Origin: Kalmanozyma brasiliensis GHG001
Taxonomy: Eukaryota > Basidiomycota > Ustilaginomycetes > Ustilaginales
Direction of reading: 5' to 3'
Assembly (NCBI RefSeq): GCF_000497045.1
Contig: NW_015961981.1
Span: 870,401-934,400 of the forward strand
Length of the DNA stretch: 64,000 nt
Shown: piece after piece, positions 1-64,000 of the stretch
Layout: each line of letters opens with the position of its first letter
Position numbering within the stretch: position 1 is the stretch's first letter
Notes under the pieces: generated by a model
Database searches by the model: none
What the model was told of the DNA's origin: nothing
The model's input: the letters and a program-made list of their open reading frames with translations, nothing else
Translations under genes and position numbers: made by a program

Positions 1-1514
1 AACTTGGCGAACGCTTCGTTGGTCTTTTGCTCGGATTCGATGCGTTGGAGAGCGCTGCTGAAGTTCTTGACGAATGTCGAGTACATCTTCAGGAAGGGCG
101 CCAGGGTGGCAAGGATATCTCCGATGCTGTCCGTGGAAGCCTTCCACCCCATTTCTGCTACAGCTTGCGCTCGAATCTGACTCGTTCGCAAGCCTTCAGC
201 AGGGAGAACTGGGGAAGGTGCGACCTGCAGACGTTCTTCGAGTTGACTGAGAAGCTCTTTGCTGAGTTGCATGATGTCGTAGAAGTTGGAAAAGATGTCG
301 TTGGCGGATTTGCGGGACAGGATCGGTGCTGGTGCGGTGGTAGAGACGGGCGCTTTGCCCTTGCCGAGGCTGGCCATCAGAGGCTGGTAGTATGCTTGGT
401 CAATCAGCGTCAAACTGGCGACGAAGGAGCGTTCGGTGTCGAGAAGCTCTCTGGCAAGGCGTTGGCGATGAGCCATCATGACGGACAGATCGGCGACGGG
501 TGCGGTGGCAGCACGACGGAGGAAGTAGCTAGGTCGGGAAGAGCCTGCGGTGATAGTAGACGTGGAGCTCGCACCCGCTCCATGCGCAGAAGAAACCGAG
601 GAGGCGGAGGAAGACAAGCCCGGGACCGGCTCGGATGAATGCAGATGATCGCTGTGGCCCTCCGATGAGGTTGCGAACGAAGTGCTGCCGAGGGAGGAAG
701 ACGAGCCAGAGCGTTCCGGTGTGTGACTGCGTCCGACATTGCTGCCATTGACATTGGCGATGCGAGCGCCGCGATCATAGCTTGGTACGCGCGAGACGCC
801 AGGCGCGAGAAAGCCGTGGACAATCTCGTCTTCAGGCAGACTCTCGAAGCTGGAGACGCTAGCGACGCTGATACGATGCTGGGCGCTTGTGGTTGTGGGG
901 AGGGAAGGACGTCGGGTGGCGAGGTTGCCGCTGTGGGCGCTCTGAGTTCGGACGCGTCGCTGCGCTGCATGAGCGCCTGTATGTCTGCCACTATTGCTTC
1001 TTGATGGCCCGGCGTCCTGTCCTTGCTGTGCTCCGTAGTTCCTGCTGTAGCTTGGGAACGCCAAGTTGCTGGAACTTTGAGGTAGAAGGCCCAGAGCAGA
1101 TGCCAGCCCTGGACTGAGCAAATCAGCACATGATGTGAGCTGACCCTGCACTTGACTACTCGAAGATGCGTTGGATGCGACGGAGGACGGTCGAGATGAT
1201 GCGAGGGTGGTCCCCGAGATCGGTCTGCTGGTGGGTAGGGGTGTACCGAAGTAGTCGGCCGATGAAGCGGCGGAAGAGTCATCCGAGACGATCGATTGTC
1301 GCTGTGTCTGAGTCATTGGAGAGCTCGATGGGAAGGGCTTATGGTATGCGGGCAGCGCAGTGGCACGAGGAGGTGGCATAGAGTCGTGCTCGTCGCCATC
1401 GTCGCATTGCGAAGTCAGGAAGGTAGGCAGCGGTGCCTGGGTTGAAGGCTTGACGGGCGAGTCCGGAAGGGTCGGGAAGGAGATGGACGAGTCGCGTCTC
1501 GGGATGGACGCCAT
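1..1514 (-). CDS. Rho guanine-nucleotide exchange factor (DH domain), C-terminus beyond left edge
   Basis: An open frame of 504 codons runs from ATG at 1514 to the left edge without a stop, so this is the N-terminal part of a longer protein. An in-frame TGA at 1550-1548 lies just upstream of this ATG. Residues 1 to about 340 are Ser/Pro/Thr-rich with no recognisable fold, as is common in fungal RhoGEFs. From about residue 345 a Dbl-homology domain begins: RQRLARELLDTERSFVASL, then YYQPL, then an FLKMYSTFVKNF segment, which are typical of helices 1-3 of DH domains. Such proteins load GTP on Rho/Cdc42 GTPases at the cell cortex. Any PH, BAR or other C-terminal domain lies outside the window, so the subfamily cannot be named. 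The gene diverges from its neighbour across 1.7 kb. Confidence 0.8.
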   Translation of the reverse strand, partial: MASIPRRDSSISFPTLPDSPVKPSTQAPLPTFLTSQCDDGDEHDSMPPPRATALPAYHKPFPSSSPMTQTQRQSIVSDDSSAASSADYFGTPLPTSRPISGTTLASSRPSSVASNASSSSQVQGQLTSCADLLSPGLASALGLLPQSSSNLAFPSYSRNYGAQQGQDAGPSRSNSGRHTGAHAAQRRVRTQSAHSGNLATRRPSLPTTTSAQHRISVASVSSFESLPEDEIVHGFLAPGVSRVPSYDRGARIANVNGSNVGRSHTPERSGSSSSLGSTSFATSSEGHSDHLHSSEPVPGLSSSASSVSSAHGAGASSTSTITAGSSRPSYFLRRAATAPVADLSVMMAHRQRLARELLDTERSFVASLTLIDQAYYQPLMASLGKGKAPVSTTAPAPILSRKSANDIFSNFYDIMQLSKELLSQLEERLQVAPSPVLPAEGLRTSQIRAQAVAEMGWKASTDSIGDILATLAPFLKMYSTFVKNFSSALQRIESEQKTNEAFAK

Positions 1515-3230
1515 TTTGGAGAAGGTACGACCGGACCAGCCGGTAGCTCAGCGCGGAGCGGTGTGGCCGAGAGGTGCGGTTAGGACTGGTCGCTGGCGAT
1601 CGACAGAGGACTACCTCGTGGTGGCCGGCATGACGGCCTCTGACAGAGTGAAATTTGTTGCGGCTTTTCGACAGAAGGTCTTGGAGACTCGTCCACCGTT
1701 GACGTTGCTCTTGCCAGCAATGATTGAGCAGCGAGACGCTATGATTCCTAGGATGGTCGAGAGGTGTAAGAGGCTGAATATCAAGTGAACGCTCGGTCGC
1801 GGTGGAGGCGGCTGGCGAGATGGAGCGTGAGATTCCGAGATGTATGTGCGGCCGGTGAGGCTGGGTATCGATGCTGGTGGTGAAGTAGGTAGGTACGGAC
1901 GACGCTGATGATGGCAGGAGAGGTAAGGGGGTAAGCATACACCAGGGATGGGTACATGTGTGTGTCTCGCTTGTAAGTCAGCTGCGGCCAGGGGCTCTCT
2001 CGAGCTGAACCAGTCAACAGGCTCAGCCAACCAGCCCGCCAGCCAAGCATCCAGAAAAGTCGAAATGAAATATTGAGCTTACCGCCAGAAAATCTCGAGA
2101 CTGCTCTGACGCCGCACTCGCTGCCAAAAGGAGGCGTCGAGTGTCAAGTGTTGGTCTAGCTCGATCCGAGCCTAAGGACGCGCGACTTTCTGTCAAACAC
2201 GCACCTGCTCCCACGGTCTCGCCCTCCCTCGGCGTCGAACGACGGAGGAGAAATTCGGCAAAATGCATCCGCCTTCGTTCTTGAGCGCTGCACGTAGATG
2301 CAACAGCACATGAGCAACAGGGGCGGCAAGCGCCAAGCGAGCCGTCAGCCCACGCCATGCGATGCTGTATTGATCTTCAGGGGCCTGTCGATGCGGGCTC
2401 CATGTCTCAAGTCTCTTCCGGGTGACCATCAAGGGTTCAAACAGTTTGCTTTCCCACGCTGCAGTGAGCAAATCAGCCCCTGAGTCGGCAGCTTCCGGCT
2501 TGGTCAGCCAAACAACCGGAAGAAGCGATCGATCTTCCCGTCGGTCTCGCGGATGTACCGAATTGTGGCTCTTCACGGTGATCTTCCGTCACTGTCACGG
2601 ATGAGTCGCATCGGCTCCCTCTTCCGGACGTCCTTTCAGAAGATGGCTCAGTCACAGACGGAAGCTGCAAAGCGTACATCGCAAGTCCGCTTCTTCTGAC
2701 CCGACCATCGGATGGAAACGACATCCTGAGTGAGCTTCAACGGATGGTCCACTGCCAGCTCAGTGGCTGATATGATCAGCCGACCATGCTTCGTCCATTG
2801 AAGCGCCACTCTGCATGCTGTTCGTCGACCGGAAGGGCGCCCCTTTTCCATGTCTCAGTTGGTCATGCAGATGATCTACCTTGCTGCTGGACCCTGGCGG
2901 GAAACCAAGGCTGTTAAGCCAATTAGTAAAGAGCCGCTCTAACACCCTCAAATTCTTGCCTCCACATCAACCTGTCACCATCACGTTCGTTTACGCGAGA
3001 AGCGAACCAGCGCACGACCCGCCTTTTGGCTCAAGATGAGTCAGGGTCGAGCGTCATTACCAGAAGAAGGCCGTCTGTCCGGCGTCCGGCCTGTCCGGGG
3101 TTTTGACATGTCGTAGACGTCAAGCTCAGCCTAAGCAGGTCAAGCCGGCATCCCTACAACAGTCCTTTGAATCTTCTCACCCATTCTCTTTCGTCCATCA
3201 CATCATCCCCACGCAACACACTCGATCGTC
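1515..3230. other. Intergenic region, divergent promoters
   Basis: This 1.7 kb lies between two divergently transcribed genes. All open frames are short and overlap on several strands, and none resembles a known protein. I see no tRNA-like or repeat structure beyond short GGTAGGTAC and CCGGCGTCCGG echoes. It most likely holds both promoters and 5' leaders. Confidence 0.6.
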
Positions 3231-4310
3231 ATGGTAGCTACACGTCGTTCAGCATCGGGCTCTCAGGCTGCACCCAAGCAGGAGTCAGGCACGAAACGCG
3301 AAGCGCCAGCTTCAAAGCCCGCCAAGTCCGAGCCGGACACCAAGAAGCCCAAGACCACCTCGTCCAAGGATGCCAACGCGGTCCTCTCCGAGCAGCAGAG
3401 CAAGCTCGAGTCGTACCACGACGCTCTGACCTGGCTTCACTCCTCGGCGGCGTGGAAGCTGGCGCACCCTGACGTGCCCGAAGGGAAGGGCGAAACCGAC
3501 CTGGCGGCTGAAGGTGGGGAAACGGTGCGCACGCCTCCCGAGCCCTACGAGAACAAGCGTCAGGGCGCCAAGGACGCTGGCCACCTCAGCTACCCAAACA
3601 GCGACCTGACAAGCTTCCAGACGCTCCTCTGCGCCATCCTCCTCAGCAAGCCCATCTCGCACACGCTCGGTCTGCGGGCGATCGAAACGCTCTTGAACAA
3701 GCCATACTACTTCCATACTGCGAAGGACCTGATTGACGCGGGCAACGAGGGGAGGCGCGCCGCGCTGTGGGAAGCTAGGACCCAGCACAAGGAAAAGACC
3801 GCCGTCCAGCTGGGCAATCTCGCAGAGGGCATTACGAAGCTCTGTGAGGGTGCCGGAAAAGACGGGGAGGACACCCTCAAGCCCATCCTCGACAAAGCAC
3901 TCGACCAGGCCAAGGACAAGAACAACTCGTTCGACGTCGCAGAGGCTGTCAAGAGCGTGTTGACCAAGGAGGTCAATGGATTGGGCCCTGGAGGCGTGGA
4001 GATCTTCCTCCGTCGCGTTCAGAGTCAGTGGCCACAAGTATTCCCTTTCGCTGACGAGAAGGCGCTCAACACTGCGGTCCAATTCGATCTCATCAAGCAG
4101 AGTGATCTGGACAAAGGACGGGAGGCGGCGACGCAGAAGCTCGCAGAAAAGGTCGCAGAGCACGTCGGATTCCCCTTGGAGGACGCAAAGACGGACGATG
4201 AGGAGGGCGAGTGCGGACGATGGTGGTTCGTCAGGACGCTCGATGTGCTCATTGGGCTTGATATCGAGAAGAAGGTCGACGAGGCGGTCAAGCAGGCCAA
4301 GTCGGGATAA
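3231..4310 (+). CDS. HhH-GPD (DNA glycosylase fold) family protein, function unknown
   Basis: A 359-residue intronless gene starts at ATG 3231. The first about 50 residues are Lys/Ser/Pro-rich with a TKKPKT stretch that could be a nuclear localisation signal. From about residue 115 (DLTSFQTLLCAILLSKPIS) to about 295 the pattern resembles the helical HhH-GPD fold of base-excision glycosylases. It includes a hairpin-helix-hairpin-like VNGLGPGGVEIFLRRV followed by PFADEKAL, where the Asp could match the family's catalytic Asp. The lysine used by bifunctional glycosylases (G-x-G-x-K) is Gly/Val here, so a lyase activity is not expected. Related uncharacterised proteins occur in other fungi. Activity on DNA is inference. 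The gene converges on the next with 122 bp between stops. Confidence 0.6.
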   Translation: MVATRRSASGSQAAPKQESGTKREAPASKPAKSEPDTKKPKTTSSKDANAVLSEQQSKLESYHDALTWLHSSAAWKLAHPDVPEGKGETDLAAEGGETVRTPPEPYENKRQGAKDAGHLSYPNSDLTSFQTLLCAILLSKPISHTLGLRAIETLLNKPYYFHTAKDLIDAGNEGRRAALWEARTQHKEKTAVQLGNLAEGITKLCEGAGKDGEDTLKPILDKALDQAKDKNNSFDVAEAVKSVLTKEVNGLGPGGVEIFLRRVQSQWPQVFPFADEKALNTAVQFDLIKQSDLDKGREAATQKLAEKVAEHVGFPLEDAKTDDEEGECGRWWFVRTLDVLIGLDIEKKVDEAVKQAKSG

Positions 4311-4432
4311 ACTGTATGTTGAATGCGAATAGAATGCTTTCTTGTATTCCTCAAACCTGAGTCGTTGCAAACTACGAGTGCAGAAAGAACCGTATGGTAC
4401 AAAGCTGGCACAAGATACTTTGTCATTCAGGC

Positions 4433-7318
4433 TTAGAAAAGACCCATCTCGCGCAAGAAGCGGTCAAAGCTCAGCTCGGCCATCTTGGGCAGCTCCTTGA
4501 CGGCCTCTACGAGCAGAGGCAGGTAAGGGTGATCTCCTCCTCGGAAGCGCTTGAAGATGTCCAGGTACTTGTGGAGGATGGCTTCGATGGCGTAGGAGGG
4601 GGAGAAGGCCTTGTCGAGAGGGACGCCGCCGCCGAGCGACGAAGCTGAGGGGTGATCCACGATGCTGGTCGTATCCATGTTGGACGTGGGTGATTGGTAG
4701 CTGCCTCCCGTTGCAGACGCGTCCGGAGGGGAAGGCCCGAAGTAGGGTCCGAACAGCGTTGGGTCGGTCTTGATTGGGTCGCCTTCGAACGGCACGGACA
4801 TGGCAATCGCCGGATAATCACGGCATACGATGACCAGTGTTTGAGCAATGTCGTTGAGCTTCCTTGTCAACCCAATGCCGTGCGCCTCCATCGATCGGAG
4901 CGACAGCGAGTTGCAGACGCGGAGCGTCTCACGCGCAATGTCGATGGCATAGTCGATGCGCAGGGGCTCCTCTTCAGCGTCCGCTGTGAGAAGAGCATGC
5001 GAGCGGCAGGTCATCCACAATCGATTGAGCAGCCACTGTCGCGTCACCTCGACGTCGGCTTTCTGCACTTTGCTCTTGTCCCAGTCAGACTTGCTTCCAT
5101 GTCCCCCACCGCCGGTGGTGGCGTCCTCGGTCTTGGCATGATGCCCGCCATAGGGATGGTGTCGTCGGTCGTGGTGGGAGCCGTCGCGCCGAGTGGGGCC
5201 GGAGGAGCGATCCCGCGTGAACGACTCTTTCTCCTTCTGCTCGTCCTCGTCGCTCTCCTTGATCGCGCGGTGCAGCTGGATCGCCCGCTTTGCGTCCAAA
5301 TAGTCACAACCCGGTCCGGGGCACTTGCGGTTCCAACAGTCGACAAACTTCTCATCTACCACGTCAAACAGTCGACTCTGCAAGTTGGGAAAGTCTTGCA
5401 GCTGGGCGACGTCGAACTTGCGCCGGATCGAGTCGGTCGCCTTGCGCGGGTTGCCCCTGAAAGTAATCGAGGAGCCCGACTGAATCGCGTAGGCACGCTC
5501 CGTAATGGCCAGCAGAAGGTAAGCGCGTAGCCTGCGCTCCTGCTCGTCCTTGTCGAGGTGCTCGTAGGACGACGTCTCGTGGATGCGCAGGAGGTGACCG
5601 AGGGTGACTGCCTCGCGCAGACGGAACCACGCAGCGTTCTCCTCGCCCAGACCGAAGAGCGTGCCAAATATGAAAAACGACGCCATGATGGCTTCCAGCG
5701 AAGGATGACTGCCGAGAAGGGCGCTGTTGCGCATCTTGACCGACTCTTCGAGCAGCCGACGGATCCTGCGCTTGCGAGAGGAGCTGTCGACGGGATCAGC
5801 CGAGTCGACGGGCTGGCAGAGGGCAAAGGCGGAGAGGGCGATGAGCATGGCGCCGAGCTGCGGGTCGGTGCGGTGCTCTCCACGGTCGATCTTGCCAAAA
5901 ATCCAGGCTCGAGTAAAGACAGGCATGATCGACTGGAGACGCTCGAAAAAGATGGCGATGCTCGGGATGAGCACCGAGTCCGAGAGCGGGTGAGGTTCAT
6001 TGCTGGCAAAGTCGGTCTCGGACTGGCTGACAGAGCCAGGCGTCGACCCGGGACCGGCGAGCATCTGACTGTTCTGACCGAGCACATCCAGGAAGGTTCG
6101 AGCGGGATTGCTCCCGTTGCCGTAGGGCTGGTAGGCGTTTCCAAAATCGTTTGCGGTGCCGCTCATTGCGTGAGAAGCATTGGTAGAGCCCTCTTGCGGG
6201 CCGGTACCTGTGTTCATGTCCAACAGCACATTGCGTCGACGATCGCCGCCTTCGGCCGGATTGAGGTAAGAATCGGCGAGCGAGGTGCCAAAGTCCGGCA
6301 GACGCAAACCCGCTGCGACATCAGGTGCAAGCTCGGAGAAGGAGCCGTCTAGACCGTGAGAAAAGGCCTCGGAAGGGACGAAGCCGAGATTGGTGGCGGA
6401 GCTGCCTGCTGTGTCGGGATTGTTGCTGTGCACGCTGGCATGGGAAGGATGCCGTTGCGAATGCGGCGGCGGCTGGCTGGCTACATGATGCGGCGGCACC
6501 TGTTGATACTGCTGGTGATGCGGATAAGATTGGGATGGCGATTGCTGTGGGTACGACTGATGAGCCGGGTGATGATGACCCGAAGACGACGAGTGCGGCA
6601 GATGCGGAGGTGGATAGTCCTGCGGCGGATAGGCACTCTGGGACGAGTAGCGGTTGCCAGGCGAGCGAGTAGTAGGGCTGGACCAGTGGGACGAGGGGGA
6701 CGGGTGCTGGGCTGCACCGGCTCCGCCGCCCTGCGCGTTCGCGTCGTACCTGCTGTAGCTACCGCCGCCGAACGAACTTCTGGACGACATGGTCGGTGGA
6801 TCACGCGAGTAGAGGCTCGAGGAAGACATCATACCGGAAGGAGACGTCGCGCTGGCAGGCAAGCCTGGTGGACTCATGGCGGAAGAGCCGCCGGGAGGAG
6901 GAGGATGCTGATAGTGTCGAGGCGACTGTGAGGTTGGGTGTCCGTGACCTGGTGGCGGCAGGACGGTGCGTGATCCCGATGGACTGGGCTGGGTTATAGA
7001 AGCAATGTCGTGAGAAGACGGCCTTGCGTTGGGCGGCGACGGAGGAAGCTCGGAAGCGGCCGGATTGTGTCCCTTGCGGAGGAGATCGATGCGACGACCC
7101 GAAGCCTGCTTGCCCTTGGAAGCCTTGATCCAGGTGCAGTTGATGTTGAGTCGGATGCAATTGTCGCAAGGATTGTTGTGATTGCATCTCACCCGACGAT
7201 GATGACAAGCGTCGCAGGCGCGCAGCACCTTTTTGGGCTTGTCCTTGGAGTCGCCATCGTCCCTGGCGGAGGATGCCGAGGCGTCCACGTCCTGACTTCT
7301 GACGTCGTCTTTGGGCAT
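4433..7318 (-). CDS. Zn2Cys6 fungal transcription factor
   Basis: A 961-residue protein starts at ATG 7318. A binuclear zinc cluster lies at the N-terminus: C35-X2-C38-X6-C45-X5-C51-X2-C54-X6-C61, preceded by basic residues and followed by a basic KASKGKQASGRR linker. Residues about 70-340 are Pro/Ser/His/Gln-rich low complexity, likely an activation or linker region. From about 440 to 720 a helical region (SVLIPSIAIFFERLQSIMP onward, with a FIFGTLFGLGEENAAWF segment) corresponds to the fungal-specific transcription factor domain. A second low-complexity His/Gly/Lys-rich stretch interrupts it near residues 700-750. The target genes cannot be read from sequence. It diverges from EMC1. Confidence 0.88.
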   Translation of the reverse strand: MPKDDVRSQDVDASASSARDDGDSKDKPKKVLRACDACHHRRVRCNHNNPCDNCIRLNINCTWIKASKGKQASGRRIDLLRKGHNPAASELPPSPPNARPSSHDIASITQPSPSGSRTVLPPPGHGHPTSQSPRHYQHPPPPGGSSAMSPPGLPASATSPSGMMSSSSLYSRDPPTMSSRSSFGGGSYSRYDANAQGGGAGAAQHPSPSSHWSSPTTRSPGNRYSSQSAYPPQDYPPPHLPHSSSSGHHHPAHQSYPQQSPSQSYPHHQQYQQVPPHHVASQPPPHSQRHPSHASVHSNNPDTAGSSATNLGFVPSEAFSHGLDGSFSELAPDVAAGLRLPDFGTSLADSYLNPAEGGDRRRNVLLDMNTGTGPQEGSTNASHAMSGTANDFGNAYQPYGNGSNPARTFLDVLGQNSQMLAGPGSTPGSVSQSETDFASNEPHPLSDSVLIPSIAIFFERLQSIMPVFTRAWIFGKIDRGEHRTDPQLGAMLIALSAFALCQPVDSADPVDSSSRKRRIRRLLEESVKMRNSALLGSHPSLEAIMASFFIFGTLFGLGEENAAWFRLREAVTLGHLLRIHETSSYEHLDKDEQERRLRAYLLLAITERAYAIQSGSSITFRGNPRKATDSIRRKFDVAQLQDFPNLQSRLFDVVDEKFVDCWNRKCPGPGCDYLDAKRAIQLHRAIKESDEDEQKEKESFTRDRSSGPTRRDGSHHDRRHHPYGGHHAKTEDATTGGGGHGSKSDWDKSKVQKADVEVTRQWLLNRLWMTCRSHALLTADAEEEPLRIDYAIDIARETLRVCNSLSLRSMEAHGIGLTRKLNDIAQTLVIVCRDYPAIAMSVPFEGDPIKTDPTLFGPYFGPSPPDASATGGSYQSPTSNMDTTSIVDHPSASSLGGGVPLDKAFSPSYAIEAILHKYLDIFKRFRGGDHPYLPLLVEAVKELPKMAELSFDRFLREMGLF

Positions 7319-8561
7319 TGTTGTTGCGACTCAGCCCACTCGCTGGGTCAACGGAGGGCGCCGACGCGGGATCAATGGTCGATTGGCGGAGGGGCCGAGG
7401 ATACAATGGGGAGAGACAGAAGGAAGATCGAGTGGCGCCGCCGCTGTGCCGAGTCTGGTCCTTTTTGACGTTGGGGTCCGTCGGCGAACGGAGGTGTTGG
7501 ACCGAAACGAGATGAAGTCACCAGGGGACGGTCCTAAAATCGGACGAAGCCGAAGTGAAAATGAGGGGGCCGCGGGATGTCTGCGATCAATCACAAGCGA
7601 GTCAACGCACCCGTCGGAAGCAGCTCGAAGGAAGGTGGATTGCGTTGTGAGGTCGTTGCTGCAAATGAGAGAGGCGGATGTCGATCCGAAGGCCGTCGAC
7701 CAACGGCGGCGTAGCGAGGGTCGTGCGTGTGATCAGCTCGAGCCCTGAGATTGCGTCCGAAGCGCACAGCTGCAATTAGGGACGTCCAGCTTCTGTCGCA
7801 GCAAGGTAGCAGCGATCGCGAAGATTGCTTGCACGTCAGCTGAAAGGAAGGCAAGGACGAGGAAGCGAGGTGGTGTCTCGAGGCAAGGAAGAAACTGACG
7901 GCGTACCAGAACACTTGAATGGTGGATGCAGTGCGGGGGCGAAGCAGAAGCGAAACACGACCGAGCCGTGCATTTATTGGCCGCTGCTGCAGTTGGCTTG
8001 CTCGCTTCTCGCTGCTGCTGCTTCTGCTGCTGCTGCTGCGTTGTTTGCTTCAGCAAACAGGAAAGGGTCGCGAGGCCGTGCTCAATTTCCGCTCGCCTGG
8101 ATCCGCGCCGTGCGCCGCGGTCGAGTCCAAAGACGAAAAGGGTTCAGTCGAGGCTGACTTTTCACGTCACTGATGCGAAGCGATGCGCTGCGCTCGTGAG
8201 TGATGAAGCGCGAGCCAGTCCCGCTTTGGCGCTCATCTCCTCTTCCAAGCTTCCGAACGAATAATCTGAGGCTGTTAGACCAACTCTGGGTTTGAAACGC
8301 GTCTTGAGCTTTTTCTGGCCGAGGTTGAGCGTGCCGACGCACAGTCCGCTTTGGGCTTTGAGCTGGCAGCGTGTTCTTCTCAAGACACACACACGCTTTC
8401 GCCTGTCACAAGGTTATTCTTTGGCGCACGGCCGAGTCTGCTGTCATCACTCTGTCTGCAAACAGGCTCCGTCGGCTACCTTTCCGCCCATCACCTTCGG
8501 TCACACCCATCACTCACTCAGCTGTAGCCCTGCTTGCAGTCAGCAAAACAGCTCGGTGATC
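7319..8561. promoter_or_regulatory. Divergent promoter region, Zn2Cys6 factor / EMC1
   Basis: This 1.24 kb lies between two divergent start codons. The only notable features are a GCT-repeat tract (8011-8040) and a TCACGTCA motif near 8164 resembling a CRE/bZIP site, about 400 bp upstream of EMC1. Open frames here are short and not convincing. Confidence 0.5.
8011..8040. repeat. Imperfect (GCT)n trinucleotide tract
   Basis: GCT/CTG triplets with one CTT interruption, in non-coding DNA between the Zn2Cys6 gene and EMC1. Confidence 0.85.
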
Positions 8562-11500
8562 ATGCTGCGTGCAATGCCCACTTCATCATCAGGAGGGCGG
8601 CGTAGTCGCATGGCCCGCTTCACCGCCTTCGCCCTCTTCGCCTCCTTATTGACGCTGCTTTTGGGCGCACACAGCGCATCTGCCCTCTCCAAGGCAGAGG
8701 CAGGCAAGATCGACTGGCACGTACCTCGTATGGGCGTCCCTCATACCTCCAACGACTCGGCCACCCCTTACCTCTCACCTCGATTCCATCGCATCATCAA
8801 GCCCGACGCCGACGTCAAGGACAAGGCACAGACCGCCATCTTCATCGCGACCGAGTCGAACGCCGTTGGCGCGCTCAACCCACGCAACGGCGCCATCGTC
8901 TGGCGTCAGGTGCTTGCGGAACACGATCAGGTCTTGCTTCAGAAACAGTTTGCCGAGTCGGCGCTCGTCATTTCAGGCCATGGCGGTGCCAACGTCCGAC
9001 TCTTCCACGCCTTCACTGGCTTCCTCATTTGGGAGTCAGCACAGCACAGCATTCGTGATGGGCTCCTTCCCGAGCCGGGCTTCCCTGCCACCGATGCTGT
9101 CTTCCTCACCGAAAACGCCACGGCCGAGACGCCGCCCGACGTGGTCGTGCTCACCAATGCCCACACCGTCCGCCGTCTGAATGGCGCCTTTGGAGCAGAG
9201 GTGTGGAAGTGGGAGCCTCAGGACGACATCTCGCACCGCTCTGTCATTCGCATCGTCGCCAACAAGGACAAGATCTACGTCGTCTCGCTCCTGCGCAACA
9301 CGGGCTCCGTGTACAACTCGATTTCGGTCGCTACGCTCTCCGCCCACACCGGTGAGCTCCTCACCACGCACGAGATTCCATCGGGCCTCAGCTCTGCCGC
9401 CAATGTCGTGATCCTGCCCTGGAACCAGCTGCCCAACTTGCCGCCCACGGCCAATCCTGGCTCCTGGGTTGCTTGGCTCAACAAGGACGGCTCGATTCGA
9501 GCTGCTCCCCTCGACCCGCCCAGCAAGCGCTTCGCACAGCCCCAGGTCATCTACTCGAAACGTTCCGACGCGACCTTCACCGGCTTGGTCGATGCAGGCT
9601 TGTCCAACAGGGGCCTCTTTGTCGGTCAGCGCTCCGACGGTCTCGCTGAAGTGCTCAAGGTCTCGGCCGATGCCAAGTTTACCAGCTTCTGGGAGTTTGA
9701 GGAGGATGCCTTCGACGCTGTCTATGCAGGCACCTACGACCGACAGGGCCGCGCCTATCTCCAGCGCATCTTCTTTTCGCGCGCGCAGCATCTGCTCAAC
9801 TTCCACTTTCTCTGGGTCGATGCCAAGAACGGTGGCGACGGTCAGGTCAGCGGCTTCTCGTTCCAGTGGGACCACGACATGCACGGCAGCGTCCTCGCTG
9901 CCACCTTCGAGGCAAGTCAAGTCGGTCAATACCAGCTTGCTTCGCGAACGGTCGTGACCACGTCGAGCGGATCCATCCGTCTCCTGTTCGAGGATCAGCA
10001 CCAGTGGATGCTGGAAGAGGGTCTCACGCAGACCACCCACGCCGTCTTCGTCGACCTCCCGGAGAAGAAACTCACTGCGATCCCCGGCGGGGCTGCTACG
10101 CTGGACCACGAAGGTTTTGTCCAGCGTCTCGCTCGTCACGCACTATCGCTCAAAGACTTGCCCCAGTACACGATCGCGTTCGTCAAACGCTTCGCCACCG
10201 GCTCGTACGGTCAAGAGCTAGGTTCTGCCAGCACCAGCTCCACTCCTAGCGCCACTGCTACCTCTGCCGTAGCCACCACGATGGTCAAGGAGGGCAAAAA
10301 GCCAGCCAAGCAAAAGCAGGAGCAAGAAAAGAAGCCGACGTCACTGGCCCCTCGCATCGCCGACGCCAATACCACCTCGACCCTCTTCCGCGATCCCTTT
10401 GGCTTCCGCAAAGTCGTCGTGGTCGCCACCGCCAAGGGCAAGCTCTACGCCCTCGATACGATCGCAAAGGACACCGTGGTCTGGGAGAAGTCGCTGGTCG
10501 GATACGGTGACGGCGAGGGAGAGGCAGAGCCCAAGGTCAACATCAAGCTCATGCAGACCGTACGCGAGCTTTCGACCGACGGCAAGACTCCGCTCTTGGC
10601 CATCGTCGCCGAAGTCGAGCTGCAGCCTGGCCTCTACTCGACCCGTGTCTTTGAGCTCAACCCGCTCACGGGCGAATTCTTGAACGACGCTTCGTCCGGT
10701 CAGAACATCTTTGTGGGCCGATGCCAGGATGCGTTCCTGCTTCCTCCGTCCGTGGAAGACCCCGTCGAGCGAAAGCAGTCTCTCGGCCTCGTGGATCAGC
10801 AGAACAACCTCTACCTCTACCCTGACACGCTCGCGGTAGCGGAACGATTCGATCCCATCTCGGACCGCTACTACTTTGCGGTGCAGAAGCCGGCCGCTTC
10901 GGCGACGACGTCGGCGCGCTTCGTCGGATACGCACTGGACAAGGGCGTGAGCAGCATCCACAGGTCCAAACAGGTGTGGTCGTGGACGGTGCCTGCGGGT
11001 GAAGAGGTGGTCGAGGTGCTACAGGCTCCGAGCAAGGATGCCATCGCCTCGTATGGACGCGTGCTGGGCGATAGGTCGACGCTGTATAAGTACCTGAACC
11101 CGCATGCGTCGCTGATTGTGACCAAGAGCCCGGGCGCCAACCAGGCGCACCTGTACCTGTTGGATACAGTGACGGGCGGTGTGCTGTACGAGCTGCAGCT
11201 GGACGAGGTGGACCAAGCGCAGCCGATCCGCGCGCACCTGGCAGAGAACTGGATCACCGCCACCTACTCGGTGCGCAATGCCGATGAGGGTCTCTCGAGT
11301 CATATCGTCACTGTGGAGCTGTACGAGCCCAAGTCGACCCATGACGACGAGCCTGTCAACGCCGGAAGCAAAGGCAAGAAGGCTGCCCGCGCAGCTCTCT
11401 CCTCCTCCTGGTCGCGTCTCACGGGCAACTTTAGCAGCTTCACGGGGGACAGCAGCAAAGCGCACCCGTCGTCCATCCAGCCTATCGCCTTTATGCACAC

Positions 11501-11975
11501 CTTCCTCTACTCCGGTGGCGCCGTCCACGCGCTCGCCACGACCACCACCAAGTATGGCATTGCGCTGAAGAACCTGCTCCTCGCGACGGACCGCGAATCG
11601 CTCGTCTCGCTCCCGCGCAAGCTGCTCGATCCCCGCCGCCCCACCTCCAAACCAACCAAGTCGGAAGCCGAGGAGTACATGATCCCCTACAACCCGCTCA
11701 TCCCGGAAGACGCAAAGTGGGTGATCAACCATGTCTACCCCGCTGCCAACATCCGACACATCACCACCGGCCCAGCGCTGCTCGAGTCCACCTCGACGGT
11801 CTACGCCTACGGCCTGGACAGCTTTGCCACCCGCATCAGCCCCAGTGGCCAGTTCGACGTGCTGCAGGACAGCTTCAACAAGCCGCAGCTGTTGCTGACG
11901 CTCGCGATCCTGTCGGTCGGCATCGTCATTACCCGTCCGATGGTCAGAAATAAGAACTTGAGTCTGCGATGGTAA
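8562..11975 (+). CDS. EMC1: ER membrane protein complex subunit 1
   Basis: A 1,137-residue intronless gene. The first ATG is 8562, and 8610 is an alternative start that places the signal peptide (MARFTAFALFASLLTLLLG) at the very N-terminus. The frame is open upstream but has no ATG there. EMC1 features follow in order: a mature N-terminus with KIDWHVPRMG, then the beta-propeller motif NAVGALNPRNGAIVWRQ, a long lumenal region with a Lys-rich insert near residues 570-590, and a C-terminal segment with SPSGQFDVLQDSFNKP. A single membrane helix (LLLTLAILSVGIVI) and a short basic tail end it. Emc1 is the large scaffold of the ER insertase for moderately hydrophobic and tail-anchored membrane proteins. 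Length and ends suit the family. It converges on the bHLH gene with 99 bp between stops. Confidence 0.92.
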   Translation: MLRAMPTSSSGGRRSRMARFTAFALFASLLTLLLGAHSASALSKAEAGKIDWHVPRMGVPHTSNDSATPYLSPRFHRIIKPDADVKDKAQTAIFIATESNAVGALNPRNGAIVWRQVLAEHDQVLLQKQFAESALVISGHGGANVRLFHAFTGFLIWESAQHSIRDGLLPEPGFPATDAVFLTENATAETPPDVVVLTNAHTVRRLNGAFGAEVWKWEPQDDISHRSVIRIVANKDKIYVVSLLRNTGSVYNSISVATLSAHTGELLTTHEIPSGLSSAANVVILPWNQLPNLPPTANPGSWVAWLNKDGSIRAAPLDPPSKRFAQPQVIYSKRSDATFTGLVDAGLSNRGLFVGQRSDGLAEVLKVSADAKFTSFWEFEEDAFDAVYAGTYDRQGRAYLQRIFFSRAQHLLNFHFLWVDAKNGGDGQVSGFSFQWDHDMHGSVLAATFEASQVGQYQLASRTVVTTSSGSIRLLFEDQHQWMLEEGLTQTTHAVFVDLPEKKLTAIPGGAATLDHEGFVQRLARHALSLKDLPQYTIAFVKRFATGSYGQELGSASTSSTPSATATSAVATTMVKEGKKPAKQKQEQEKKPTSLAPRIADANTTSTLFRDPFGFRKVVVVATAKGKLYALDTIAKDTVVWEKSLVGYGDGEGEAEPKVNIKLMQTVRELSTDGKTPLLAIVAEVELQPGLYSTRVFELNPLTGEFLNDASSGQNIFVGRCQDAFLLPPSVEDPVERKQSLGLVDQQNNLYLYPDTLAVAERFDPISDRYYFAVQKPAASATTSARFVGYALDKGVSSIHRSKQVWSWTVPAGEEVVEVLQAPSKDAIASYGRVLGDRSTLYKYLNPHASLIVTKSPGANQAHLYLLDTVTGGVLYELQLDEVDQAQPIRAHLAENWITATYSVRNADEGLSSHIVTVELYEPKSTHDDEPVNAGSKGKKAARAALSSSWSRLTGNFSSFTGDSSKAHPSSIQPIAFMHTFLYSGGAVHALATTTTKYGIALKNLLLATDRESLVSLPRKLLDPRRPTSKPTKSEAEEYMIPYNPLIPEDAKWVINHVYPAANIRHITTGPALLESTSTVYAYGLDSFATRISPSGQFDVLQDSFNKPQLLLTLAILSVGIVITRPMVRNKNLSLRW

Positions 11976-12074
11976 AGGCACGCCAGAAGATCAAGAAAAG
12001 AATGTTCCCAGAAAGGGGTGCTAAAATACAAAGTGGGAAAGATCCATATCGTGTGCGAGAATGTGAGAACGCAA

Positions 12075-13007
12075 CTAGGCCTTGCCCTCGGCGGCCCTCC
12101 CCTCGCCTTCCAACCGCTCCTCCAATTCGCTCCTCAACCGTTCCACCTGAGCCCTTGCCTCGTCCAATTGCGCCGTGAGATCCCCCATCGCCTGATCCAT
12201 GAGCAGCTTTTCCAACGTCCACTTTTCGATGTTGCTCGCCTCGTTATGCTTGAGATCCTGAATGTACCTCACCGCGGCATGGATGATGGCGCCCTTATTG
12301 GTGTTCTTTGCGTCGCAACCTGGAACAATGTGACTGAGGGAAACGATTCCGTCGTTGATGGCGCTTCTTCGTCGACGCTCGACCTCCTTGTGGTTATCTT
12401 TGCGTTGGCGATCCAATTCAGGACCACGGGGACGTTTGAGTCCGCGCGAAGGAGAGCCGTTGGGGCTTTCGTAATCCATCGAGTCCTCTCCGTCTTGGTT
12501 GAGGTGGGGGGTGCTGGCGAGGGAGCCGAGACTGGCGAGGGCAGCGGCGGTGGCGGTATCCGTAGCAGACTTGACGGCGGCGATGGTGGCGGCGGTGGTG
12601 TCGTCCATCTCCTCGGTGACCGGTTCCTTTGCTTCGACCCGCTCGTTGCCAGGCGTCCGCTTGAAACCGCTCGCAATGCTCGTCAATGCACTCGCCGCCT
12701 GGCCCAGACCGGGAGGCAACGCAGTGTCGAAAGAGGTCGAGGCATCGGGGGCGGAACCATCGCCGTTGCGCGCCTCGGACGCCCGCGCTGCAGCGACGAT
12801 CGAGGCAAGCTGTTCCTGATTCAGCCCAGCAAGGATGTTGGAAACGTCGCGTTCGATGTGATCGCGCTCGGCAGGATTGGCGCTTTCGAGCATCGCCGCT
12901 GCCGCCGCAGCTGCAGCAGAGGACGGCTCGCTGCGAGACGTGGTATCTTCTTGAGCGGACGCGAGCTGCTCCGCGGACGCTGCGGCCGGTTCTGTGGTGG
13001 AAGACAT
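12075..13007 (-). CDS. CBF1: Cbf1-like bHLH transcription factor
   Basis: 310 residues from ATG 13007. The N-terminal two-thirds is Ala/Ser/Glu-rich with no fold visible. A basic helix-loop-helix domain spans about residues 198-253: basic region RKDNHKEVERRRR, with the His, Glu and Arg that read the CACGTG E-box, helix 1 SAINDGIVSLSHIVPG, a loop, and helix 2 KGAIIHAAVRYIQDLK. A leucine-rich coiled coil follows to the end. This matches yeast Cbf1 and its relatives, which bind centromeres and methionine or respiration genes. Assignment to Cbf1 rather than another E-box bHLH rests on the RKD(N/S)HKEVERRRR block. The gene has a 14-bp triplicated motif just upstream of its start. Confidence 0.82.
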   Translation of the reverse strand: MSSTTEPAAASAEQLASAQEDTTSRSEPSSAAAAAAAAMLESANPAERDHIERDVSNILAGLNQEQLASIVAAARASEARNGDGSAPDASTSFDTALPPGLGQAASALTSIASGFKRTPGNERVEAKEPVTEEMDDTTAATIAAVKSATDTATAAALASLGSLASTPHLNQDGEDSMDYESPNGSPSRGLKRPRGPELDRQRKDNHKEVERRRRSAINDGIVSLSHIVPGCDAKNTNKGAIIHAAVRYIQDLKHNEASNIEKWTLEKLLMDQAMGDLTAQLDEARAQVERLRSELEERLEGEGRAAEGKA

Positions 13008-14191
13008 CGTGGTGTGAACGCGATCGGTTCGCCGGGGTATATGATCCTCTGCTGATGATCCTTGGCTGATGATCCTTGGCCGATGATGCTTTGCCGGTAT
13101 AGAGAAGCTCTCCGCTCAGTGAAGTATTGGTCCCGAGAAGCAATGCCTAGTCGAGCTGCCACCTCCTATCGAATTGCGCCTCCCACAGCGGCCAGACGGT
13201 TCGACGCGTCCGAAGCGCGATCGCCTCAGCGCTGATGATGACGACGAGGCTGTCGACCGACGAGCTCGAAGGTGCTCGACAAGGAAGGATGCAAGAAGTG
13301 TTGGACTCGACTGCAGGGTCGTCCTCTCGCGTTACGTCGCGTAGAGATGTGGCTGGCTGGCTTGAAGGGCGAAAGTCACGAGTGGTGGTGAGAAAGTCAC
13401 ATGCTCCATAACGTTCATGCTCGCCAGGAGCTTTTTGGAACCAGCGGGGAACAAATATGCAGAGCCGGGCAAGACGAAGGGAATTCGACACACACGAGAA
13501 ATTGGCGCTAATATCAGAGCCGTGTTTCGTGCGACAAGACAAAGACGCCGCCATTGGATTGCGATTCGCCTCGTGCCTTGCCTCCATTCAGACAAGACTC
13601 TCTAACAAGCCGATCCTAGACACATGCATCAACTCGCACTGCAGAAGGCTACAGCTGCTCAGCTTAGACAGCGTGGTCGAAGGTGCTGGATGGCCAATCT
13701 ATAATAGTGAAGCTAGCCAAGAAGGGGGGATTGTGTTCGAGAGCGATTTTGGTCAGTGCGGTGGTGGCAGGTGCGAGAGCCGTTCGCAGCGAGTCAAATG
13801 CGAGCCATTTTGACTCTCAAGCCAACCCGCATGCACAGAGCTCGAGCGTTTTGTAATTGAGGTGGCAGACTCAGTTCAACCTTGCCTTGGCCGGACTACA
13901 AACGGGTGGCATACAATACAATCCGGTCTGGAAGAAAAAAGAAAAACTTTTCGAGAGGCTGCAGAGCGTTAAATGAAAGTCAAGAGGGCGACAGTCGTTC
14001 GACGCTGCCTGGGCCCAAGTGCCTGTTGGCCACCAAAAGCAGTTCTTCTCAAAGCACACAGAGACAGACGCAGAATGGCCTTTTTTCACTGACGCTCAGC
14101 CAGCTCTTGTCGTTGGCAATCAAACCTGAGACTTCTCGTCGTTGCCTTCTCCTTCACCACCACCTATTCACCCGTAGATCAATCAGTCAAA
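13008..14191. promoter_or_regulatory. Divergent promoter region, CBF1-like / eIF5A
   Basis: This 1.18 kb has no convincing gene. It contains the 14-bp repeat cluster next to the bHLH start, an ACGCGT (MluI cell-cycle box) at 13205-13210, and a CCAAT followed by TATAATAG near 13692-13706. Pyrimidine-rich DNA precedes the eIF5A start codon, as is usual for highly expressed fungal translation genes. Confidence 0.5.
13051..13092. repeat. Three tandem 14-bp units upstream of the bHLH gene
   Basis: The unit GCTGATGATCCTTG occurs at 13051-13064 and 13065-13078, and a diverged third copy (GCCGATGATGCTTT) begins at 13079. A partial TGATCC also precedes the first copy. They lie 44-85 bp upstream of the start codon of the Cbf1-like gene, so they fall in its 5' leader or core promoter. 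Confidence 0.8.
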
Positions 14192-15379
14192 ATGGTACGT
14201 TGATCATCGATATCCAACGAGCGCATCGCACATCTGCCGGATCCTCGCAGTCCTCGTCGACACGCCGCAGCGTAGCCGATCTTCAGATCAAATGGAATCA
14301 CCCTGCATCGATACGTCGGACGGCCGTTTTGGACTACCTTGCTTGCTGGCTGCTCGAAGCTCGGGCTCGATCTCAGCTCTCGTTCCAGCACGGAACATGG
14401 CTAGCATTGCGTAGCTTCTAAAGCTGTGCCAAGCACGCATTCCGTGCAGATGGCGATTACACCTCGATACCGCTCGCGCTCTTGCTGTTCTGAACTTGTT
14501 CGCTGACCTTTCTCCTTGCATTCCCCTCCAATCGCCACAGTCCGCCTCCGACGACGAGCAGCACAACGCTACCTTCGAGACCGCCGATGCCGGTTCCTCG
14601 CTCACCTTCCCTATGCAGTGCTCTGCTCTGCGTAAGAACGGTCACGTCGTCATCAAGGGCCGCCCCTGCAAGGTAAGTTTCTCCTCTCGTTTTTTCTCGA
14701 ATGGATTCCCGCCACGGTGACACGCAAATGCTCGCGCCACTTATTGTCTACATCAAAGTCGACACACGGTGGTGTATGATGTGGCGGAGAGGCAAGCTCT
14801 TGCAACAGATGGGAAAGGACAGTTTAAAGTCGGAGACGCCTCAGCGAACCGTGCCGAGTCCCAGCACAGGCTATGCTAGACCCCGCAGTCCTCTTCCACC
14901 TTCGGCAGTGCTTTCCTCTTCCGCGCGTCATCTAGTGGCAGCCCTCGAGAAAGGATCCTTCACACCGTCTCACCTGGAACCGCTCGACTGACCCTCCTCT
15001 CGCATTTGCCCTTTCCACCTCGCAGATCGTCGACATGTCCACCTCCAAGACCGGCAAGCACGGTCACGCCAAGGTCCACCTTGTCGCCACCGACATCTTC
15101 ACCTCGAAGAAGTACGAAGACATCTCGCCCTCCACCCACAACATGGACGTCCCCCACGTCAAGCGAGAGGAGTACCAGCTTGTCAACGTCGACGACGGTT
15201 TCCTCAACCTCATGACCAACGACGGTGACACCAAGGACGATGTCCGTGTCCCCGACGGTGAGCTCGGTGACCAGATCCAGGCCGCCTTCGACGACGGCAA
15301 GGACCTCATGATCACCGTCGTCTCCGCTATGGGCGAGGAGCACTGCCTCTCCTTCAAGGACGCTCCCCAGGGCAAGTAA
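14192..15379 (+). CDS. TIF51A: Translation initiation factor eIF5A (three exons)
   Basis: Exons are 14192-14194 (the ATG alone), 14541-14672 and 15026-15379. Introns start GTACGT and GTAAGT and end CACAG and CGCAG. The spliced protein is 162 residues. Its first domain contains [16 protein letters not shown] joined to [18 protein letters not shown], where the Lys in TGKHGHA is the residue converted to hypusine. The C-terminal OB-fold ends [10 protein letters not shown]. eIF5A binds the ribosomal E-site and relieves stalling at difficult peptide bonds, and depends on deoxyhypusine synthase and hydroxylase. Length and both domains are normal. The first coding exon consists only of the start codon. 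Known homologues confirm the exon joins, because the hypusine loop is restored exactly at the second splice. Confidence 0.95.
14195..14540 (+). other. eIF5A intron 1 (directly after the ATG)
   Basis: 346 bp, GTACGT...CACAG, phase 0. It separates the initiator codon from the rest of the coding sequence. It contains no convincing independent gene. Confidence 0.9.
14673..15025 (+). other. eIF5A intron 2
   Basis: 353 bp, GTAAGT...CGCAG, phase 0, placed between GRPCK and IVDMST immediately before the hypusine loop. Confidence 0.92.
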
Positions 15380-15889
15380 AAATGTTGCATTGACATGCAT
15401 TTCGGCTCGATAAGAGCTCGCATTGTCGTTGAATGGATTCGATCAGCAACTTCGTTTTCTATTTGCAATCTCCTACATCTTCACTTTTCTGGATTGTTTG
15501 CTGGTCGTGATTGCGTGAGTGATGCGTGTTCGAATGTAGGTTGCGGGCTTGAGTGCGATGTGCTTGCTTGCCTGTTTGAGTGATGGGCGCCACGCTTGTG
15601 CCAGAGGTGATGAGTGTACGAGGAGTGTGGTCGAGTGATAAAGCAGTTGAGGTCTGGCCACATGCATGGTGGGTTCAAATTCTTCCTGACTGATGGCAAG
15701 CGGTAGCTGCGATGCGTCGTGGTCCGCTTGGGACGGTCTCATTGGCCTTGGATCCTGCTGAGCCGTTGATATTGAGCGAAACCACGAGTAATGGCGAGGC
15801 TCTCTGCATTGTCATGAAGCTTTAAAGCGAGACGTTGGCGCGGGAGTGGCAGCGACTGACGGCTCCTGAAGCAACGCAATGACTCGTCT
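15380..15889. other. eIF5A 3' flank, no gene seen
   Basis: AT-richer DNA directly after the stop codon, probably the 3' UTR and terminator. A GTGGTCGAGTGATAAAGC ... GGTTCAAATTC pair resembles tRNA A and B boxes but has no foldable T stem. No protein similarity is visible. Confidence 0.5.
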
Positions 15890-15899
15890 GTGGAGACAT

Positions 15900-16159
15900 C
15901 GTCTGGACGCTGCGGTGACCCCTGGTCTCGACCTCGCGTCACCGACGCCCACATGCAGCAACTTTGCTCTGACGCTCAGAAGTTCGACGACTTCCCTCAA
16001 GACAGGCTGGTCGAGTATCTCGACGTCAACGCGGAGGACGACGTCAACATCGCGCTGCACGAGCGCGACATCATGCCTGCCACCACCCATCTCGAGCTGA
16101 GATTTCTCAAAATCCTCCGCGCCGTCGCCGGGCTGAACCTTTACCCGCACCAGAATCAA
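15900..16159 (+). pseudogene. RPC2 gene fragment 1, N-extein side
   Basis: In the frame starting at 15890, the sequence from about RCGDPWSRPRVTD to LNLYPHQNQS matches the intact RNA polymerase III second subunit encoded at 18181-21690 (region [10 protein letters not shown] to PYPHHNQS). By eye about two-thirds of residues agree (roughly 51 of 77), with conserved runs [15 protein letters not shown] and TTHLE. The fragment has no start codon, covers under a tenth of the protein and lies on the opposite strand from the intact gene. A short deletion removes the RPLII segment near its left end. At its right end, right after NQS, the frame passes into intein-like sequence instead of continuing with PRNTYQC. 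It is a broken duplicate, not a gene. Confidence 0.85.
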
Positions 16160-16570
16160 TCGTCGAGGATCGACCAAGATGTTCTTACAAGAAGGGGCTG
16201 GAAGAACATTGCCTCGGTCAGAGGGGATGATGAGGTGATGAGCCTCAACAAGGAGACCTTGGCCCAGGAGTGGCAGGCCCCGACCAGGGCCTTCAGGCGC
16301 AAGAATGACGGAAGAACCTCTTCCGGCTACACAGCGCGATCGTAGATGCGAATGGTCACACCAGAGCATCGGTGGTACGTCAATACCCGGGAGGAAGAAG
16401 GGACGCTGGAGAAACTGGTGACGGAGGACATCAGCAAGAATCTCGGCCTGTCTTCGCTCCGGGTCAGCGGCGTCGCTAAGGGTCAGTGGGATCATGAGTC
16501 TGGCACGACGACGCACAGAAACCGTCGCATCTCCGTGCGCGGCAAGGCTCTCAACCCAACACACGTGTAG
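16160..16570 (+). pseudogene. Remnant of an intein N-terminal (Hint) region in RPC2 fragment 1
   Basis: In frame with the preceding RPC2 piece, the sequence reads DQDVLTRRGWKNI ... GDDEVMSLN ... EWQAPTRAF, the pattern of intein block A and its following strands. About 55 residues later comes MRMVTPEHRWYV, which fits intein block B (T-x-x-H). An in-frame TAG (16343-16345) lies just before block B, and a second TAG (16568-16570) ends the segment after KALNPTHV. The residues that should hold the catalytic first Cys/Ser, between NQS and DQDVLT, are missing. So this would be an inactive relic. Bacterial and phage-type inteins and other Hint domains share these motifs; intein identity rests on the insertion site within RPC2 as well as the motifs. 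Confidence 0.75.
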
Positions 16571-16903
16571 TCCGGCCGCGCGTTTCTCCATGTCAAACAT
16601 GATGCTGCACGTGCTGCTGTCGGTGTTCCCAGATTCCCTCCCGCCGCTGTCACGGCCGCCACCACCTCTGGCACCGCTGTTTCCACCGCTACTGCCACCG
16701 ACACCGCTGCTGCCGCCAATGTGCCTCCAGTGTCCCGCTCTGGCGCAGCCATAGTGTGTCCTCCCGCCGCTGCTGGCGCTGATGTACAGCTCGTGCCTCA
16801 GCCAGCCGAGCCCAGTGTACCCGAACCTGTGCTCGACACACCTTCCGTGCCGTTGCAACACCCGCGAGCTGCAAAAGCTGCCGATGCCGCAAATATCTAG
16901 CAG
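16571..16903 (+). other. Ala/Thr/Pro-rich open stretch continuing the intein-remnant frame
   Basis: After the TAG at 16568-16570 the same frame stays open for 110 codons to TAG 16901-16903, encoding an Ala/Thr/Pro/Val-rich sequence (for example TAATTSGTAVSTATATDTA). It resembles no domain I recognise. It might be a former linker, part of another gene, or a chance open frame in GC-rich DNA. Confidence 0.4.
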
Positions 16904-16920
16904 GCCAATGCACTCGAAGG

Positions 16921-17055
16921 CGCCATAGCATGACCGGCAGGCAGCTCGTCGTAGCCGATGAGCTCGATGTGGCGGGTCTTGACCACTGGCTGTTGTGGAT
17001 AAAGGAGGAGGTATAGAAGCGTATCGATGCGGATCTGCTGGTTGTACCCGATGGC
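16921..17055 (-). pseudogene. RPC2 gene fragment 2, inverted
   Basis: Read on the minus strand from 17055, the sequence gives [20 protein letters not shown] and then [21 protein letters not shown], nearly identical to the intact RPC2 ([20 protein letters not shown]...). It ends HAMA where the gene has QNAMVA. It lies in opposite orientation to the pieces on both sides. Its left end meets fragment 3 head-to-head at 17055/17056. Confidence 0.85.
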
Positions 17056-17195
17056 AACAGCTTCAGACGCTCGTCGCTTCGACGACTTCCTGCACAACGG
17101 GTTGGTCAAACATCTCAACGCCAAGGAAGAGAACGACGCTAACAGCGCTCTGCAAGAGCGCGACACAACGCCTGCCACCATCACACACAGGCGGT
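17056..17195 (+). pseudogene. RPC2 gene fragment 3
   Basis: The plus strand starts with CAACAGCTTC (the QQL of HMQQL in the intact gene). After a small indel it reads [20 protein letters not shown] and then [22 protein letters not shown], and stops at TAG 17194-17196. It is a separate, differently mutated copy of the region also present in fragment 1. The same ATG/CAT bases can be assigned to either fragment 2 or fragment 3, suggesting a microhomology junction. Confidence 0.82.
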
Positions 17196-17199
17196 AGTC

Positions 17200-17466
17200 A
17201 TGTACAAGGGTCGAGTCAACACCGGTGTGACCGCCAATGTGACGGCCAAGAGCATCAGCTGGAGCATCAGCGTCTCATACGCCGAATCTGAGCGCTGGGT
17301 GGGCAATAGAAACCCCGAAATCTACGAAAACCCTCACCAAGATGGCTTCGTATATTGCCTCACCCTGCCAAACAGCAACTTTCTCGCTCGCCGTTCCATC
17401 AAATGGGACCAGGATGACCCAGTGGCGAAGGTGAAGCATATCAACCAGCTCTCCTTCTTGACGGGC
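17200..17466 (+). pseudogene. Remnant of an intein C-terminal region in RPC2 fragment 4
   Basis: The frame from 17200 reads [18 protein letters not shown] and, after a spacer, [19 protein letters not shown], which fits intein block F (V-x-C-x-T-x-P-x-x-N-F-x-x-R-R). It then reaches SFLTG directly before extein TYAMGKQ. A functional intein would end in (H/G)-Asn before the Thr, and here the Asn is missing. A stretch of about 20 residues between RRSIKW and SFLTG is longer than usual, so one insertion may be present. There is no endonuclease motif that I can recognise. The fit to Hint C-termini is good but by eye only. Confidence 0.68.
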
Positions 17467-17655
17467 ACTTACGCCATGGGCAAGCAGGCGCAAGGAGCGA
17501 TCGGCTACAACCAGCAGATCCGCATTGATATGCTTCTATACCTGCTGCTTTACCCTCAGCAGCCGATGGTCAAGACGTGGCACGTCGAGTTGATCGGCTA
17601 CAACAACCTGCCCGCTGGACAGAAAGAACGCCATGGTCGCCGTCATGTCGTCTTC
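17467..17655 (+). pseudogene. RPC2 gene fragment 4, C-extein side
   Basis: This continues in frame from the intein remnant: [19 protein letters not shown], then [20 protein letters not shown] and [10 protein letters not shown], matching the intact gene after its NQSPRN. QC is deleted from TYQCAMG. After PAGQ an extra four bases (AAAG) shift the frame. The NAMVAVMS homology then continues in another frame and is lost about 40 bp later. Confidence 0.87.
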
Positions 17656-17689
17656 AGGCCACGCTCCACTCCGGACAAACGCAGCTGAG

Positions 17690-18180
17690 CAATTGGCTGT
17701 GGACGACTGCAAGACTCACCTCGCAACCACACTGTGCAAGGACCCAAGTGTCAACTCGCTTTCTCAGCCGTGACCACCGCTTAAAGCTCTGCTGGCACGC
17801 TCATTCCGCCAGACCGTTTAGCCCGTCCCGCAAACGCCACTTCGCTGGGTCCCGTAAAATTGTGTCGTCGAGCCCGCACAACACACGAGTCGCACAACCC
17901 TGCCTGCGAAACAAATTTGGCTGGGCCAGCCAGACGTGCAGACGGCAGACCGCGCAGAGCTCACATGTGTGGCCTGGCCTTGCACAGCTTGACAGGTGGC
18001 CATCACCGGCGAAATTCGAGAGGCCGATTTTTTCGATTTTTTTTCTTTTTCAATTTTTCTTTTTCTTTTCGAGAGCACTCACTCCACTCTGGCACAGCCT
18101 GCTTCGTTCAGTATGGTGAAGGTATGATTGCGACGATGAAGAGACACTACAAACATCGAACTAGACCCGAAACTGTCATC
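17690..18180. other. Flank of intact RPC2, no gene seen
   Basis: Between the last RPC2 fragment and the intact RPC2 stop there is no protein similarity. A T-rich tract (18028-18069) is followed by CACTCACTCC and then ATGGTGAAG/GTATGA (18112-18126). That layout looks like the 5' end of a ribosomal-protein-type gene (pyrimidine tract, short first exon, GTATG donor), but no following exon exists before RPC2. Confidence 0.45.
18028..18069 (+). repeat. T-rich (pyrimidine) tract
   Basis: Runs of T with scattered C and a few A/G bases over about 40 bp, in non-coding DNA 110-150 bp beyond the RPC2 stop codon. Confidence 0.8.
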
Positions 18181-21100
18181 CTAGACCGCATCCTCGAGGA
18201 TCAAGCGCGGGACCACCTGCATCGCCATCAGCTCCTGCAACATGAGCTTGGTGCCGTACGGAATGGTGAGCTTGACGACGTGCTTGCTCGTAGCGCAGTA
18301 GGGACAGTATCCGTTGTACCCCATGAGACCGCACTTCTGGCAGGCGTGCACCGTGAAGGCGTCCGAAGAGATCATAAGCCTCTCGAGCAGCAACTGCGTC
18401 GCTCCGTAGCCGATGAGGCAGTCCCGCTCCATTTCGCCGAGTCTGAGGCCTCCATCGCGTGATCGGCCTTCCGTCGGCTGTCTGGTGAGCACTGCTCGTG
18501 GTCCTCGAGCTCGTGCGTGCATTTTATCTTGCACCATGTGCTTCAATCTTTGGTAATAGATGGGCCCAAAGTAGGTATACGCCTCAAACGACTCGCCCGT
18601 GATACCAGAGGTCAAGGTCTCTTTGCCTCCATAGTTGTAGCCGTTCGCGACGAGGATTGCCGACATGTCCTCCACTTTGCTGCCGCCGAACGCGGTTCCG
18701 TACTGCAAGTTTCCCGTAATTACTCCCGCCTTACCGGAGAGCAGCTCGATCATCTTACCCACGGTCATTCGCGAGGGGAAACCGTGAGGATTCATAATGC
18801 AATCTGGGTTGATGCCTTGATCCGTGAACGGCATGTCCTCCTGCTGGACGATTAGGCCGCAGACGCCCTTCTGGCCGTGGCGCGACGAGAACTTGTCGCC
18901 CAGCTCTGGGCGCCTCGTCTGACGAATGAGCGCTTTGATGAGTGTCTGATCCGAGTCAGTATCCGTGATGAGGACCTGGTCGACGTAGCCCGAGACCGGA
19001 GGCTTGTAGGACAGTGGCGCAGACTTGTAGGAGACAGAGGCGGCCGCGTCGGACGCACCGGCCATGATGGCCGCCGATGAGTTGTCGTTCGCATTCATCG
19101 GAGTCTGCTTATTGACGTAGACGTCACCCTGTTCCACCCGCTCACCGACACCTGCAATTCCGTCGGCTTCCAGGATGTCGTAGCGCTTGGGACGCTTGCC
19201 CGTGGTGTCATCGACAGGAGCGTCGGCGAGACGATCGTGCGTGCCGTTGGGATACTTGCGGATCACCGTACTCGATTTCTTCAGGGTTTGGCTTCGACCA
19301 TAGCCCCGGTCCAGGGAAGCCTTGTTGAGAATCAGCGCATCTTCGATATCGTAGCCTGAGAAAGACATCACGGCTACCATGGCGTTTTGACCGGCGGGGA
19401 GCTTGTCGAAGCCAATCAGCTCGATATGCCGTGTCTTGACCATGGGTTGTTGAGGGTAAAGCATGAGGTACAGGAGCGTGTCGATCCGGATCAACTGGTT
19501 GTATCCGATGGCTCCTTGCGCCTGTTTTCCCATGGCGCATTGATACGTGTTTCTTGGGGACTGGTTGTGATGAGGGTAAGGAATTAGACCCGCCACAGCG
19601 CCCAGAATGCAGAACGGCTCGATTTCGAGATGTGTCGTATGCTGTGGGTTGATGTCGCGCTCGTGCAGGGCAATGTTGGCGTCATTTTCCTCGTTGACAT
19701 CGAGATACTCTAGCAATCCGTTGTGGAGGAAGTCGTCGAAGCGGCGAGCACCGGATCGAAGCTGCTGCATGTGCGACTCGGTCACACGGGGCTGACCGGT
19801 GACGGGATCGACAATGATGAGGGGTCGGCAGATGCGGCCGCCGTCGGAAGCGATGTAAACGGTCTGGTGGTGGTGATTGGTGTAGACCGAGACAAACTCG
19901 GAGATGCGGCCGGCCCGACGGAGACGGCGGAAGTGCATCACGAAGCGTTGCGGGAAGCGAGTCACTCCAAGCACGTTACCGTTGAGGTAGACAACGTACG
20001 AGTCGGGTCGATACAGCTCGGCACCGGTGAGCAGATGGATGTCCTCCACTCCGAGAGTGAAGGCGATCCGTGCGATGGGCTCTTCCTCGACGTCTGTTGT
20101 GATGTGAGTGGTGAGAGCCAGGTTCTTAACAAGACCGCAGGCTTCACCTTCCGGCGTATCGGCAGTACACAGCATACCCCACTGCGATGGTTGCAGAGCA
20201 CGAGGTCCCGACACCTTTCTCGTCTTTTCGAACTGCGAGCTGATCCTCGTCATCATGCCGAGTGCAGCGATGAAGGATAGACGGCTGAGAACATGGGTGA
20301 TACCAGCACGCTCCATCTTGAAACGCTTCAGACTCCAGTTGCCCGTCGAGATGGCGCGCACAAAGCCGCTGCTGATGTAGTCGCCGTTGAAGTGGAACTG
20401 GTTGAAGGCGTCAAACTCGACGGTTCGGTTGGGCTTCTTGAGAATCTTGTCGATGTTGAGTTTGAGGTCCGAGTTGAACTTCTTGAAGAGGTCTTCGAAG
20501 AGGAGGGCGAGCAGCTGACCAGCCAACTCGAGACGCTTGTTACCAACGTAGTCTCGGTCGTCAACCTTTTTCTCGTCCTGCATGGCCATGAGCACTCTGC
20601 GAACCATGGAGGCGATGTAGATGGCTTTGGGGCGGAAGTTGAGCCTCTCGACGGGAACGTGGGCCATGATGACGGTAGCGAGAACGTCGAGAGCTTCCTC
20701 GGCGAGAGGTCGTCGCATTGAGAGAGGCTTGCGTGATGCCTTGGCACGGGCGCCGATGTAGTCGAGCGCCTGCTTGCGGGTATAGATGCCAAGGCGAGCA
20801 GCCTCTTCGAGGTTGATGGCAAAGAGCTCCTTGTAGGCGTCATCGTGGCCGGCGACGAGCTGCAGGATCTCACGATCAGCTTGAATGCCCATTGCCTTGA
20901 ATGCGATGGCGATGGGGATGTCTTCATGCAGTGAGTTGTGCTTGAGGAAGATCTTGCCGTGCTTTGTGAGAACGTATGACTTGGATTTGCGCTCGTGAGT
21001 GGACGAGGTGACGGACGCGGATACGGTGCCCTTCTTGGTGTCTGCTTCGACGATGATCCTGTTCTTGCTGAGCTGCTCCTGCACGAGGATGACCTTTTCT

Positions 21101-21690
21101 GTTCCCTTGACAACGAAGTATCCACCTGGATCGAGAGGACACTCGCTCATCTTTGCGAGCTCCTTTTCCGACTTGTTGGAGAGAACACACTTGTTGCTGC
21201 GAAGCATGACAGGAATGCGCCCAATGGCGACATTCTTGCGGCGGATGATCTTGTTGCCTCGAGTGTACTCGATATTGACAAAGATGTGTGCGGAGTAGGT
21301 GATGTCTCGAAGTCGGCATTCGTGCGGTGTGATGGGCCGCTGTACTGCATCACCATCATATCTGCGAGGTTCTCCCACTGTGATGTCGGTGTACTTGAGA
21401 TAGAACTTGGGGTCGATGTCGGAAGTGATCTTCTCGTTTGCTTTGATGATGTTCTTGAGGTCATGGTCGACAAAGTAGTTGTAGGAGTCGATGTGCTGCT
21501 TGACCAGACCTTTGACCTGGAGGAAGGCAGGAACGAGCTCCCACTTGTCTTCGACAGACTTGATGGGGTCCATGAGCCCTTTGCCTTTGTAGTTGGCTGC
21601 TTTGAGCGCTGCAATTGGGTCGTCAGAAGCTGAGGGCGGCATGTGACCCATAGCCTGGGCCATCTCGGCGATGCTGGAAGGGAGCGCCAT
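18181..21690 (-). CDS. RPC2: DNA-directed RNA polymerase III second-largest subunit (C128)
   Basis: 1,169 residues, intronless, from ATG 21690. It has the full Rpb2-family order: protrusion and lobe ([25 protein letters not shown], then NRIIVEAD typical of Pol III), fork, and [18 protein letters not shown] near residue 711. The catalytic-core blocks follow: [20 protein letters not shown] near 787 and [13 protein letters not shown] near 933. Near 1117 is the C-terminal zinc finger [16 protein letters not shown]. It forms one half of the Pol III cleft, making tRNA, 5S rRNA and other small RNAs. The [10 protein letters not shown] site (residues 714/715; 19549/19548) is uninterrupted, whereas fragments at 15.9-17.7 kb carry intein-like sequence at this point. 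Confidence 0.96.
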
Positions 21691-22632
21691 GATGCCTGCT
21701 TGCGCTGATCAACACGGCCCCTGCCGAGCAATGCTGACCAGATGGCACTACGTGTGTTGCAATACGAGCTGAGACAGTCGATGTGATAGGATGCTGATGG
21801 CTCCGCACGTAGAAGCGGGCGGGAGCTCTGCAAGCGGATTGAGTGGTGCGCAGTCGACCGAGCAGAATCGGCGCTGCCTGAAGTTGCGGAAACGTCCCGA
21901 TCAAGAGTCGAGGGAGTCGGCGCTGCTTCCGAATGTGATGTCAGTAGCTTGGTAGCCTATCGGACGAGCCGTATGTGTGCTTCGGATGAGCTCGTCGAGA
22001 CTGTGACTGTGATCAGGAGAGGGACAGGCGATGGATGGTGCAAGGGAGTATGCGAAGAGCACCTACATCAAATCTTCCAGACGCACTTTTCTTGCGCTTC
22101 ACGACAGCGGAATTTTTTGGCTGCGCTTTACATTGCCGAGTTCCGCAATCTGGATTGGATCTGCCGATTTGTCTGCTCTTCTAAAAAAGGGTCTCAGCGT
22201 CGTGACTTTGGTGGCACACACGGCTAGCTGTCAGCGTCTCACATACGGTCGCAGAAGATCACCGGACTTACACTTCTCTCTTTGCTGCCGTTATCAGCGT
22301 CATCACCATCTTCACCTCATCACACGATCACTTGAATAGCGACTCTCTGACGATCGGCAGGTCCTAATCACATACAGCAGGAATCACACTGGAGCTTTCG
22401 GCGGACCCGACAGGAGGAAACACTGGATCGAGCAAACATACTCAGCAGCACACACACTAAGAAGCACACTATAAGCAATCCGGAACCCAGCACAGCTAAA
22501 GTTTGCTTCTTCGACACTGAGAACCTGTGATCGACCGCCCCCGTCAGCTCCTTATCATTCGACACCTCTCACCAGCATAAAAAGTTCAGCAGCAGAACCA
22601 CTCATTGCTCGACTCGAGCACCACTTTTCAAC
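21691..22632. promoter_or_regulatory. Divergent promoter region, RPC2 / SIT4
   Basis: 942 bp with no convincing coding sequence. A TATA-like CATAAAAAG at about 22576-22584 lies some 50 bp upstream of the phosphatase start codon. Confidence 0.5.
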
Positions 22633-23768
22633 ATGGCCATCGGCAATCCAGATACGTGGATCGAGCAGCTGAGGCAATGCAAGTACCTCCCAGAGCCAGA
22701 CATCAAGGCGCTCTGCGAGATGGTCCGAGGCATTCTCATGGAGGAAAGCAACATTCAGCCCGTATCAAGTCCGGTCACAGTATGCGGCGACATCCATGGT
22801 CAATTCTGGGACCTCCTCGAGCTATTCCGCGTCGGAGGCGAGGTTGATACGGGGGTTTCGTACATCTTTATGGTATGTTGCCAAAGCTGCTACATCTGGC
22901 TACCTTGTTTGGGGATCCTTACTGACCACTTGCTCTCTTGAACTGATATCGCGAACAACAGGGCGACTTCGTGGACAGAGGCTACTTCAGTCTGGAGACG
23001 TTCTCATTACTCATGGCTCTCAAAGCGAGATATCCATCACAGATCACGCTCCTGCGAGGCAACCATGAATCTCGCCAGATCACACAAGTTTACGGCTTCT
23101 ACGACGAGTGCCAGCGCAAGTACGGCAACGCCAATGTCTGGAAATCCTGCTGCCAAGTCTTCGACTACCTCAACCTTGCGGCGATCATCGACGGTCGCGT
23201 CCTTTGCGTCCACGGCGGTCTCAGTCCGGACGTCCGCACGCTCGACCAGATCCGCATCATCGCGCGAGCCCAAGAAGTGCCCCACGAAGGCGCATTTTGC
23301 GATCTCATGTGGAGCGATCCAGACGACATCGACACATGGCGAGTCTCACCGCGTGGTGCAGGCTGGCTCTTCGGCGGCGCAGTAACAAAGGAGTTCAACC
23401 ACGTCAACGGTCTCTCGCTCATAGCGAGAGCGCATCAGCTTGTTCAAGAAGGGTACAAATTGATGCACGATAACAACATCGTCACGGTCTGGTCCGCGCC
23501 CAACTACTGCTACCGTTGTGGCAACGTGGCATCCATCTTTGCGGTCGACGATCTCATCGCGTACGAGAGCAAGAACGGAACGTCGGCGCTGGTGGCGGGG
23601 ACAGGGAGCGAGGAGCAGGATCCAGATGCGACAAAGACAGAAGGTGCGGATGGAGCGAAAGAGGGAGCAAAGAAGCCGTGGGAAGCAACACAGTCCAACT
23701 TCAAGATCTTTGATGCGGTACCGGATCAGACGCGGACGGTGACGCTGAATAGCCAGTACTTCCTCTGA
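22633..23768 (+). CDS. SIT4: PP6/Sit4-type serine/threonine phosphatase catalytic subunit
   Basis: Exons are 22633-22872 and 22962-23768; the protein has 348 residues. All PPP-family metal and catalytic motifs are present: GDIHGQF, GDFVDRG (restored exactly by splicing), [25 protein letters not shown], and the C-terminal YFL. Sit4/PP6-type positions include [36 protein letters not shown] and [17 protein letters not shown], which separate it from PP4, PP2A and Ppg1. It acts with SAP subunits on G1/S progression, TOR signalling and ER-Golgi traffic in other fungi. An acidic, Ala/Gly/Lys insert of about 50 residues ([10 protein letters not shown] ... KKPWEATQ) lies before the final FKIFDAVPD block and makes the protein longer than typical family members (305-311 residues). 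Confidence 0.93.
22873..22961 (+). other. SIT4 intron
   Basis: 89 bp, GTATGT...AACAG, phase 0, inside the YIFM/GDFVDRG motif. Confidence 0.93.
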
Positions 23769-23996
23769 TGTTCGAATGGAGGTCTCACAAAAAGATTCGC
23801 CCTGGTTAAGTCCAGTGTACTTGTAGCTCGACAACTCAACTCGATCTATTCACCAGCATATACACGGAGAGCTGTCAGGAAAACGATGCTTGCAAAACAA
23901 GGATACAAATACAATGGTGGCGACAGCTGTGCAGGGTATCAAGCGATGGGTGAACGGACAATGCGAAGTGACAAGCGAAGCGACAAGGATGTAACC

Positions 23997-25852
<1,856 letters not shown>

Positions 25853-28105
25853 ATGAGCAGGCCACGCTTCTTCAACGCGCCCCGCAAGGGCGAGAACTTC
25901 GAGCTTCGAGCCGACCTCAACTCCGAATACCGCGACCGCAGGAAGGATGCCATCAAACGGGTCATTGCCAACATGACCGTCGGCAAAGACGTCAGCGGTC
26001 TCTTCCCAGACGTACTCAAAAACATGCAGACCGAGGATCTCGAGCAAAAGAAGCTCGTCTATCTCTACCTCATGAACTACGCCAAGACCCAACCCGAACT
26101 TGTCATTCTCGCCGTCAATACCTTCGTCAAGGACTCCGAAGACCCAAACCCACTTATTCGTGCGCTTGCAATCCGCACCATGGGCTGCTTACGCGCAGAG
26201 AAGATCATCGACTACCTCTCGGATCCGCTCGAAAAGTCATTGCGCGACGAGAACCCATACGTCCGCAAGACAGCTGCTATCTGCGTTGCCAAGCTCTACG
26301 ACCTCAAGCCCGAATTGGCCATCGACCGCGGCTTTGTCGGCATGCTCAAGGATATGGTCGGTGACAGCAACCCAATGGTCGTCGCAAATGCCGTCACTGC
26401 CCTCACCGACATCCACCAGACCGCGCTCGAGAACGATCCCACTGGCCAGTCCGCTGTCTTTGTCCTCGACTCCGAGATTCTCACCAAGCTGCTTATCGCG
26501 CTCAACGAATGCACGGAATGGGGTCGCATCGCCATCCTCAACTCTCTCGCGCGGTACCGTGCCCGGGACGAGAAGCAAGCCGAGCACATCTGCGAACGAG
26601 TCATGCCCCAGTTCCAACACGCCAACGGCAGTGTCGTCCTTGGCGCCGTCAAGGTCGTACTCATCCACATGGCCAAGGTGCGCAACAACGACGAGCTCAT
26701 CAAGCAGCTCGTCCGCAAGATGGCGCCACCATTGGTCACACTCATCTCGTCCGCTCCTGAAGTGCAGTGGGTCGCGCTGCGCAACATCAACCTCGTGCTG
26801 CAAAAGCGCCAAGATATCTTGCAGAACGAGCTCCGAGTGTTTTTCTGCAAATACAATGACCCTTCGTACGTCAAGCTGGAAAAGGTCGAAATCATGATCA
26901 AGCTCGCCAACGAGCGCAATGTCGACATGCTCCTCTCCGAGTTGAAGGAGTATGCGTCAGAGGTGGACGTCGACTTTGTACGAAGAGCCATCCGCGCCAT
27001 CGGTCAGTGCGCCATCAAGATCGACGCTGCTGCGGAACGATGTGTCCACGTGCTGCTCGACCTCATCGCGACCAAGGTCAGCTACGTCGTTCAGGAAGCG
27101 GTCATCGTCATCAAGGACATCTTCCGCAAGTACCCGCACAACTACGAAGGCATCATCCCTACGCTCTGTTCGAACCTCGAAGAGCTCGACGAGCCCGAAG
27201 CCAAAGGGTCGCTCATCTGGATCCTTGGCGAATATGCAGACAAGATCTCGAACGCCGAAGACCTGCTAGCGCACTTCCTCGACACGTTCACCGAGGAGCC
27301 GTATCAGGTGCAGTTCCAGACCCTCACGGCCATCGTCAAAGCGTTCCTCAAGAAGCCGGATAGCAACCTCGCGCAGCAGATCGTGCAGCAGGTACTGGAG
27401 AAAGCGACCAAACAGTGCGACTCGCCGGATCTGCGCGATCGCGCCTTCATCTACTGGCGTCTTCTGTCGTCATCCGACAGCGCTGCGGGGAGGAACGTGA
27501 TCCTGGCTACACGACCGCCCATCTCGATCCCTCTGACCACCGTGCCACCAGCGGTACTGGACGAGCTCGTCTCAGAACTCTCCAGTCTCGCTAGTGCCTA
27601 CCACAAGCCCGCTGCGACGTTCATCGGCAAGGCACGGATCGGCGCAGATGGCGTGCGCAACGGCCAGCTCGGCGAGGCGGAGGACGACATCACCCGTGAA
27701 AAGGCGCTGGCGACGGTGGTGCAAGGCCAAAAATCCGAAAACCTGCTCGACTTCGGCGACGACGACGTCGACATTCCGGCTAAGAACGGCAACGGTGCAG
27801 GAGCGCTAGGTGCGCTGAGTGGGCTGGATGACCTGATCATCTCTTCGCCGGCTGGCAACAGTTCCGGTGGAGGTGCGGGCCAGACGAGTGGTGGAGGATT
27901 GAATGATCTTTTGGGTCTATTCGATGCTGCGCCGGGAGCGGACGAGCCAGGGGCGCAAAGCGGCGTGCAGGCGTTGAAGGCGCTCAGTACGACACCGGCG
28001 AACAACGGTTTCTTTGGCTCACCAACACAACCCAGCGCGACGACGGTGACCACGGCGAAACCCGCACCCACTTCGGGTCAGGATGACTTGCTAGGCTTGT
28101 TCTGA
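25853..28105 (+). CDS. APL2: AP-1 adaptor complex beta subunit (beta-adaptin)
   Basis: 750 residues, intronless. Residues about 10-540 are the adaptin N-terminal helical solenoid: [77 protein letters not shown] and [13 protein letters not shown] are diagnostic of AP-1/AP-2 beta. A Gly/Ser/Ala-rich hinge follows with clathrin-box-like [16 protein letters not shown] and a C-terminal DDLLGLF. There is no C-terminal appendage domain, as in fungal Apl2. It sorts cargo between the trans-Golgi and endosomes with clathrin. AP-1 is preferred over AP-2 because of the missing appendage and clear clathrin boxes; AP-2 cannot be excluded by sequence alone. An adaptin-assembly chaperone gene lies 2 kb downstream. 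Confidence 0.9.
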
Positions 28106-28210
28106 GGCTGCGCCGAATCAGACCAAGCTCATCTTTTCACGAGTGTACTGCAGTGACGGAACGTGAGATTGAAAACAAGACTGATGGAATGTATTGTACA
28201 GATGACGGAA

Positions 28211-29659
28211 TTAGACGGACAGCTCGGCCTTGCCAGCACCGCTGATGGCGGCCTGGTAAGGCTGAAGCGCGGGCTGGACCCATTTGGCCAAGAAGCTGTC
28301 GACCTGCTGCTCAGCCCTACCCGTGAACGACTTGGGATCCAACAAGGCATCCATCTGGTTCAGGACAGGCTGGAAGTACGGATCGTCCTTGATCCTTGCA
28401 ATAAGGTCATTCTCCTTGCCGTGTTCCTTGACCTGGGCGGCGGCCTGGTGGGAGAGCACACGGATGCGTTCGTGGCATTCCTGACGGTCACCCCCGGCAC
28501 GGACCATGGCCATGATAACGTTCTCCGTAGCCATGAAGGGCAGTTCGGACTGAATCCTGCGCGCAATGATGGCGGGGTAGACGACGAGACCCTCCGAAAC
28601 GTTCTGGAGGATGGTCAGGATGACGTCGGCGGTGAGGAAGGCCTCGGGGATGGAGAGGCGGCGGTTGGCCGAGTCGTCCAGCGTACGTTCCATCCACTGT
28701 GCACCGGCGGTCTCACGAGCCGAGTTGACCGCGTTGCCCAACCAACGGGCGAGACCGCACACGCGCTCGGATCGCATCGGGTTGCGCTTGTACGCCATGG
28801 CACTGGATCCAATCTGGTCCTTCTCGAACGGCTCCTCCACCTCCTTGAGGTGACACAACAGTCGGATGTCCGTCGCCATCTTGAGCGCGGATGCGCTGAA
28901 AGAAGCGAGAGAGTTGAGGACGTCAATGTCGATCTTGCGGGAGTACGTCTGACCGGTGACCGGCATGGCGTACGGGAAACCGAAGAGCTCCGTCACCCTC
29001 TCGTCGAGGGCCTCGACCTTGGCGTGATCATTATCGAACAGCGCGAGGAAGGAAGCCTGGGTACCCGTGGTACCTTTAACACCGCGGAATCCGAGATCGT
29101 CCCTCGCACGCTGGATGTTGCGCAGATCCCACAGGAGTTCTTGGATCCACAGCGTCGCGCGCTTCCCAACCGTCGTCAACTGCGCCGGTTGCATATGGGT
29201 GAATCCCAACGTGGGCAATGCCTTGTGTTTCTCCGCAAACGCCCCCAGTCTCTCGATCACCAACGCCAGCTTGGGCAACAACAGATCCAACCCTTTGCGC
29301 AAAAAGATCAGATCCGCATTGTCCGTCACGTAGCACGACGTAGCACCCAGATGGATGAAACCCGCCGCTTTGGGTGCGACAAGCCCAAACACGTGCACGT
29401 GCGCCATCACGTCGTGACGTCGCTTCTTCTCCTCTTCGGCCGCCAAGGCCATCTGACGCTCATCGAGAGTGAGGTTGGCGCGCATCTGCTCGATGGCGTC
29501 GGCTGGGATGTCGAGCCCGAGCTCGCGCTCGGCGATGGCAAGGTTGAGCCAAAGTTCGCGCCAGGTGGAGAAACGGGTGGCATTGGAGAAGAGACCGGAC
29601 ATCTCCTTGGACGCATAGCGCGAGGAGAGCGGCGACTGCCACGATTCGAAGGATGCCAT
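28211..29659 (-). CDS. ADE13: Adenylosuccinate lyase
   Basis: 482 residues, intronless, from ATG 29659. It belongs to the fumarase/aspartase superfamily: [12 protein letters not shown] at the N-terminus, [54 protein letters not shown], and the signature loop [15 protein letters not shown] with the catalytic Ser. The enzyme acts twice in purine synthesis, releasing fumarate from SAICAR and from adenylosuccinate. Length is normal (yeast Ade13 is 482). It converges on AP-1 beta with 105 bp between stops and shares a divergent promoter with the AAGAB-like gene. Confidence 0.96.
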
Positions 29660-30054
29660 GGTTGCCGTCGATGATAGGTTAGGATGGTGGTTGTGAGAAG
29701 GCTGATGATAAGGTGGAGAGAGATCTTCTTGAATTCAAAATTGGACGTCCAATCAAAGCTTTCTGCTCTGCGCAGAGTGGGATTGTGAGCTTTGAGTGGC
29801 CATTTCTTCCAGCTCCCCATGCGAGCCTGTTTCTCGACAGAGCTGCGCCAGCTTTTCTTCCTGCTGCCTCTCCAAATTTTTTCCCTTTGGACATGGTTCG
29901 TGCGGATCTTTCCAGGTCGAATCGGGATGGGGCAAGATCGGGCTACCTGGACCCTGAGAAGGTTGCATGCTGCTCAGCTCGGAACGCCCTTTGTTGCCTT
30001 CTGCGGACACATCTACCTTTCCATCATCACAGAAGACTGCATTCGGAAAGCAAC
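29660..30054. promoter_or_regulatory. Divergent promoter, ADE13 / AAGAB-like
   Basis: 395 bp. The striking element is a perfect 14-bp palindrome, ATTGGACGTCCAAT at 29740-29753, which places two CCAAT boxes in inverted orientation around ACGT about 80 bp upstream of ADE13. The frame of the downstream gene is open through this region to 29713 but lacks a credible start. Confidence 0.65.
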
Positions 30055-31668
30055 ATGGCCATCGCAATGCAAGCAAGTGTCGCTGGTAATCCACTCAACA
30101 CGGTCGCCGTGGTGCCCTTCGACCTCGCCCCGGCAAGGACGATTCGTGGCGCTTCTGCATCCTCCTCCTCAAGCAGCTCCCTAGCCGCGGCAGCGTCGAA
30201 CCTCATCAGCGCGATCGCACAGGGGACAGGATCGCCCGAAATGGTCGAAAAGAGGTCTGAAGCAGACAGCGACGAAGGCTCGAGCTCATTCACATACACT
30301 GCTCCGGCGAGCGCTGTCGCCGAGACCGAACAGCTGGGCTGGTACACCTCGACCCCGTACCACATCTCGAATCGATACTATGATGCCGATATCACGCTCA
30401 GGGCGACAAAAGCCGCACTGCCCATCGCTGGTGTGACCCCAGATCAAAATGTCGAATCAGTGCTATCACAGACGTATCCCGCCTATCTCGCGGTTGTCGA
30501 CAGAAGCCAAAGCCTAGAACACCATCGTCTGCTGGCCGCAAATCTGGAAGCGAAAGTGGCGGCCGGCTTCGATGCCGACATCAGCATCGTCGCAGGAGTG
30601 TCGCTTCTCTCATCATCGAACTCGCAAGTCGTCACAGTCCTAGACGACGACGTTGGCTCGTCCTCGCGCCGTCCAGGGACATCGCAATCGGCGAGGCCGG
30701 CCAAAACGAGCGATCTCATCGCACTGTATGCCGATCACGGATGGGAGTTCATCGCGATCGACGAGCTAGATGGGGACGCGTCAGACGGGGAGGATCACGA
30801 TGATGGTAATAGGGATTCAAGCAGGGACCATGACAAGGATGGCATCGAAAGGATACGAGAGGCGCTCATGAACCATATGTGGAACGGGCTGGTGCGCAAG
30901 GAACAGGCAACATCAAATCGGACTGCAACGAGCATGACGGGTGCAGGCGCTGGTACGAGCTTCGTTCTCTCGAGCTTCCCGGACGCGATGGACGACGCCT
31001 CAGCACTGGACGGTCTCGACGATGATGAGGCCTATGGAGCAGAAGCATTCGATGGGCCTGATACCGGTGCGCGTCTCGCCACGGCGCTTCCCGCCTTGGA
31101 TCTCGACAAACACGCCGACCCGAGCGACCTGGATGAGCAGCTCGCAAAGCTCTTCCTCGCGTCCTCCGGCAATCCGGACTCTGCAGACTTTGCCAAGCTC
31201 GAAGCGTTCCTCGAATCGGAGGACCCTTCGTGGCCCGGACCTGCACCTGAAGCCACCTTCAACACAGGCGATACAGGACGGACATTCGAAGACGACTTTG
31301 ACGACTTTCTTCCCTTCCAGTCCGCTTCATCTACCGCCGCTGATCCAGGATCACTGCCGAGTGCAGACGTAGAGGACCTTCCTTCGATGGACGACATCTC
31401 CCAGATGCAGGACCGCCTATTTGGCGCCAATGCAGCTGCTCGACTCGAAGCGGGGCCGCTAGGGATGGGCACTCTACCAAATGGGTCAGGCGATGGAGAC
31501 CTGGCCTCCCAACTCTCCCAGCTGCAATGGCACGCTCAGCGAGTACGAAACATTCAAGACCCCGATCAGCGCCGGAAGGAGGCGGCGCTTGTGGCGCTCG
31601 CATTCAGCATGCAGTGGTCAAACGGCGAAGATGCCGCTACTCCCGATGCTGGGACGATGGCATTCTAA
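30055..31668 (+). CDS. AAGAB/p34 (Irc6) family adaptin-binding chaperone
   Basis: 537 residues from ATG 30055. The segments that identify the family match human AAGAB in order: WYTSTPYHISNRYYDADITL (human FYPWTIDNKYYSADINL), LIALYADHGWEFIAIDELD, GIERIREALMNHMWNGLV, and a C-terminal helical block with MQDRLFG ... RRKEAALVALAFSMQW. These correspond to the Rab-like N-terminal domain and the C-terminal dimerisation helices. AAGAB/p34 stabilises AP-1 and AP-2 subunits during complex assembly; Irc6 is the yeast relative. The fungal protein is longer because of acidic and Ser-rich inserts (about residues 60-75, 245-270, 320-440). Its neighbour AP-1 beta is a subunit of the complex it should help assemble. 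It converges on SOD2 with 49 bp between stops. Confidence 0.85.
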   Translation: MAIAMQASVAGNPLNTVAVVPFDLAPARTIRGASASSSSSSSLAAAASNLISAIAQGTGSPEMVEKRSEADSDEGSSSFTYTAPASAVAETEQLGWYTSTPYHISNRYYDADITLRATKAALPIAGVTPDQNVESVLSQTYPAYLAVVDRSQSLEHHRLLAANLEAKVAAGFDADISIVAGVSLLSSSNSQVVTVLDDDVGSSSRRPGTSQSARPAKTSDLIALYADHGWEFIAIDELDGDASDGEDHDDGNRDSSRDHDKDGIERIREALMNHMWNGLVRKEQATSNRTATSMTGAGAGTSFVLSSFPDAMDDASALDGLDDDEAYGAEAFDGPDTGARLATALPALDLDKHADPSDLDEQLAKLFLASSGNPDSADFAKLEAFLESEDPSWPGPAPEATFNTGDTGRTFEDDFDDFLPFQSASSTAADPGSLPSADVEDLPSMDDISQMQDRLFGANAAARLEAGPLGMGTLPNGSGDGDLASQLSQLQWHAQRVRNIQDPDQRRKEAALVALAFSMQWSNGEDAATPDAGTMAF

Positions 31669-31717
31669 AACAATCATTCAGAATGGATTCGATTTCATCG
31701 TTCTTCCGAGACGCTAT

Positions 31718-32395
31718 TTACTGGGCCTTCTTCAGACGCTCTTCAGCCGCCTTAAAGTTGATCACGTCCCAAATAGCCTTAAAGTAGTCGGCCTTGACGT
31801 TCTGGTACTGCAGGTAGAACGCGTGTTCCCAAGCATCCACCCCAATGAGCGGCACGTGGCTGAGCAGGGGGTCCTGGTTAGCCGTCGTAACGATATCCAA
31901 CTTCTTCGTCTGCGGGTTGTAACCCAACCAACCCCAACCGCTTCCCTGGATTGCGGCGATCTGAGCGTTGAACTTCCCCTTCAACTGCTCGAGTCCACCG
32001 AAATCCCTCTCAATGGCATCCTTAAGAGCACCCTTGCTCAGTTCACCACCGCCTTGCTTGGTCGGGGCGAGGTTCTCCCAGAACAACGTGTGGTTGATGT
32101 GCCCACCGCCGTTGAAGTTGATCGCCTTCTGAAGAGCAATTGCGGACTTGACGTCTTTCTTGTGGAGCGCCTCGGCAAGTTGATCTTCGGCAGTGTTGAG
32201 ACCGTTGACGTAGGTCTGGTGGTGCTTGGTGTGGTGCAGCTCCATGATTTGGGCCGAGATGGCGGGTTCGAGCGCACCGTAATCGTAGGAGAGATCGGGG
32301 AGCGTGTGCTTGGAGCGGGCCGCAGCGGGGGCGGCGGCAAAGGTGCGAACGCCAGCCTTGATGGCAGTGGAACGGGTGAGAGCGGTGCGAAGCAT
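31718..32395 (-). CDS. SOD2: Mitochondrial manganese superoxide dismutase
   Basis: 225 residues from ATG 32395. The first about 28 residues ([19 protein letters not shown]...) form an Arg/Ala-rich mitochondrial targeting sequence. The mature enzyme starts [16 protein letters not shown]. Metal ligands are visible in [22 protein letters not shown] and [21 protein letters not shown] carries the Gln typical of Mn rather than Fe enzymes. It converts matrix superoxide to peroxide. Size is standard. It shares a 472-bp divergent promoter with the Mus7-like repair gene. Confidence 0.95.
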
Positions 32396-32867
32396 TTTGG
32401 GTCGATCAGAGAAGGTTGATGGTTGTGGTGAGAAGAAGAGGTGGTGGAGAAGCCTTTCACGGCTTTGTCACTCGCTCCAAGCGGCAACAGGGCACGGACG
32501 TCGCCCAAAAACCTCCACCGGAGAAAGCCACAGAAATTCGCCTTCGGGAGCACAGAGCGCACCTTGACGCAATTTAGGCCTTGATCCCAGTCAGCGAGCG
32601 ATATCGGTACCCGATCGGCGATATCGGGTGAAAGTGACACTTTTTGGCAGCGTCCGCGTCGCGTAAAGGACCAAAAAGCTGAGCCAAAAACTACGCCTTG
32701 CAGCTGAGAAAGTTCACAAAGACCAACACAAAGTCACGATTCCAGTACCTCGCTTTCAAGTCACAGCTCAGCCATCATCATCACCATCGAACCTCACTCT
32801 AGACGTTCATACAAGACGTTCATACAAGAGCGCAACTCGCGATGACACGGTGAACAGAGATGCCGAG
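32396..32867. promoter_or_regulatory. Divergent promoter, SOD2 / Mus7-like
   Basis: 472 bp. At 32598-32628 the decamer GCGATATCGG occurs twice (32598-32607, 32618-32627). The second copy is part of an inverted repeat CCCGAT(32610-32615)/ATCGGG(32623-32628), and each copy holds the palindrome CGATATCG. A 13-bp unit GACGTTCATACAA is repeated in tandem at about 32802-32828. A three-codon upstream ORF (ATG ACA CGG TGA, 32842-32853) precedes the Mus7-like start. Confidence 0.6.
32598..32628. promoter_or_regulatory. Direct/inverted repeat in SOD2-Mus7 promoter
   Basis: Two GCGATATCGG copies 20 bp apart (start to start), overlapping an inverted repeat of CCCGAT and ATCGGG with a 7-bp spacer. The arrangement suits binding of a dimeric regulator; the factor is unknown. 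It lies about 200 bp from the SOD2 start and 240 bp from the Mus7-like start. Confidence 0.55.
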
Positions 32868-35800
32868 ATGCTCGAGCCGGAACACGCAGCTCAGCAGAGC
32901 GAGGCGGGACCTTCAAGACCCACGAACAGACCGACAAAGCAGGTAGTGCCGACATCTGATGAAGAGGACATCTTCTTTGTTTCCCAGTCTTCGGACAAGT
33001 ATGGGTCCAGCTTGGACTCGGTCAAACCCATACAGCGAAGGCGCAGGGATGTTTCGGAAGATGACGAAGAAGACGACGAGGAGGCGGTTCTGCCGATCCG
33101 TCACAGTGCAGCTCATCGAAGACAGAGCCCAACACGACACAGCCCAGCGGTCGAGTCTTCAAGTCCGACAGCGCAATCAGTAGAACTAGCGCCAGATGCT
33201 CCACAGGAAACTCGCTCTATAGACGGCGACACGGCTGCAACAGTCACAGTTTACGATACGATTATGGAGGACCACACCCCAGCAACGACAATGCATACAA
33301 CGCTGCCCCCAACAACGCTACCATCTCCAGCTCCAGCACCAGTACTTTCACCTTTGAAACCTCCAGATGTTCCGCGGACAGCCAGCACGGTACAGACGGC
33401 AAGCTCGACAGATAGCATCTCAAACCTTCCGTCAGCTCGCTTCGACGAGGTCAGCATTAGACCGGATCCAGTACTCGACGAACAAGCGATGTCTATGGAG
33501 GTCGATGGCGATGTTACAATTGGGCGCGAATACGAGGTGCAGCCGTCATCGCAACAGAGCGATGTGACGTTGCCATTCGTCGAGAACTCTCTCGCTTCCC
33601 CACAGCCATCCCCTCCTTCGTCGCCTGCGGTCCTTCTCCATGATAGCTCTTTGATCGGCGACAACTTGCGGCAGTCCGAGGAGCAGCCAGCTATAAGCCA
33701 TGAGGAGCAAGAGGTCCTGCAACCCTCTCCGCCGATCGACACCGGCAGGCCTCACGACCTCACTCAAGAGAACAAATCGATGGAACCGGCGACAGACGCC
33801 GCGGATGGAGGTCGCCACCCTGACCTCGTCCTCTCGCTCTCCTCGACGCCCCCCTTATCGCCTCTCCGCATTCCTAAGCGTGGTGCGGCACCACCACGTT
33901 TACCAGATCTTCTCCAGCATATACCACAAGCAGAGCCTGTGCAGAGCAGCAGAGATGCAGTCCCCGACGATGAGCAGCTCGCAAAGGCTGCTGCTGCTCA
34001 GCCGCCCACTCCGCCGCGACGACAGCTCCGCACGAGGAACGCAGCACAGCTGAACCCGTATACCCTCGAAGCTGCCCGCTACCAGCGAGCTTTGCTCCGC
34101 AACGACTGGCAGGACGCCGTCGTCAGCCAAAGGGAATGGCATCGCCAGGAACGAAAGAGGCTGGCCGAGGAAGCCGCTCGGGCACAGCGTGACAACACCG
34201 GGGCACAAGGATCAGAAGAGTCGCAGAGTCAGTGGCTGGTGCCGAGCTCAGGTCCGAGCTCTCAGGCGGATCACGAGGACCTCTCGGCTCCTTCGTCGCC
34301 GGCTGCAGCGACTATGCCAGAAGTCTTTGTGGAAATACCGTTGCTCGGCGAGACGGACTCGGTCCGGCGGCATGCAGGCGCTGCGAGGCCAGCATCGACA
34401 TCGCCCACACCATCGCAAAGCGGCAGACTACCTGATCTAGCAGAGATGCTAGCTTCGAGAAACGCATCAACAAATCGGCATCGCGACCGACCTGGTCCGT
34501 CAAGACCCGCTACCTACAAGGGCCCGAGAACGACTGCTCAAGTCGATGCCAACGGCCAGACAGCACCGCCTCAGGCTTCCGAAGATTCGCAAGTCCATGA
34601 GGATGACTCAGTGCCGCTTCCGATATTGACTCGCCGGAGACCACCTCCGCGCGCACTGTCGCCATCGGAATCCGCAGCAACTCCTACTTCAGATCGGCAA
34701 ACACCGGCGCTCGGTGATGCCTTCATCGTCGACTCTTCGGAGGACGAACGGCCTGCACCTGCTGCGCCGATCACGAAGGCCAAGCGAAGGAGTCGATGGT
34801 CCGGCGACGGATCCAGCAGCGATAGCACCGACTACGAGCGTCGCTTCCGTCAACTCAAGAAAATGATGCCGGCAGGCATGGCTCGCAAGCACATTCGCGA
34901 TCTGAGAGCCATGAGGCACGGCAAATCGTATCACTCCGATGGGCACCTCTCGTCCTCGTCGTCGGACGCTGCAGCTCGCAATCGAACAGAGCAGAGGACC
35001 ACCGCCCGACCGCGATCACCAAGCGTCAACGCAGACGGAAGCTCAGACGACGAGGAACTACGGCCGGGTCAGACACGAAAGAGGCTCCGGCGTCACGACA
35101 GTCTCAACGGCAACAACGCCTTGCTGCTCGATCCAGACTCCGATTCATCTTCCTCTTCGGGGACTTCGCTGTCGTCTGAGGCCTCTGTGTCCTTCGCATG
35201 CGCCAATCTTATGAATTCAAACACAGATGCGGACCGACACAAAGAGGTGGAGGACATCGACGAGAGGCCTGCTCAGTGGTGGTCCGTCCATCGCTTGGAC
35301 TCGGAGGTTCCTTACCGGGAGAGGGACGCGATCGACCGCATGCTAAGCCGGACGGAGGGACGCAAGACGAGCAGTCATGCCGGTGTTCGGCGAGCAAAAG
35401 GCACTCCATACCATCGACAAGCCCGATTGGATGGCTTCGTGTCAGCACATCGACAGAAAGAACGAGCGACCCACTCAACACGATCCCATTTACAAGAGAT
35501 CGATCAGAATCAACGGCGACAAGCACGCTTCACAAAAGAGATGCTCGACAAGGACGGACAGCCTCGCGTATCCAGCAGAAAGAAGAAGAGAAGGAAGCTG
35601 GATCCGAGAGTCGGTCGCACGACCACCGCTGGCGGCAGAGGGGCTTCGGGCCCACTGCTCAACCCACCCGTCGTACGTCCTCGTGTGAGACCCCGTCTCG
35701 ACCTTGAACAGCACGAACTTCTCTTTACCGCCAATCCGGCTCCGAGGCGATATGCCGAAACGGGCGCGAACATCTACGATGCTCCTGGAGATGATGCGCT

Positions 35801-38800
35801 CTCGGATGACGATGGTCAATGGCAGATCCTGAGCCGTGTCGTCAGAGACTCGACGCCAGTGAACGTTCTCGATTCACGCTTAGCTGCGCCTCGAGTTCGT
35901 GCAGGCATAGCGGCACAACCGGGTCCGTCGCTGTTCATGGCAAAGGACGCGGCACCTTCGCCCGCCCGAGATGTGCGGGAATCCCCGTCTGCTTCAGTGT
36001 CATCAGCGGGCCTAGCCAGGTTGCATGCGGTCAACGGCCACAGTCCAGGCACACCGACACGTGCACACGCGGATGCTTTTCCACCAAAAGGTCCTTTGCG
36101 CACGATACCAGGTCCGCTTCCAACGCTGCACCCTGGGCCGGCAACCGCCTCGACTGGCAGCGACGCCTGGGACGACTTTGAAGGCATCAGCCTGGATTTT
36201 GGTATAGCCCCCTTCGCAGAAGCGATATCGCTCAAGGTTGGAGACTCCTCCTTGCTGGCTCGACTCCCTGATCTGATGGCTTTGCCGGACCAATTGCTTC
36301 GTCAGGAGCATGTTCCACGGGCTTGGACGGGGCCAGTCTTGCGCCTCGAAGAAACAGTGCTGGACATCGACATGGATCACGACGAGCTGGCTGCGAAGCT
36401 GCCTTTCTACATGGACAGCCTTCGACTCACGATCAGCCGCGCGCTTGGTGGGTCCAGCGATCATTCGAGCGTCGACGGAGGGCGACGCGCAAGGAATCTC
36501 ATCGCGGACACCAATGCCTTCCTTGGCTGTTGGCTAGTGCGACAGGCTCAAGGTGCTGGCGACGGACTATCCGACGCCGCTTCGATCTTCCGCAGCTATC
36601 GCACCATCCTCGAGCGGATCGAGCAGCTGCAGGCTTCCGTGCTCTCGTTGAGCGAGTCAGCTCCTGCCTCAAAAACATCTCGGGAGGACCGCAAGTCGTT
36701 GTGCCTTCAATTGGCCTGGATGCGCTTCGAGCTTTGCTGGAGAGCGATGGCGATCTGCGACGCAGACGCAAACTATGCTCTGGAGCCGGAAGCACCGACC
36801 GTCGAAAGTCTGCTGACGTACAGCCGAACGCTCATGTCCCTGCTGCTGCATCATGGGCTTCATCGCTGCGTTCGCAATGTGCGCAAGGCAGCCACGGCAG
36901 GCTACACTGCGGACGCTTCAACTGAGGCTGCAATGGACGACGAAGAGGAGGAGGCTGCACACGTCTTCGTAGACGAGGCCACAGCCATGTGGCTCAGCGT
37001 CATTCACCTCCTGGATTCCTTCGAAAAGAGCCGTGAAGTCATGGACGGGCGTCTCTTCTGGACCCAGTTCGAGACTGCCTTCCAGCGATGGGACGACTCC
37101 ATGCCGAAGCGTGCGCCTCTGTTGCGATCCGAAAGTCTCTGGTACTGCCTCTTTGCGCTCGAACTCTTGTCACAGATCTCCCCGGTTGCACAAACGCAGG
37201 CGTCGCCCCTGCTTCGAGAGTGCTGGCCTCTAGTCACGCGAGCGTTGTCTCTGATCCACTTTCGATCGGGCGAGAGCAAAGAGCTGGCCAACGGATGGCA
37301 CATGCTGGCAAAACGGGACGCGTACGTGCGACTTGTGCTGCAACGATGCTGCCTGCTGACCTCGGAATGGCAATGGACGATGGAAGGCGCGGAAGTCACG
37401 CTTGCGCGCCTGTTCGACATCTTCAACAGTCACAAGCTTGCCGATCTGCCCACCGAGAAGCAGCACGACTTTCCGGCCTTCCTCAGAGACTTTGATGTCG
37501 ATAAGCTGTCCACCGCAGATGTAGCCGAGGGTGAAGCCACGCGGGATCCGGGCTTCCATCTCTTCATCCGCCTTCTCGGTCGCACGGGTCAAGAACTGCG
37601 CGCATCTGCCGCTGACGCCAAGGAAGGGGATCGCCGCATCTCGCGGCTCTTCTCTCGAATGACGCCGGTCCGTGTGATGCCGTTCACCCGCACTGATGTG
37701 CCGACCAGCTCGCAACGGTCGGTCCTGTTCAACCACTACAACGTCATCATGCTGTTTTTGTACCTGGTGCCAGCATCTTCACCTCAACGGCTCCGACAGA
37801 TCCAGAGCTTCCTGCCGGCCTTCAAAGACGCCGACTTCGTCAGCCAAGTCACTTGCATTCGCGCGATGATGTATGTCGCGACCATCTTCCGACATCACTG
37901 CCTGGATCTCAGTCCGGTGACCAGGTGGTTTGGCGAGACCATCACGGTGCTGCGTCGTGAATACGAGGAGCTCGATTCGACCACGAAGCAGTACGAACGA
38001 CGGCAGATGCAGGAATCGCTTCAAGCTCGAGGTGGTCAGAGTGCAGCAAGGCCAGATGCGCTTCGTATGGCAGCTATCTTCGAGAATGCTCCAGCTCGAC
38101 AGGCCGCCTTGCGAAGAAAGGAGGAACTCGCTCGGCTGCTCGTAGTGGCGCTGCGGTCGATCCAGCACATTATCCGACACGGTGACCTCGACGGTGGTAG
38201 GGCTCGGCCTGAAGGCTCTGATCAGAGGCTGCTGCATTACTCGCTCTTGTCTCCGGCCTGGACGCAGCAGATGCTCGAGGCGCAGATGTCGCTTGAGCCG
38301 CGCATCGGCCAGGAAGTGCTCAGATGCATTCAGACTTTCTTGCTGGCTCGCATCAAGATACTGCAGCCCGCACAGAGCACGACGACGCCTGCGAATGGGA
38401 CCGGCATCAGCAACCAAGGCACTGCCTCTGCAGTCCACGCGAATCAGCCACAGCCGCCAGGAAACGAAGAGAGTCAAGACAGCTTCGCCGATCTATTCGA
38501 GGCTGATGACGATTTCGACTTCGAGGATCCTCTACTGGCGCGTCTCTTGGACGAAGGCGATACGAGCACGGAAGGCGATGTCAGAAACCCGGACCGTCAG
38601 CGGGAAGCAAGCAAAGCGCTCGCTCTAGCTGCGGCTGCCAACGAGAGGACAAAATGGAACCGCGAGTTTGCCGATCTGGTCAAGAGCTCCATCTCGCCTT
38701 CGCTTTTCCAGCTGCTGTCCAACATTTATCACCCGGACCGACGCGTGGAGGCGGCTGCCACTGGTTCCGTGGTGATGAGCCTGGGCGTCACTGAGCGATT

Positions 38801-39689
38801 GGACGAGATACCAGTCGATGGCCACGCTGATCGCAGCAATGCGGCGGCTACCTCGCGCACCAAGATGAACAGATTGCTCAAGGCCGCCGAAGCTCGACAG
38901 TTCCTCGAGCTTGTGGTGGACTGCTGGGCGGGATGCGCACAGGTTCTGGTGACGAATGGATTGCGAGAGTGGAGCTCGTATCTCGGCTTTGGCAACGAGT
39001 CGTGGAAACGCATCGACGATCCGATTGGGAGGCGTGACGTCGGACTCAGGTTCCTGCAGAACGTGCTCAGCTTGGACCCGACAGCGGTGCAGAAGCGCGA
39101 GTACGAGGTGGAGTTCCTGGCGGTGTGGATCCAGACGGCAGTGGCGCGCGTGCTGTCGGTGCAGGATGTGTACACCAAGTCATTGATAGAAGCGGCGATG
39201 GGGTCCAAGAACCAGTCCACGCTGATGTACGCTCTCGCGACGCAGTGGCGCGCTGTCATCGTGGATGCCCAGTCTTCGCCCAGCATGGCAGCAGACGATG
39301 TCGGCGACACCAACCGCACCTCCAGTCTCGACCTAGACGCCTTCACCACACACCGCCTCGCCCTCCTCAACGCCACTTACACAACGCTCGCCGCCTCTCT
39401 CAGCACCAACGCCACTACCATGGGCACGGCGTACTCGATCCTCTCCGCACTTCTCTCTTCACTGCGTGCATACGTCGAGGACACTCCTGTGGCGAGCAGC
39501 AAGGGACCCTCGCTAGACTATCTGCGCTTCTGCAGGACAACGCTGTCCGATGTGGAGAGCAAGTTGGGCTCTGCGTCGGTGATGATTTCGCTCAAGGGGG
39601 AGTTCAGCGCGGCGGTGCAACTCGTCACTGCTCGGCTTGCGGTGGTCGAGCGCGGGCTGAAAGGCGTCGATCAGGAACGACCTCTTTAA
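32868..39689 (+). CDS. mus7: Large Mus7/Mms22-family DNA replication-repair protein (probable)
   Basis: 2,273 residues, intronless, from ATG 32868 (the frame is open a little further upstream but without ATG). Residues 1 to about 1,000 are disordered, Ser/Pro/Arg/Asp-rich, with many SDDE-type acidic patches and SP/TP sites. A basic RQARLDGFVSAH ... SSRKKKRRKLDP block lies near 890-960. From about 1,100 a helical C-terminal half begins (DDFEGISLDFGIAPFAEAIS). It includes FNHYNVIMLFLYLVPAS, VTCIRAMMYVATIFRHHCLD and QLLSNIYHPDRRVEAAA, which resemble conserved parts of fungal Mus7/Mms22. That family supports recovery of stalled forks with Rtt101/Cul8-type ligases. Recognition is by remembered motif pattern, so the family call is moderate. 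A highly acidic linker (FADLFEADDDFDFEDP) lies near residue 1,880. Confidence 0.58.
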   Translation: MLEPEHAAQQSEAGPSRPTNRPTKQVVPTSDEEDIFFVSQSSDKYGSSLDSVKPIQRRRRDVSEDDEEDDEEAVLPIRHSAAHRRQSPTRHSPAVESSSPTAQSVELAPDAPQETRSIDGDTAATVTVYDTIMEDHTPATTMHTTLPPTTLPSPAPAPVLSPLKPPDVPRTASTVQTASSTDSISNLPSARFDEVSIRPDPVLDEQAMSMEVDGDVTIGREYEVQPSSQQSDVTLPFVENSLASPQPSPPSSPAVLLHDSSLIGDNLRQSEEQPAISHEEQEVLQPSPPIDTGRPHDLTQENKSMEPATDAADGGRHPDLVLSLSSTPPLSPLRIPKRGAAPPRLPDLLQHIPQAEPVQSSRDAVPDDEQLAKAAAAQPPTPPRRQLRTRNAAQLNPYTLEAARYQRALLRNDWQDAVVSQREWHRQERKRLAEEAARAQRDNTGAQGSEESQSQWLVPSSGPSSQADHEDLSAPSSPAAATMPEVFVEIPLLGETDSVRRHAGAARPASTSPTPSQSGRLPDLAEMLASRNASTNRHRDRPGPSRPATYKGPRTTAQVDANGQTAPPQASEDSQVHEDDSVPLPILTRRRPPPRALSPSESAATPTSDRQTPALGDAFIVDSSEDERPAPAAPITKAKRRSRWSGDGSSSDSTDYERRFRQLKKMMPAGMARKHIRDLRAMRHGKSYHSDGHLSSSSSDAAARNRTEQRTTARPRSPSVNADGSSDDEELRPGQTRKRLRRHDSLNGNNALLLDPDSDSSSSSGTSLSSEASVSFACANLMNSNTDADRHKEVEDIDERPAQWWSVHRLDSEVPYRERDAIDRMLSRTEGRKTSSHAGVRRAKGTPYHRQARLDGFVSAHRQKERATHSTRSHLQEIDQNQRRQARFTKEMLDKDGQPRVSSRKKKRRKLDPRVGRTTTAGGRGASGPLLNPPVVRPRVRPRLDLEQHELLFTANPAPRRYAETGANIYDAPGDDALSDDDGQWQILSRVVRDSTPVNVLDSRLAAPRVRAGIAAQPGPSLFMAKDAAPSPARDVRESPSASVSSAGLARLHAVNGHSPGTPTRAHADAFPPKGPLRTIPGPLPTLHPGPATASTGSDAWDDFEGISLDFGIAPFAEAISLKVGDSSLLARLPDLMALPDQLLRQEHVPRAWTGPVLRLEETVLDIDMDHDELAAKLPFYMDSLRLTISRALGGSSDHSSVDGGRRARNLIADTNAFLGCWLVRQAQGAGDGLSDAASIFRSYRTILERIEQLQASVLSLSESAPASKTSREDRKSLCLQLAWMRFELCWRAMAICDADANYALEPEAPTVESLLTYSRTLMSLLLHHGLHRCVRNVRKAATAGYTADASTEAAMDDEEEEAAHVFVDEATAMWLSVIHLLDSFEKSREVMDGRLFWTQFETAFQRWDDSMPKRAPLLRSESLWYCLFALELLSQISPVAQTQASPLLRECWPLVTRALSLIHFRSGESKELANGWHMLAKRDAYVRLVLQRCCLLTSEWQWTMEGAEVTLARLFDIFNSHKLADLPTEKQHDFPAFLRDFDVDKLSTADVAEGEATRDPGFHLFIRLLGRTGQELRASAADAKEGDRRISRLFSRMTPVRVMPFTRTDVPTSSQRSVLFNHYNVIMLFLYLVPASSPQRLRQIQSFLPAFKDADFVSQVTCIRAMMYVATIFRHHCLDLSPVTRWFGETITVLRREYEELDSTTKQYERRQMQESLQARGGQSAARPDALRMAAIFENAPARQAALRRKEELARLLVVALRSIQHIIRHGDLDGGRARPEGSDQRLLHYSLLSPAWTQQMLEAQMSLEPRIGQEVLRCIQTFLLARIKILQPAQSTTTPANGTGISNQGTASAVHANQPQPPGNEESQDSFADLFEADDDFDFEDPLLARLLDEGDTSTEGDVRNPDRQREASKALALAAAANERTKWNREFADLVKSSISPSLFQLLSNIYHPDRRVEAAATGSVVMSLGVTERLDEIPVDGHADRSNAAATSRTKMNRLLKAAEARQFLELVVDCWAGCAQVLVTNGLREWSSYLGFGNESWKRIDDPIGRRDVGLRFLQNVLSLDPTAVQKREYEVEFLAVWIQTAVARVLSVQDVYTKSLIEAAMGSKNQSTLMYALATQWRAVIVDAQSSPSMAADDVGDTNRTSSLDLDAFTTHRLALLNATYTTLAASLSTNATTMGTAYSILSALLSSLRAYVEDTPVASSKGPSLDYLRFCRTTLSDVESKLGSASVMISLKGEFSAAVQLVTARLAVVERGLKGVDQERPL

Positions 39690-39694
39690 ACGCA

Positions 39695-39794
39695 CAATGG
39701 ACAGCTCACTAGAAATGCATGCTCAGTCTCTGCTTCTTGATGTACGATGGACAGCTCAACAGGAATGCATGCTCAATCTCCGCTCGTCAGTGTG
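39695..39794. repeat. 50-bp imperfect tandem duplication after the Mus7-like gene
   Basis: Two units, 39695-39744 and 39745-39794, share ATGGACAGCTCA, AATGCATGCTCA and TCTC at identical 50-bp spacing. It lies in the 3' flank, between convergent genes separated by 183 bp. Confidence 0.85.
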
Positions 39795-39872
39795 TGCAAG
39801 TCTCGTCTGAACGTGTGATACCGATCGAGGCCGCATGAGCGATTGTGATCTGCCATCCCAGTGTCCATTGCA

Positions 39873-41126
39873 TCACCGTCCAACCCCGCCCTTTCCCTCA
39901 TCAGGGCCTTGACCCAGCAACCCGCGCAAGACCCTCCCAATCTCCCCTGTGGCCCCACCCGGCGCGACACACCTCTCCACCTCGGCATGCACGCCGGCCA
40001 CCAACGCCAAGAGTCCCGTCACCACCGGAGCAAACGTTGGGGCGGGTGGCGTGTTGAGATGCGTGACCATCACGCTTCCTGCTGTCTCTGCTCTGACTCG
40101 CACCACGTGAAGCAGGCGTTCGAGCATTGCGAGCTGGTAGAGTGCCTGACGAACGTCGTCCTCGTTCGTGCTGAGGTAGGCGTGTATACTGTCTGCTGTG
40201 GGGCGCGTATCGAACTTCGGAATCGTCACCCATCCCTGCCCACCCTGAACATCGACCCCTCCCAGGCCCGCGTAGACCCGCACCAACCCCCGCAGCACGC
40301 CCTTTCCCCCCCTCCCCTCCCCATCTCCCCCCCTACTCCCCGATTCCGCACCAGAACTGGAAGGAAGCAGCCGTCGAAGCGACCTCCGCACCCCATCGTA
40401 ACCGACCCACCACAAGGCAGACCGGAACTGCGCCCGATTCTTGTACCACATCCGATCGACGAGCGTCTGCTCCGATTCGAGCGTTTGCAGTGTGCTGATG
40501 AGCAGCCGGAGGGGCTGTTTGAGCGCTTTCAGGGTGTGAGCAGCTTCGATGGGGGGTCGAATGTGGCTTGAAGATGGGGATGCGGGGGTGCCAAGTGGTG
40601 TAGCGGAGGAGGTGCCGACGGCTGGGGTGGAGATGGAAGTTGCATCAGCTGAGCGCATGGGCTTGGTTGAGGAGGAAGCGTTTGATGGAAGGGTGGTGCG
40701 TCTGTGAGCGTCGGGCTGGGTCTTGCGCTTCTTTGTGTCGGTGATACTGCTCGCCACCTTCGGCATGCCGCTGCTGCTGCTTGATGTCGAAGTTTCGCCC
40801 AGCTCGTTCATCCCACCCTTCTTCGCCACCTCCTTCTTGGAAACCGCGCCGCCCGTGCCAAGAAGCAGATCAAGCGCGCTCACCTCCCCTCCCTTTGCGC
40901 TGCCTTCAACCGCTTTCTTGGCTTTCTTCTCCTCCCTCCCTGTGCTGTCATGCTCGATTGCGGTGTGCTTCTTCGTCGACCCGGGGAGGGAGGAAAGTAT
41001 GTCATCCAACTGCAACCTCGTCTCGTCCTGACCGATTGTCGGCGGTGAAGAGACGGAAGATGGGTGCTTGCGCTTCTTCTCGCCCTTCCGCGTGGCCGAG
41101 GCGATGAGCGAGTGGACTTTCGCCAT
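39873..41126 (-). CDS. NEPRO/Rmp1-like nucleolar protein (tentative)
   Basis: 417 residues from ATG 41126. The N-terminal half is Lys/Ser/Thr-rich low complexity with several nuclear-localisation-like clusters (GEKKRKH, REEKKAKKA, TKKRKT). From about residue 200, a helical segment includes LISTLQTLESEQTLVDRMWY followed by KNRAQFRSALWWVGYDGVRR. The YKN(R/K)xQ(F/H)R core is what I associate with the NEPRO/Rmp1 group, nucleolar proteins linked to RNase MRP and pre-rRNA processing. A Gly-rich insert and a second helical region (DDVRQALYQLAMLERLLHVV) follow. The family call is from a short motif, and the protein may instead be a lineage-specific protein. It is transcribed in tandem with the Munc13-like gene upstream. 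Confidence 0.45.
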   Translation of the reverse strand: MAKVHSLIASATRKGEKKRKHPSSVSSPPTIGQDETRLQLDDILSSLPGSTKKHTAIEHDSTGREEKKAKKAVEGSAKGGEVSALDLLLGTGGAVSKKEVAKKGGMNELGETSTSSSSSGMPKVASSITDTKKRKTQPDAHRRTTLPSNASSSTKPMRSADATSISTPAVGTSSATPLGTPASPSSSHIRPPIEAAHTLKALKQPLRLLISTLQTLESEQTLVDRMWYKNRAQFRSALWWVGYDGVRRSLRRLLPSSSGAESGSRGGDGEGRGGKGVLRGLVRVYAGLGGVDVQGGQGWVTIPKFDTRPTADSIHAYLSTNEDDVRQALYQLAMLERLLHVVRVRAETAGSVMVTHLNTPPAPTFAPVVTGLLALVAGVHAEVERCVAPGGATGEIGRVLRGLLGQGPDEGKGGVGR

Positions 41127-41354
41127 CGTTGTCGCTGCTGGTAGAGCGCGAGGTTGGGGTGGATGAAGGGGAAGAATGGACGTGATTCAGGGTCTTTACC
41201 AAAAAAAGGTGGCGGGTGGAGGGGTCCGAGTTCCGTTCTCCGCACTTGCTCATCAAGCCATCAAACTCATCCCAGCCTCAGGTTCGGTAGACGATGTATT
41301 CCAGCGCACCACAGTCAAAGTAGAGCAAGTGACTTCGAAAGAGAGGAGTCAGTC

Positions 41355-44300
41355 TCACAATTGCCTCGATATCCGACTGTACACAGAATCGCCCCCGCCC
41401 TGGGATCTGGGACCCTTGGTCCCTGTGCGAGGGAGCTGTCTCGAGCTTCTCCGCGTCGGCGTGTCTGGCTGATCTCCGTAGACCGCCATCGAGGTTCGGT
41501 CTCCCGCGAGCGATGGTCCGCCTGGCGAACGAGGCCCGGAGGGTGCGTGTGTCGGCATGGGATCATCCCTCAACTGGTATCCCTGCTGCTGTTTTGGCGC
41601 TCCAATGTGCGCTGGACCTTGCAACCCCTGCGACGCCGTCGGCATGGGTGGCAATCGACTCTCGCGCTTGGCCGCCGCATTGAGTCGCATCTCCATCGTC
41701 TGTCTCCCCCCACCTCCTCCTCCGTTGCCTGCCGACCCGCCTCCTCCACCTCCGCTTCCCGCAACCGAACCCCTCGCAGGACTCGCCCCCACCGCCGCAC
41801 TCTGCATCATGTGCATTGTCGCCATCTGCTGCTGCAAAAAATCCCCCGTCCCCGGTCGCATCCGCAACAGCTTCATCGCCATATCCAAACTCCCATTCGC
41901 CGTCGCCTCGCCATCCTCCTCCTTCTTCTCCTGCTTCCTCTTCTTGATCGTCCCCAACGAACGCTGGTTCAAGACGCTCTTGTTCTTCGCCCCGCGTTGG
42001 GTGCCCGACCGACGCATCTTGAGCTGCATCCCGCGCACACATTCGATCATCAGTTCGTCCGTCGATTGATCGTGTAGCAGCAGGTAGGAGAGGATCTCGC
42101 GGTATTTCGGGCCTTGCAGGACATCGAGCGGGACACCGTGCGTGATGTTGGTTTCGGTGTCGTAGGCGTGAAAGTAGTTCTTGAGGAACGAAAGCCATTT
42201 GAAGACGATATCCACTTCCTTGTCGGAGAGTTGGGACATGCTGGAGGGTGAATCCGAGAGAGGTGGGACGAGGATCGACTCGATAATGTTGAGAACCTCC
42301 TTCCAGACCTTGGTGAGTACCAACAGCGCTTCGTGCTCCGAGAGACTTCCCTTGAGGGTCGCAAGACACTCGTCGAGGTAGTCGAAGAGCGGGATGATGG
42401 CCGACTCGATCTCGTGGTCCGTAAGCTGGACGGGCCGGTTCTTGGGTTTGGCCTCGCTCTCGACGGGGGGGATCATGGACGTGTTGGCGCTCGTACTGGC
42501 CAGCGCCGAGGCGTAGAGAGCCTTGACGTTGCCAATCGCCTTGTCGAGGTTGATCCCGCTCGTTTTGACCAGCGTTTTGAGCAACGAGCGCGACAGACAC
42601 TGACGGATGAACACGGACATCTTGTCGACAATGATCCGAACCATATCGCTCTCGGCTCGTTTGAGCGAGCGGAAGCCTCGACCGAAATGGTAGAGAATGT
42701 CGTCGCGCTCGCCCTCCATGCTAACGCGGCACAGCAGCCGCCCCTGCGTGTCGAGATCCATCCACAGCTCGTGCGACACAAAGTCACCAAAGTATCTCGG
42801 ATCCAGACGCAGGTAGGCGCGTCCGCACAGGTTGTGATCCCCGATCAGCTTGCGATCCCACACGGTCGCGGCGAGCCACATGGGCTGCTCGACGTGCACG
42901 TCAAACACCTCGTCCCACCTCGGCGCCGAGGTCTCGTAGATCGTGCGGGTCTTGGCGATCTTCTGCCCCCTCTCGTCGCTGAGGGTAACAAACGAGTCGA
43001 TCCGGTTTACCCCCGAGTCGCGCACAGGCTGTAGGTTCTCGCCGAGCACGATCTTGATGCTGAAAATGAAGCGTCCAATGGCCCGCTTGTCCGGTACCTC
43101 CGGTGCGTGTCGCTTGACGATCTCCGCCTGCTTGTCCGCGTCGATCTTCTGGTAGAGCTTGTCCAACAGCACGCGGGCCGCCTCGATGTTGTTGAGTCGC
43201 ACGCACGAGGTGGACTGGAAATGGAACGGCTCCACCTTTTTCTCGCCAGAGAGCGTCTGCTTGGCCTTGACCATCCAGGCGGACTGCTTCTGCGCCATGT
43301 CCTGGTCCTCAGCCGTGCGCGGGAACATCTCTTCCATAAACATCTCCTCGACGCGGCTGCAGTACTGCTCGACCGCGCGGCTGACGATCTTGCTGAGCGT
43401 GGTGAGGAAGCGAGCATTCTGGTAGGCGTCGGGCCACTTGAGTCCGAGCACAAAATCGACCGGTTGCTGAAGGGCGCCAAAGAGGTCGTCGATGCTGCTG
43501 CTGTGCACCGCACCTTCGCTGTCGATGGGCGTAAAGGTGTCGTTGACAATGGCGTTGTGCACCCACTCTGCGGTCTTCTTTTCCGAGTTCATGAGCCAGT
43601 GCCGGATGTGCGGCTCGAACCAGTCGGTGAGGCTGAAGGTGGCGGCAGCGCTGTCGGGGCAGAAGGCCTTATACATGCGCAGCAGCGCTTTGACGCGATT
43701 GTAGAGGGTGAAGATGTCTTCGAATGCGAGCGGGTCGGTTTCGCGCGTGGCGTGGTCGACCACTTGCTGCTTCATCGAGTCGAGGTCGTCGAGGAACAGT
43801 GGCACCTGCTTCTCTAGGAGCAACGAGACCGCGTCGACCGAGCCCAAGATGGGTTCTGGATACCGTTTGTCCAGCCGCTTAGCCCCCTTCTCGAGCCAGT
43901 CGAGCAGTTGCACGAGCGGCACGACTTCGTTGGTCACCACCTCGGAGAAGAGTTCGGTGGTCTTGGACGTGTACTCATGGATGGCCATGATCCGTATCGC
44001 GTCTTTGAGCTCCTCAACATGCGACTCGAGCGCGATGGCTTCCGCTTCGAGCCGCTTGTCTTGCCGTACGAAGCCAGTGGCATGAAGATCCTGAACCATG
44101 GCCAGATAGGGTTGGATGTCGTCCGTCTCGACATTGTGAATGTCCTGAAACGTCTCGTAGAGGTATCGAAGAAATGACTCGAACAGCGAAGTGTACAGCT
44201 TAACGAGCTTCGCCTGCTCCTCCTGCATCCAGTAGGCAAAATCGACTTCGGACAGGGTGCGCGTCACGGAGCCAAGCGACTCGGACACGCAATCGAGCGG

Positions 44301-45821
44301 CACCTCTCCGTTGTCGTACTTGGCCTTGATGACGTCCAGGTGCGACACGCTGACGAAAGGTGCTGCCAGTCGCCAGCGTTCGGCGCAATCGGCGAGCAGC
44401 GCGACGTGGCTCTTGGAAAGAATGCTGAGCGAGACCTCTTCCTCCTCCGGCTGGTGCTTGATCATTTCGAGGTCGTAGTCGATGCAGATCTCGAGCGCCC
44501 GGTGGTAGTATGCGCGCGGATCTGGTGGAATATAGACAAAGTTGGCAAAGACGTCGTCATCCGCAGAGTCGACCGAGAGACCTGCAAATTCGGCGTCTGG
44601 CGTTGCTGTGTCGGAAGCGTTCTCGGTGCTGGGTGTTCCGCTTGCGCTTGCGCCGGCATACGACTCGGGACGAGAAGCGGAGGGTCGCGTGGGGGAGAGA
44701 CCTGGCACATCCTTCGAAGTGCTCTTGAGAAGCTCTGGGTTGTTCTGGCACATCTCCATCATGATCTGCGACAACGACGAGAGCTCCTGCGTCCTCCACT
44801 GCTGATATGCTTCTTCCGATGCAAAGTCCTCCTTCCGCCCTGGCCAAGGCTGTTGTAGGTTGATGTTCTTGACGCATCGTTTTAGGTCGGTCATAGCGGC
44901 TTGCTCTGTGCATGTCTTTTTCACGAACTCGATATCCTGGCTGAGCTGGCTGAGCTCGACCGAGAAGAGGGCGCCAACAGTACGGACCATGGTCGAATCT
45001 GCGAGAGGATTCGACAAAGTTGGGACCGTACTTGCGGAGCTGGTTCGACGACTGGCACTAGCTGATGCGCTCATGTAGTCCTTCGCTGCTGCGTATCCAT
45101 TGGAGCCTGACGAGACCGCTGCTGGTGAGGACACCGAGGCTGAGGATGCCGAGGGCGCCAGCTTGGACGAATAGCTTTCAAGACGCTCCGTGAGTTCTCT
45201 CGGTACGCTGCTGACCGTCTTGAGACACTCGCGGATGATGTTGACAAAGTGGCCGACCTGGTTGTTGAGCTCCTGCTTCCATTCGTCGCCTGCCGATCTC
45301 TTCTTGAGACTGCCCTGGGCCGTGGTGACGAAGATGAGGATGAGCTCTTCGATCTTGCGATTCTCCTTCATCTGCTTCTGGAACGAGGCTTCCTTGAAAG
45401 TGCCGTAGAAGATGCCGATGGTCTGCCGCAAGCTCTGATCCTTGTAGTTGGTGTCCCGCCCCATGGCTATAAGCTCCAGACGATCGTTGAGACGCTTTAT
45501 GAGCTTCTCTGGGAAGCGCGCTGATTTGGAGGACCCGCCGACATCACGGATCATGTCTCCAAGCCCGGCGAACCCCATCCAGCTATCACTTTTGGAGCTT
45601 TCCGAAGCTTTCTTTGCCGACGCAGAGGTAGCGGCGGACAGAGAGCCTGTTGGATTCGGAGACAATGCGAGCGTCTCCTTGGCTTTCGCCTTTGCTTCCC
45701 TGCGGGCCTGCGAGAGGTGTGCATGATAGGCGACCTGGAGAAGGAAGACGTAGACATCGCCGTCGGTCATGACTTCGCGAGCGTAGCCGCTTCGGTTGCT
45801 CCTGGTGCTGCGGGTGGTCAT
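41355..45821 (-). CDS. Munc13/Ync13-like C2 and MUN-domain protein
   Basis: 1,488 residues, intronless. The first ATG is 45821; the frame extends 16 codons upstream without ATG. Order: an N-terminal helical region (DGDVYVFLLQVAYHAHLSQA), Ser-rich linkers, and a long helical MUN/MHD1-like region (about 480-800). A C2 domain follows at about 912-1035 (FIFSIKIVLGENLQPVRDSG, TRTIYETSAPRWDEVFDV, ATVWDRKLIGDHNLCG), and then an MHD2-like block at about 1125-1225 (FDYLDECLATLKGSLSEHEA, FKWLSFLKNYFHAYDTE). The tail is Gly/Ser/Gln-rich. Fungal members such as fission yeast Ync13 promote vesicle fusion at the septum and membrane, and synaptic Munc13 opens syntaxin. The C2 loop Asp positions look incomplete, so calcium binding is doubtful. 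Confidence 0.85.
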   Translation of the reverse strand: MTTRSTRSNRSGYAREVMTDGDVYVFLLQVAYHAHLSQARREAKAKAKETLALSPNPTGSLSAATSASAKKASESSKSDSWMGFAGLGDMIRDVGGSSKSARFPEKLIKRLNDRLELIAMGRDTNYKDQSLRQTIGIFYGTFKEASFQKQMKENRKIEELILIFVTTAQGSLKKRSAGDEWKQELNNQVGHFVNIIRECLKTVSSVPRELTERLESYSSKLAPSASSASVSSPAAVSSGSNGYAAAKDYMSASASASRRTSSASTVPTLSNPLADSTMVRTVGALFSVELSQLSQDIEFVKKTCTEQAAMTDLKRCVKNINLQQPWPGRKEDFASEEAYQQWRTQELSSLSQIMMEMCQNNPELLKSTSKDVPGLSPTRPSASRPESYAGASASGTPSTENASDTATPDAEFAGLSVDSADDDVFANFVYIPPDPRAYYHRALEICIDYDLEMIKHQPEEEEVSLSILSKSHVALLADCAERWRLAAPFVSVSHLDVIKAKYDNGEVPLDCVSESLGSVTRTLSEVDFAYWMQEEQAKLVKLYTSLFESFLRYLYETFQDIHNVETDDIQPYLAMVQDLHATGFVRQDKRLEAEAIALESHVEELKDAIRIMAIHEYTSKTTELFSEVVTNEVVPLVQLLDWLEKGAKRLDKRYPEPILGSVDAVSLLLEKQVPLFLDDLDSMKQQVVDHATRETDPLAFEDIFTLYNRVKALLRMYKAFCPDSAAATFSLTDWFEPHIRHWLMNSEKKTAEWVHNAIVNDTFTPIDSEGAVHSSSIDDLFGALQQPVDFVLGLKWPDAYQNARFLTTLSKIVSRAVEQYCSRVEEMFMEEMFPRTAEDQDMAQKQSAWMVKAKQTLSGEKKVEPFHFQSTSCVRLNNIEAARVLLDKLYQKIDADKQAEIVKRHAPEVPDKRAIGRFIFSIKIVLGENLQPVRDSGVNRIDSFVTLSDERGQKIAKTRTIYETSAPRWDEVFDVHVEQPMWLAATVWDRKLIGDHNLCGRAYLRLDPRYFGDFVSHELWMDLDTQGRLLCRVSMEGERDDILYHFGRGFRSLKRAESDMVRIIVDKMSVFIRQCLSRSLLKTLVKTSGINLDKAIGNVKALYASALASTSANTSMIPPVESEAKPKNRPVQLTDHEIESAIIPLFDYLDECLATLKGSLSEHEALLVLTKVWKEVLNIIESILVPPLSDSPSSMSQLSDKEVDIVFKWLSFLKNYFHAYDTETNITHGVPLDVLQGPKYREILSYLLLHDQSTDELMIECVRGMQLKMRRSGTQRGAKNKSVLNQRSLGTIKKRKQEKKEEDGEATANGSLDMAMKLLRMRPGTGDFLQQQMATMHMMQSAAVGASPARGSVAGSGGGGGGSAGNGGGGGGRQTMEMRLNAAAKRESRLPPMPTASQGLQGPAHIGAPKQQQGYQLRDDPMPTHAPSGPRSPGGPSLAGDRTSMAVYGDQPDTPTRRSSRQLPRTGTKGPRSQGGGDSVYSRISRQL

Positions 45822-46394
45822 GATGACGATCGGCTGCGGCGAAGGGAGGTGAAGACGATTGTTTGGCAAGAGTCTGCGTTGGGCGTCGGAGACCTATCGA
45901 AGCAAGAGCCGCATACGTGTTGAATTCATCTGTGCGTGCACATGCTTGCTGAAGCGACTGTGACCACTGTGATTGGGCTCGCGGGGTCGAGCTCGGTGAC
46001 GCAGCCAGTCGAAGGCAGTGATTCGAGATTGCAGAAAGAAAGGTGGCTTGCTTCGACGCAAGGGTGGAGTGGGCAGGTCTCGACGAGAAATGCTGGGTAT
46101 ATGACTGCGGAAAGCGATAGCAGTCTAGCAATGCCTGAGGTGATGATGCGGAAGAGGGAGCGTAGATGAGAGAGAGTGTATGGGATGGTCAAGGGTCAAA
46201 GCTGATCTTGACAGGGCAAACAAAAGGCTCAGCCGCGTCGATCCGGCCTGTGTGTTTCAAAATTGGATCTGTGGCTGTCTGTGCGTGCGTCATTGAGCGG
46301 TGCTTGGAGAAATATCAAAGGTGTCAGAGCCATTGTGGACGGCTTACCTAAGCGCAGTCCTTCCCTTTTTTGACGAGATCTTCTCATTCGAGTG
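45822..46394. promoter_or_regulatory. Divergent promoter, Munc13-like / OXA1
   Basis: 573 bp with no convincing coding sequence. Both genes appear to start from this region; no strong motif is evident. Confidence 0.5.
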
Positions 46395-48071
46395 ATGATG
46401 AGGGTCTCGCTTCATCCGATGCAGGTTCGGCTTGCTTCCGTCCACATCACACGCCTCAGTAGTCAACAACGAGTCATCATGGTCGGAGGTGCCGTCTCGC
46501 TCGCTCAGCGGGTTCGCCTACGCAGCGCGTCGCTGTTGGTTCAGGCCACTCTTCCCTCGACCCGTACTGCCTCCACGTCGCGGGGCTTCTCAGCAGCTGC
46601 TTCGGCGTCTCCGAGGATAGCAAGGGTCAGCCCCGTCTTTGTTCCGACGGCTTTCGGCAAGGCCATCACACCAGCTCTGCTCGCTGGCAAGCCTTTCTCG
46701 TCGAGCATCGCACATCGAAGTCTCTCGTTCTGGGGCTCTTCCAACAAATCCAGTACCGATGCATCGACGGTCTCCTCTCAGCTCGAGTCCAAAAAGGACG
46801 AGGCCGTTGAAGCCGTTAGCGAGCTGAAGCAGTCCACCGAGACACATCTTCGCGATGCCGGCTCCTCGGTCTCCGACTCCTTGCAGTCAACGCAGCAATC
46901 CGCAAACGACGCCGTCTCGACTCTTCAAACCAAAGCATCCTCCCTCACCTCGGACCTTACCCAAACATTCAGCAACGTTGATCCCACAGCCACCGCCACC
47001 CTCACCGAAACATTCGGCTCAGCAGCAGGTATCAAGGCAGGTGAACTGTCCGAGCTGGGTCTCAACCACTGGGTCACCCCTCCCGGCTGGATCACCAACC
47101 TGCTCGAGTTCGTCGGCACCCACACCGGGCTCCCTTGGTGGGGCACCATCGTCGTCACCACCCTGGCGCTTCGACTTCTCATCTCGCCCATCAACGTCGC
47201 CGGTCAGAAAAACGCCATCCGTCTGGGCAACATCCAACCCGAGATGAAACGTCACATGGACGACGTGAAGCACTACAAGGCCGCAGGAGACCAGGCGAAC
47301 CTCCAACAAGCCGTGCAGGCCACCCAACGTCTGTTGCGCGAGAACAACGCCAACCCCCTCGGCTCGATCATCCCGATTCTCGTGCAGTTCCCCTTGATGT
47401 TCTCGTTCTTCCTCGCCTTGGAACGCATCGCCAAGTCAGGGAGCGAGACGTTTGCCCACGGCGGACCGTGGTGGACCATGGATTTGACTCAACCGGATCC
47501 CACGTGGATCTTGCCAGCCGTTTCGACGCTCGCCACCTTTGCCGTCGCCGAATTAGGCTTCAAGGTGGGCACCAACAACCAGTCGGATCCGAACCAGAGC
47601 ACTATGATCAAGTACGTCTTCCGTGGTGCTATGCCCCTGATCGGCTGGTTTTCCACCACCTTCCCCTCGGGAGTGTTGGTCTATTGGGCAACGACCAACT
47701 TGTATTCGCTGCTGCAGCTGGCCGTGCTGCAAATTCCGATCGTGAGACAATGGGCTAGATTCCCAAAGCGAATCCAGCATCCCAAGAATCCGTATGCAAA
47801 CGAACCAAAGACGTTCATGGACAAATTGCGCGCGGCCAAGGATCAGATGTCGGACTCCTCGGCGACGCAGAGGGCCGTCAAGCCCGTCGTCAGTGCCACG
47901 AGCGCAAAGGGAGCCGTTGCGGCAGGAAGCAGGTCCGACGCCCTCAAGGAGATCCTCGATGACAAGGCCGCCTACGAGGCAAGCTCCCCCATTGGCGATA
48001 AGGAGGCCGCCGCTGCTCAGAAGAACAGAGAGCGCGTGCTCAAGGCCAGACAACGTCGTGCTAAGAAGTAG
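46395..48071 (+). CDS. OXA1: Mitochondrial inner-membrane insertase Oxa1
   Basis: 558 residues from ATG 46395; an in-frame ATG at 46479 is an equally possible start, and either gives an Arg/Ser/Ala-rich mitochondrial presequence. Residues about 115-200 form a Ser/Glu/Lys-rich amphipathic stretch. The YidC/Oxa1 core follows: a first membrane helix in LPWWGTIVVTTLALRLLISP, the long charged hairpin (NIQPEMKRHMDDVKHYK...), then QFPLMFSFFLALERIAK, PTWILPAVSTLATFAVAEL, and FRGAMPLIGWFSTTFPSGVL with YWATTNLYSLLQ. The basic C-terminal tail (KNRERVLKARQRRAKK) is the ribosome-binding type. It inserts mitochondrially made and some imported proteins. It converges on the telomere-protein gene. Confidence 0.93.
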   Translation: MMRVSLHPMQVRLASVHITRLSSQQRVIMVGGAVSLAQRVRLRSASLLVQATLPSTRTASTSRGFSAAASASPRIARVSPVFVPTAFGKAITPALLAGKPFSSSIAHRSLSFWGSSNKSSTDASTVSSQLESKKDEAVEAVSELKQSTETHLRDAGSSVSDSLQSTQQSANDAVSTLQTKASSLTSDLTQTFSNVDPTATATLTETFGSAAGIKAGELSELGLNHWVTPPGWITNLLEFVGTHTGLPWWGTIVVTTLALRLLISPINVAGQKNAIRLGNIQPEMKRHMDDVKHYKAAGDQANLQQAVQATQRLLRENNANPLGSIIPILVQFPLMFSFFLALERIAKSGSETFAHGGPWWTMDLTQPDPTWILPAVSTLATFAVAELGFKVGTNNQSDPNQSTMIKYVFRGAMPLIGWFSTTFPSGVLVYWATTNLYSLLQLAVLQIPIVRQWARFPKRIQHPKNPYANEPKTFMDKLRAAKDQMSDSSATQRAVKPVVSATSAKGAVAAGSRSDALKEILDDKAAYEASSPIGDKEAAAAQKNRERVLKARQRRAKK

Positions 48072-48256
48072 ATGAGACGAGGAAAGACCCATCCCCTTGG
48101 TCATACGAAGCATCTATCTTGTATTCTAACATCCCCACACACCGCTTTTACAAATCACGCAAGCCGTAAGAAGAACCTAGCACTGGGTATGATGGCTTGG
48201 ATTGTAAGGAACAACATCTGGTACCGTTGAGATGATGGGCATAGCGGACGTGATAT

Positions 48257-51200
48257 TCAACCCTCGATGATCACCTCGACACCGTTTCCTCGCCCCTCCT
48301 CTTCGTCCACCTGAACAATCGGATCGTCCACATCACCCCCCTCCTCCTCTCCCGGCACCTCCTCCCCCACATCCGGCACATCCTCCGTCTCGTCCCTTCT
48401 CCCCCTCACCACCGCCGGCGGCGCCTTCCACACATTCGGATGCAACAGTCTCTTCCAATACGGAATCCTCCTCCCCTCCCGCTTCATCCGCATCAACTCA
48501 TTCCGACTCTTATCCTTCAACTGCACGTTGTTCCACCTCGCCAGCAACCTCGATTCCGTCCCGTTCACCCCGTGCTTCCGCAAAATCTCGTGGTACACCT
48601 TGAATCTGGGCGACACCTTTTTGTACCGGGCTAGCTCGTGCAGCGCTTCGAGGAGGCAGGTGGTCTCGGCGTCGGTCCAGCGCGAACGACCCGTCATGTT
48701 GTGGCCCGTAATGTACAGGTTCGAGCGCTTGTACGGTTCGACGCGGACAGCCTGGCCGAGGGGGGCGGTGTGCGCGTTGCGCCGACGACGACGCGCCGAG
48801 GTGCCCGGTTCCGCCGCAGACGTCTCGTCTTCCAGTTCGTCGACTTCCGATTCGGGTGGGTCGATGGTGACGGGATCGGCTTCTTCAGGCTGTGGACGGT
48901 TGCGCGAGTTTTCTGGGCGATAGGGCCCAGTGCGACGTGTGGGAACAGTGTTGCTCGAGCGCAGGATCTCGGCGACCGCATTGCCGTCCCGCATAGCAAT
49001 CGCATCGGGGTTCTCGCCGTCAACGGCAGGCGGCTCGTCGTCCAACCCGTCGAGGGGCACCGCATCGTCATCAGCGGTAGGGTGGGCAAAGTGCAGCACC
49101 CCTGCTCGAGGCTTCTTTGCTGCAATCGCAGCGTCCAAGGCGGCTCGGCGATCGAGGATGGCTTCGTCGTCGTCGCCGATAAAGTTGTCGTCCGGCGTGG
49201 CACGCGCTGCTGCGAGCTCTTGGTTGACGCCTTCAAGCCTGTTCCTGCCGGCGCCCTGAGCCGTAGCGTAGCTCTCGTCCTGATCGTAGTCGCTTCCCGC
49301 GCCTTCTTCGCGCAGACGTCCGGATGCCGTCGAGAGGATCCGTGCTTTCGCCTCGGCATCCATCCCATCTGGCAGGCCACGTCCAAGACCGGTAGCGCCT
49401 CCATTGCCGTTCTGACCTCTCACAGCTCGTGAACGGGTCGATCGGGTCGTAGTCGCTTCCTGCACTCGTGCATCTGAAGCTGTGGTGGTCGCAGCGACCT
49501 GCTGCTGCTCGGTCTCGGCAACCTCGGCTGCGTGTTGCTGAGCCTGCCGTTTGGATGGACTCAAAGACTCCTGCTTGAGCCGCAACTGCCTCGTCGAACT
49601 ACGCGATCCCGTCCTCCGAGCAGTCTCGGGCTCGCTGTCATCGCTCTCGTCTTCCTCATTGCGAGCGGCTTCGTCCTCCGCAGTGGTCGCAGGTGGCTGC
49701 GCAGCGTTGGATCGAAGGTTGCGTCGCGGTCTCGGCTTCGCCTGCGCTGCAGCCTCGACGTCCGCTTGACGAGCCTTCGCCTTTCCTTTGCCCTTCGGTC
49801 TGCCGCGCTTGCGGGAAGCCTGCTCCAAGAACACATCCTCTTCCTCTTCGCCTTGCGAGTCGAATCGTGACTCTCGCACTGCGGCTGCTGATCCATCGAG
49901 CAGGCGCTGATTCTTGTTGATGGCGTCCGAGATCAGTCGCACGAGGCGGTTTTGGCTGTCAAAGCCGAGTCTGCCTGCTTTCTCCTTGCTTGGCGAGTCT
50001 AGAGGCACGTCAGGGATGCGGGTCGGCGCAGCGCCAACGCCAGCTGCATCGCTGCTGTCCGAGGCGGCCGTCGGCTCGGCAAGCTGCCGCTGATCCGCCG
50101 CTGGGTTGCGCCCCGAGCTGTTGAGCGCCGCCGAGAGACGAGCCCCGAGTTGGTTTGATCGTGGTGGGCTAGAAGCCACGTCGAGATCAACACTGTCGGA
50201 GACAGCTGAAAATCCGCCGTCCGTCGAAGTCTCCAGCATGTCTTCAAGTTCGCGCACCTTCTGCGTGTCCGTCAAGTCCACATAGACGTTGTCGTTCTGG
50301 ACGGGCTGCCTAGGTCGGCTGCGTTGCGTGTTCGCTTGCGTCTCGTCGTCTTCCAGCATATCGTCCAGCCAGTTGGCATACTGCGAGGCAAATGGCTGCG
50401 AAGGCTGTGCGGCGCGGTGGACTGCTTTCGGCGTAGACTGGCTCGGGCCTGCAATGACGCTGGACGAGTCACGGATGCCGCTATCAATGACGGAGCTCGA
50501 GCCAGGAACGACGTCGGGAACATCGGACGCACTGAACACGCTCGACTCGCGAGCAAGTCGGTCGATGATGAGCGGCAGCGTGGTCGAGTGCATCTCGGCA
50601 TCGACCTCCCGCACCACATCTCGCACGTAGCCCGTGAGGTCGGCGGACATGCTCTGGAATGAGAAAGCCTCGCGCATGGCGTCCACGTCATACTCCATCG
50701 ACTGCAACTCGATCTGGCGCACATTGGCGAACGTTTCGTAGCGCTGCACCATCCTCTCGATCTCGGCTCGAGACATTCGCCGCTGCCTCTTGACCCGTTG
50801 CAAGGAGTGACGAACCACATCACCGCTCATGAGGTCGACGAGGTGATCGGAGATGGTCGATTGGGCCATGTCCTCCGCCATCTCCCCCGTGCGGACAGCA
50901 GCGATGATACGGTCGAGACGATTGATGTAGATCTGAATGCTCATGTCGAGCAGCATGTTGAGGATCTGGTCGGTGAGCTCCTGATCGAATGGCAGAATCC
51001 ATCGGAGGAAGATGCGCCTTGCATCGCTAAGTTCGCTGATATTGCGCAAGGGGGCCTCCAAGACGTCCCGACTGGTGATGTCCTGGCCGCTGCGTCGACC
51101 GTACGCCGCCGGATCGGTAGGGAGCTGATGGATGTAGTGGACAAAGGTGGCACAGTTGGCCATCTTCATGGCTTCCTCGAACCCGTCGGGACGCGGTTGC

Positions 51201-52366
51201 CCTGCTGCGCGCAACGAGCCAAGGACTTCTTCGATATCGACGAAATGATGCATGTACTGAGCCTCCGCCAGCAGCTGGTTGATTTTGTACGATTCGAAAG
51301 GCGTCCAGTTACGAAGCATATCGTCGAACGACTCGGATCGCCAGCCTCGGCTGTAAAGGCTCATGTAAAAGTGTAGGACGCCCTTTGCATTGATGATCAG
51401 CGCAGCGCACCGCTCTTCGATGGTGGGAACGTCCAGACGCCCGTCCGGGTTGGCGGGAGGACGCAGTCGCTGTCCTGGTCGTGCCATGGTCGTGTCGGCC
51501 GAAACATCGTCATTGATTGTGCGGCGACCGCGACGAGATGTGGAAGGGCCTGCGTGTTCGCTGGGCGCTGTGTACATGCTTCGAGAGCCTGATAACTCCG
51601 AATGGGAAGTGCGAGCAAGAGGCGCGCTCTGTCTGGACCGTACGGATCCTCGCGAGATGGCCGAGTTGCTCGTTCGACTGGCTGCGCTGTTGCTGGGAAG
51701 AGGTCCTGCGACCGAGGCTCTTGCAACCCTCTTACCCTGTTGTTCGCGCGAGCGGTAGCGGTCGAGTGCTGTCTGTGTTGTATCGAGGTCGACGTCCTCG
51801 TAGTGGATGCGACGATTGGGACGCGGAGTGACCTGCTCAAGAACGAGGAGCTCATCCTCGGCTTCTTCGTCTATGTCCTCTTCGATGATCGCATCGTCGA
51901 GCTCTTCCTCGAGGGATGGCCTCACAGATCGACGCGGTCTTGAGGTGTCCGAGTCGAGATCGGAAAAGTCGCGGCCACGGGAACGCGATACGCTGGCTGT
52001 GGAGCGCCGCCTCGAGGAGTCGCGAGCGTTGCTGCGCGCGACGGAAGCGGATGAGGATGCGTAGGAAGGTGCCGCGATCGACGCGCGGGTCCTCCTAGAT
52101 CCCGCAGCGGAGGTCGACATCCTTGCTCTAAAGAGGCCAAAGCGGCGGGTGGGCGGAGGTAGTGTTGGCTCAGTCGATGCGGAATTGCTGAGCGAAGTCA
52201 CAGGGTCAAAATCACTTGCATGACCTGGGGGAGAATGACTGCCGGGGTTGAGCCTACCCCGCTTCCTGTGTGTTTGAAGCGTATAGTCGGCGAGACTGAT
52301 GCGATAGGAAGGAGGTGATGATGGTGGTGGTGGTGGTGGTGGTGACGGGCCATCTGACATGCGCAT
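48257..52366 (-). CDS. TRFH and telobox-Myb protein (TRF/Tbf1-like, putative duplex telomere-binding)
   Basis: 1,369 residues, intronless, from ATG 52366. A polyproline run lies at residues 8-14 and a Ser/Arg-rich basic region with acidic patches extends to about 300. Residues about 305-590 are a long all-helical region (EERCAALIINAKGVLHFYMS ... DQELTDQILNMLLDMSIQIY ... LTGYVRDVVREVDAEMHS) suggestive of a TRF-homology dimerisation domain. A disordered, charged 600-residue linker follows. Near 1224-1285 is a single Myb repeat, GRSRWTDAETTCLLEALHEL ... RLLARWNNVQLKDKSRNEL. VQLKDKSRN is a telobox (V-x-L-K-D-K-x-R), the signature of TRF1/2, Taz1 and Tbf1, which bind TTAGGG-type repeats. Smut fungi are known to have a TRF-like telomere protein; this fits that role. 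The TRFH call is structural inference, whereas the telobox is direct. Confidence 0.72.
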   Translation of the reverse strand: MRMSDGPSPPPPPPPSSPPSYRISLADYTLQTHRKRGRLNPGSHSPPGHASDFDPVTSLSNSASTEPTLPPPTRRFGLFRARMSTSAAGSRRTRASIAAPSYASSSASVARSNARDSSRRRSTASVSRSRGRDFSDLDSDTSRPRRSVRPSLEEELDDAIIEEDIDEEAEDELLVLEQVTPRPNRRIHYEDVDLDTTQTALDRYRSREQQGKRVARASVAGPLPSNSAASRTSNSAISRGSVRSRQSAPLARTSHSELSGSRSMYTAPSEHAGPSTSRRGRRTINDDVSADTTMARPGQRLRPPANPDGRLDVPTIEERCAALIINAKGVLHFYMSLYSRGWRSESFDDMLRNWTPFESYKINQLLAEAQYMHHFVDIEEVLGSLRAAGQPRPDGFEEAMKMANCATFVHYIHQLPTDPAAYGRRSGQDITSRDVLEAPLRNISELSDARRIFLRWILPFDQELTDQILNMLLDMSIQIYINRLDRIIAAVRTGEMAEDMAQSTISDHLVDLMSGDVVRHSLQRVKRQRRMSRAEIERMVQRYETFANVRQIELQSMEYDVDAMREAFSFQSMSADLTGYVRDVVREVDAEMHSTTLPLIIDRLARESSVFSASDVPDVVPGSSSVIDSGIRDSSSVIAGPSQSTPKAVHRAAQPSQPFASQYANWLDDMLEDDETQANTQRSRPRQPVQNDNVYVDLTDTQKVRELEDMLETSTDGGFSAVSDSVDLDVASSPPRSNQLGARLSAALNSSGRNPAADQRQLAEPTAASDSSDAAGVGAAPTRIPDVPLDSPSKEKAGRLGFDSQNRLVRLISDAINKNQRLLDGSAAAVRESRFDSQGEEEEDVFLEQASRKRGRPKGKGKAKARQADVEAAAQAKPRPRRNLRSNAAQPPATTAEDEAARNEEDESDDSEPETARRTGSRSSTRQLRLKQESLSPSKRQAQQHAAEVAETEQQQVAATTTASDARVQEATTTRSTRSRAVRGQNGNGGATGLGRGLPDGMDAEAKARILSTASGRLREEGAGSDYDQDESYATAQGAGRNRLEGVNQELAAARATPDDNFIGDDDEAILDRRAALDAAIAAKKPRAGVLHFAHPTADDDAVPLDGLDDEPPAVDGENPDAIAMRDGNAVAEILRSSNTVPTRRTGPYRPENSRNRPQPEEADPVTIDPPESEVDELEDETSAAEPGTSARRRRRNAHTAPLGQAVRVEPYKRSNLYITGHNMTGRSRWTDAETTCLLEALHELARYKKVSPRFKVYHEILRKHGVNGTESRLLARWNNVQLKDKSRNELMRMKREGRRIPYWKRLLHPNVWKAPPAVVRGRRDETEDVPDVGEEVPGEEEGGDVDDPIVQVDEEEGRGNGVEVIIEG

Positions 52367-52768
52367 CTACTGTAATCGAGCTCCATGCAGTCTCTCGCTT
52401 GGACCAAAAAGTGACACACACCAGCCTCCGTCGACGCGTGCGTTGCTCAGCCAGGACCCTTTTGACGCGTCGATTCCACACTTGGCTGAGCCAAAATTCG
52501 TGACCTTACGCTATTCGAGCACGATACCTTGAGCATCGTCACTGGAGGCTGCCTTTAATGATGCCCAGAAGCTTCGCTGGGCATCACGGTGTAGCTGACA
52601 AGAACTTCATTGCATTCCTGGGATAATGAGGCCAAGCATTCCTTTTGCCTCACTGACGATGGTGGCAGAAAACCGCAGCGAAGCGGTCCCGGCTCGTTAA
52701 GCGTTTTCCTCGTGACAAGAAAGGTGGGCCACTTGAAGTATGATCCCACGGGGGGTCAACTGACCAGC
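52367..52768. promoter_or_regulatory. Promoter of the telobox gene / 3' flank of the F-box gene
   Basis: 402 bp in a tandem minus-strand arrangement. It contains two ACGCGT motifs (see separate entry), and nothing else recognisable. Confidence 0.55.
52434..52470. promoter_or_regulatory. Two MluI cell-cycle boxes (ACGCGT)
   Basis: ACGCGT at 52434-52439 and 52465-52470, both in the context GACGCGT, lie 68-104 bp upstream of the telobox-gene start. In fungi such elements bind MBF (Mbp1/Swi6 type) and drive G1/S expression. Confidence 0.55.
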
Positions 52769-55162
52769 TCAAACTCCGGTGAGCTTCTTTGCGATTGAGA
52801 TCTTGTACATGGGCTGCCACCAGATCTGGATCTCGTCGATCGACGAAATGCACGCCAGCGCTGTGGCCCAACCTGGACCCACGAATCCTTCGCCGGCGAC
52901 ACGACCGTGTGCGGGCAAGACCAAGCCGGGCGATCTCTCGTCTTGGCTGCTGATCGCGTGCGGTGGACGGAGTGGCCATGGCGTATGTCTGCGAAAGCCG
53001 TCGGGAGGTGGTCGCCACGGCACGGCGCTTCTGCCTGGATCGTCGATGAAGGCACGCCAGGTGATCTGCCCGCGAGGAATGTTCGGATCGCCCAGCACTT
53101 TGACCGCTTCCAACACTCTGGCGCCAATCCTCGCTGCACTGCGCCGACTGATGCGCGTTTGCTCGTACATGTCATCGCTCGATAGGAGAGGCTCGGCAGG
53201 CCACGCTGGCAGTCGATCGTCGGGAGCAAAGTCGAGCGAGGTAAGCTCCCGCGCTCGAATGTACAGCAACTCAATACCGTGTGGACCGTACGTCATGCTG
53301 TACAACCCTTCGACGGCGTCCCAATCGAATTCGACGTGAGCGGGATCGTGCTGAGGCGGCGGTGCGGTGTGGCGATAGAGGATGGGATCTGCCGGAGCCC
53401 TGCTTGTCGATGCTCCTCCGGCCTCTGCAGCGAACGAGGAAAGGGAGGCAGGAACGGCTGTCTCTAAAGGCAAGCTCTGCTGCACGAGAGAGGGCATGCG
53501 CAGTGCTGATAAGCGCCTCGGATTCCGAATGGGAAAGAAGCGCGGTTCAGACTCGAGCGTATGAGCTTGAATGGGCCATGGTCGATAGGGAGGCGGCGGC
53601 GTCATCAAGAGGGAATCTACAGTCAGTCTCTCGCCTTCAATCAGCCACCTGCGTTCGGCTGACATGGCTTCCCAGATGTTGGACATGCCGATTTGCACCT
53701 TGTCGAGCCGACTCCAAGGCGGAAGGCGGATGGCAGGAAGCAATGCAGGCGGCGGAAAGATGACAGGCGGGGACGGCATCATGATGGAAGTGTGTTGCGA
53801 GAAGCCAGCATTGCGCTCGTTCGCATGGAGATACGGCTGCCACGCGTGGGGTGACACCTGCACACCGCCATCCTCGTCAGCATCATTGGACCGGGTCGTG
53901 ACGGCACCCGAAAGAGGATAGATAGTGTGATGGATGTTGCCGACCGCATGTCTGTGAGGCCCGACCATGAGCTGCCGCAACTGATTTTGAGCGGGATCGT
54001 CTTCCTCGAGATCAAAGCCAAAGTTGAAGAAGGCAGGCGCTTCGGCTGCCCTGCGTAGGACGCGGTCGATCTCTTCAGCTTCGTCTTCCAAATCGTCCAG
54101 GTCCTCGTCGTCTCCCTCTTCAACAGGGATCCCTCCGCGCCGAAGTCTCAGGGGCCTTGCTGGGCCATCCTGAGGGTCGAGGCTTCGGAGCCAAGATTGA
54201 CTCGATATTTGCGCTCGCACGTCGTTGTCTCCTTTAGGTAAGGAGCCTCCATTGGGGACCATCGACCTCGACGAAACCGAGGCAATCTCACTCGGCACAG
54301 GAGTACCATGCCGTGCGTCGTCCCAGCTATAGTGCCAAAGATTCTCGGTTCGAATGCCAGGCTCGCACAAGTCGGTGCGAATCTGGGTCAAGCTGCGACG
54401 TAGAATGGTGCCTTGACCGATGACAGCCGAGTTGCTCGGCATGGGGAAGCCTGTCACCTCGGACCATCGGCCCATGTCGCTATCGAGGCCTTGGAGACGG
54501 TTGATAGGATAGACGCGCTGACAGACGACGGCTGGCGAAGATCGCTTGCCTCCATCCGGGGAGCTCTGCGTGGGTGCTGGACTGCGAGATGTGGATGCGG
54601 CGGGGGCTGACGATGGGTCATCAGGATCTTGACTGTAGTGGAGGTCGAGCACTATGCGTACGACCATGCCGTAGAAGGGAACATCCGAGGCCCACCAGCC
54701 CAAAAGCGGCTCTACTTTGCGAACGAATAAGACATAGACTTGGTACAAGGACGGAGCGTCTTGGAAGAGGCTAAGTTCTGCTTCGAGTTGAGCTGCCTGG
54801 TCCGATGACGATTGCTGGAGATACTCGTCTGCGGTAGGCCAGGCTGGAGGATGGATGACGTCGGCCTGCAAGCCAAAGTCGGGATGCCACAGAGGGAGAG
54901 ACGATTCCAGAGGATGGATGCTGGGCCCGCTTACCGGCGGACTGATGGAGTGGATGGCATGCAAGATAAAGGGTCTCCAAAGGATGTCCTGCAGGGCGAT
55001 GAGGCGGATGCGCGAGCTTGTAGCAGCGAGTCGAGCTAAGGAGGCGGCATCGAGATGGGCAAAGATGTCGAGTAGGATCTCGTGTGGCAGCTGCTCGATG
55101 ACAGTGCGTGAAGAGTTTGAAGCAGTCGGCTGCTGCTGCTCGTTGAGCCAGCCTCGATCCAT
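52769..55162 (-). CDS. F-box protein, FBXO31-like
   Basis: 797 residues, intronless. The first ATG is 55162 (five codons inside the longer open frame). An F-box spans about residues 21-68 (IEQLPHEILLDIFAHLDAAS ... DILWRPFILHA), which would bind Skp1 in an SCF ubiquitin ligase. Next comes VRKVEPLLGWWASDVPFYGM, then acidic and Arg/Pro-rich linkers. The C-terminal half has EGLYSMTYGPHGIELLYI, VLGDPNIPRGQITWRAF, and VAGEGFVGPGWATALACISS with a WWQPMYKI end. The YGPHGIE, GDPNxPxGxxT and GF-xPGW blocks are shared by FBXO31-type F-box proteins of fungi and animals. The substrate is unknown. It is transcribed in the same direction as the telobox gene. Confidence 0.78.
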   Translation of the reverse strand: MDRGWLNEQQQPTASNSSRTVIEQLPHEILLDIFAHLDAASLARLAATSSRIRLIALQDILWRPFILHAIHSISPPVSGPSIHPLESSLPLWHPDFGLQADVIHPPAWPTADEYLQQSSSDQAAQLEAELSLFQDAPSLYQVYVLFVRKVEPLLGWWASDVPFYGMVVRIVLDLHYSQDPDDPSSAPAASTSRSPAPTQSSPDGGKRSSPAVVCQRVYPINRLQGLDSDMGRWSEVTGFPMPSNSAVIGQGTILRRSLTQIRTDLCEPGIRTENLWHYSWDDARHGTPVPSEIASVSSRSMVPNGGSLPKGDNDVRAQISSQSWLRSLDPQDGPARPLRLRRGGIPVEEGDDEDLDDLEDEAEEIDRVLRRAAEAPAFFNFGFDLEEDDPAQNQLRQLMVGPHRHAVGNIHHTIYPLSGAVTTRSNDADEDGGVQVSPHAWQPYLHANERNAGFSQHTSIMMPSPPVIFPPPALLPAIRLPPWSRLDKVQIGMSNIWEAMSAERRWLIEGERLTVDSLLMTPPPPYRPWPIQAHTLESEPRFFPIRNPRRLSALRMPSLVQQSLPLETAVPASLSSFAAEAGGASTSRAPADPILYRHTAPPPQHDPAHVEFDWDAVEGLYSMTYGPHGIELLYIRARELTSLDFAPDDRLPAWPAEPLLSSDDMYEQTRISRRSAARIGARVLEAVKVLGDPNIPRGQITWRAFIDDPGRSAVPWRPPPDGFRRHTPWPLRPPHAISSQDERSPGLVLPAHGRVAGEGFVGPGWATALACISSIDEIQIWWQPMYKISIAKKLTGV

Positions 55163-56297
55163 GGTGGCCGCTTGCACTGCGTTCGAATGGCGTATCTCGC
55201 CCTCGTCTTGCAGGAGCTCAGCATGTACCGGTCATCGTAAGGTATCCAAGAAGAGGAGCAAGTCCGTTAATCTTCGACGACTACGAACTGACTCGAGTAG
55301 ATAGCGAAGGGTGGTCGAACCGGCCCAGCGTCGGCAACCGGCAAAGCAGCGTTTATAGCCTAGGTTTGGAAGAAGAAGACCCTATCTGTCCGGATGTTGG
55401 CTGTGTTGCATCAACGTTGTCTGGTACCGAGGGGCCGTTGAGGTCTCGAAGTGCTTGACATCTGGCAGTATAGACGCGGTCAAGATGATAGAGGACGGGG
55501 CTCACGATGGTGAAAGCAGGGCTCCCCCTTGTGCATGCATGCATGAGGTGACGCTGATTCCAAAAATGTGGAGCTTTTCTTGGTGTTTGACGTGCATCGC
55601 CGCGGCTCGGTCAAGCTCAAGCGACAGACTCAATTCCTGTCAGAGGGGATCGGGTGACTCGTTGAGGCGTGCCACATCGGCGATCCTGAAGATGGCGAAG
55701 GAACGGTGGAAGGGTCTAGCAAGAGCCGAAAGCAGACCCTGAAGGCAAGCCAAGAGGAAACCAGGTCGGATATCTCCGTGTGAAGAAGGAGGATGGACCG
55801 CTTACCACACAGCTCAGCAGCGCCTTTGTTCGGATTCGGATTCTACGGCCCGTTCTCTCCTTCTTGGTCGAACATTACACGGAAAGAAGCGGAGAGCAAG
55901 CACGAAACTGTTGGGATGGGTAAGGGTTTGCTCGACATGGCGCTCTGCTGCCTTATTTTTCTTCTCTTCCTGCGCTACGACTGCACCCTTGATTTTCCAA
56001 CACGCGAGGCTGTCCGAAGAAAATCGATTAACATAAGACCGCAACTTAGCGCGTACACGGACAAATTTCTAAGCATCGGGCTCAGTCAAAAATTCCAAAC
56101 CAACGATGAGCAGCGAAGCAGCTTCGGTCTGACCGTGCCACCCGAGCGTTGGGTCGAGCTCGAGTTGAGTGTGCGTGCTCTTAATTGACCGACGCTGTTG
56201 CCAGTTCTGCTCTTCCTTCCATCATCGATCCCCTCTCCTTCGTGACCTGCTCATCACTTGGAGATCTCATCCATCCGACGAACCTACATCACACACA
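55163..56297. promoter_or_regulatory. Divergent promoter region, F-box gene / LPD1
   Basis: 1.13 kb. A 131-codon open frame from ATG 55793 to 56188 has a hydrophobic middle but AT-richer composition and no similarity; I treat it as chance. No RNA gene is visible. Confidence 0.5.
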
Positions 56298-57827
56298 ATG
56301 ATCTCCGGTCTCTTGTCACGAACGTCGGTCACCGCCCCGGCCAGGGCTTTCCAGGCTTCCACCCTGCCTCGCGTCGTCTCGGCATTGCCCCGCGTTCAAA
56401 CCCGTGGTCTCGCCACCAGTGCTGAGCCTTACGATGTCGTCGTGATCGGCGGTGGCCCCGGTGGCTACGTCGCTGCCATCAAGGCCGCTCAGCTTGGTCT
56501 CAAGACCGCCTGTGTCGAGAAGCGCGGCTCGCTCGGTGGCACCTGCCTCAACGTCGGCTGCATCCCCTCCAAGGCCATGCTCAACAACTCGCACCTCTAC
56601 CACCAGGCTCAGCACGACTTCAAGAACCGCGGTATCGACGTCGGCTCCATCTCGCTCAACCTCGAGACCATGCTCAAGGCCAAGTCCAACGCTGTCACCG
56701 GTCTCACCAAGGGTATCGAGGGCCTCTTCAAGAAGAACAAGGTCGACTACCTCAAGGGTGCCGGTAGCTTCAGCAGCCCCACCACCGTCAAGGTCGCTCT
56801 CAACGATGGCGGTGAGACTGAGGTCGAGGCCAAGAACATCATCATCGCCACCGGTTCCGAGGTTACTCCTTTCCCTGGCATCGAGATCGACGAGAAGCAG
56901 ATTGTCTCTTCCACCGGTGCTCTCGAGCTCCAGAAGGTGCCCGAGAAGATGATCGTCATCGGTGCGGGTGTCATCGGTCTCGAGATGGGCAGTGTCTGGA
57001 GCCGACTGGGTGCCAACGTCGAGGTCGTCGAGTTCCTCACTTCGGTCGGTGGTGCCGGTATCGACGCCGAGATCGCAAAGAGCTTCAAGAAGACGCTCGA
57101 GAAGCAGGGCCTCAAGTTCCGTCTTGGCACCAAGGTCATTGACGCCGAGAAGAAGGACGGCAAGGTCTACCTCAACGTCGAGGACGCCAAGAGCGGCGAG
57201 AAGACGCAGCTCGATGCCGACGTTGTGCTCGTCTCCATCGGCCGACGACCCGTCACCAGCGGCCTGAACCTTGAGGCCGTCGGAATCGAGAAGGACGACC
57301 GCGGACGCATCATTGTCGACGACCAGTACAACACCACCTGCAAGGGTGTCAAGTGCATCGGCGACGCCACCTTCGGTCCCATGCTGGCACACAAGGCCGA
57401 GGAGGAGGGCATCGCTGCGGTCGAGATCATCAAGGCTGGTCACGGCCACGTCAACTACGCCGCCATTCCTGCGGTCGTCTACACGCACCCCGAGGTGGCT
57501 TGGGTGGGCAAGAACGAGGAGGAGCTCAAGAAGGAGGGTGTCGAGTACAAGGTGGGCAAGTTCCCCTTCCTCGCCAACTCGCGTGCCAAGACCAACGCCG
57601 ACTCGGATGGTACCGTCAAGTTCCTCGTCGAGAAGGAGACCGACAAGGTGCTCGGTGTTCACATCATCGGCCCCAACGCCGGTGAGATGATTGCTTCCGC
57701 TGTGCTCGCCATCGAGTACCAGGCTTCGGCAGAAGACATTGCACGAACCTGCCACGCCCACCCTACTCTCTCGGAGGCCTTCAAGGAGGCTGCCATGGCT
57801 TCGTATTCCAAGGCCATCCACTTCTAA
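56298..57827 (+). CDS. LPD1: Mitochondrial dihydrolipoamide dehydrogenase (E3)
   Basis: 509 residues from ATG 56298; the upstream in-frame region lacks a suitable ATG. A mitochondrial presequence occupies about 1-36. The FAD-binding motif is [18 protein letters not shown]. The redox-active disulfide lies in [13 protein letters not shown]. The NAD-binding motif is [32 protein letters not shown] and the FAD site [20 protein letters not shown] follow. The interface domain ends with [14 protein letters not shown], whose His-Glu pair completes catalysis across the dimer. It reoxidises lipoamide in the pyruvate, 2-oxoglutarate and branched-chain dehydrogenases and the glycine cleavage system. Codon bias is strong, which also produces a long spurious antisense open frame. 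Confidence 0.97.
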
Positions 57828-59813
57828 GAACGTCGCGCTGCCTCGCTCTTTTGCCATTCTTGCGGTCAGTCGCCTGCCCAGCAAGGATGCGTGTACTGTA
57901 TAGATCGACTTTTCGTCATCAAAATTATGAAGACTCCGTCCTGTTGACTGTGTATGCTCGGTGGACGTCCATGATTGCGTGCCAGTGATGGCACTGGCGG
58001 CCTAGCTTTCCTTGCGGGAACCGTATGACTTCGTGTTGTCGATGCCACGCCGAAGCCATTGATTGCCAACACCACTCATGTTGTTACAAGCCGACAGGCT
58101 CAGGCCGGATACAGTTCGGCCAGATCAGGAGTGCAGAGTGAAGAGGGAAGCACGCCTCGCGCTTGACGGTGGGAAGGGAAACGCAACAACAGCAAGATTT
58201 TTGACGTGTGTCGCACGCCCATCCCACGCATCCGATTTCACACATGATTTTACCACGGCGGAATTCTCGGTGTGCCGCCTTGGTCTTGCCTCTTCCTCAC
58301 GCCTCAGGTCGGAGATGATCGATCCCGGTTCCTGAGACCGAAGAGGCGAGGTGCTGCTTGTTGACACGACCAAGACCAAGGAACCACCGAAGCGTCTCCG
58401 AATTCGTCCAAGGCGAGAAGAGAACGGCGCACGAGGAAGGTCTCAAGCACGCCGTCGCCCGCTTGGTCTCGCGTAAGTTGCGACGCCCTTTTGACAGGGC
58501 CTCTGCAGACAGCAGCCGTGGTACACGCTTACGGCGTCAAAAAGCGGTCCTTCCTCAGGCCATTTTCGGGCACAGCAGCTGAGTTGACCGAGAAAGAACC
58601 CGCTTTTTCGTGGATTTTCTAGGCTGGCTCGTGAGCGCGAGCGGAGCGGGGCCCGCTAGTTGGCGTTCTGTGTGACTATTTTCGGGTCGAGACGAAATAC
58701 CCCGGCCTGCCTGGCTAAAGATTGGCTTGAAAGGTCGCCGCCTCGCTGCCCTGCTGCCTGCCTGCCTGCCTTCTGGCCAATTCGCGTGTGCAAGGCGACG
58801 CGGGTGCTGCATCTCCGCTGCCGATTGAGCTAAGACAGAAGCAGGCGGCCTCTTTCACCGGTTTGTCGCCGCCAAGTTGCCTTCCTCTTGGCTTAGGGCT
58901 TTGGACAGGCGACCAACCTAGCGACCGACGGACGGACGATCTTCGAGCGTGCAATCCGCCGTTTGAGTTTGTCCCTGGCCTTGACGCCTTCTCCCTCCTC
59001 CTGCTCCTACTCTCTGCACCCTCGCTACCACTCACCCATCTGTGCTTGCTTGCTCTACACGCTTCCTACACTCATCCTTTCTCTTCCGACGAGCCCATCA
59101 GACACGCTCGTTCTAACCGTCTACCCAAACGTCGGGCGCAGCCGCCGACCAGACATCTTCCACTCTTGCACGAAAGGCAGGACACTCACAGCAGACTCGA
59201 TCGCCTGTCATTGTGGAGTCAGGCGCGCCCACTTCATCTTCGGACCTGACAACCACAGCCCTCGTCTGCGCATATGGCCGCACGCCGCTGAACCAGTATT
59301 GCTTATCTCCGACTGCCAATGAAGAAGTCGAGGCGAGAGTGAAGCGCAATCTCTCATCTGCAGCTCAAACCGGCCCTGTGGGTGTAGGCTAGGACAAATC
59401 AAGCCCGGGCTGCCCCATTGGCTGCAACATTGGCCGATCTGACCCGGTTGACTCACCATCGACTTCATCCCTTGGCCTCATTCACGGCAATCACCGTGAC
59501 GAGCATCGTTTCTGCGCAGCAACTCTTCACCTCGCCTCCAGCCGCACACATTTCTCACGCTGCTACCCGCCTCGTTCTCACGCCAGCCGACGACGGTCAC
59601 ACCACCGCTGCGCACCTCGGCGGCCCTGCCGAAGAGCCAATCGGACGCCCTTCTAGCTCTGTCCTTCCCTCTGCACCGTCTGCACGCAACAGGTCGCCGG
59701 CATACTACCAGACCGTCTTCACAAGTGCAGATCCACTACTTCGTCACCGTCTGCCCGCCTCCATCCGCAAGCAAAGCCTTACCTACCTGTAAGCAGCTCT
59801 CCGTCCGATCACC
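57828..59813. promoter_or_regulatory. Long intergenic/leader region upstream of the right-edge Zn2Cys6 gene
   Basis: 2.0 kb with no credible gene. From about 58735 on it becomes C/T-rich with CTGC repeats (58750-58770) and many TCACC/CTCC runs to the start codon. This suits a long promoter and 5' leader, as is common for regulatory genes. An interrupted inverted repeat lies at 58278-58381. Open frames such as 58788-59249 are low complexity and unlikely to code. Confidence 0.5.
58278..58381. repeat. Interrupted inverted repeat
   Basis: The left arm is CCTTGGTCTTGCCTCTTC (58278-58295). Its complement occurs in two parts on the right, GAAGAGGC (58340-58347) and AAGACCAAGG (58372-58381), separated by 24 bp. 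Position is about 450 bp past the LPD1 stop. Confidence 0.75.
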
Positions 59814-60176
59814 ATGGCCGATTCTGAATCACCAAGGTCGCCCTCGCCGGACTTTGACCAAGACGATAAGCCTCGCGTGCTCGTTGACGGTCCTGGAGGT
59901 GCCGATACGAAGCAGGGCGCAAAGATTGCCTGTCTCGAATGCCGTTCGGCCAAGATCAAATGCTCTGCCCCCACCGACGGGCAGGTCCCGTGCAAACGCT
60001 GTGTCAAACATCAGCGCGAATGCCTCTTTGAAAAGCACAAACGCGGTCGAAAGCCGAACAAGCGCTTCTCGGTGCCTTCCGACCTACGGGTAGCAGGACG
60101 AAACGGAAGCGACCCGAACGAGTACGGGTCTTCCCACCGCCCAAACTCATCCGAAGGCAGATCCGACCATCAGCAC

Positions 60177-60225
<49 letters not shown>

Positions 60226-63200
60226 GCTCACACAACGGTCGCGGCACTCCCGAGCACGGCCATTTCAAGCATGACTCCGGTTTTGCGTCGGGCGACAATG
60301 TGTCGAATCGACATCACTTCAACGATACGAATTGGAAGCCAAGCAGCACGTTCGGACCATCCGCTCAAGGTCGAGGTCCGCCGCAGCAGCCTCACTATCC
60401 AGAAGAACGCTTCCACGGTGCGAAGGACAAATACCAGAACGGAGGCTTGCCCTCTTCCATTTCGGCTCCTTCCGGTCTTGCTCAGACAGGCACGTCTTAT
60501 CCCTACGCACAGCCTCATCACCATCAGCAATCGCTGCATTCGTCATCGCATCAGCAGCAGCACCACCACCATCAGCACCAATACTCGCATCAGCACCAAC
60601 ACCAACAGCAGCAGCAACAATCATCCTCGTATCAGCAGCAACCTCGACACGGCTCTGATCATGCTAGTCCTGGAAGATGGCGAGACCATGCGCCGACGCA
60701 AGCAGCATCTTCTCCCCACAGCTCCCACTCGGGCGCGCCTTCGGCCAAACCGCACGACAACTTCGCTCACAACCGCAACCGCCCCTATCCTCACAATGCG
60801 CCAGCTCCCAGTCACAGCTATGCACACTGGGACAGCCAGCTCGGATCGGAGTGGAACAACAAAGCCAGGCCGGACGTCTCGCCTTCCAGACGCACAGACT
60901 CCTCCGCCTTGCAGGGTCAGCAGTCGCAGCAAAAGTCGTCTCAGTACGCCAATAACAAGGACGCTTCAAGCTCGCAGAAGCACGCACCTTCACACGGCCA
61001 GCGCAGCTCGTCCAAAGGGCAAGGGCAGCGTCGCGAAGGCATAGCTCCCCAGCAGCATCGATCCTCTAGTCGAGGCCGAGCATTCGAGCAGGACCCAGAC
61101 GAAGAATACGAGGAGGAGCAGGATGAGCTCGAGGACGATGCGGATGCGACCCGCGAAGAGCACGACTATGTGCTCTCGAATCCGCTCAAGTTGCTTGCAC
61201 AAGCCTCAGATGCCGCTGCCGCTCGCATTGTCGGCGGCAGGGTCGAGACCGGCAATCGCAGCTCGTTGGCTGCTGTCGAGACAATGGGTCTGCTGCACCC
61301 CACTCTGCCCTCGAACCGCATGGCTGTCAGTGCCGCCGTCAATCTCACCGGTCTCGGTCGTCCGCTGTACGGGCGCAGGGAGGACGATTTTGCTCGCAGT
61401 CAGCGTGGCTGGCCCTCCGGCCGTATGCTGCCTCCCATCTTGAACGCGACCCGCGCCGGAGGAGCCACTGAAGGGAGCAGCGCGGAAGCGTCCAATCGCG
61501 GTCCGCCTGCCTTCCTCAAGGACAACATGCGCTCCAAGTCCTTCCCCGACGGCGAACTCCCCAGGGTCGAGGCTTCCAACGCCATGGATGAGTCGGACAC
61601 CAGCGTCGCGGCTGCAAGCGGTGCCGCGACCAGTGGTCCAAGCGCGCCCACAAAAGCTGGCTCCGGCATACCGCTCGGCCGTCCCAACATTCTCACTCCG
61701 TCGACGTTAGATCACGAAGCTTGGGAGTATCGCGAAGGCAAAGCACAAGCGCGTCGAGGCTTCGGCTCCAGTCCCGGCGGAGCTAGCATCGATGCTGCGA
61801 CCACGGGCAGCAGTGCCTCCGCCGGCGCCAACAACGGTCAGAAGCCAGGGCCTGTCTCGGGCATCAACGGTGCATCTCCGGGTGAGATCATCGAGTCACC
61901 GGCCGATGAGGTGACCACGGCCATGTTGGGCAAGCGAAAGCGAGGTCGCTCTCGAGCTACTCGCGGTGGCGGCTTCCCAACGCGCAGAAGAAGGCTTGCC
62001 GAGTGGGACACCGACGCGGAAAACGGCGAAGGTGCCGACGAGGATGGCATTGTTGACCCCACCAAGAGCAAGCAAGTCACCATCGCCACCGTGTCGAAGC
62101 TCAAGGAGTCCAGCGGCGTGCTTTCGGGCGGCGAAGGAGAAGCGGGGGCCTCTCGCAAGGGCTACTTCAACTTAAGTCTCTTTCACAGCAAGAACGACGA
62201 CACGGAAGGCCTCGATCCCGTCGAGCTCGGTCTCGTCGAACTCAAGGAGCTCGAAAGGCTTTTTGACATCTTCTTCGCGCGCATCAACCCGGTGCTGGAC
62301 CTCTTCGATCCCTTCTTGCACAGTGTTGCGTTTGTCAGGATGCGTTCGGCTTTCCTCACCACCGTCATCTCGGCCATGGCTGCACGCTTCTCAGACACGC
62401 CGGAAGATGCCAAGCTCGCCTCGACATTGGACAAGCACTATCAGGAGAAGCTGCTTCCCATGATCCTGCTCGGCGGGTACAAGAGTGTCGAGATCAGTCA
62501 AGCTTTCCTCATCTTGACCACGTATAGCCGACCCACCAACAGGCTTGTGGACGATCGCTCGTGGCAGTACCTCGGCTTCGCCATTCGCACTGCCACCGAG
62601 GTGGGTGTCAACCGCAAAGTCACACCGAGCGAGAACTTGCTGGGCAACGAGCAAGTGGCGCGCCGCGTTCGAAACCGAGAGAGGCTGTGGTTCAATCTCT
62701 TCCTCTACGATCGAACGCTGAGTGCACAGACGGGTCGGCCCTGGACCATCTCCGAGGATCGCATGATCGTGCAGAGCTCCATGTGGCACCGACAGGACTT
62801 TGCGTTACCCGAGGACGTCTCGCTGGTCAGCTTGATCAAGTTGCGTCGCATCACGGCTCAGCACACTGAAGCGTTCGACACGTATCTGACCAGTCCGGAC
62901 CGCTTCGACGAGACGCAGACCGCCACCGCGCTCGGCGTTGGAGGACAAAGCATGTTTGATCGCCGTCTCGCGGGTCTCGAATTCTTCCGCAAGAACGCCA
63001 ATGCGGATCTCGAGAAATGGAAAGAGACTTGGTGCATCAACACGGAGGACAAGATCAAGGAGGTGGACACGAGTGCTTCCGCTGGCAAGTACCTGGTTCG
63101 ATGGGCACCAACAGCGAAGCTGTTCTACTACCACTCGCGACTGCTCATCAACTCGCTCGTGCTCGGCGCCACGGAGCAGTACGAAGGCTTCCTGTCCGGA

Positions 63201-64000
63201 TCGTCCGTGTCCGTAGACTGCTGGACATCTGCCATTTCGCTCATCGACACGATGCTCAACGATTTCACCGAGGAGGCCTTGGTGACTTGGTCCAACGATC
63301 GAGTGGTCATGGCGGTCTATGCTGCCGTGTCGGCGGTGCGCATGACCAACATGCAGCACAAATACGCGTTTGCCGACAAGGAGACGCTGCTTGCGCTCGT
63401 TCGTCGACTCGCCACGCGCATGACCAATGCAGGCAAGACGCCGCGCCACCGAAATGGATCGGCGACGCCATATGGCCGATACCTCAAGTCGGTGTTGGCT
63501 GCTTTCGAGCCCGAGAACCCGGCGATTGCGGCTGCCGCGCAGAGTGCTCAGGCAGCAGCGGCGCAAACACCGGGCAAGGATAGCGAACAGGCTGCGTCTT
63601 CGATCACGACGAGCAGCCTTGCGCCCGGTGACAGTCGCTCTGCGGCTGCGACGCCGCCCTCCGCCATCGTTGTGGCCGTGCCAGCTGGCGCTGGTGGCGT
63701 CGCCGAGAACTCGTCGGACGATGGTCATGGCGAGACGTCAAACGTGGCGGCTGAAGGCGCTTCGACTCAGGGAGAAGGTGGCGCGTCTGGTGCTTTGAAA
63801 GACGCATCTGGTTCGGCCACCGGAGAAGCGAGCAAGACTCCCGTCTTGAAGACGGAGGAGGTTGCTGCTGCTGGCGACGCGCTATCGAGCGTTCCGCTCC
63901 TTGTCGCTCCCGGCTCTGACATGGACCTCGACATCTCTGCGGCTGCGTCGCAACTGGCGGCTGCCGACAGCAACCTCGAAGCGCAGAGCAGTATGGAGAA
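59814..64000 (+). CDS. Large Zn2Cys6 transcription factor with polyQ, C-terminus beyond right edge
   Basis: An open frame of 1,395 codons runs from ATG 59814 to the right edge. The zinc cluster is C40-X2-C43-X6-C50-X9-C60-X2-C63-X6-C70 (CLECRSAKIKC ... CKRCVKHQREC), followed by basic KHKRGRKPNKR. Residues about 95-450 are Gln/His/Ser-rich with a pure Q15 run and several HQQ/HHH tracts. An acidic patch (DPDEEYEEEQDELEDDADA) lies near 430. A fungal transcription-factor regulatory domain starts near residue 807 (LVELKELERLFDIFFARINP) and runs to about 1,190, including WQYLGFAIRTATEVGVNRK and RNRERLWFNLFLYDRTLSAQ. The C-terminal part visible is Ala/Ser/Thr-rich. The target pathway is unknown, and the protein end is not in the window. 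Confidence 0.88.
60180..60224 (+). repeat. (CAG)15 microsatellite encoding Q15
   Basis: Fifteen uninterrupted CAG codons inside the right-edge Zn2Cys6 gene. Confidence 0.97.

Follow-up and report, generated by a model that had tools for sequence, protein, structure and literature searches.

Judged from sequence comparison, a 64-kb stretch of the genome of the smut Kalmanozyma brasiliensis (the window) almost certainly preserves the relic of an intein once carried in frame by RPC2, the second-subunit gene of RNA polymerase III, beside a resident RPC2 that lacks it. For the locus as a whole we favor, with a probability of about 0.6, a reading in which relic and debris stem from repeated intein homing at RPC2. 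The debris bed is flanked by eIF5A and the intact intein-free RPC2, and contains two N-flank and two C-flank pieces of RPC2, an N half and a C half of an intein, and an inverted intein piece (window coordinates):

15643 to 15804, minus strand: inverted intein relic piece, aligning with residues 41-93 of the Ustilago esculenta intein
15929 to 16168, plus strand: N1, N-extein relic, RPC2 residues 633-713 (tblastn E 5e-27, 65% at the amino acid level)
16169 to 16600, plus strand: intein N half relic (tblastn E 7e-21 with the P0044 intein, match 16172-16600)
16933 to 17055, minus strand: C2, inverted C-extein relic, RPC2 residues 727-767 (tblastn E 2e-19, 88% amino acid)
17063 to 17188, plus strand: N2, second N-extein relic, RPC2 residues 646-687 (tblastn E 8e-14, 67% amino acid)
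17179 to 17466, plus strand: intein C half relic (tblastn E 4e-27 with the U. esculenta intein, E 6e-23 with the P0044 intein)
about 17470 to 17662, plus strand: C1, C-extein relic, RPC2 residues 718-780 (tblastn E 6e-24)
18181 to 21690, minus strand: intact intein-free RPC2, 1169 amino acids, a single open frame with seven Rpb2 Pfam domains

The four broken RPC2 pieces that the initial annotation had placed between eIF5A and the intact gene (N1, C2, N2, C1) were all recovered, and the intein halves that it had read in frame with them match full inteins at the E values listed; its core claim, that this smut keeps the remains of an RPC2 segment with an intein next to an intact RPC2 without one, is supported. 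The bed is larger than it described, the inverted piece at 15804-15643 having been overlooked, and is not the gene copy that it proposed: the pieces cover no more than residues 633-780 of 1169, present twice as two flank versions. That inverted piece, reading ...GQxDRPKRTTTHRSYRLPSVRKNLNPPCMWPDLNCF, matches the inteins of P0026 (tblastn E 3e-7), P0018 (1.8e-4), P0002 (4.6e-4), and P0044 (0.027). N1 runs in frame into the intein N half, in which block B (TPEHRWYV) is kept, block A including Cys1 is lost, and TAG stops stand at 16343-16345 and 16568-16570. The intein C half, with a 19-residue block kept and TG at its end, runs in frame into C1 at TG-T/Y-AMGKQ (here and below a slash marks the junction), and C1 suffers a frame break near 17622 (adjoining piece 17624-17662, tblastn E 0.13). 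At the DNA level the RPC2 pieces are 76-82% identical to the resident gene by blastn, N1 at 76% over 15932-16073 and C1 at 79% over 17472-17663. By a hand estimate, for a residue range taken from the data, the chance that uniform placement would bring all four pieces so near the insertion site is about 4e-5. The window holds no Rfam match at gathering thresholds.

The closest relatives of the relic are full inteins within RPC2 of U. esculenta (P0026) and of the smut P0044, the occupied alleles in related species that the initial annotation had thought worth seeking; more distant ones occupy RPA2, RPB2, and RPC2 in various fungi, and all of these inteins sit at NQSPRxxY[QH]/[CS]. The relic is likewise inserted in frame at the conserved NQSPRxxY[QH]/[CS]xM site: the insertion point lies between RPC2 residues 717 and 718, and the empty site of the resident gene correspondingly falls between codons 717 and 718 (window 19540/19539). 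The initial annotation had put the switch at NQS(PRN)/TYQC, with Thr as the +1 residue. Since the relatives' inteins sit at NQSPRxxY[QH]/[CS], the original +1 residue was Cys: the position of their terminal Asn is ACT in the relic (17467-17469), that of their +1 Cys is TAC (17470-17472), and the apparent +1 Thr is thus the mutated terminal Asn of the intein. Such changes at both positions are as expected of a dead element. Blocks F and G are expected as VYCLT...NFLARR...TGN followed by Cys or Ser, and block F is kept; the missing block A and last extein residues would reflect a short deletion. In a tree of inteins, in which the relic rows form long branches, the window relic and a second relic from the same genome (the C5 relic, below) form a clade with the two smut RPC2 inteins (support 100/99), the window relic lying inside it (90/81). 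On sequence grounds, the relic intein belongs to the smut branch of the RPA2/RPB2/RPC2 NQSPR-site family. Inteins were cut out by insertion pattern from 26 of 30 proteins plus P0044; P0011, P0023, P0030, and P0031, outside the pattern, are fragments or carry inteins at other sites. Our group label "Dothideomycete" includes P0006, P0013, P0014, P0016, and P0015 (labeled Quercus suber), with taxonomy looked up for Massarina, Vermiconidia, and Recurvomyces only. The live inteins of P0026 and P0044 (565 and 527 amino acids) both contain FVGFVMGDGGV, presumably of LAGLIDADG type; tblastn with inteins found no endonuclease core in the window RPC2 relic.

The resident gene belongs to a clade whose RPC2 itself appears scarred. 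In the Ustilago/Sporisorium clade, 10 RPC2 proteins were compared, of which 8 lack an intein; they vary most around the insertion site, the very region most conserved in 102 other RPC2: at the protein level, 34 of 153 near-invariant columns vary at residues 571-810 versus 13 of 484 in the rest of the alignment (Fisher p 3e-13, without correction for phylogeny). The insertion site lies at the center of this halo, which tails off within about 150 residues to either side and is also present in the intein-free proteins alone. The counts rest on the window gene plus 9 of 18 smut rows (P0026, P0032-P0048), leaving aside four rows with irregular gene models at or close to the site (P0034, P0045, P0046, and P0048), P0039-P0042, which by eye closely resemble P0037, and P0047 from Testicularia (Anthracoideaceae), which did enter other comparisons; the outgroup comprised all 102 rows P0049-P0150 among the best 120 RPC2 listed. 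In Thecaphora frezii and Pseudozyma flocculosa, the nearest outgroups in our trees, none of the 153 halo columns varies. Since P. flocculosa, assigned by NCBI to Ustilaginaceae, groups with Thecaphora and is without the halo, the halo is of a clade and not of the whole named family. Seven other RPC2, RPA2, or RPB2 sets show no such peak at the site. Occupied, stable-looking sets are also free of it (4 RPC2 and 10 RPA2 of Dothideomycete type, 2 Coemansia RPA2, 2 Tilletia-type RPB2); thus, the intein alone does not make a halo. The halo columns reject a clade of P0044 and P0045 (p 0.0003) that the rest of the gene favors (88/93), yet the rest of RPC2 does not reject the halo grouping (p 0.21), so that the discordance is one-sided; for this test site residues of P0045 and P0034 were masked, P0048 was omitted, and the tested clade was picked from our own trees.

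We suggest that the LAGLIDADG endonuclease of the intein would have cut empty RPC2 alleles at the insertion site, and that repair from diverged alleles or lineages would have repeatedly replaced the stretch around it. Displaced or captured pieces, each a short flank with intein parts, may have been left just downstream of RPC2 and then decayed, the last replacement in this lineage presumably yielding a functional RPC2 without the intein; turnover of this kind throughout the clade could have raised the peak of variation around the site. That homing turnover made both the debris and the halo is, in our estimate, a little short of an even bet. More tentatively still, we propose that the Ustilago/Sporisorium RPC2 intein, and perhaps an RPB2 counterpart, spreads or is shed by repeated replacement around its cut site, with some 150-240 diverged residues swapped per round, the old stretch and its intein left as scrap, and a region that ranks among the most conserved of RNA polymerase III becoming over time a clade-wide hypervariable halo, even in intein-free species. 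A simple displacement model does not predict the placement of the debris, which is inverted relative to RPC2 and found beyond the 3' end of the gene. Alternatively, the halo might owe nothing to the intein, reflecting adaptation or relaxed constraint in the polymerase core, in RPC2 of this clade (and in the RPB2 of this genome), with the relic an ordinary failed-homing insertion; we regard this as unlikely, though it is the strongest competitor, as the halo is wider than the target of a homing endonuclease, covering many residues, and is seen in intein-free proteins alone, but has the insertion site at its center, tails off within some 150 residues to either side, and is absent from all 153 columns of T. 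frezii and P. flocculosa.

Another relic of this smut intein, the C5 relic, lies in the same genome, 2.1 kb from RPB2. It retains block A with Cys1 (CLTCDHQVLT), has TPDH as the TxxH of block B where the window relic has TPEH, and is the only one of the two with the endonuclease core; no RPC2, RPB2, or RPA2 extein was found with it below E 0.7. Its N half gave weak matches to PHROGs phrog_85 (E 4e-5) and to a PDB intein (E 0.25), neither relied on, and no relatives of this N half or of the window C half were found in viral contigs. With the P0044 intein as query, no third relic was seen in the genome at E <= 1 save for a chance-level match (0.05); the relic count is a lower bound, as only the best candidates were scored. 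The RPB2 of this genome deviates most at the site: of the residues conserved across four RPB2 references, 12 of 55 are changed within 30 amino acids versus 28 of 459 beyond 150 (p 4e-4; the <30 bin was chosen after seeing the data, and the <100 bin gives p 0.006). Against two Dothideomycete references alone there is no excess (15/58 near, 210/724 far), so that the excess needs the Tilletia-type references; by the Dothideomycete measure P0029 itself differs at only 3 of 58 positions near the site. RPA2 of this genome exhibits no excess (11/105 near versus 47/337 far) and crosses the site without an insert, and no intein or relic was seen there.

Relative to the resident RPC2 the relic flanks display pS of 0.59-0.75 and pN of 0.06-0.20 (w 0.05-0.09). 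Their differences being mostly synonymous, the relic lineage was long functional, and by these sequence ratios the flanks are coding sequence that was under selection for most of its divergence from the resident gene. A recent pseudogene copy of the resident RPC2 is ruled out by the same contrast. In the relic frames as read, 2 stops occur in 362 codons, where neutral divergence would give a mean of 6.8 at 20% or 2.7 at 7%. H755 is common to the relics and the resident RPC2, and H676 to N1 and the resident; both are absent from 10 other proteins compared, although U. loliicola RPC2, outside those 10, also has H755. In the halo-region tree the relics group with the resident gene (94/88, not starred). 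Constrained residues are changed at 1 of 46 positions in the C-flank relics versus 19 of 63 in the N-flank relics (p 1e-4), a lower decay of the C flank that none of the readings offered here explains.

Ancient duplication of the entire RPC2 in inverted orientation, with an intein-bearing copy long functional before decaying to pieces, would accommodate the mostly synonymous divergence and the inverted orientation near the gene, yet the other ~1020 RPC2 codons have no match between eIF5A and RPC2 and the site region is present twice, leaving this improbable. Somewhat less probable again is an introgression in which the intein-bearing RPC2 was the resident, the intein-free gene (or its central part) arrived from another smut, and the pieces are leftovers: the divergence is as large and as synonymous as between species (76-82% DNA identity, pS 0.6-0.75), but the rare H676 and H755 are shared by relics and resident and the two group together, albeit in a grouping not starred. 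Lastly, chance resemblance or a transposon, to which the failure of the window pieces to match any Hint profile in Pfam or NCBIfam might point, is refuted by matches of E 7e-21 (N half) and 4e-27 (C half) to inteins at matching RPC2 junctions. The absence of a Hint match, which the initial annotation would have taken as refuting it, was indeed observed; as a check it is invalid, because Pfam also misses the published Phaeosphaeria nodorum RPA2 intein, even though it detects other RNA polymerase inteins (P0031).

Views on intein loss from essential genes, and on the effects of inteins on a host gene during their gain and loss, mostly rest on presence-absence patterns. Here the discarded intein-bearing segment is preserved beside the emptied gene, and the Ustilago/Sporisorium clade bears a measurable scar around the RPC2 insertion site. 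If the scar was driven by repair or conversion, a selfish protein element has been reshaping the RNA polymerase III core, and smut RPC2 or RPB2 trees built from the site region would mislead.

Several known systems invite comparison. The Pno RPA2 (RPA2-a) intein described from Phaeosphaeria/Parastagonospora nodorum (Goodwin et al. 2006, PMC1635734) occupies the same site (NQSPRNMYQ/CQM), has the same Gly-Asn end, and is alignable over both splicing domains; its host, however, is RNA polymerase I, whereas the window relic lies beside the RNA polymerase III gene and belongs to a separate smut branch. The P0026 and P0044 inteins share host gene and site with the relic and are its nearest relatives, but sit inside the gene, whereas the working RPC2 of K. 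brasiliensis is empty; they are not named in the passages and listings consulted, though they may already be listed in print. Among smuts, Salmacisia/Tilletia are reported to carry RPB2 and RPB2-like inteins (PMC10849329). The Tilletia horrida RPB2 intein (P0029) resembles the relic in occupying the same site in a second-largest RNA polymerase subunit; P0029 and P0028 differ in belonging to a distant intein branch and in lacking a halo between them. In the account of WHO homing elements at FBA1 in Torulaspora and Lachancea (PMC7282813), intein-derived endonuclease relics and diverged target fragments lie just downstream of an intact gene, the target is hypervariable past the cut site and gives conflicting trees there, stray copies occur elsewhere, and the WHO genes themselves contain a zinc finger but lack exteins. 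Here, too, target-gene fragments and intein relics lie beside an intact target gene. RPC2 of the clade is hypervariable around the site, and the evidence for tree discordance comes from the halo columns but not from the rest of the gene. The relic differs in being an in-frame intein, with a two-sided halo and inverted debris; because its halves are fused to exteins at the splice points, and the P0026 and P0044 inteins sit inside RPC2, we do not file it as a WHO element. Overall, by this comparison, the locus appears to resemble the yeast WHO/FBA1 homing clusters but to be built from a true intein.

An intact RPC2, encoding the second subunit of RNA polymerase III, is present in the window (G000:C21:870401-934400; genome of 17.27 Mb, 26 contigs). 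Its top-scoring relative is P0032 (95%), and it is 93% identical to its closest named relatives, in Pseudozyma hubeiensis, Ustilago loliicola, and Sporisorium reilianum; on these sequences the genome is that of a smut of the Ustilago/Sporisorium clade. The initial annotation had proposed four broken RPC2 pieces between eIF5A and this gene, and all four could be placed, together with three pieces of an intein:

15379: end of eIF5A
15804 to 15643, reverse strand: third intein piece, inverted
15929 to 16168, forward strand: RPC2 piece N1 (N-extein), residues 633-713
16172 to 16600: intein N half
17055 to 16933, reverse strand: RPC2 piece C2 (C-extein), residues 727-767
17063 to 17188, forward strand: RPC2 piece N2, residues 646-687
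17179 to 17466: intein C half
about 17470 to 17662, forward strand: RPC2 piece C1, residues 718-780
21690 to 18181, reverse strand: intact RPC2, 1169 aa, seven Rpb2 domains

The remaining ~1020 RPC2 codons had no match between eIF5A and RPC2. From the intein N half to C2 (16601-16930) runs an Ala/Pro-rich, mostly open stretch, which may be what remains of an Ala-rich linker like that in the endonuclease part of the Ustilago esculenta intein. In P0051, the RPC2 of Asterophora parasitica, ~115 residues round the intein site, nearly the stretch that the window relic covers, are duplicated in tandem within the gene; this duplication may be genuine or an artefact of the gene model.

With the intein-like stretch placed within RPC2, and X for stop, as the first query, two proteins were retrieved (E 3e-29 and 4e-27), which Pfam domains identify as RPA2 and which each carry an insert. 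One of those RPA2 inteins in turn retrieved 30 proteins, its own source included, among them RPA2, RPB2, and RPC2 of Dothideomycetes, Coemansia, Sorochytrium, and Tilletia horrida, as well as the RPC2 of U. esculenta (P0026). RPC2 as query yielded a second occupied smut RPC2, P0044, and the occupied allele sought in related species is on record twice. Smut intein queries match the N half at E 7e-21 and the C half at 4e-27, bearing out the earlier reading of both as intein; the inverted piece is matched at 3e-7 with P0026 and 0.027 with P0044. In the tree, where the relic rows are long branches, the window relic and a second relic on contig C5 cluster with the two smut RPC2 inteins (100/99), the window relic, itself a long branch, being nested within the smut group at 90/81. 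The suggested Pfam check gave no Hint match for the window relic, a blank that is uninformative because Pfam also gives none for the P. nodorum RPA2 intein (P0009; Goodwin et al. 2006, PMC1635734) or for P0002, P0018, P0022, P0026, P0029, and P0044. For P0025 the match stays below threshold (E 0.12), and in P0031 Pfam detects inteins of another kind. Excision by pattern (NQSP upstream, Cys or Ser downstream) worked for 27 proteins, and NQSPRxxY[QH] precedes the intein in 26 of them, P0025 being shortened there. The insertion site reads [15 protein letters not shown]; at the relic junction ACT occupies the terminal Asn position and TAC the +1 Cys position, so the junction first proposed, with Thr at +1, was wrong. 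The Dothideomycete-type proteins P0014-P0022 include RPA2, RPC2, and RPB2 with related inteins at this one site, those of RPB2 and RPC2 in one unresolved tree group, as if the intein had moved between paralogous polymerase genes. Four RPC2 gene models look irregular at the site or close to it, those of U. loliicola (P0034), U. trichophora (P0045), U. bromivora (P0046), and M. antarcticus (P0048); inteins or relics may have been annotated there as introns.

Against the resident gene, the relic flanks show pS of 0.75 (N1), 0.65 (C1), 0.71 (N2), and 0.59 (C2), with pN of 0.20, 0.10, 0.18, and 0.06, respectively (overall w 0.09). Between the two relic versions, too, most differences are synonymous (pS 0.42, 0.50; pN 0.22, 0.09), and the frames read as open hold 2 stops in 362 codons, with 6.8 expected on average at 20% neutral divergence and 2.7 at 7%. 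Given mostly synonymous divergence and few stops, the relic lineage remained coding for the greater part of the time since it split off, and its decay came late. Decay is much stronger in the N flanks, with 19/63 constrained residues changed, than in the C flanks, with 1/46. Like the resident RPC2, both relic versions have H755, N1 has H676 as well, and the tree of the hypervariable region places the relics with the resident gene (94/88, not starred).

That hypervariability forms a halo round the intein site. Among ten clade RPC2 (the window protein and nine others), mean pairwise difference is 0.139, 0.092, 0.193, 0.109, and 0.080 at 0-15, 15-30, 30-60, 60-100, and 100-150 residues from that site, and ~0.045 farther; the eight intein-free proteins give 0.129, 0.101, 0.195, 0.096, and 0.059, and ~0.04 beyond. 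Seven other RPC2, RPA2, or RPB2 sets, including four occupied ones, all have their minimum in the 0-15 bin or come within 0.001 of the minimum there. Of 637 columns at least 95% conserved in 102 other RPC2, those varying within the ten number 34/153 at residues 571-810 versus 13/484 in the rest of the protein (p 3e-13, with each column counted as independent). None of the 153 deviates in Thecaphora frezii or Pseudozyma flocculosa, the nearest outgroups in the trees, and 11 do in Testicularia (Anthracoideaceae). Since P. flocculosa, placed in Ustilaginaceae by NCBI, groups with Thecaphora in the rest of the gene (100/99), and Testicularia deviates, the halo marks a clade inside Ustilaginales, not the named family Ustilaginaceae. 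The grouping of P0044 with P0045, obtained from the rest of the gene (88/93), is rejected by the halo columns (p 0.0003); the halo grouping is not rejected by the rest of the gene (p 0.21).

Searched against the genome, the P0044 intein gave six matches at E <= 1 among the best-scored: two in the window, one at chance level (0.05), and three on contig C5, in the second relic:

L005 4183-5483 (G000:C5 about 150682-151982): whole relic, between CWC25 and a beta-adaptin gene
L005 4398-4183, reverse strand: endonuclease part with FVGFVRGDGSV
L005 4676-4732: 57-bp inverted copy (75%) of a beta-adaptin stretch
L005 4754-4960, forward strand: intein residues 1-70
L005 5483-5049, reverse strand: C part

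With pieces in mixed order and strands, this relic is itself rearranged; a search of it for polymerase exteins found none. The start of RPB2 is 2.1 kb away, and a random place would fall that close to RPB2 or RPA2 with a chance of ~0.1% (hand estimate). The genome's RPB2 is most deviant at the homologous site (12/55 within 30 aa versus 28/459 beyond 150 aa, p 4e-4) against four occupied RPB2 references; the excess is absent when only the two Dothideomycete references are used (15/58 versus 210/724), the Tilletia protein then having 3/58. Budding and fission yeast agree at 106 residues of a 118-residue stretch, and this RPB2 differs from them at 21 of these. Right at the homologous intein site RPB2 (G000:C5 around 146229, reverse strand) carries many changes ([41 protein letters not shown]), in a place where hardly any residue differs among the two yeasts and the Tilletia protein. 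RPA2 has no excess at its site; it is intein-free (G000:C20 about 736267-739509, L025/L026) and reads NQSPRNCYQ|AQMMKQ, its +1 residue being Ala, against the Cys of occupied RPA2 proteins.

RPB2 inteins have already been published for a Tilletia-type smut (PMC10849329), and PMC5784728 lists RNA polymerase inteins for Ustilaginomycotina generally; among the titles and abstract openings listed, none describes the relic beside RPC2, an intein in RPC2 within this clade, or the halo. At the RPC2 locus, site-only fragments and intein pieces lie beside an intact target gene, the fragments have diverged from it mostly at synonymous sites, the target is hypervariable where it would be cut, and there is a stray copy elsewhere in the genome; this resembles the signs described for the WHO elements that home on FBA1 of yeasts (PMC7282813). 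Each WHO homing event is proposed to swap part of the host gene, the old part being left downstream (PMC7282813). The RPC2 intein is not a WHO element, because it is an ordinary intein, its halo is two-sided, and its debris is inverted; by analogy, it would work in a related way, homing replacing part of the host gene and the displaced part being kept alongside. For the plant cox1 intron, co-conversion of its flanks by the homing element has been described, together with a putative intron loss in which the converted tract was retained (PMC3192709).
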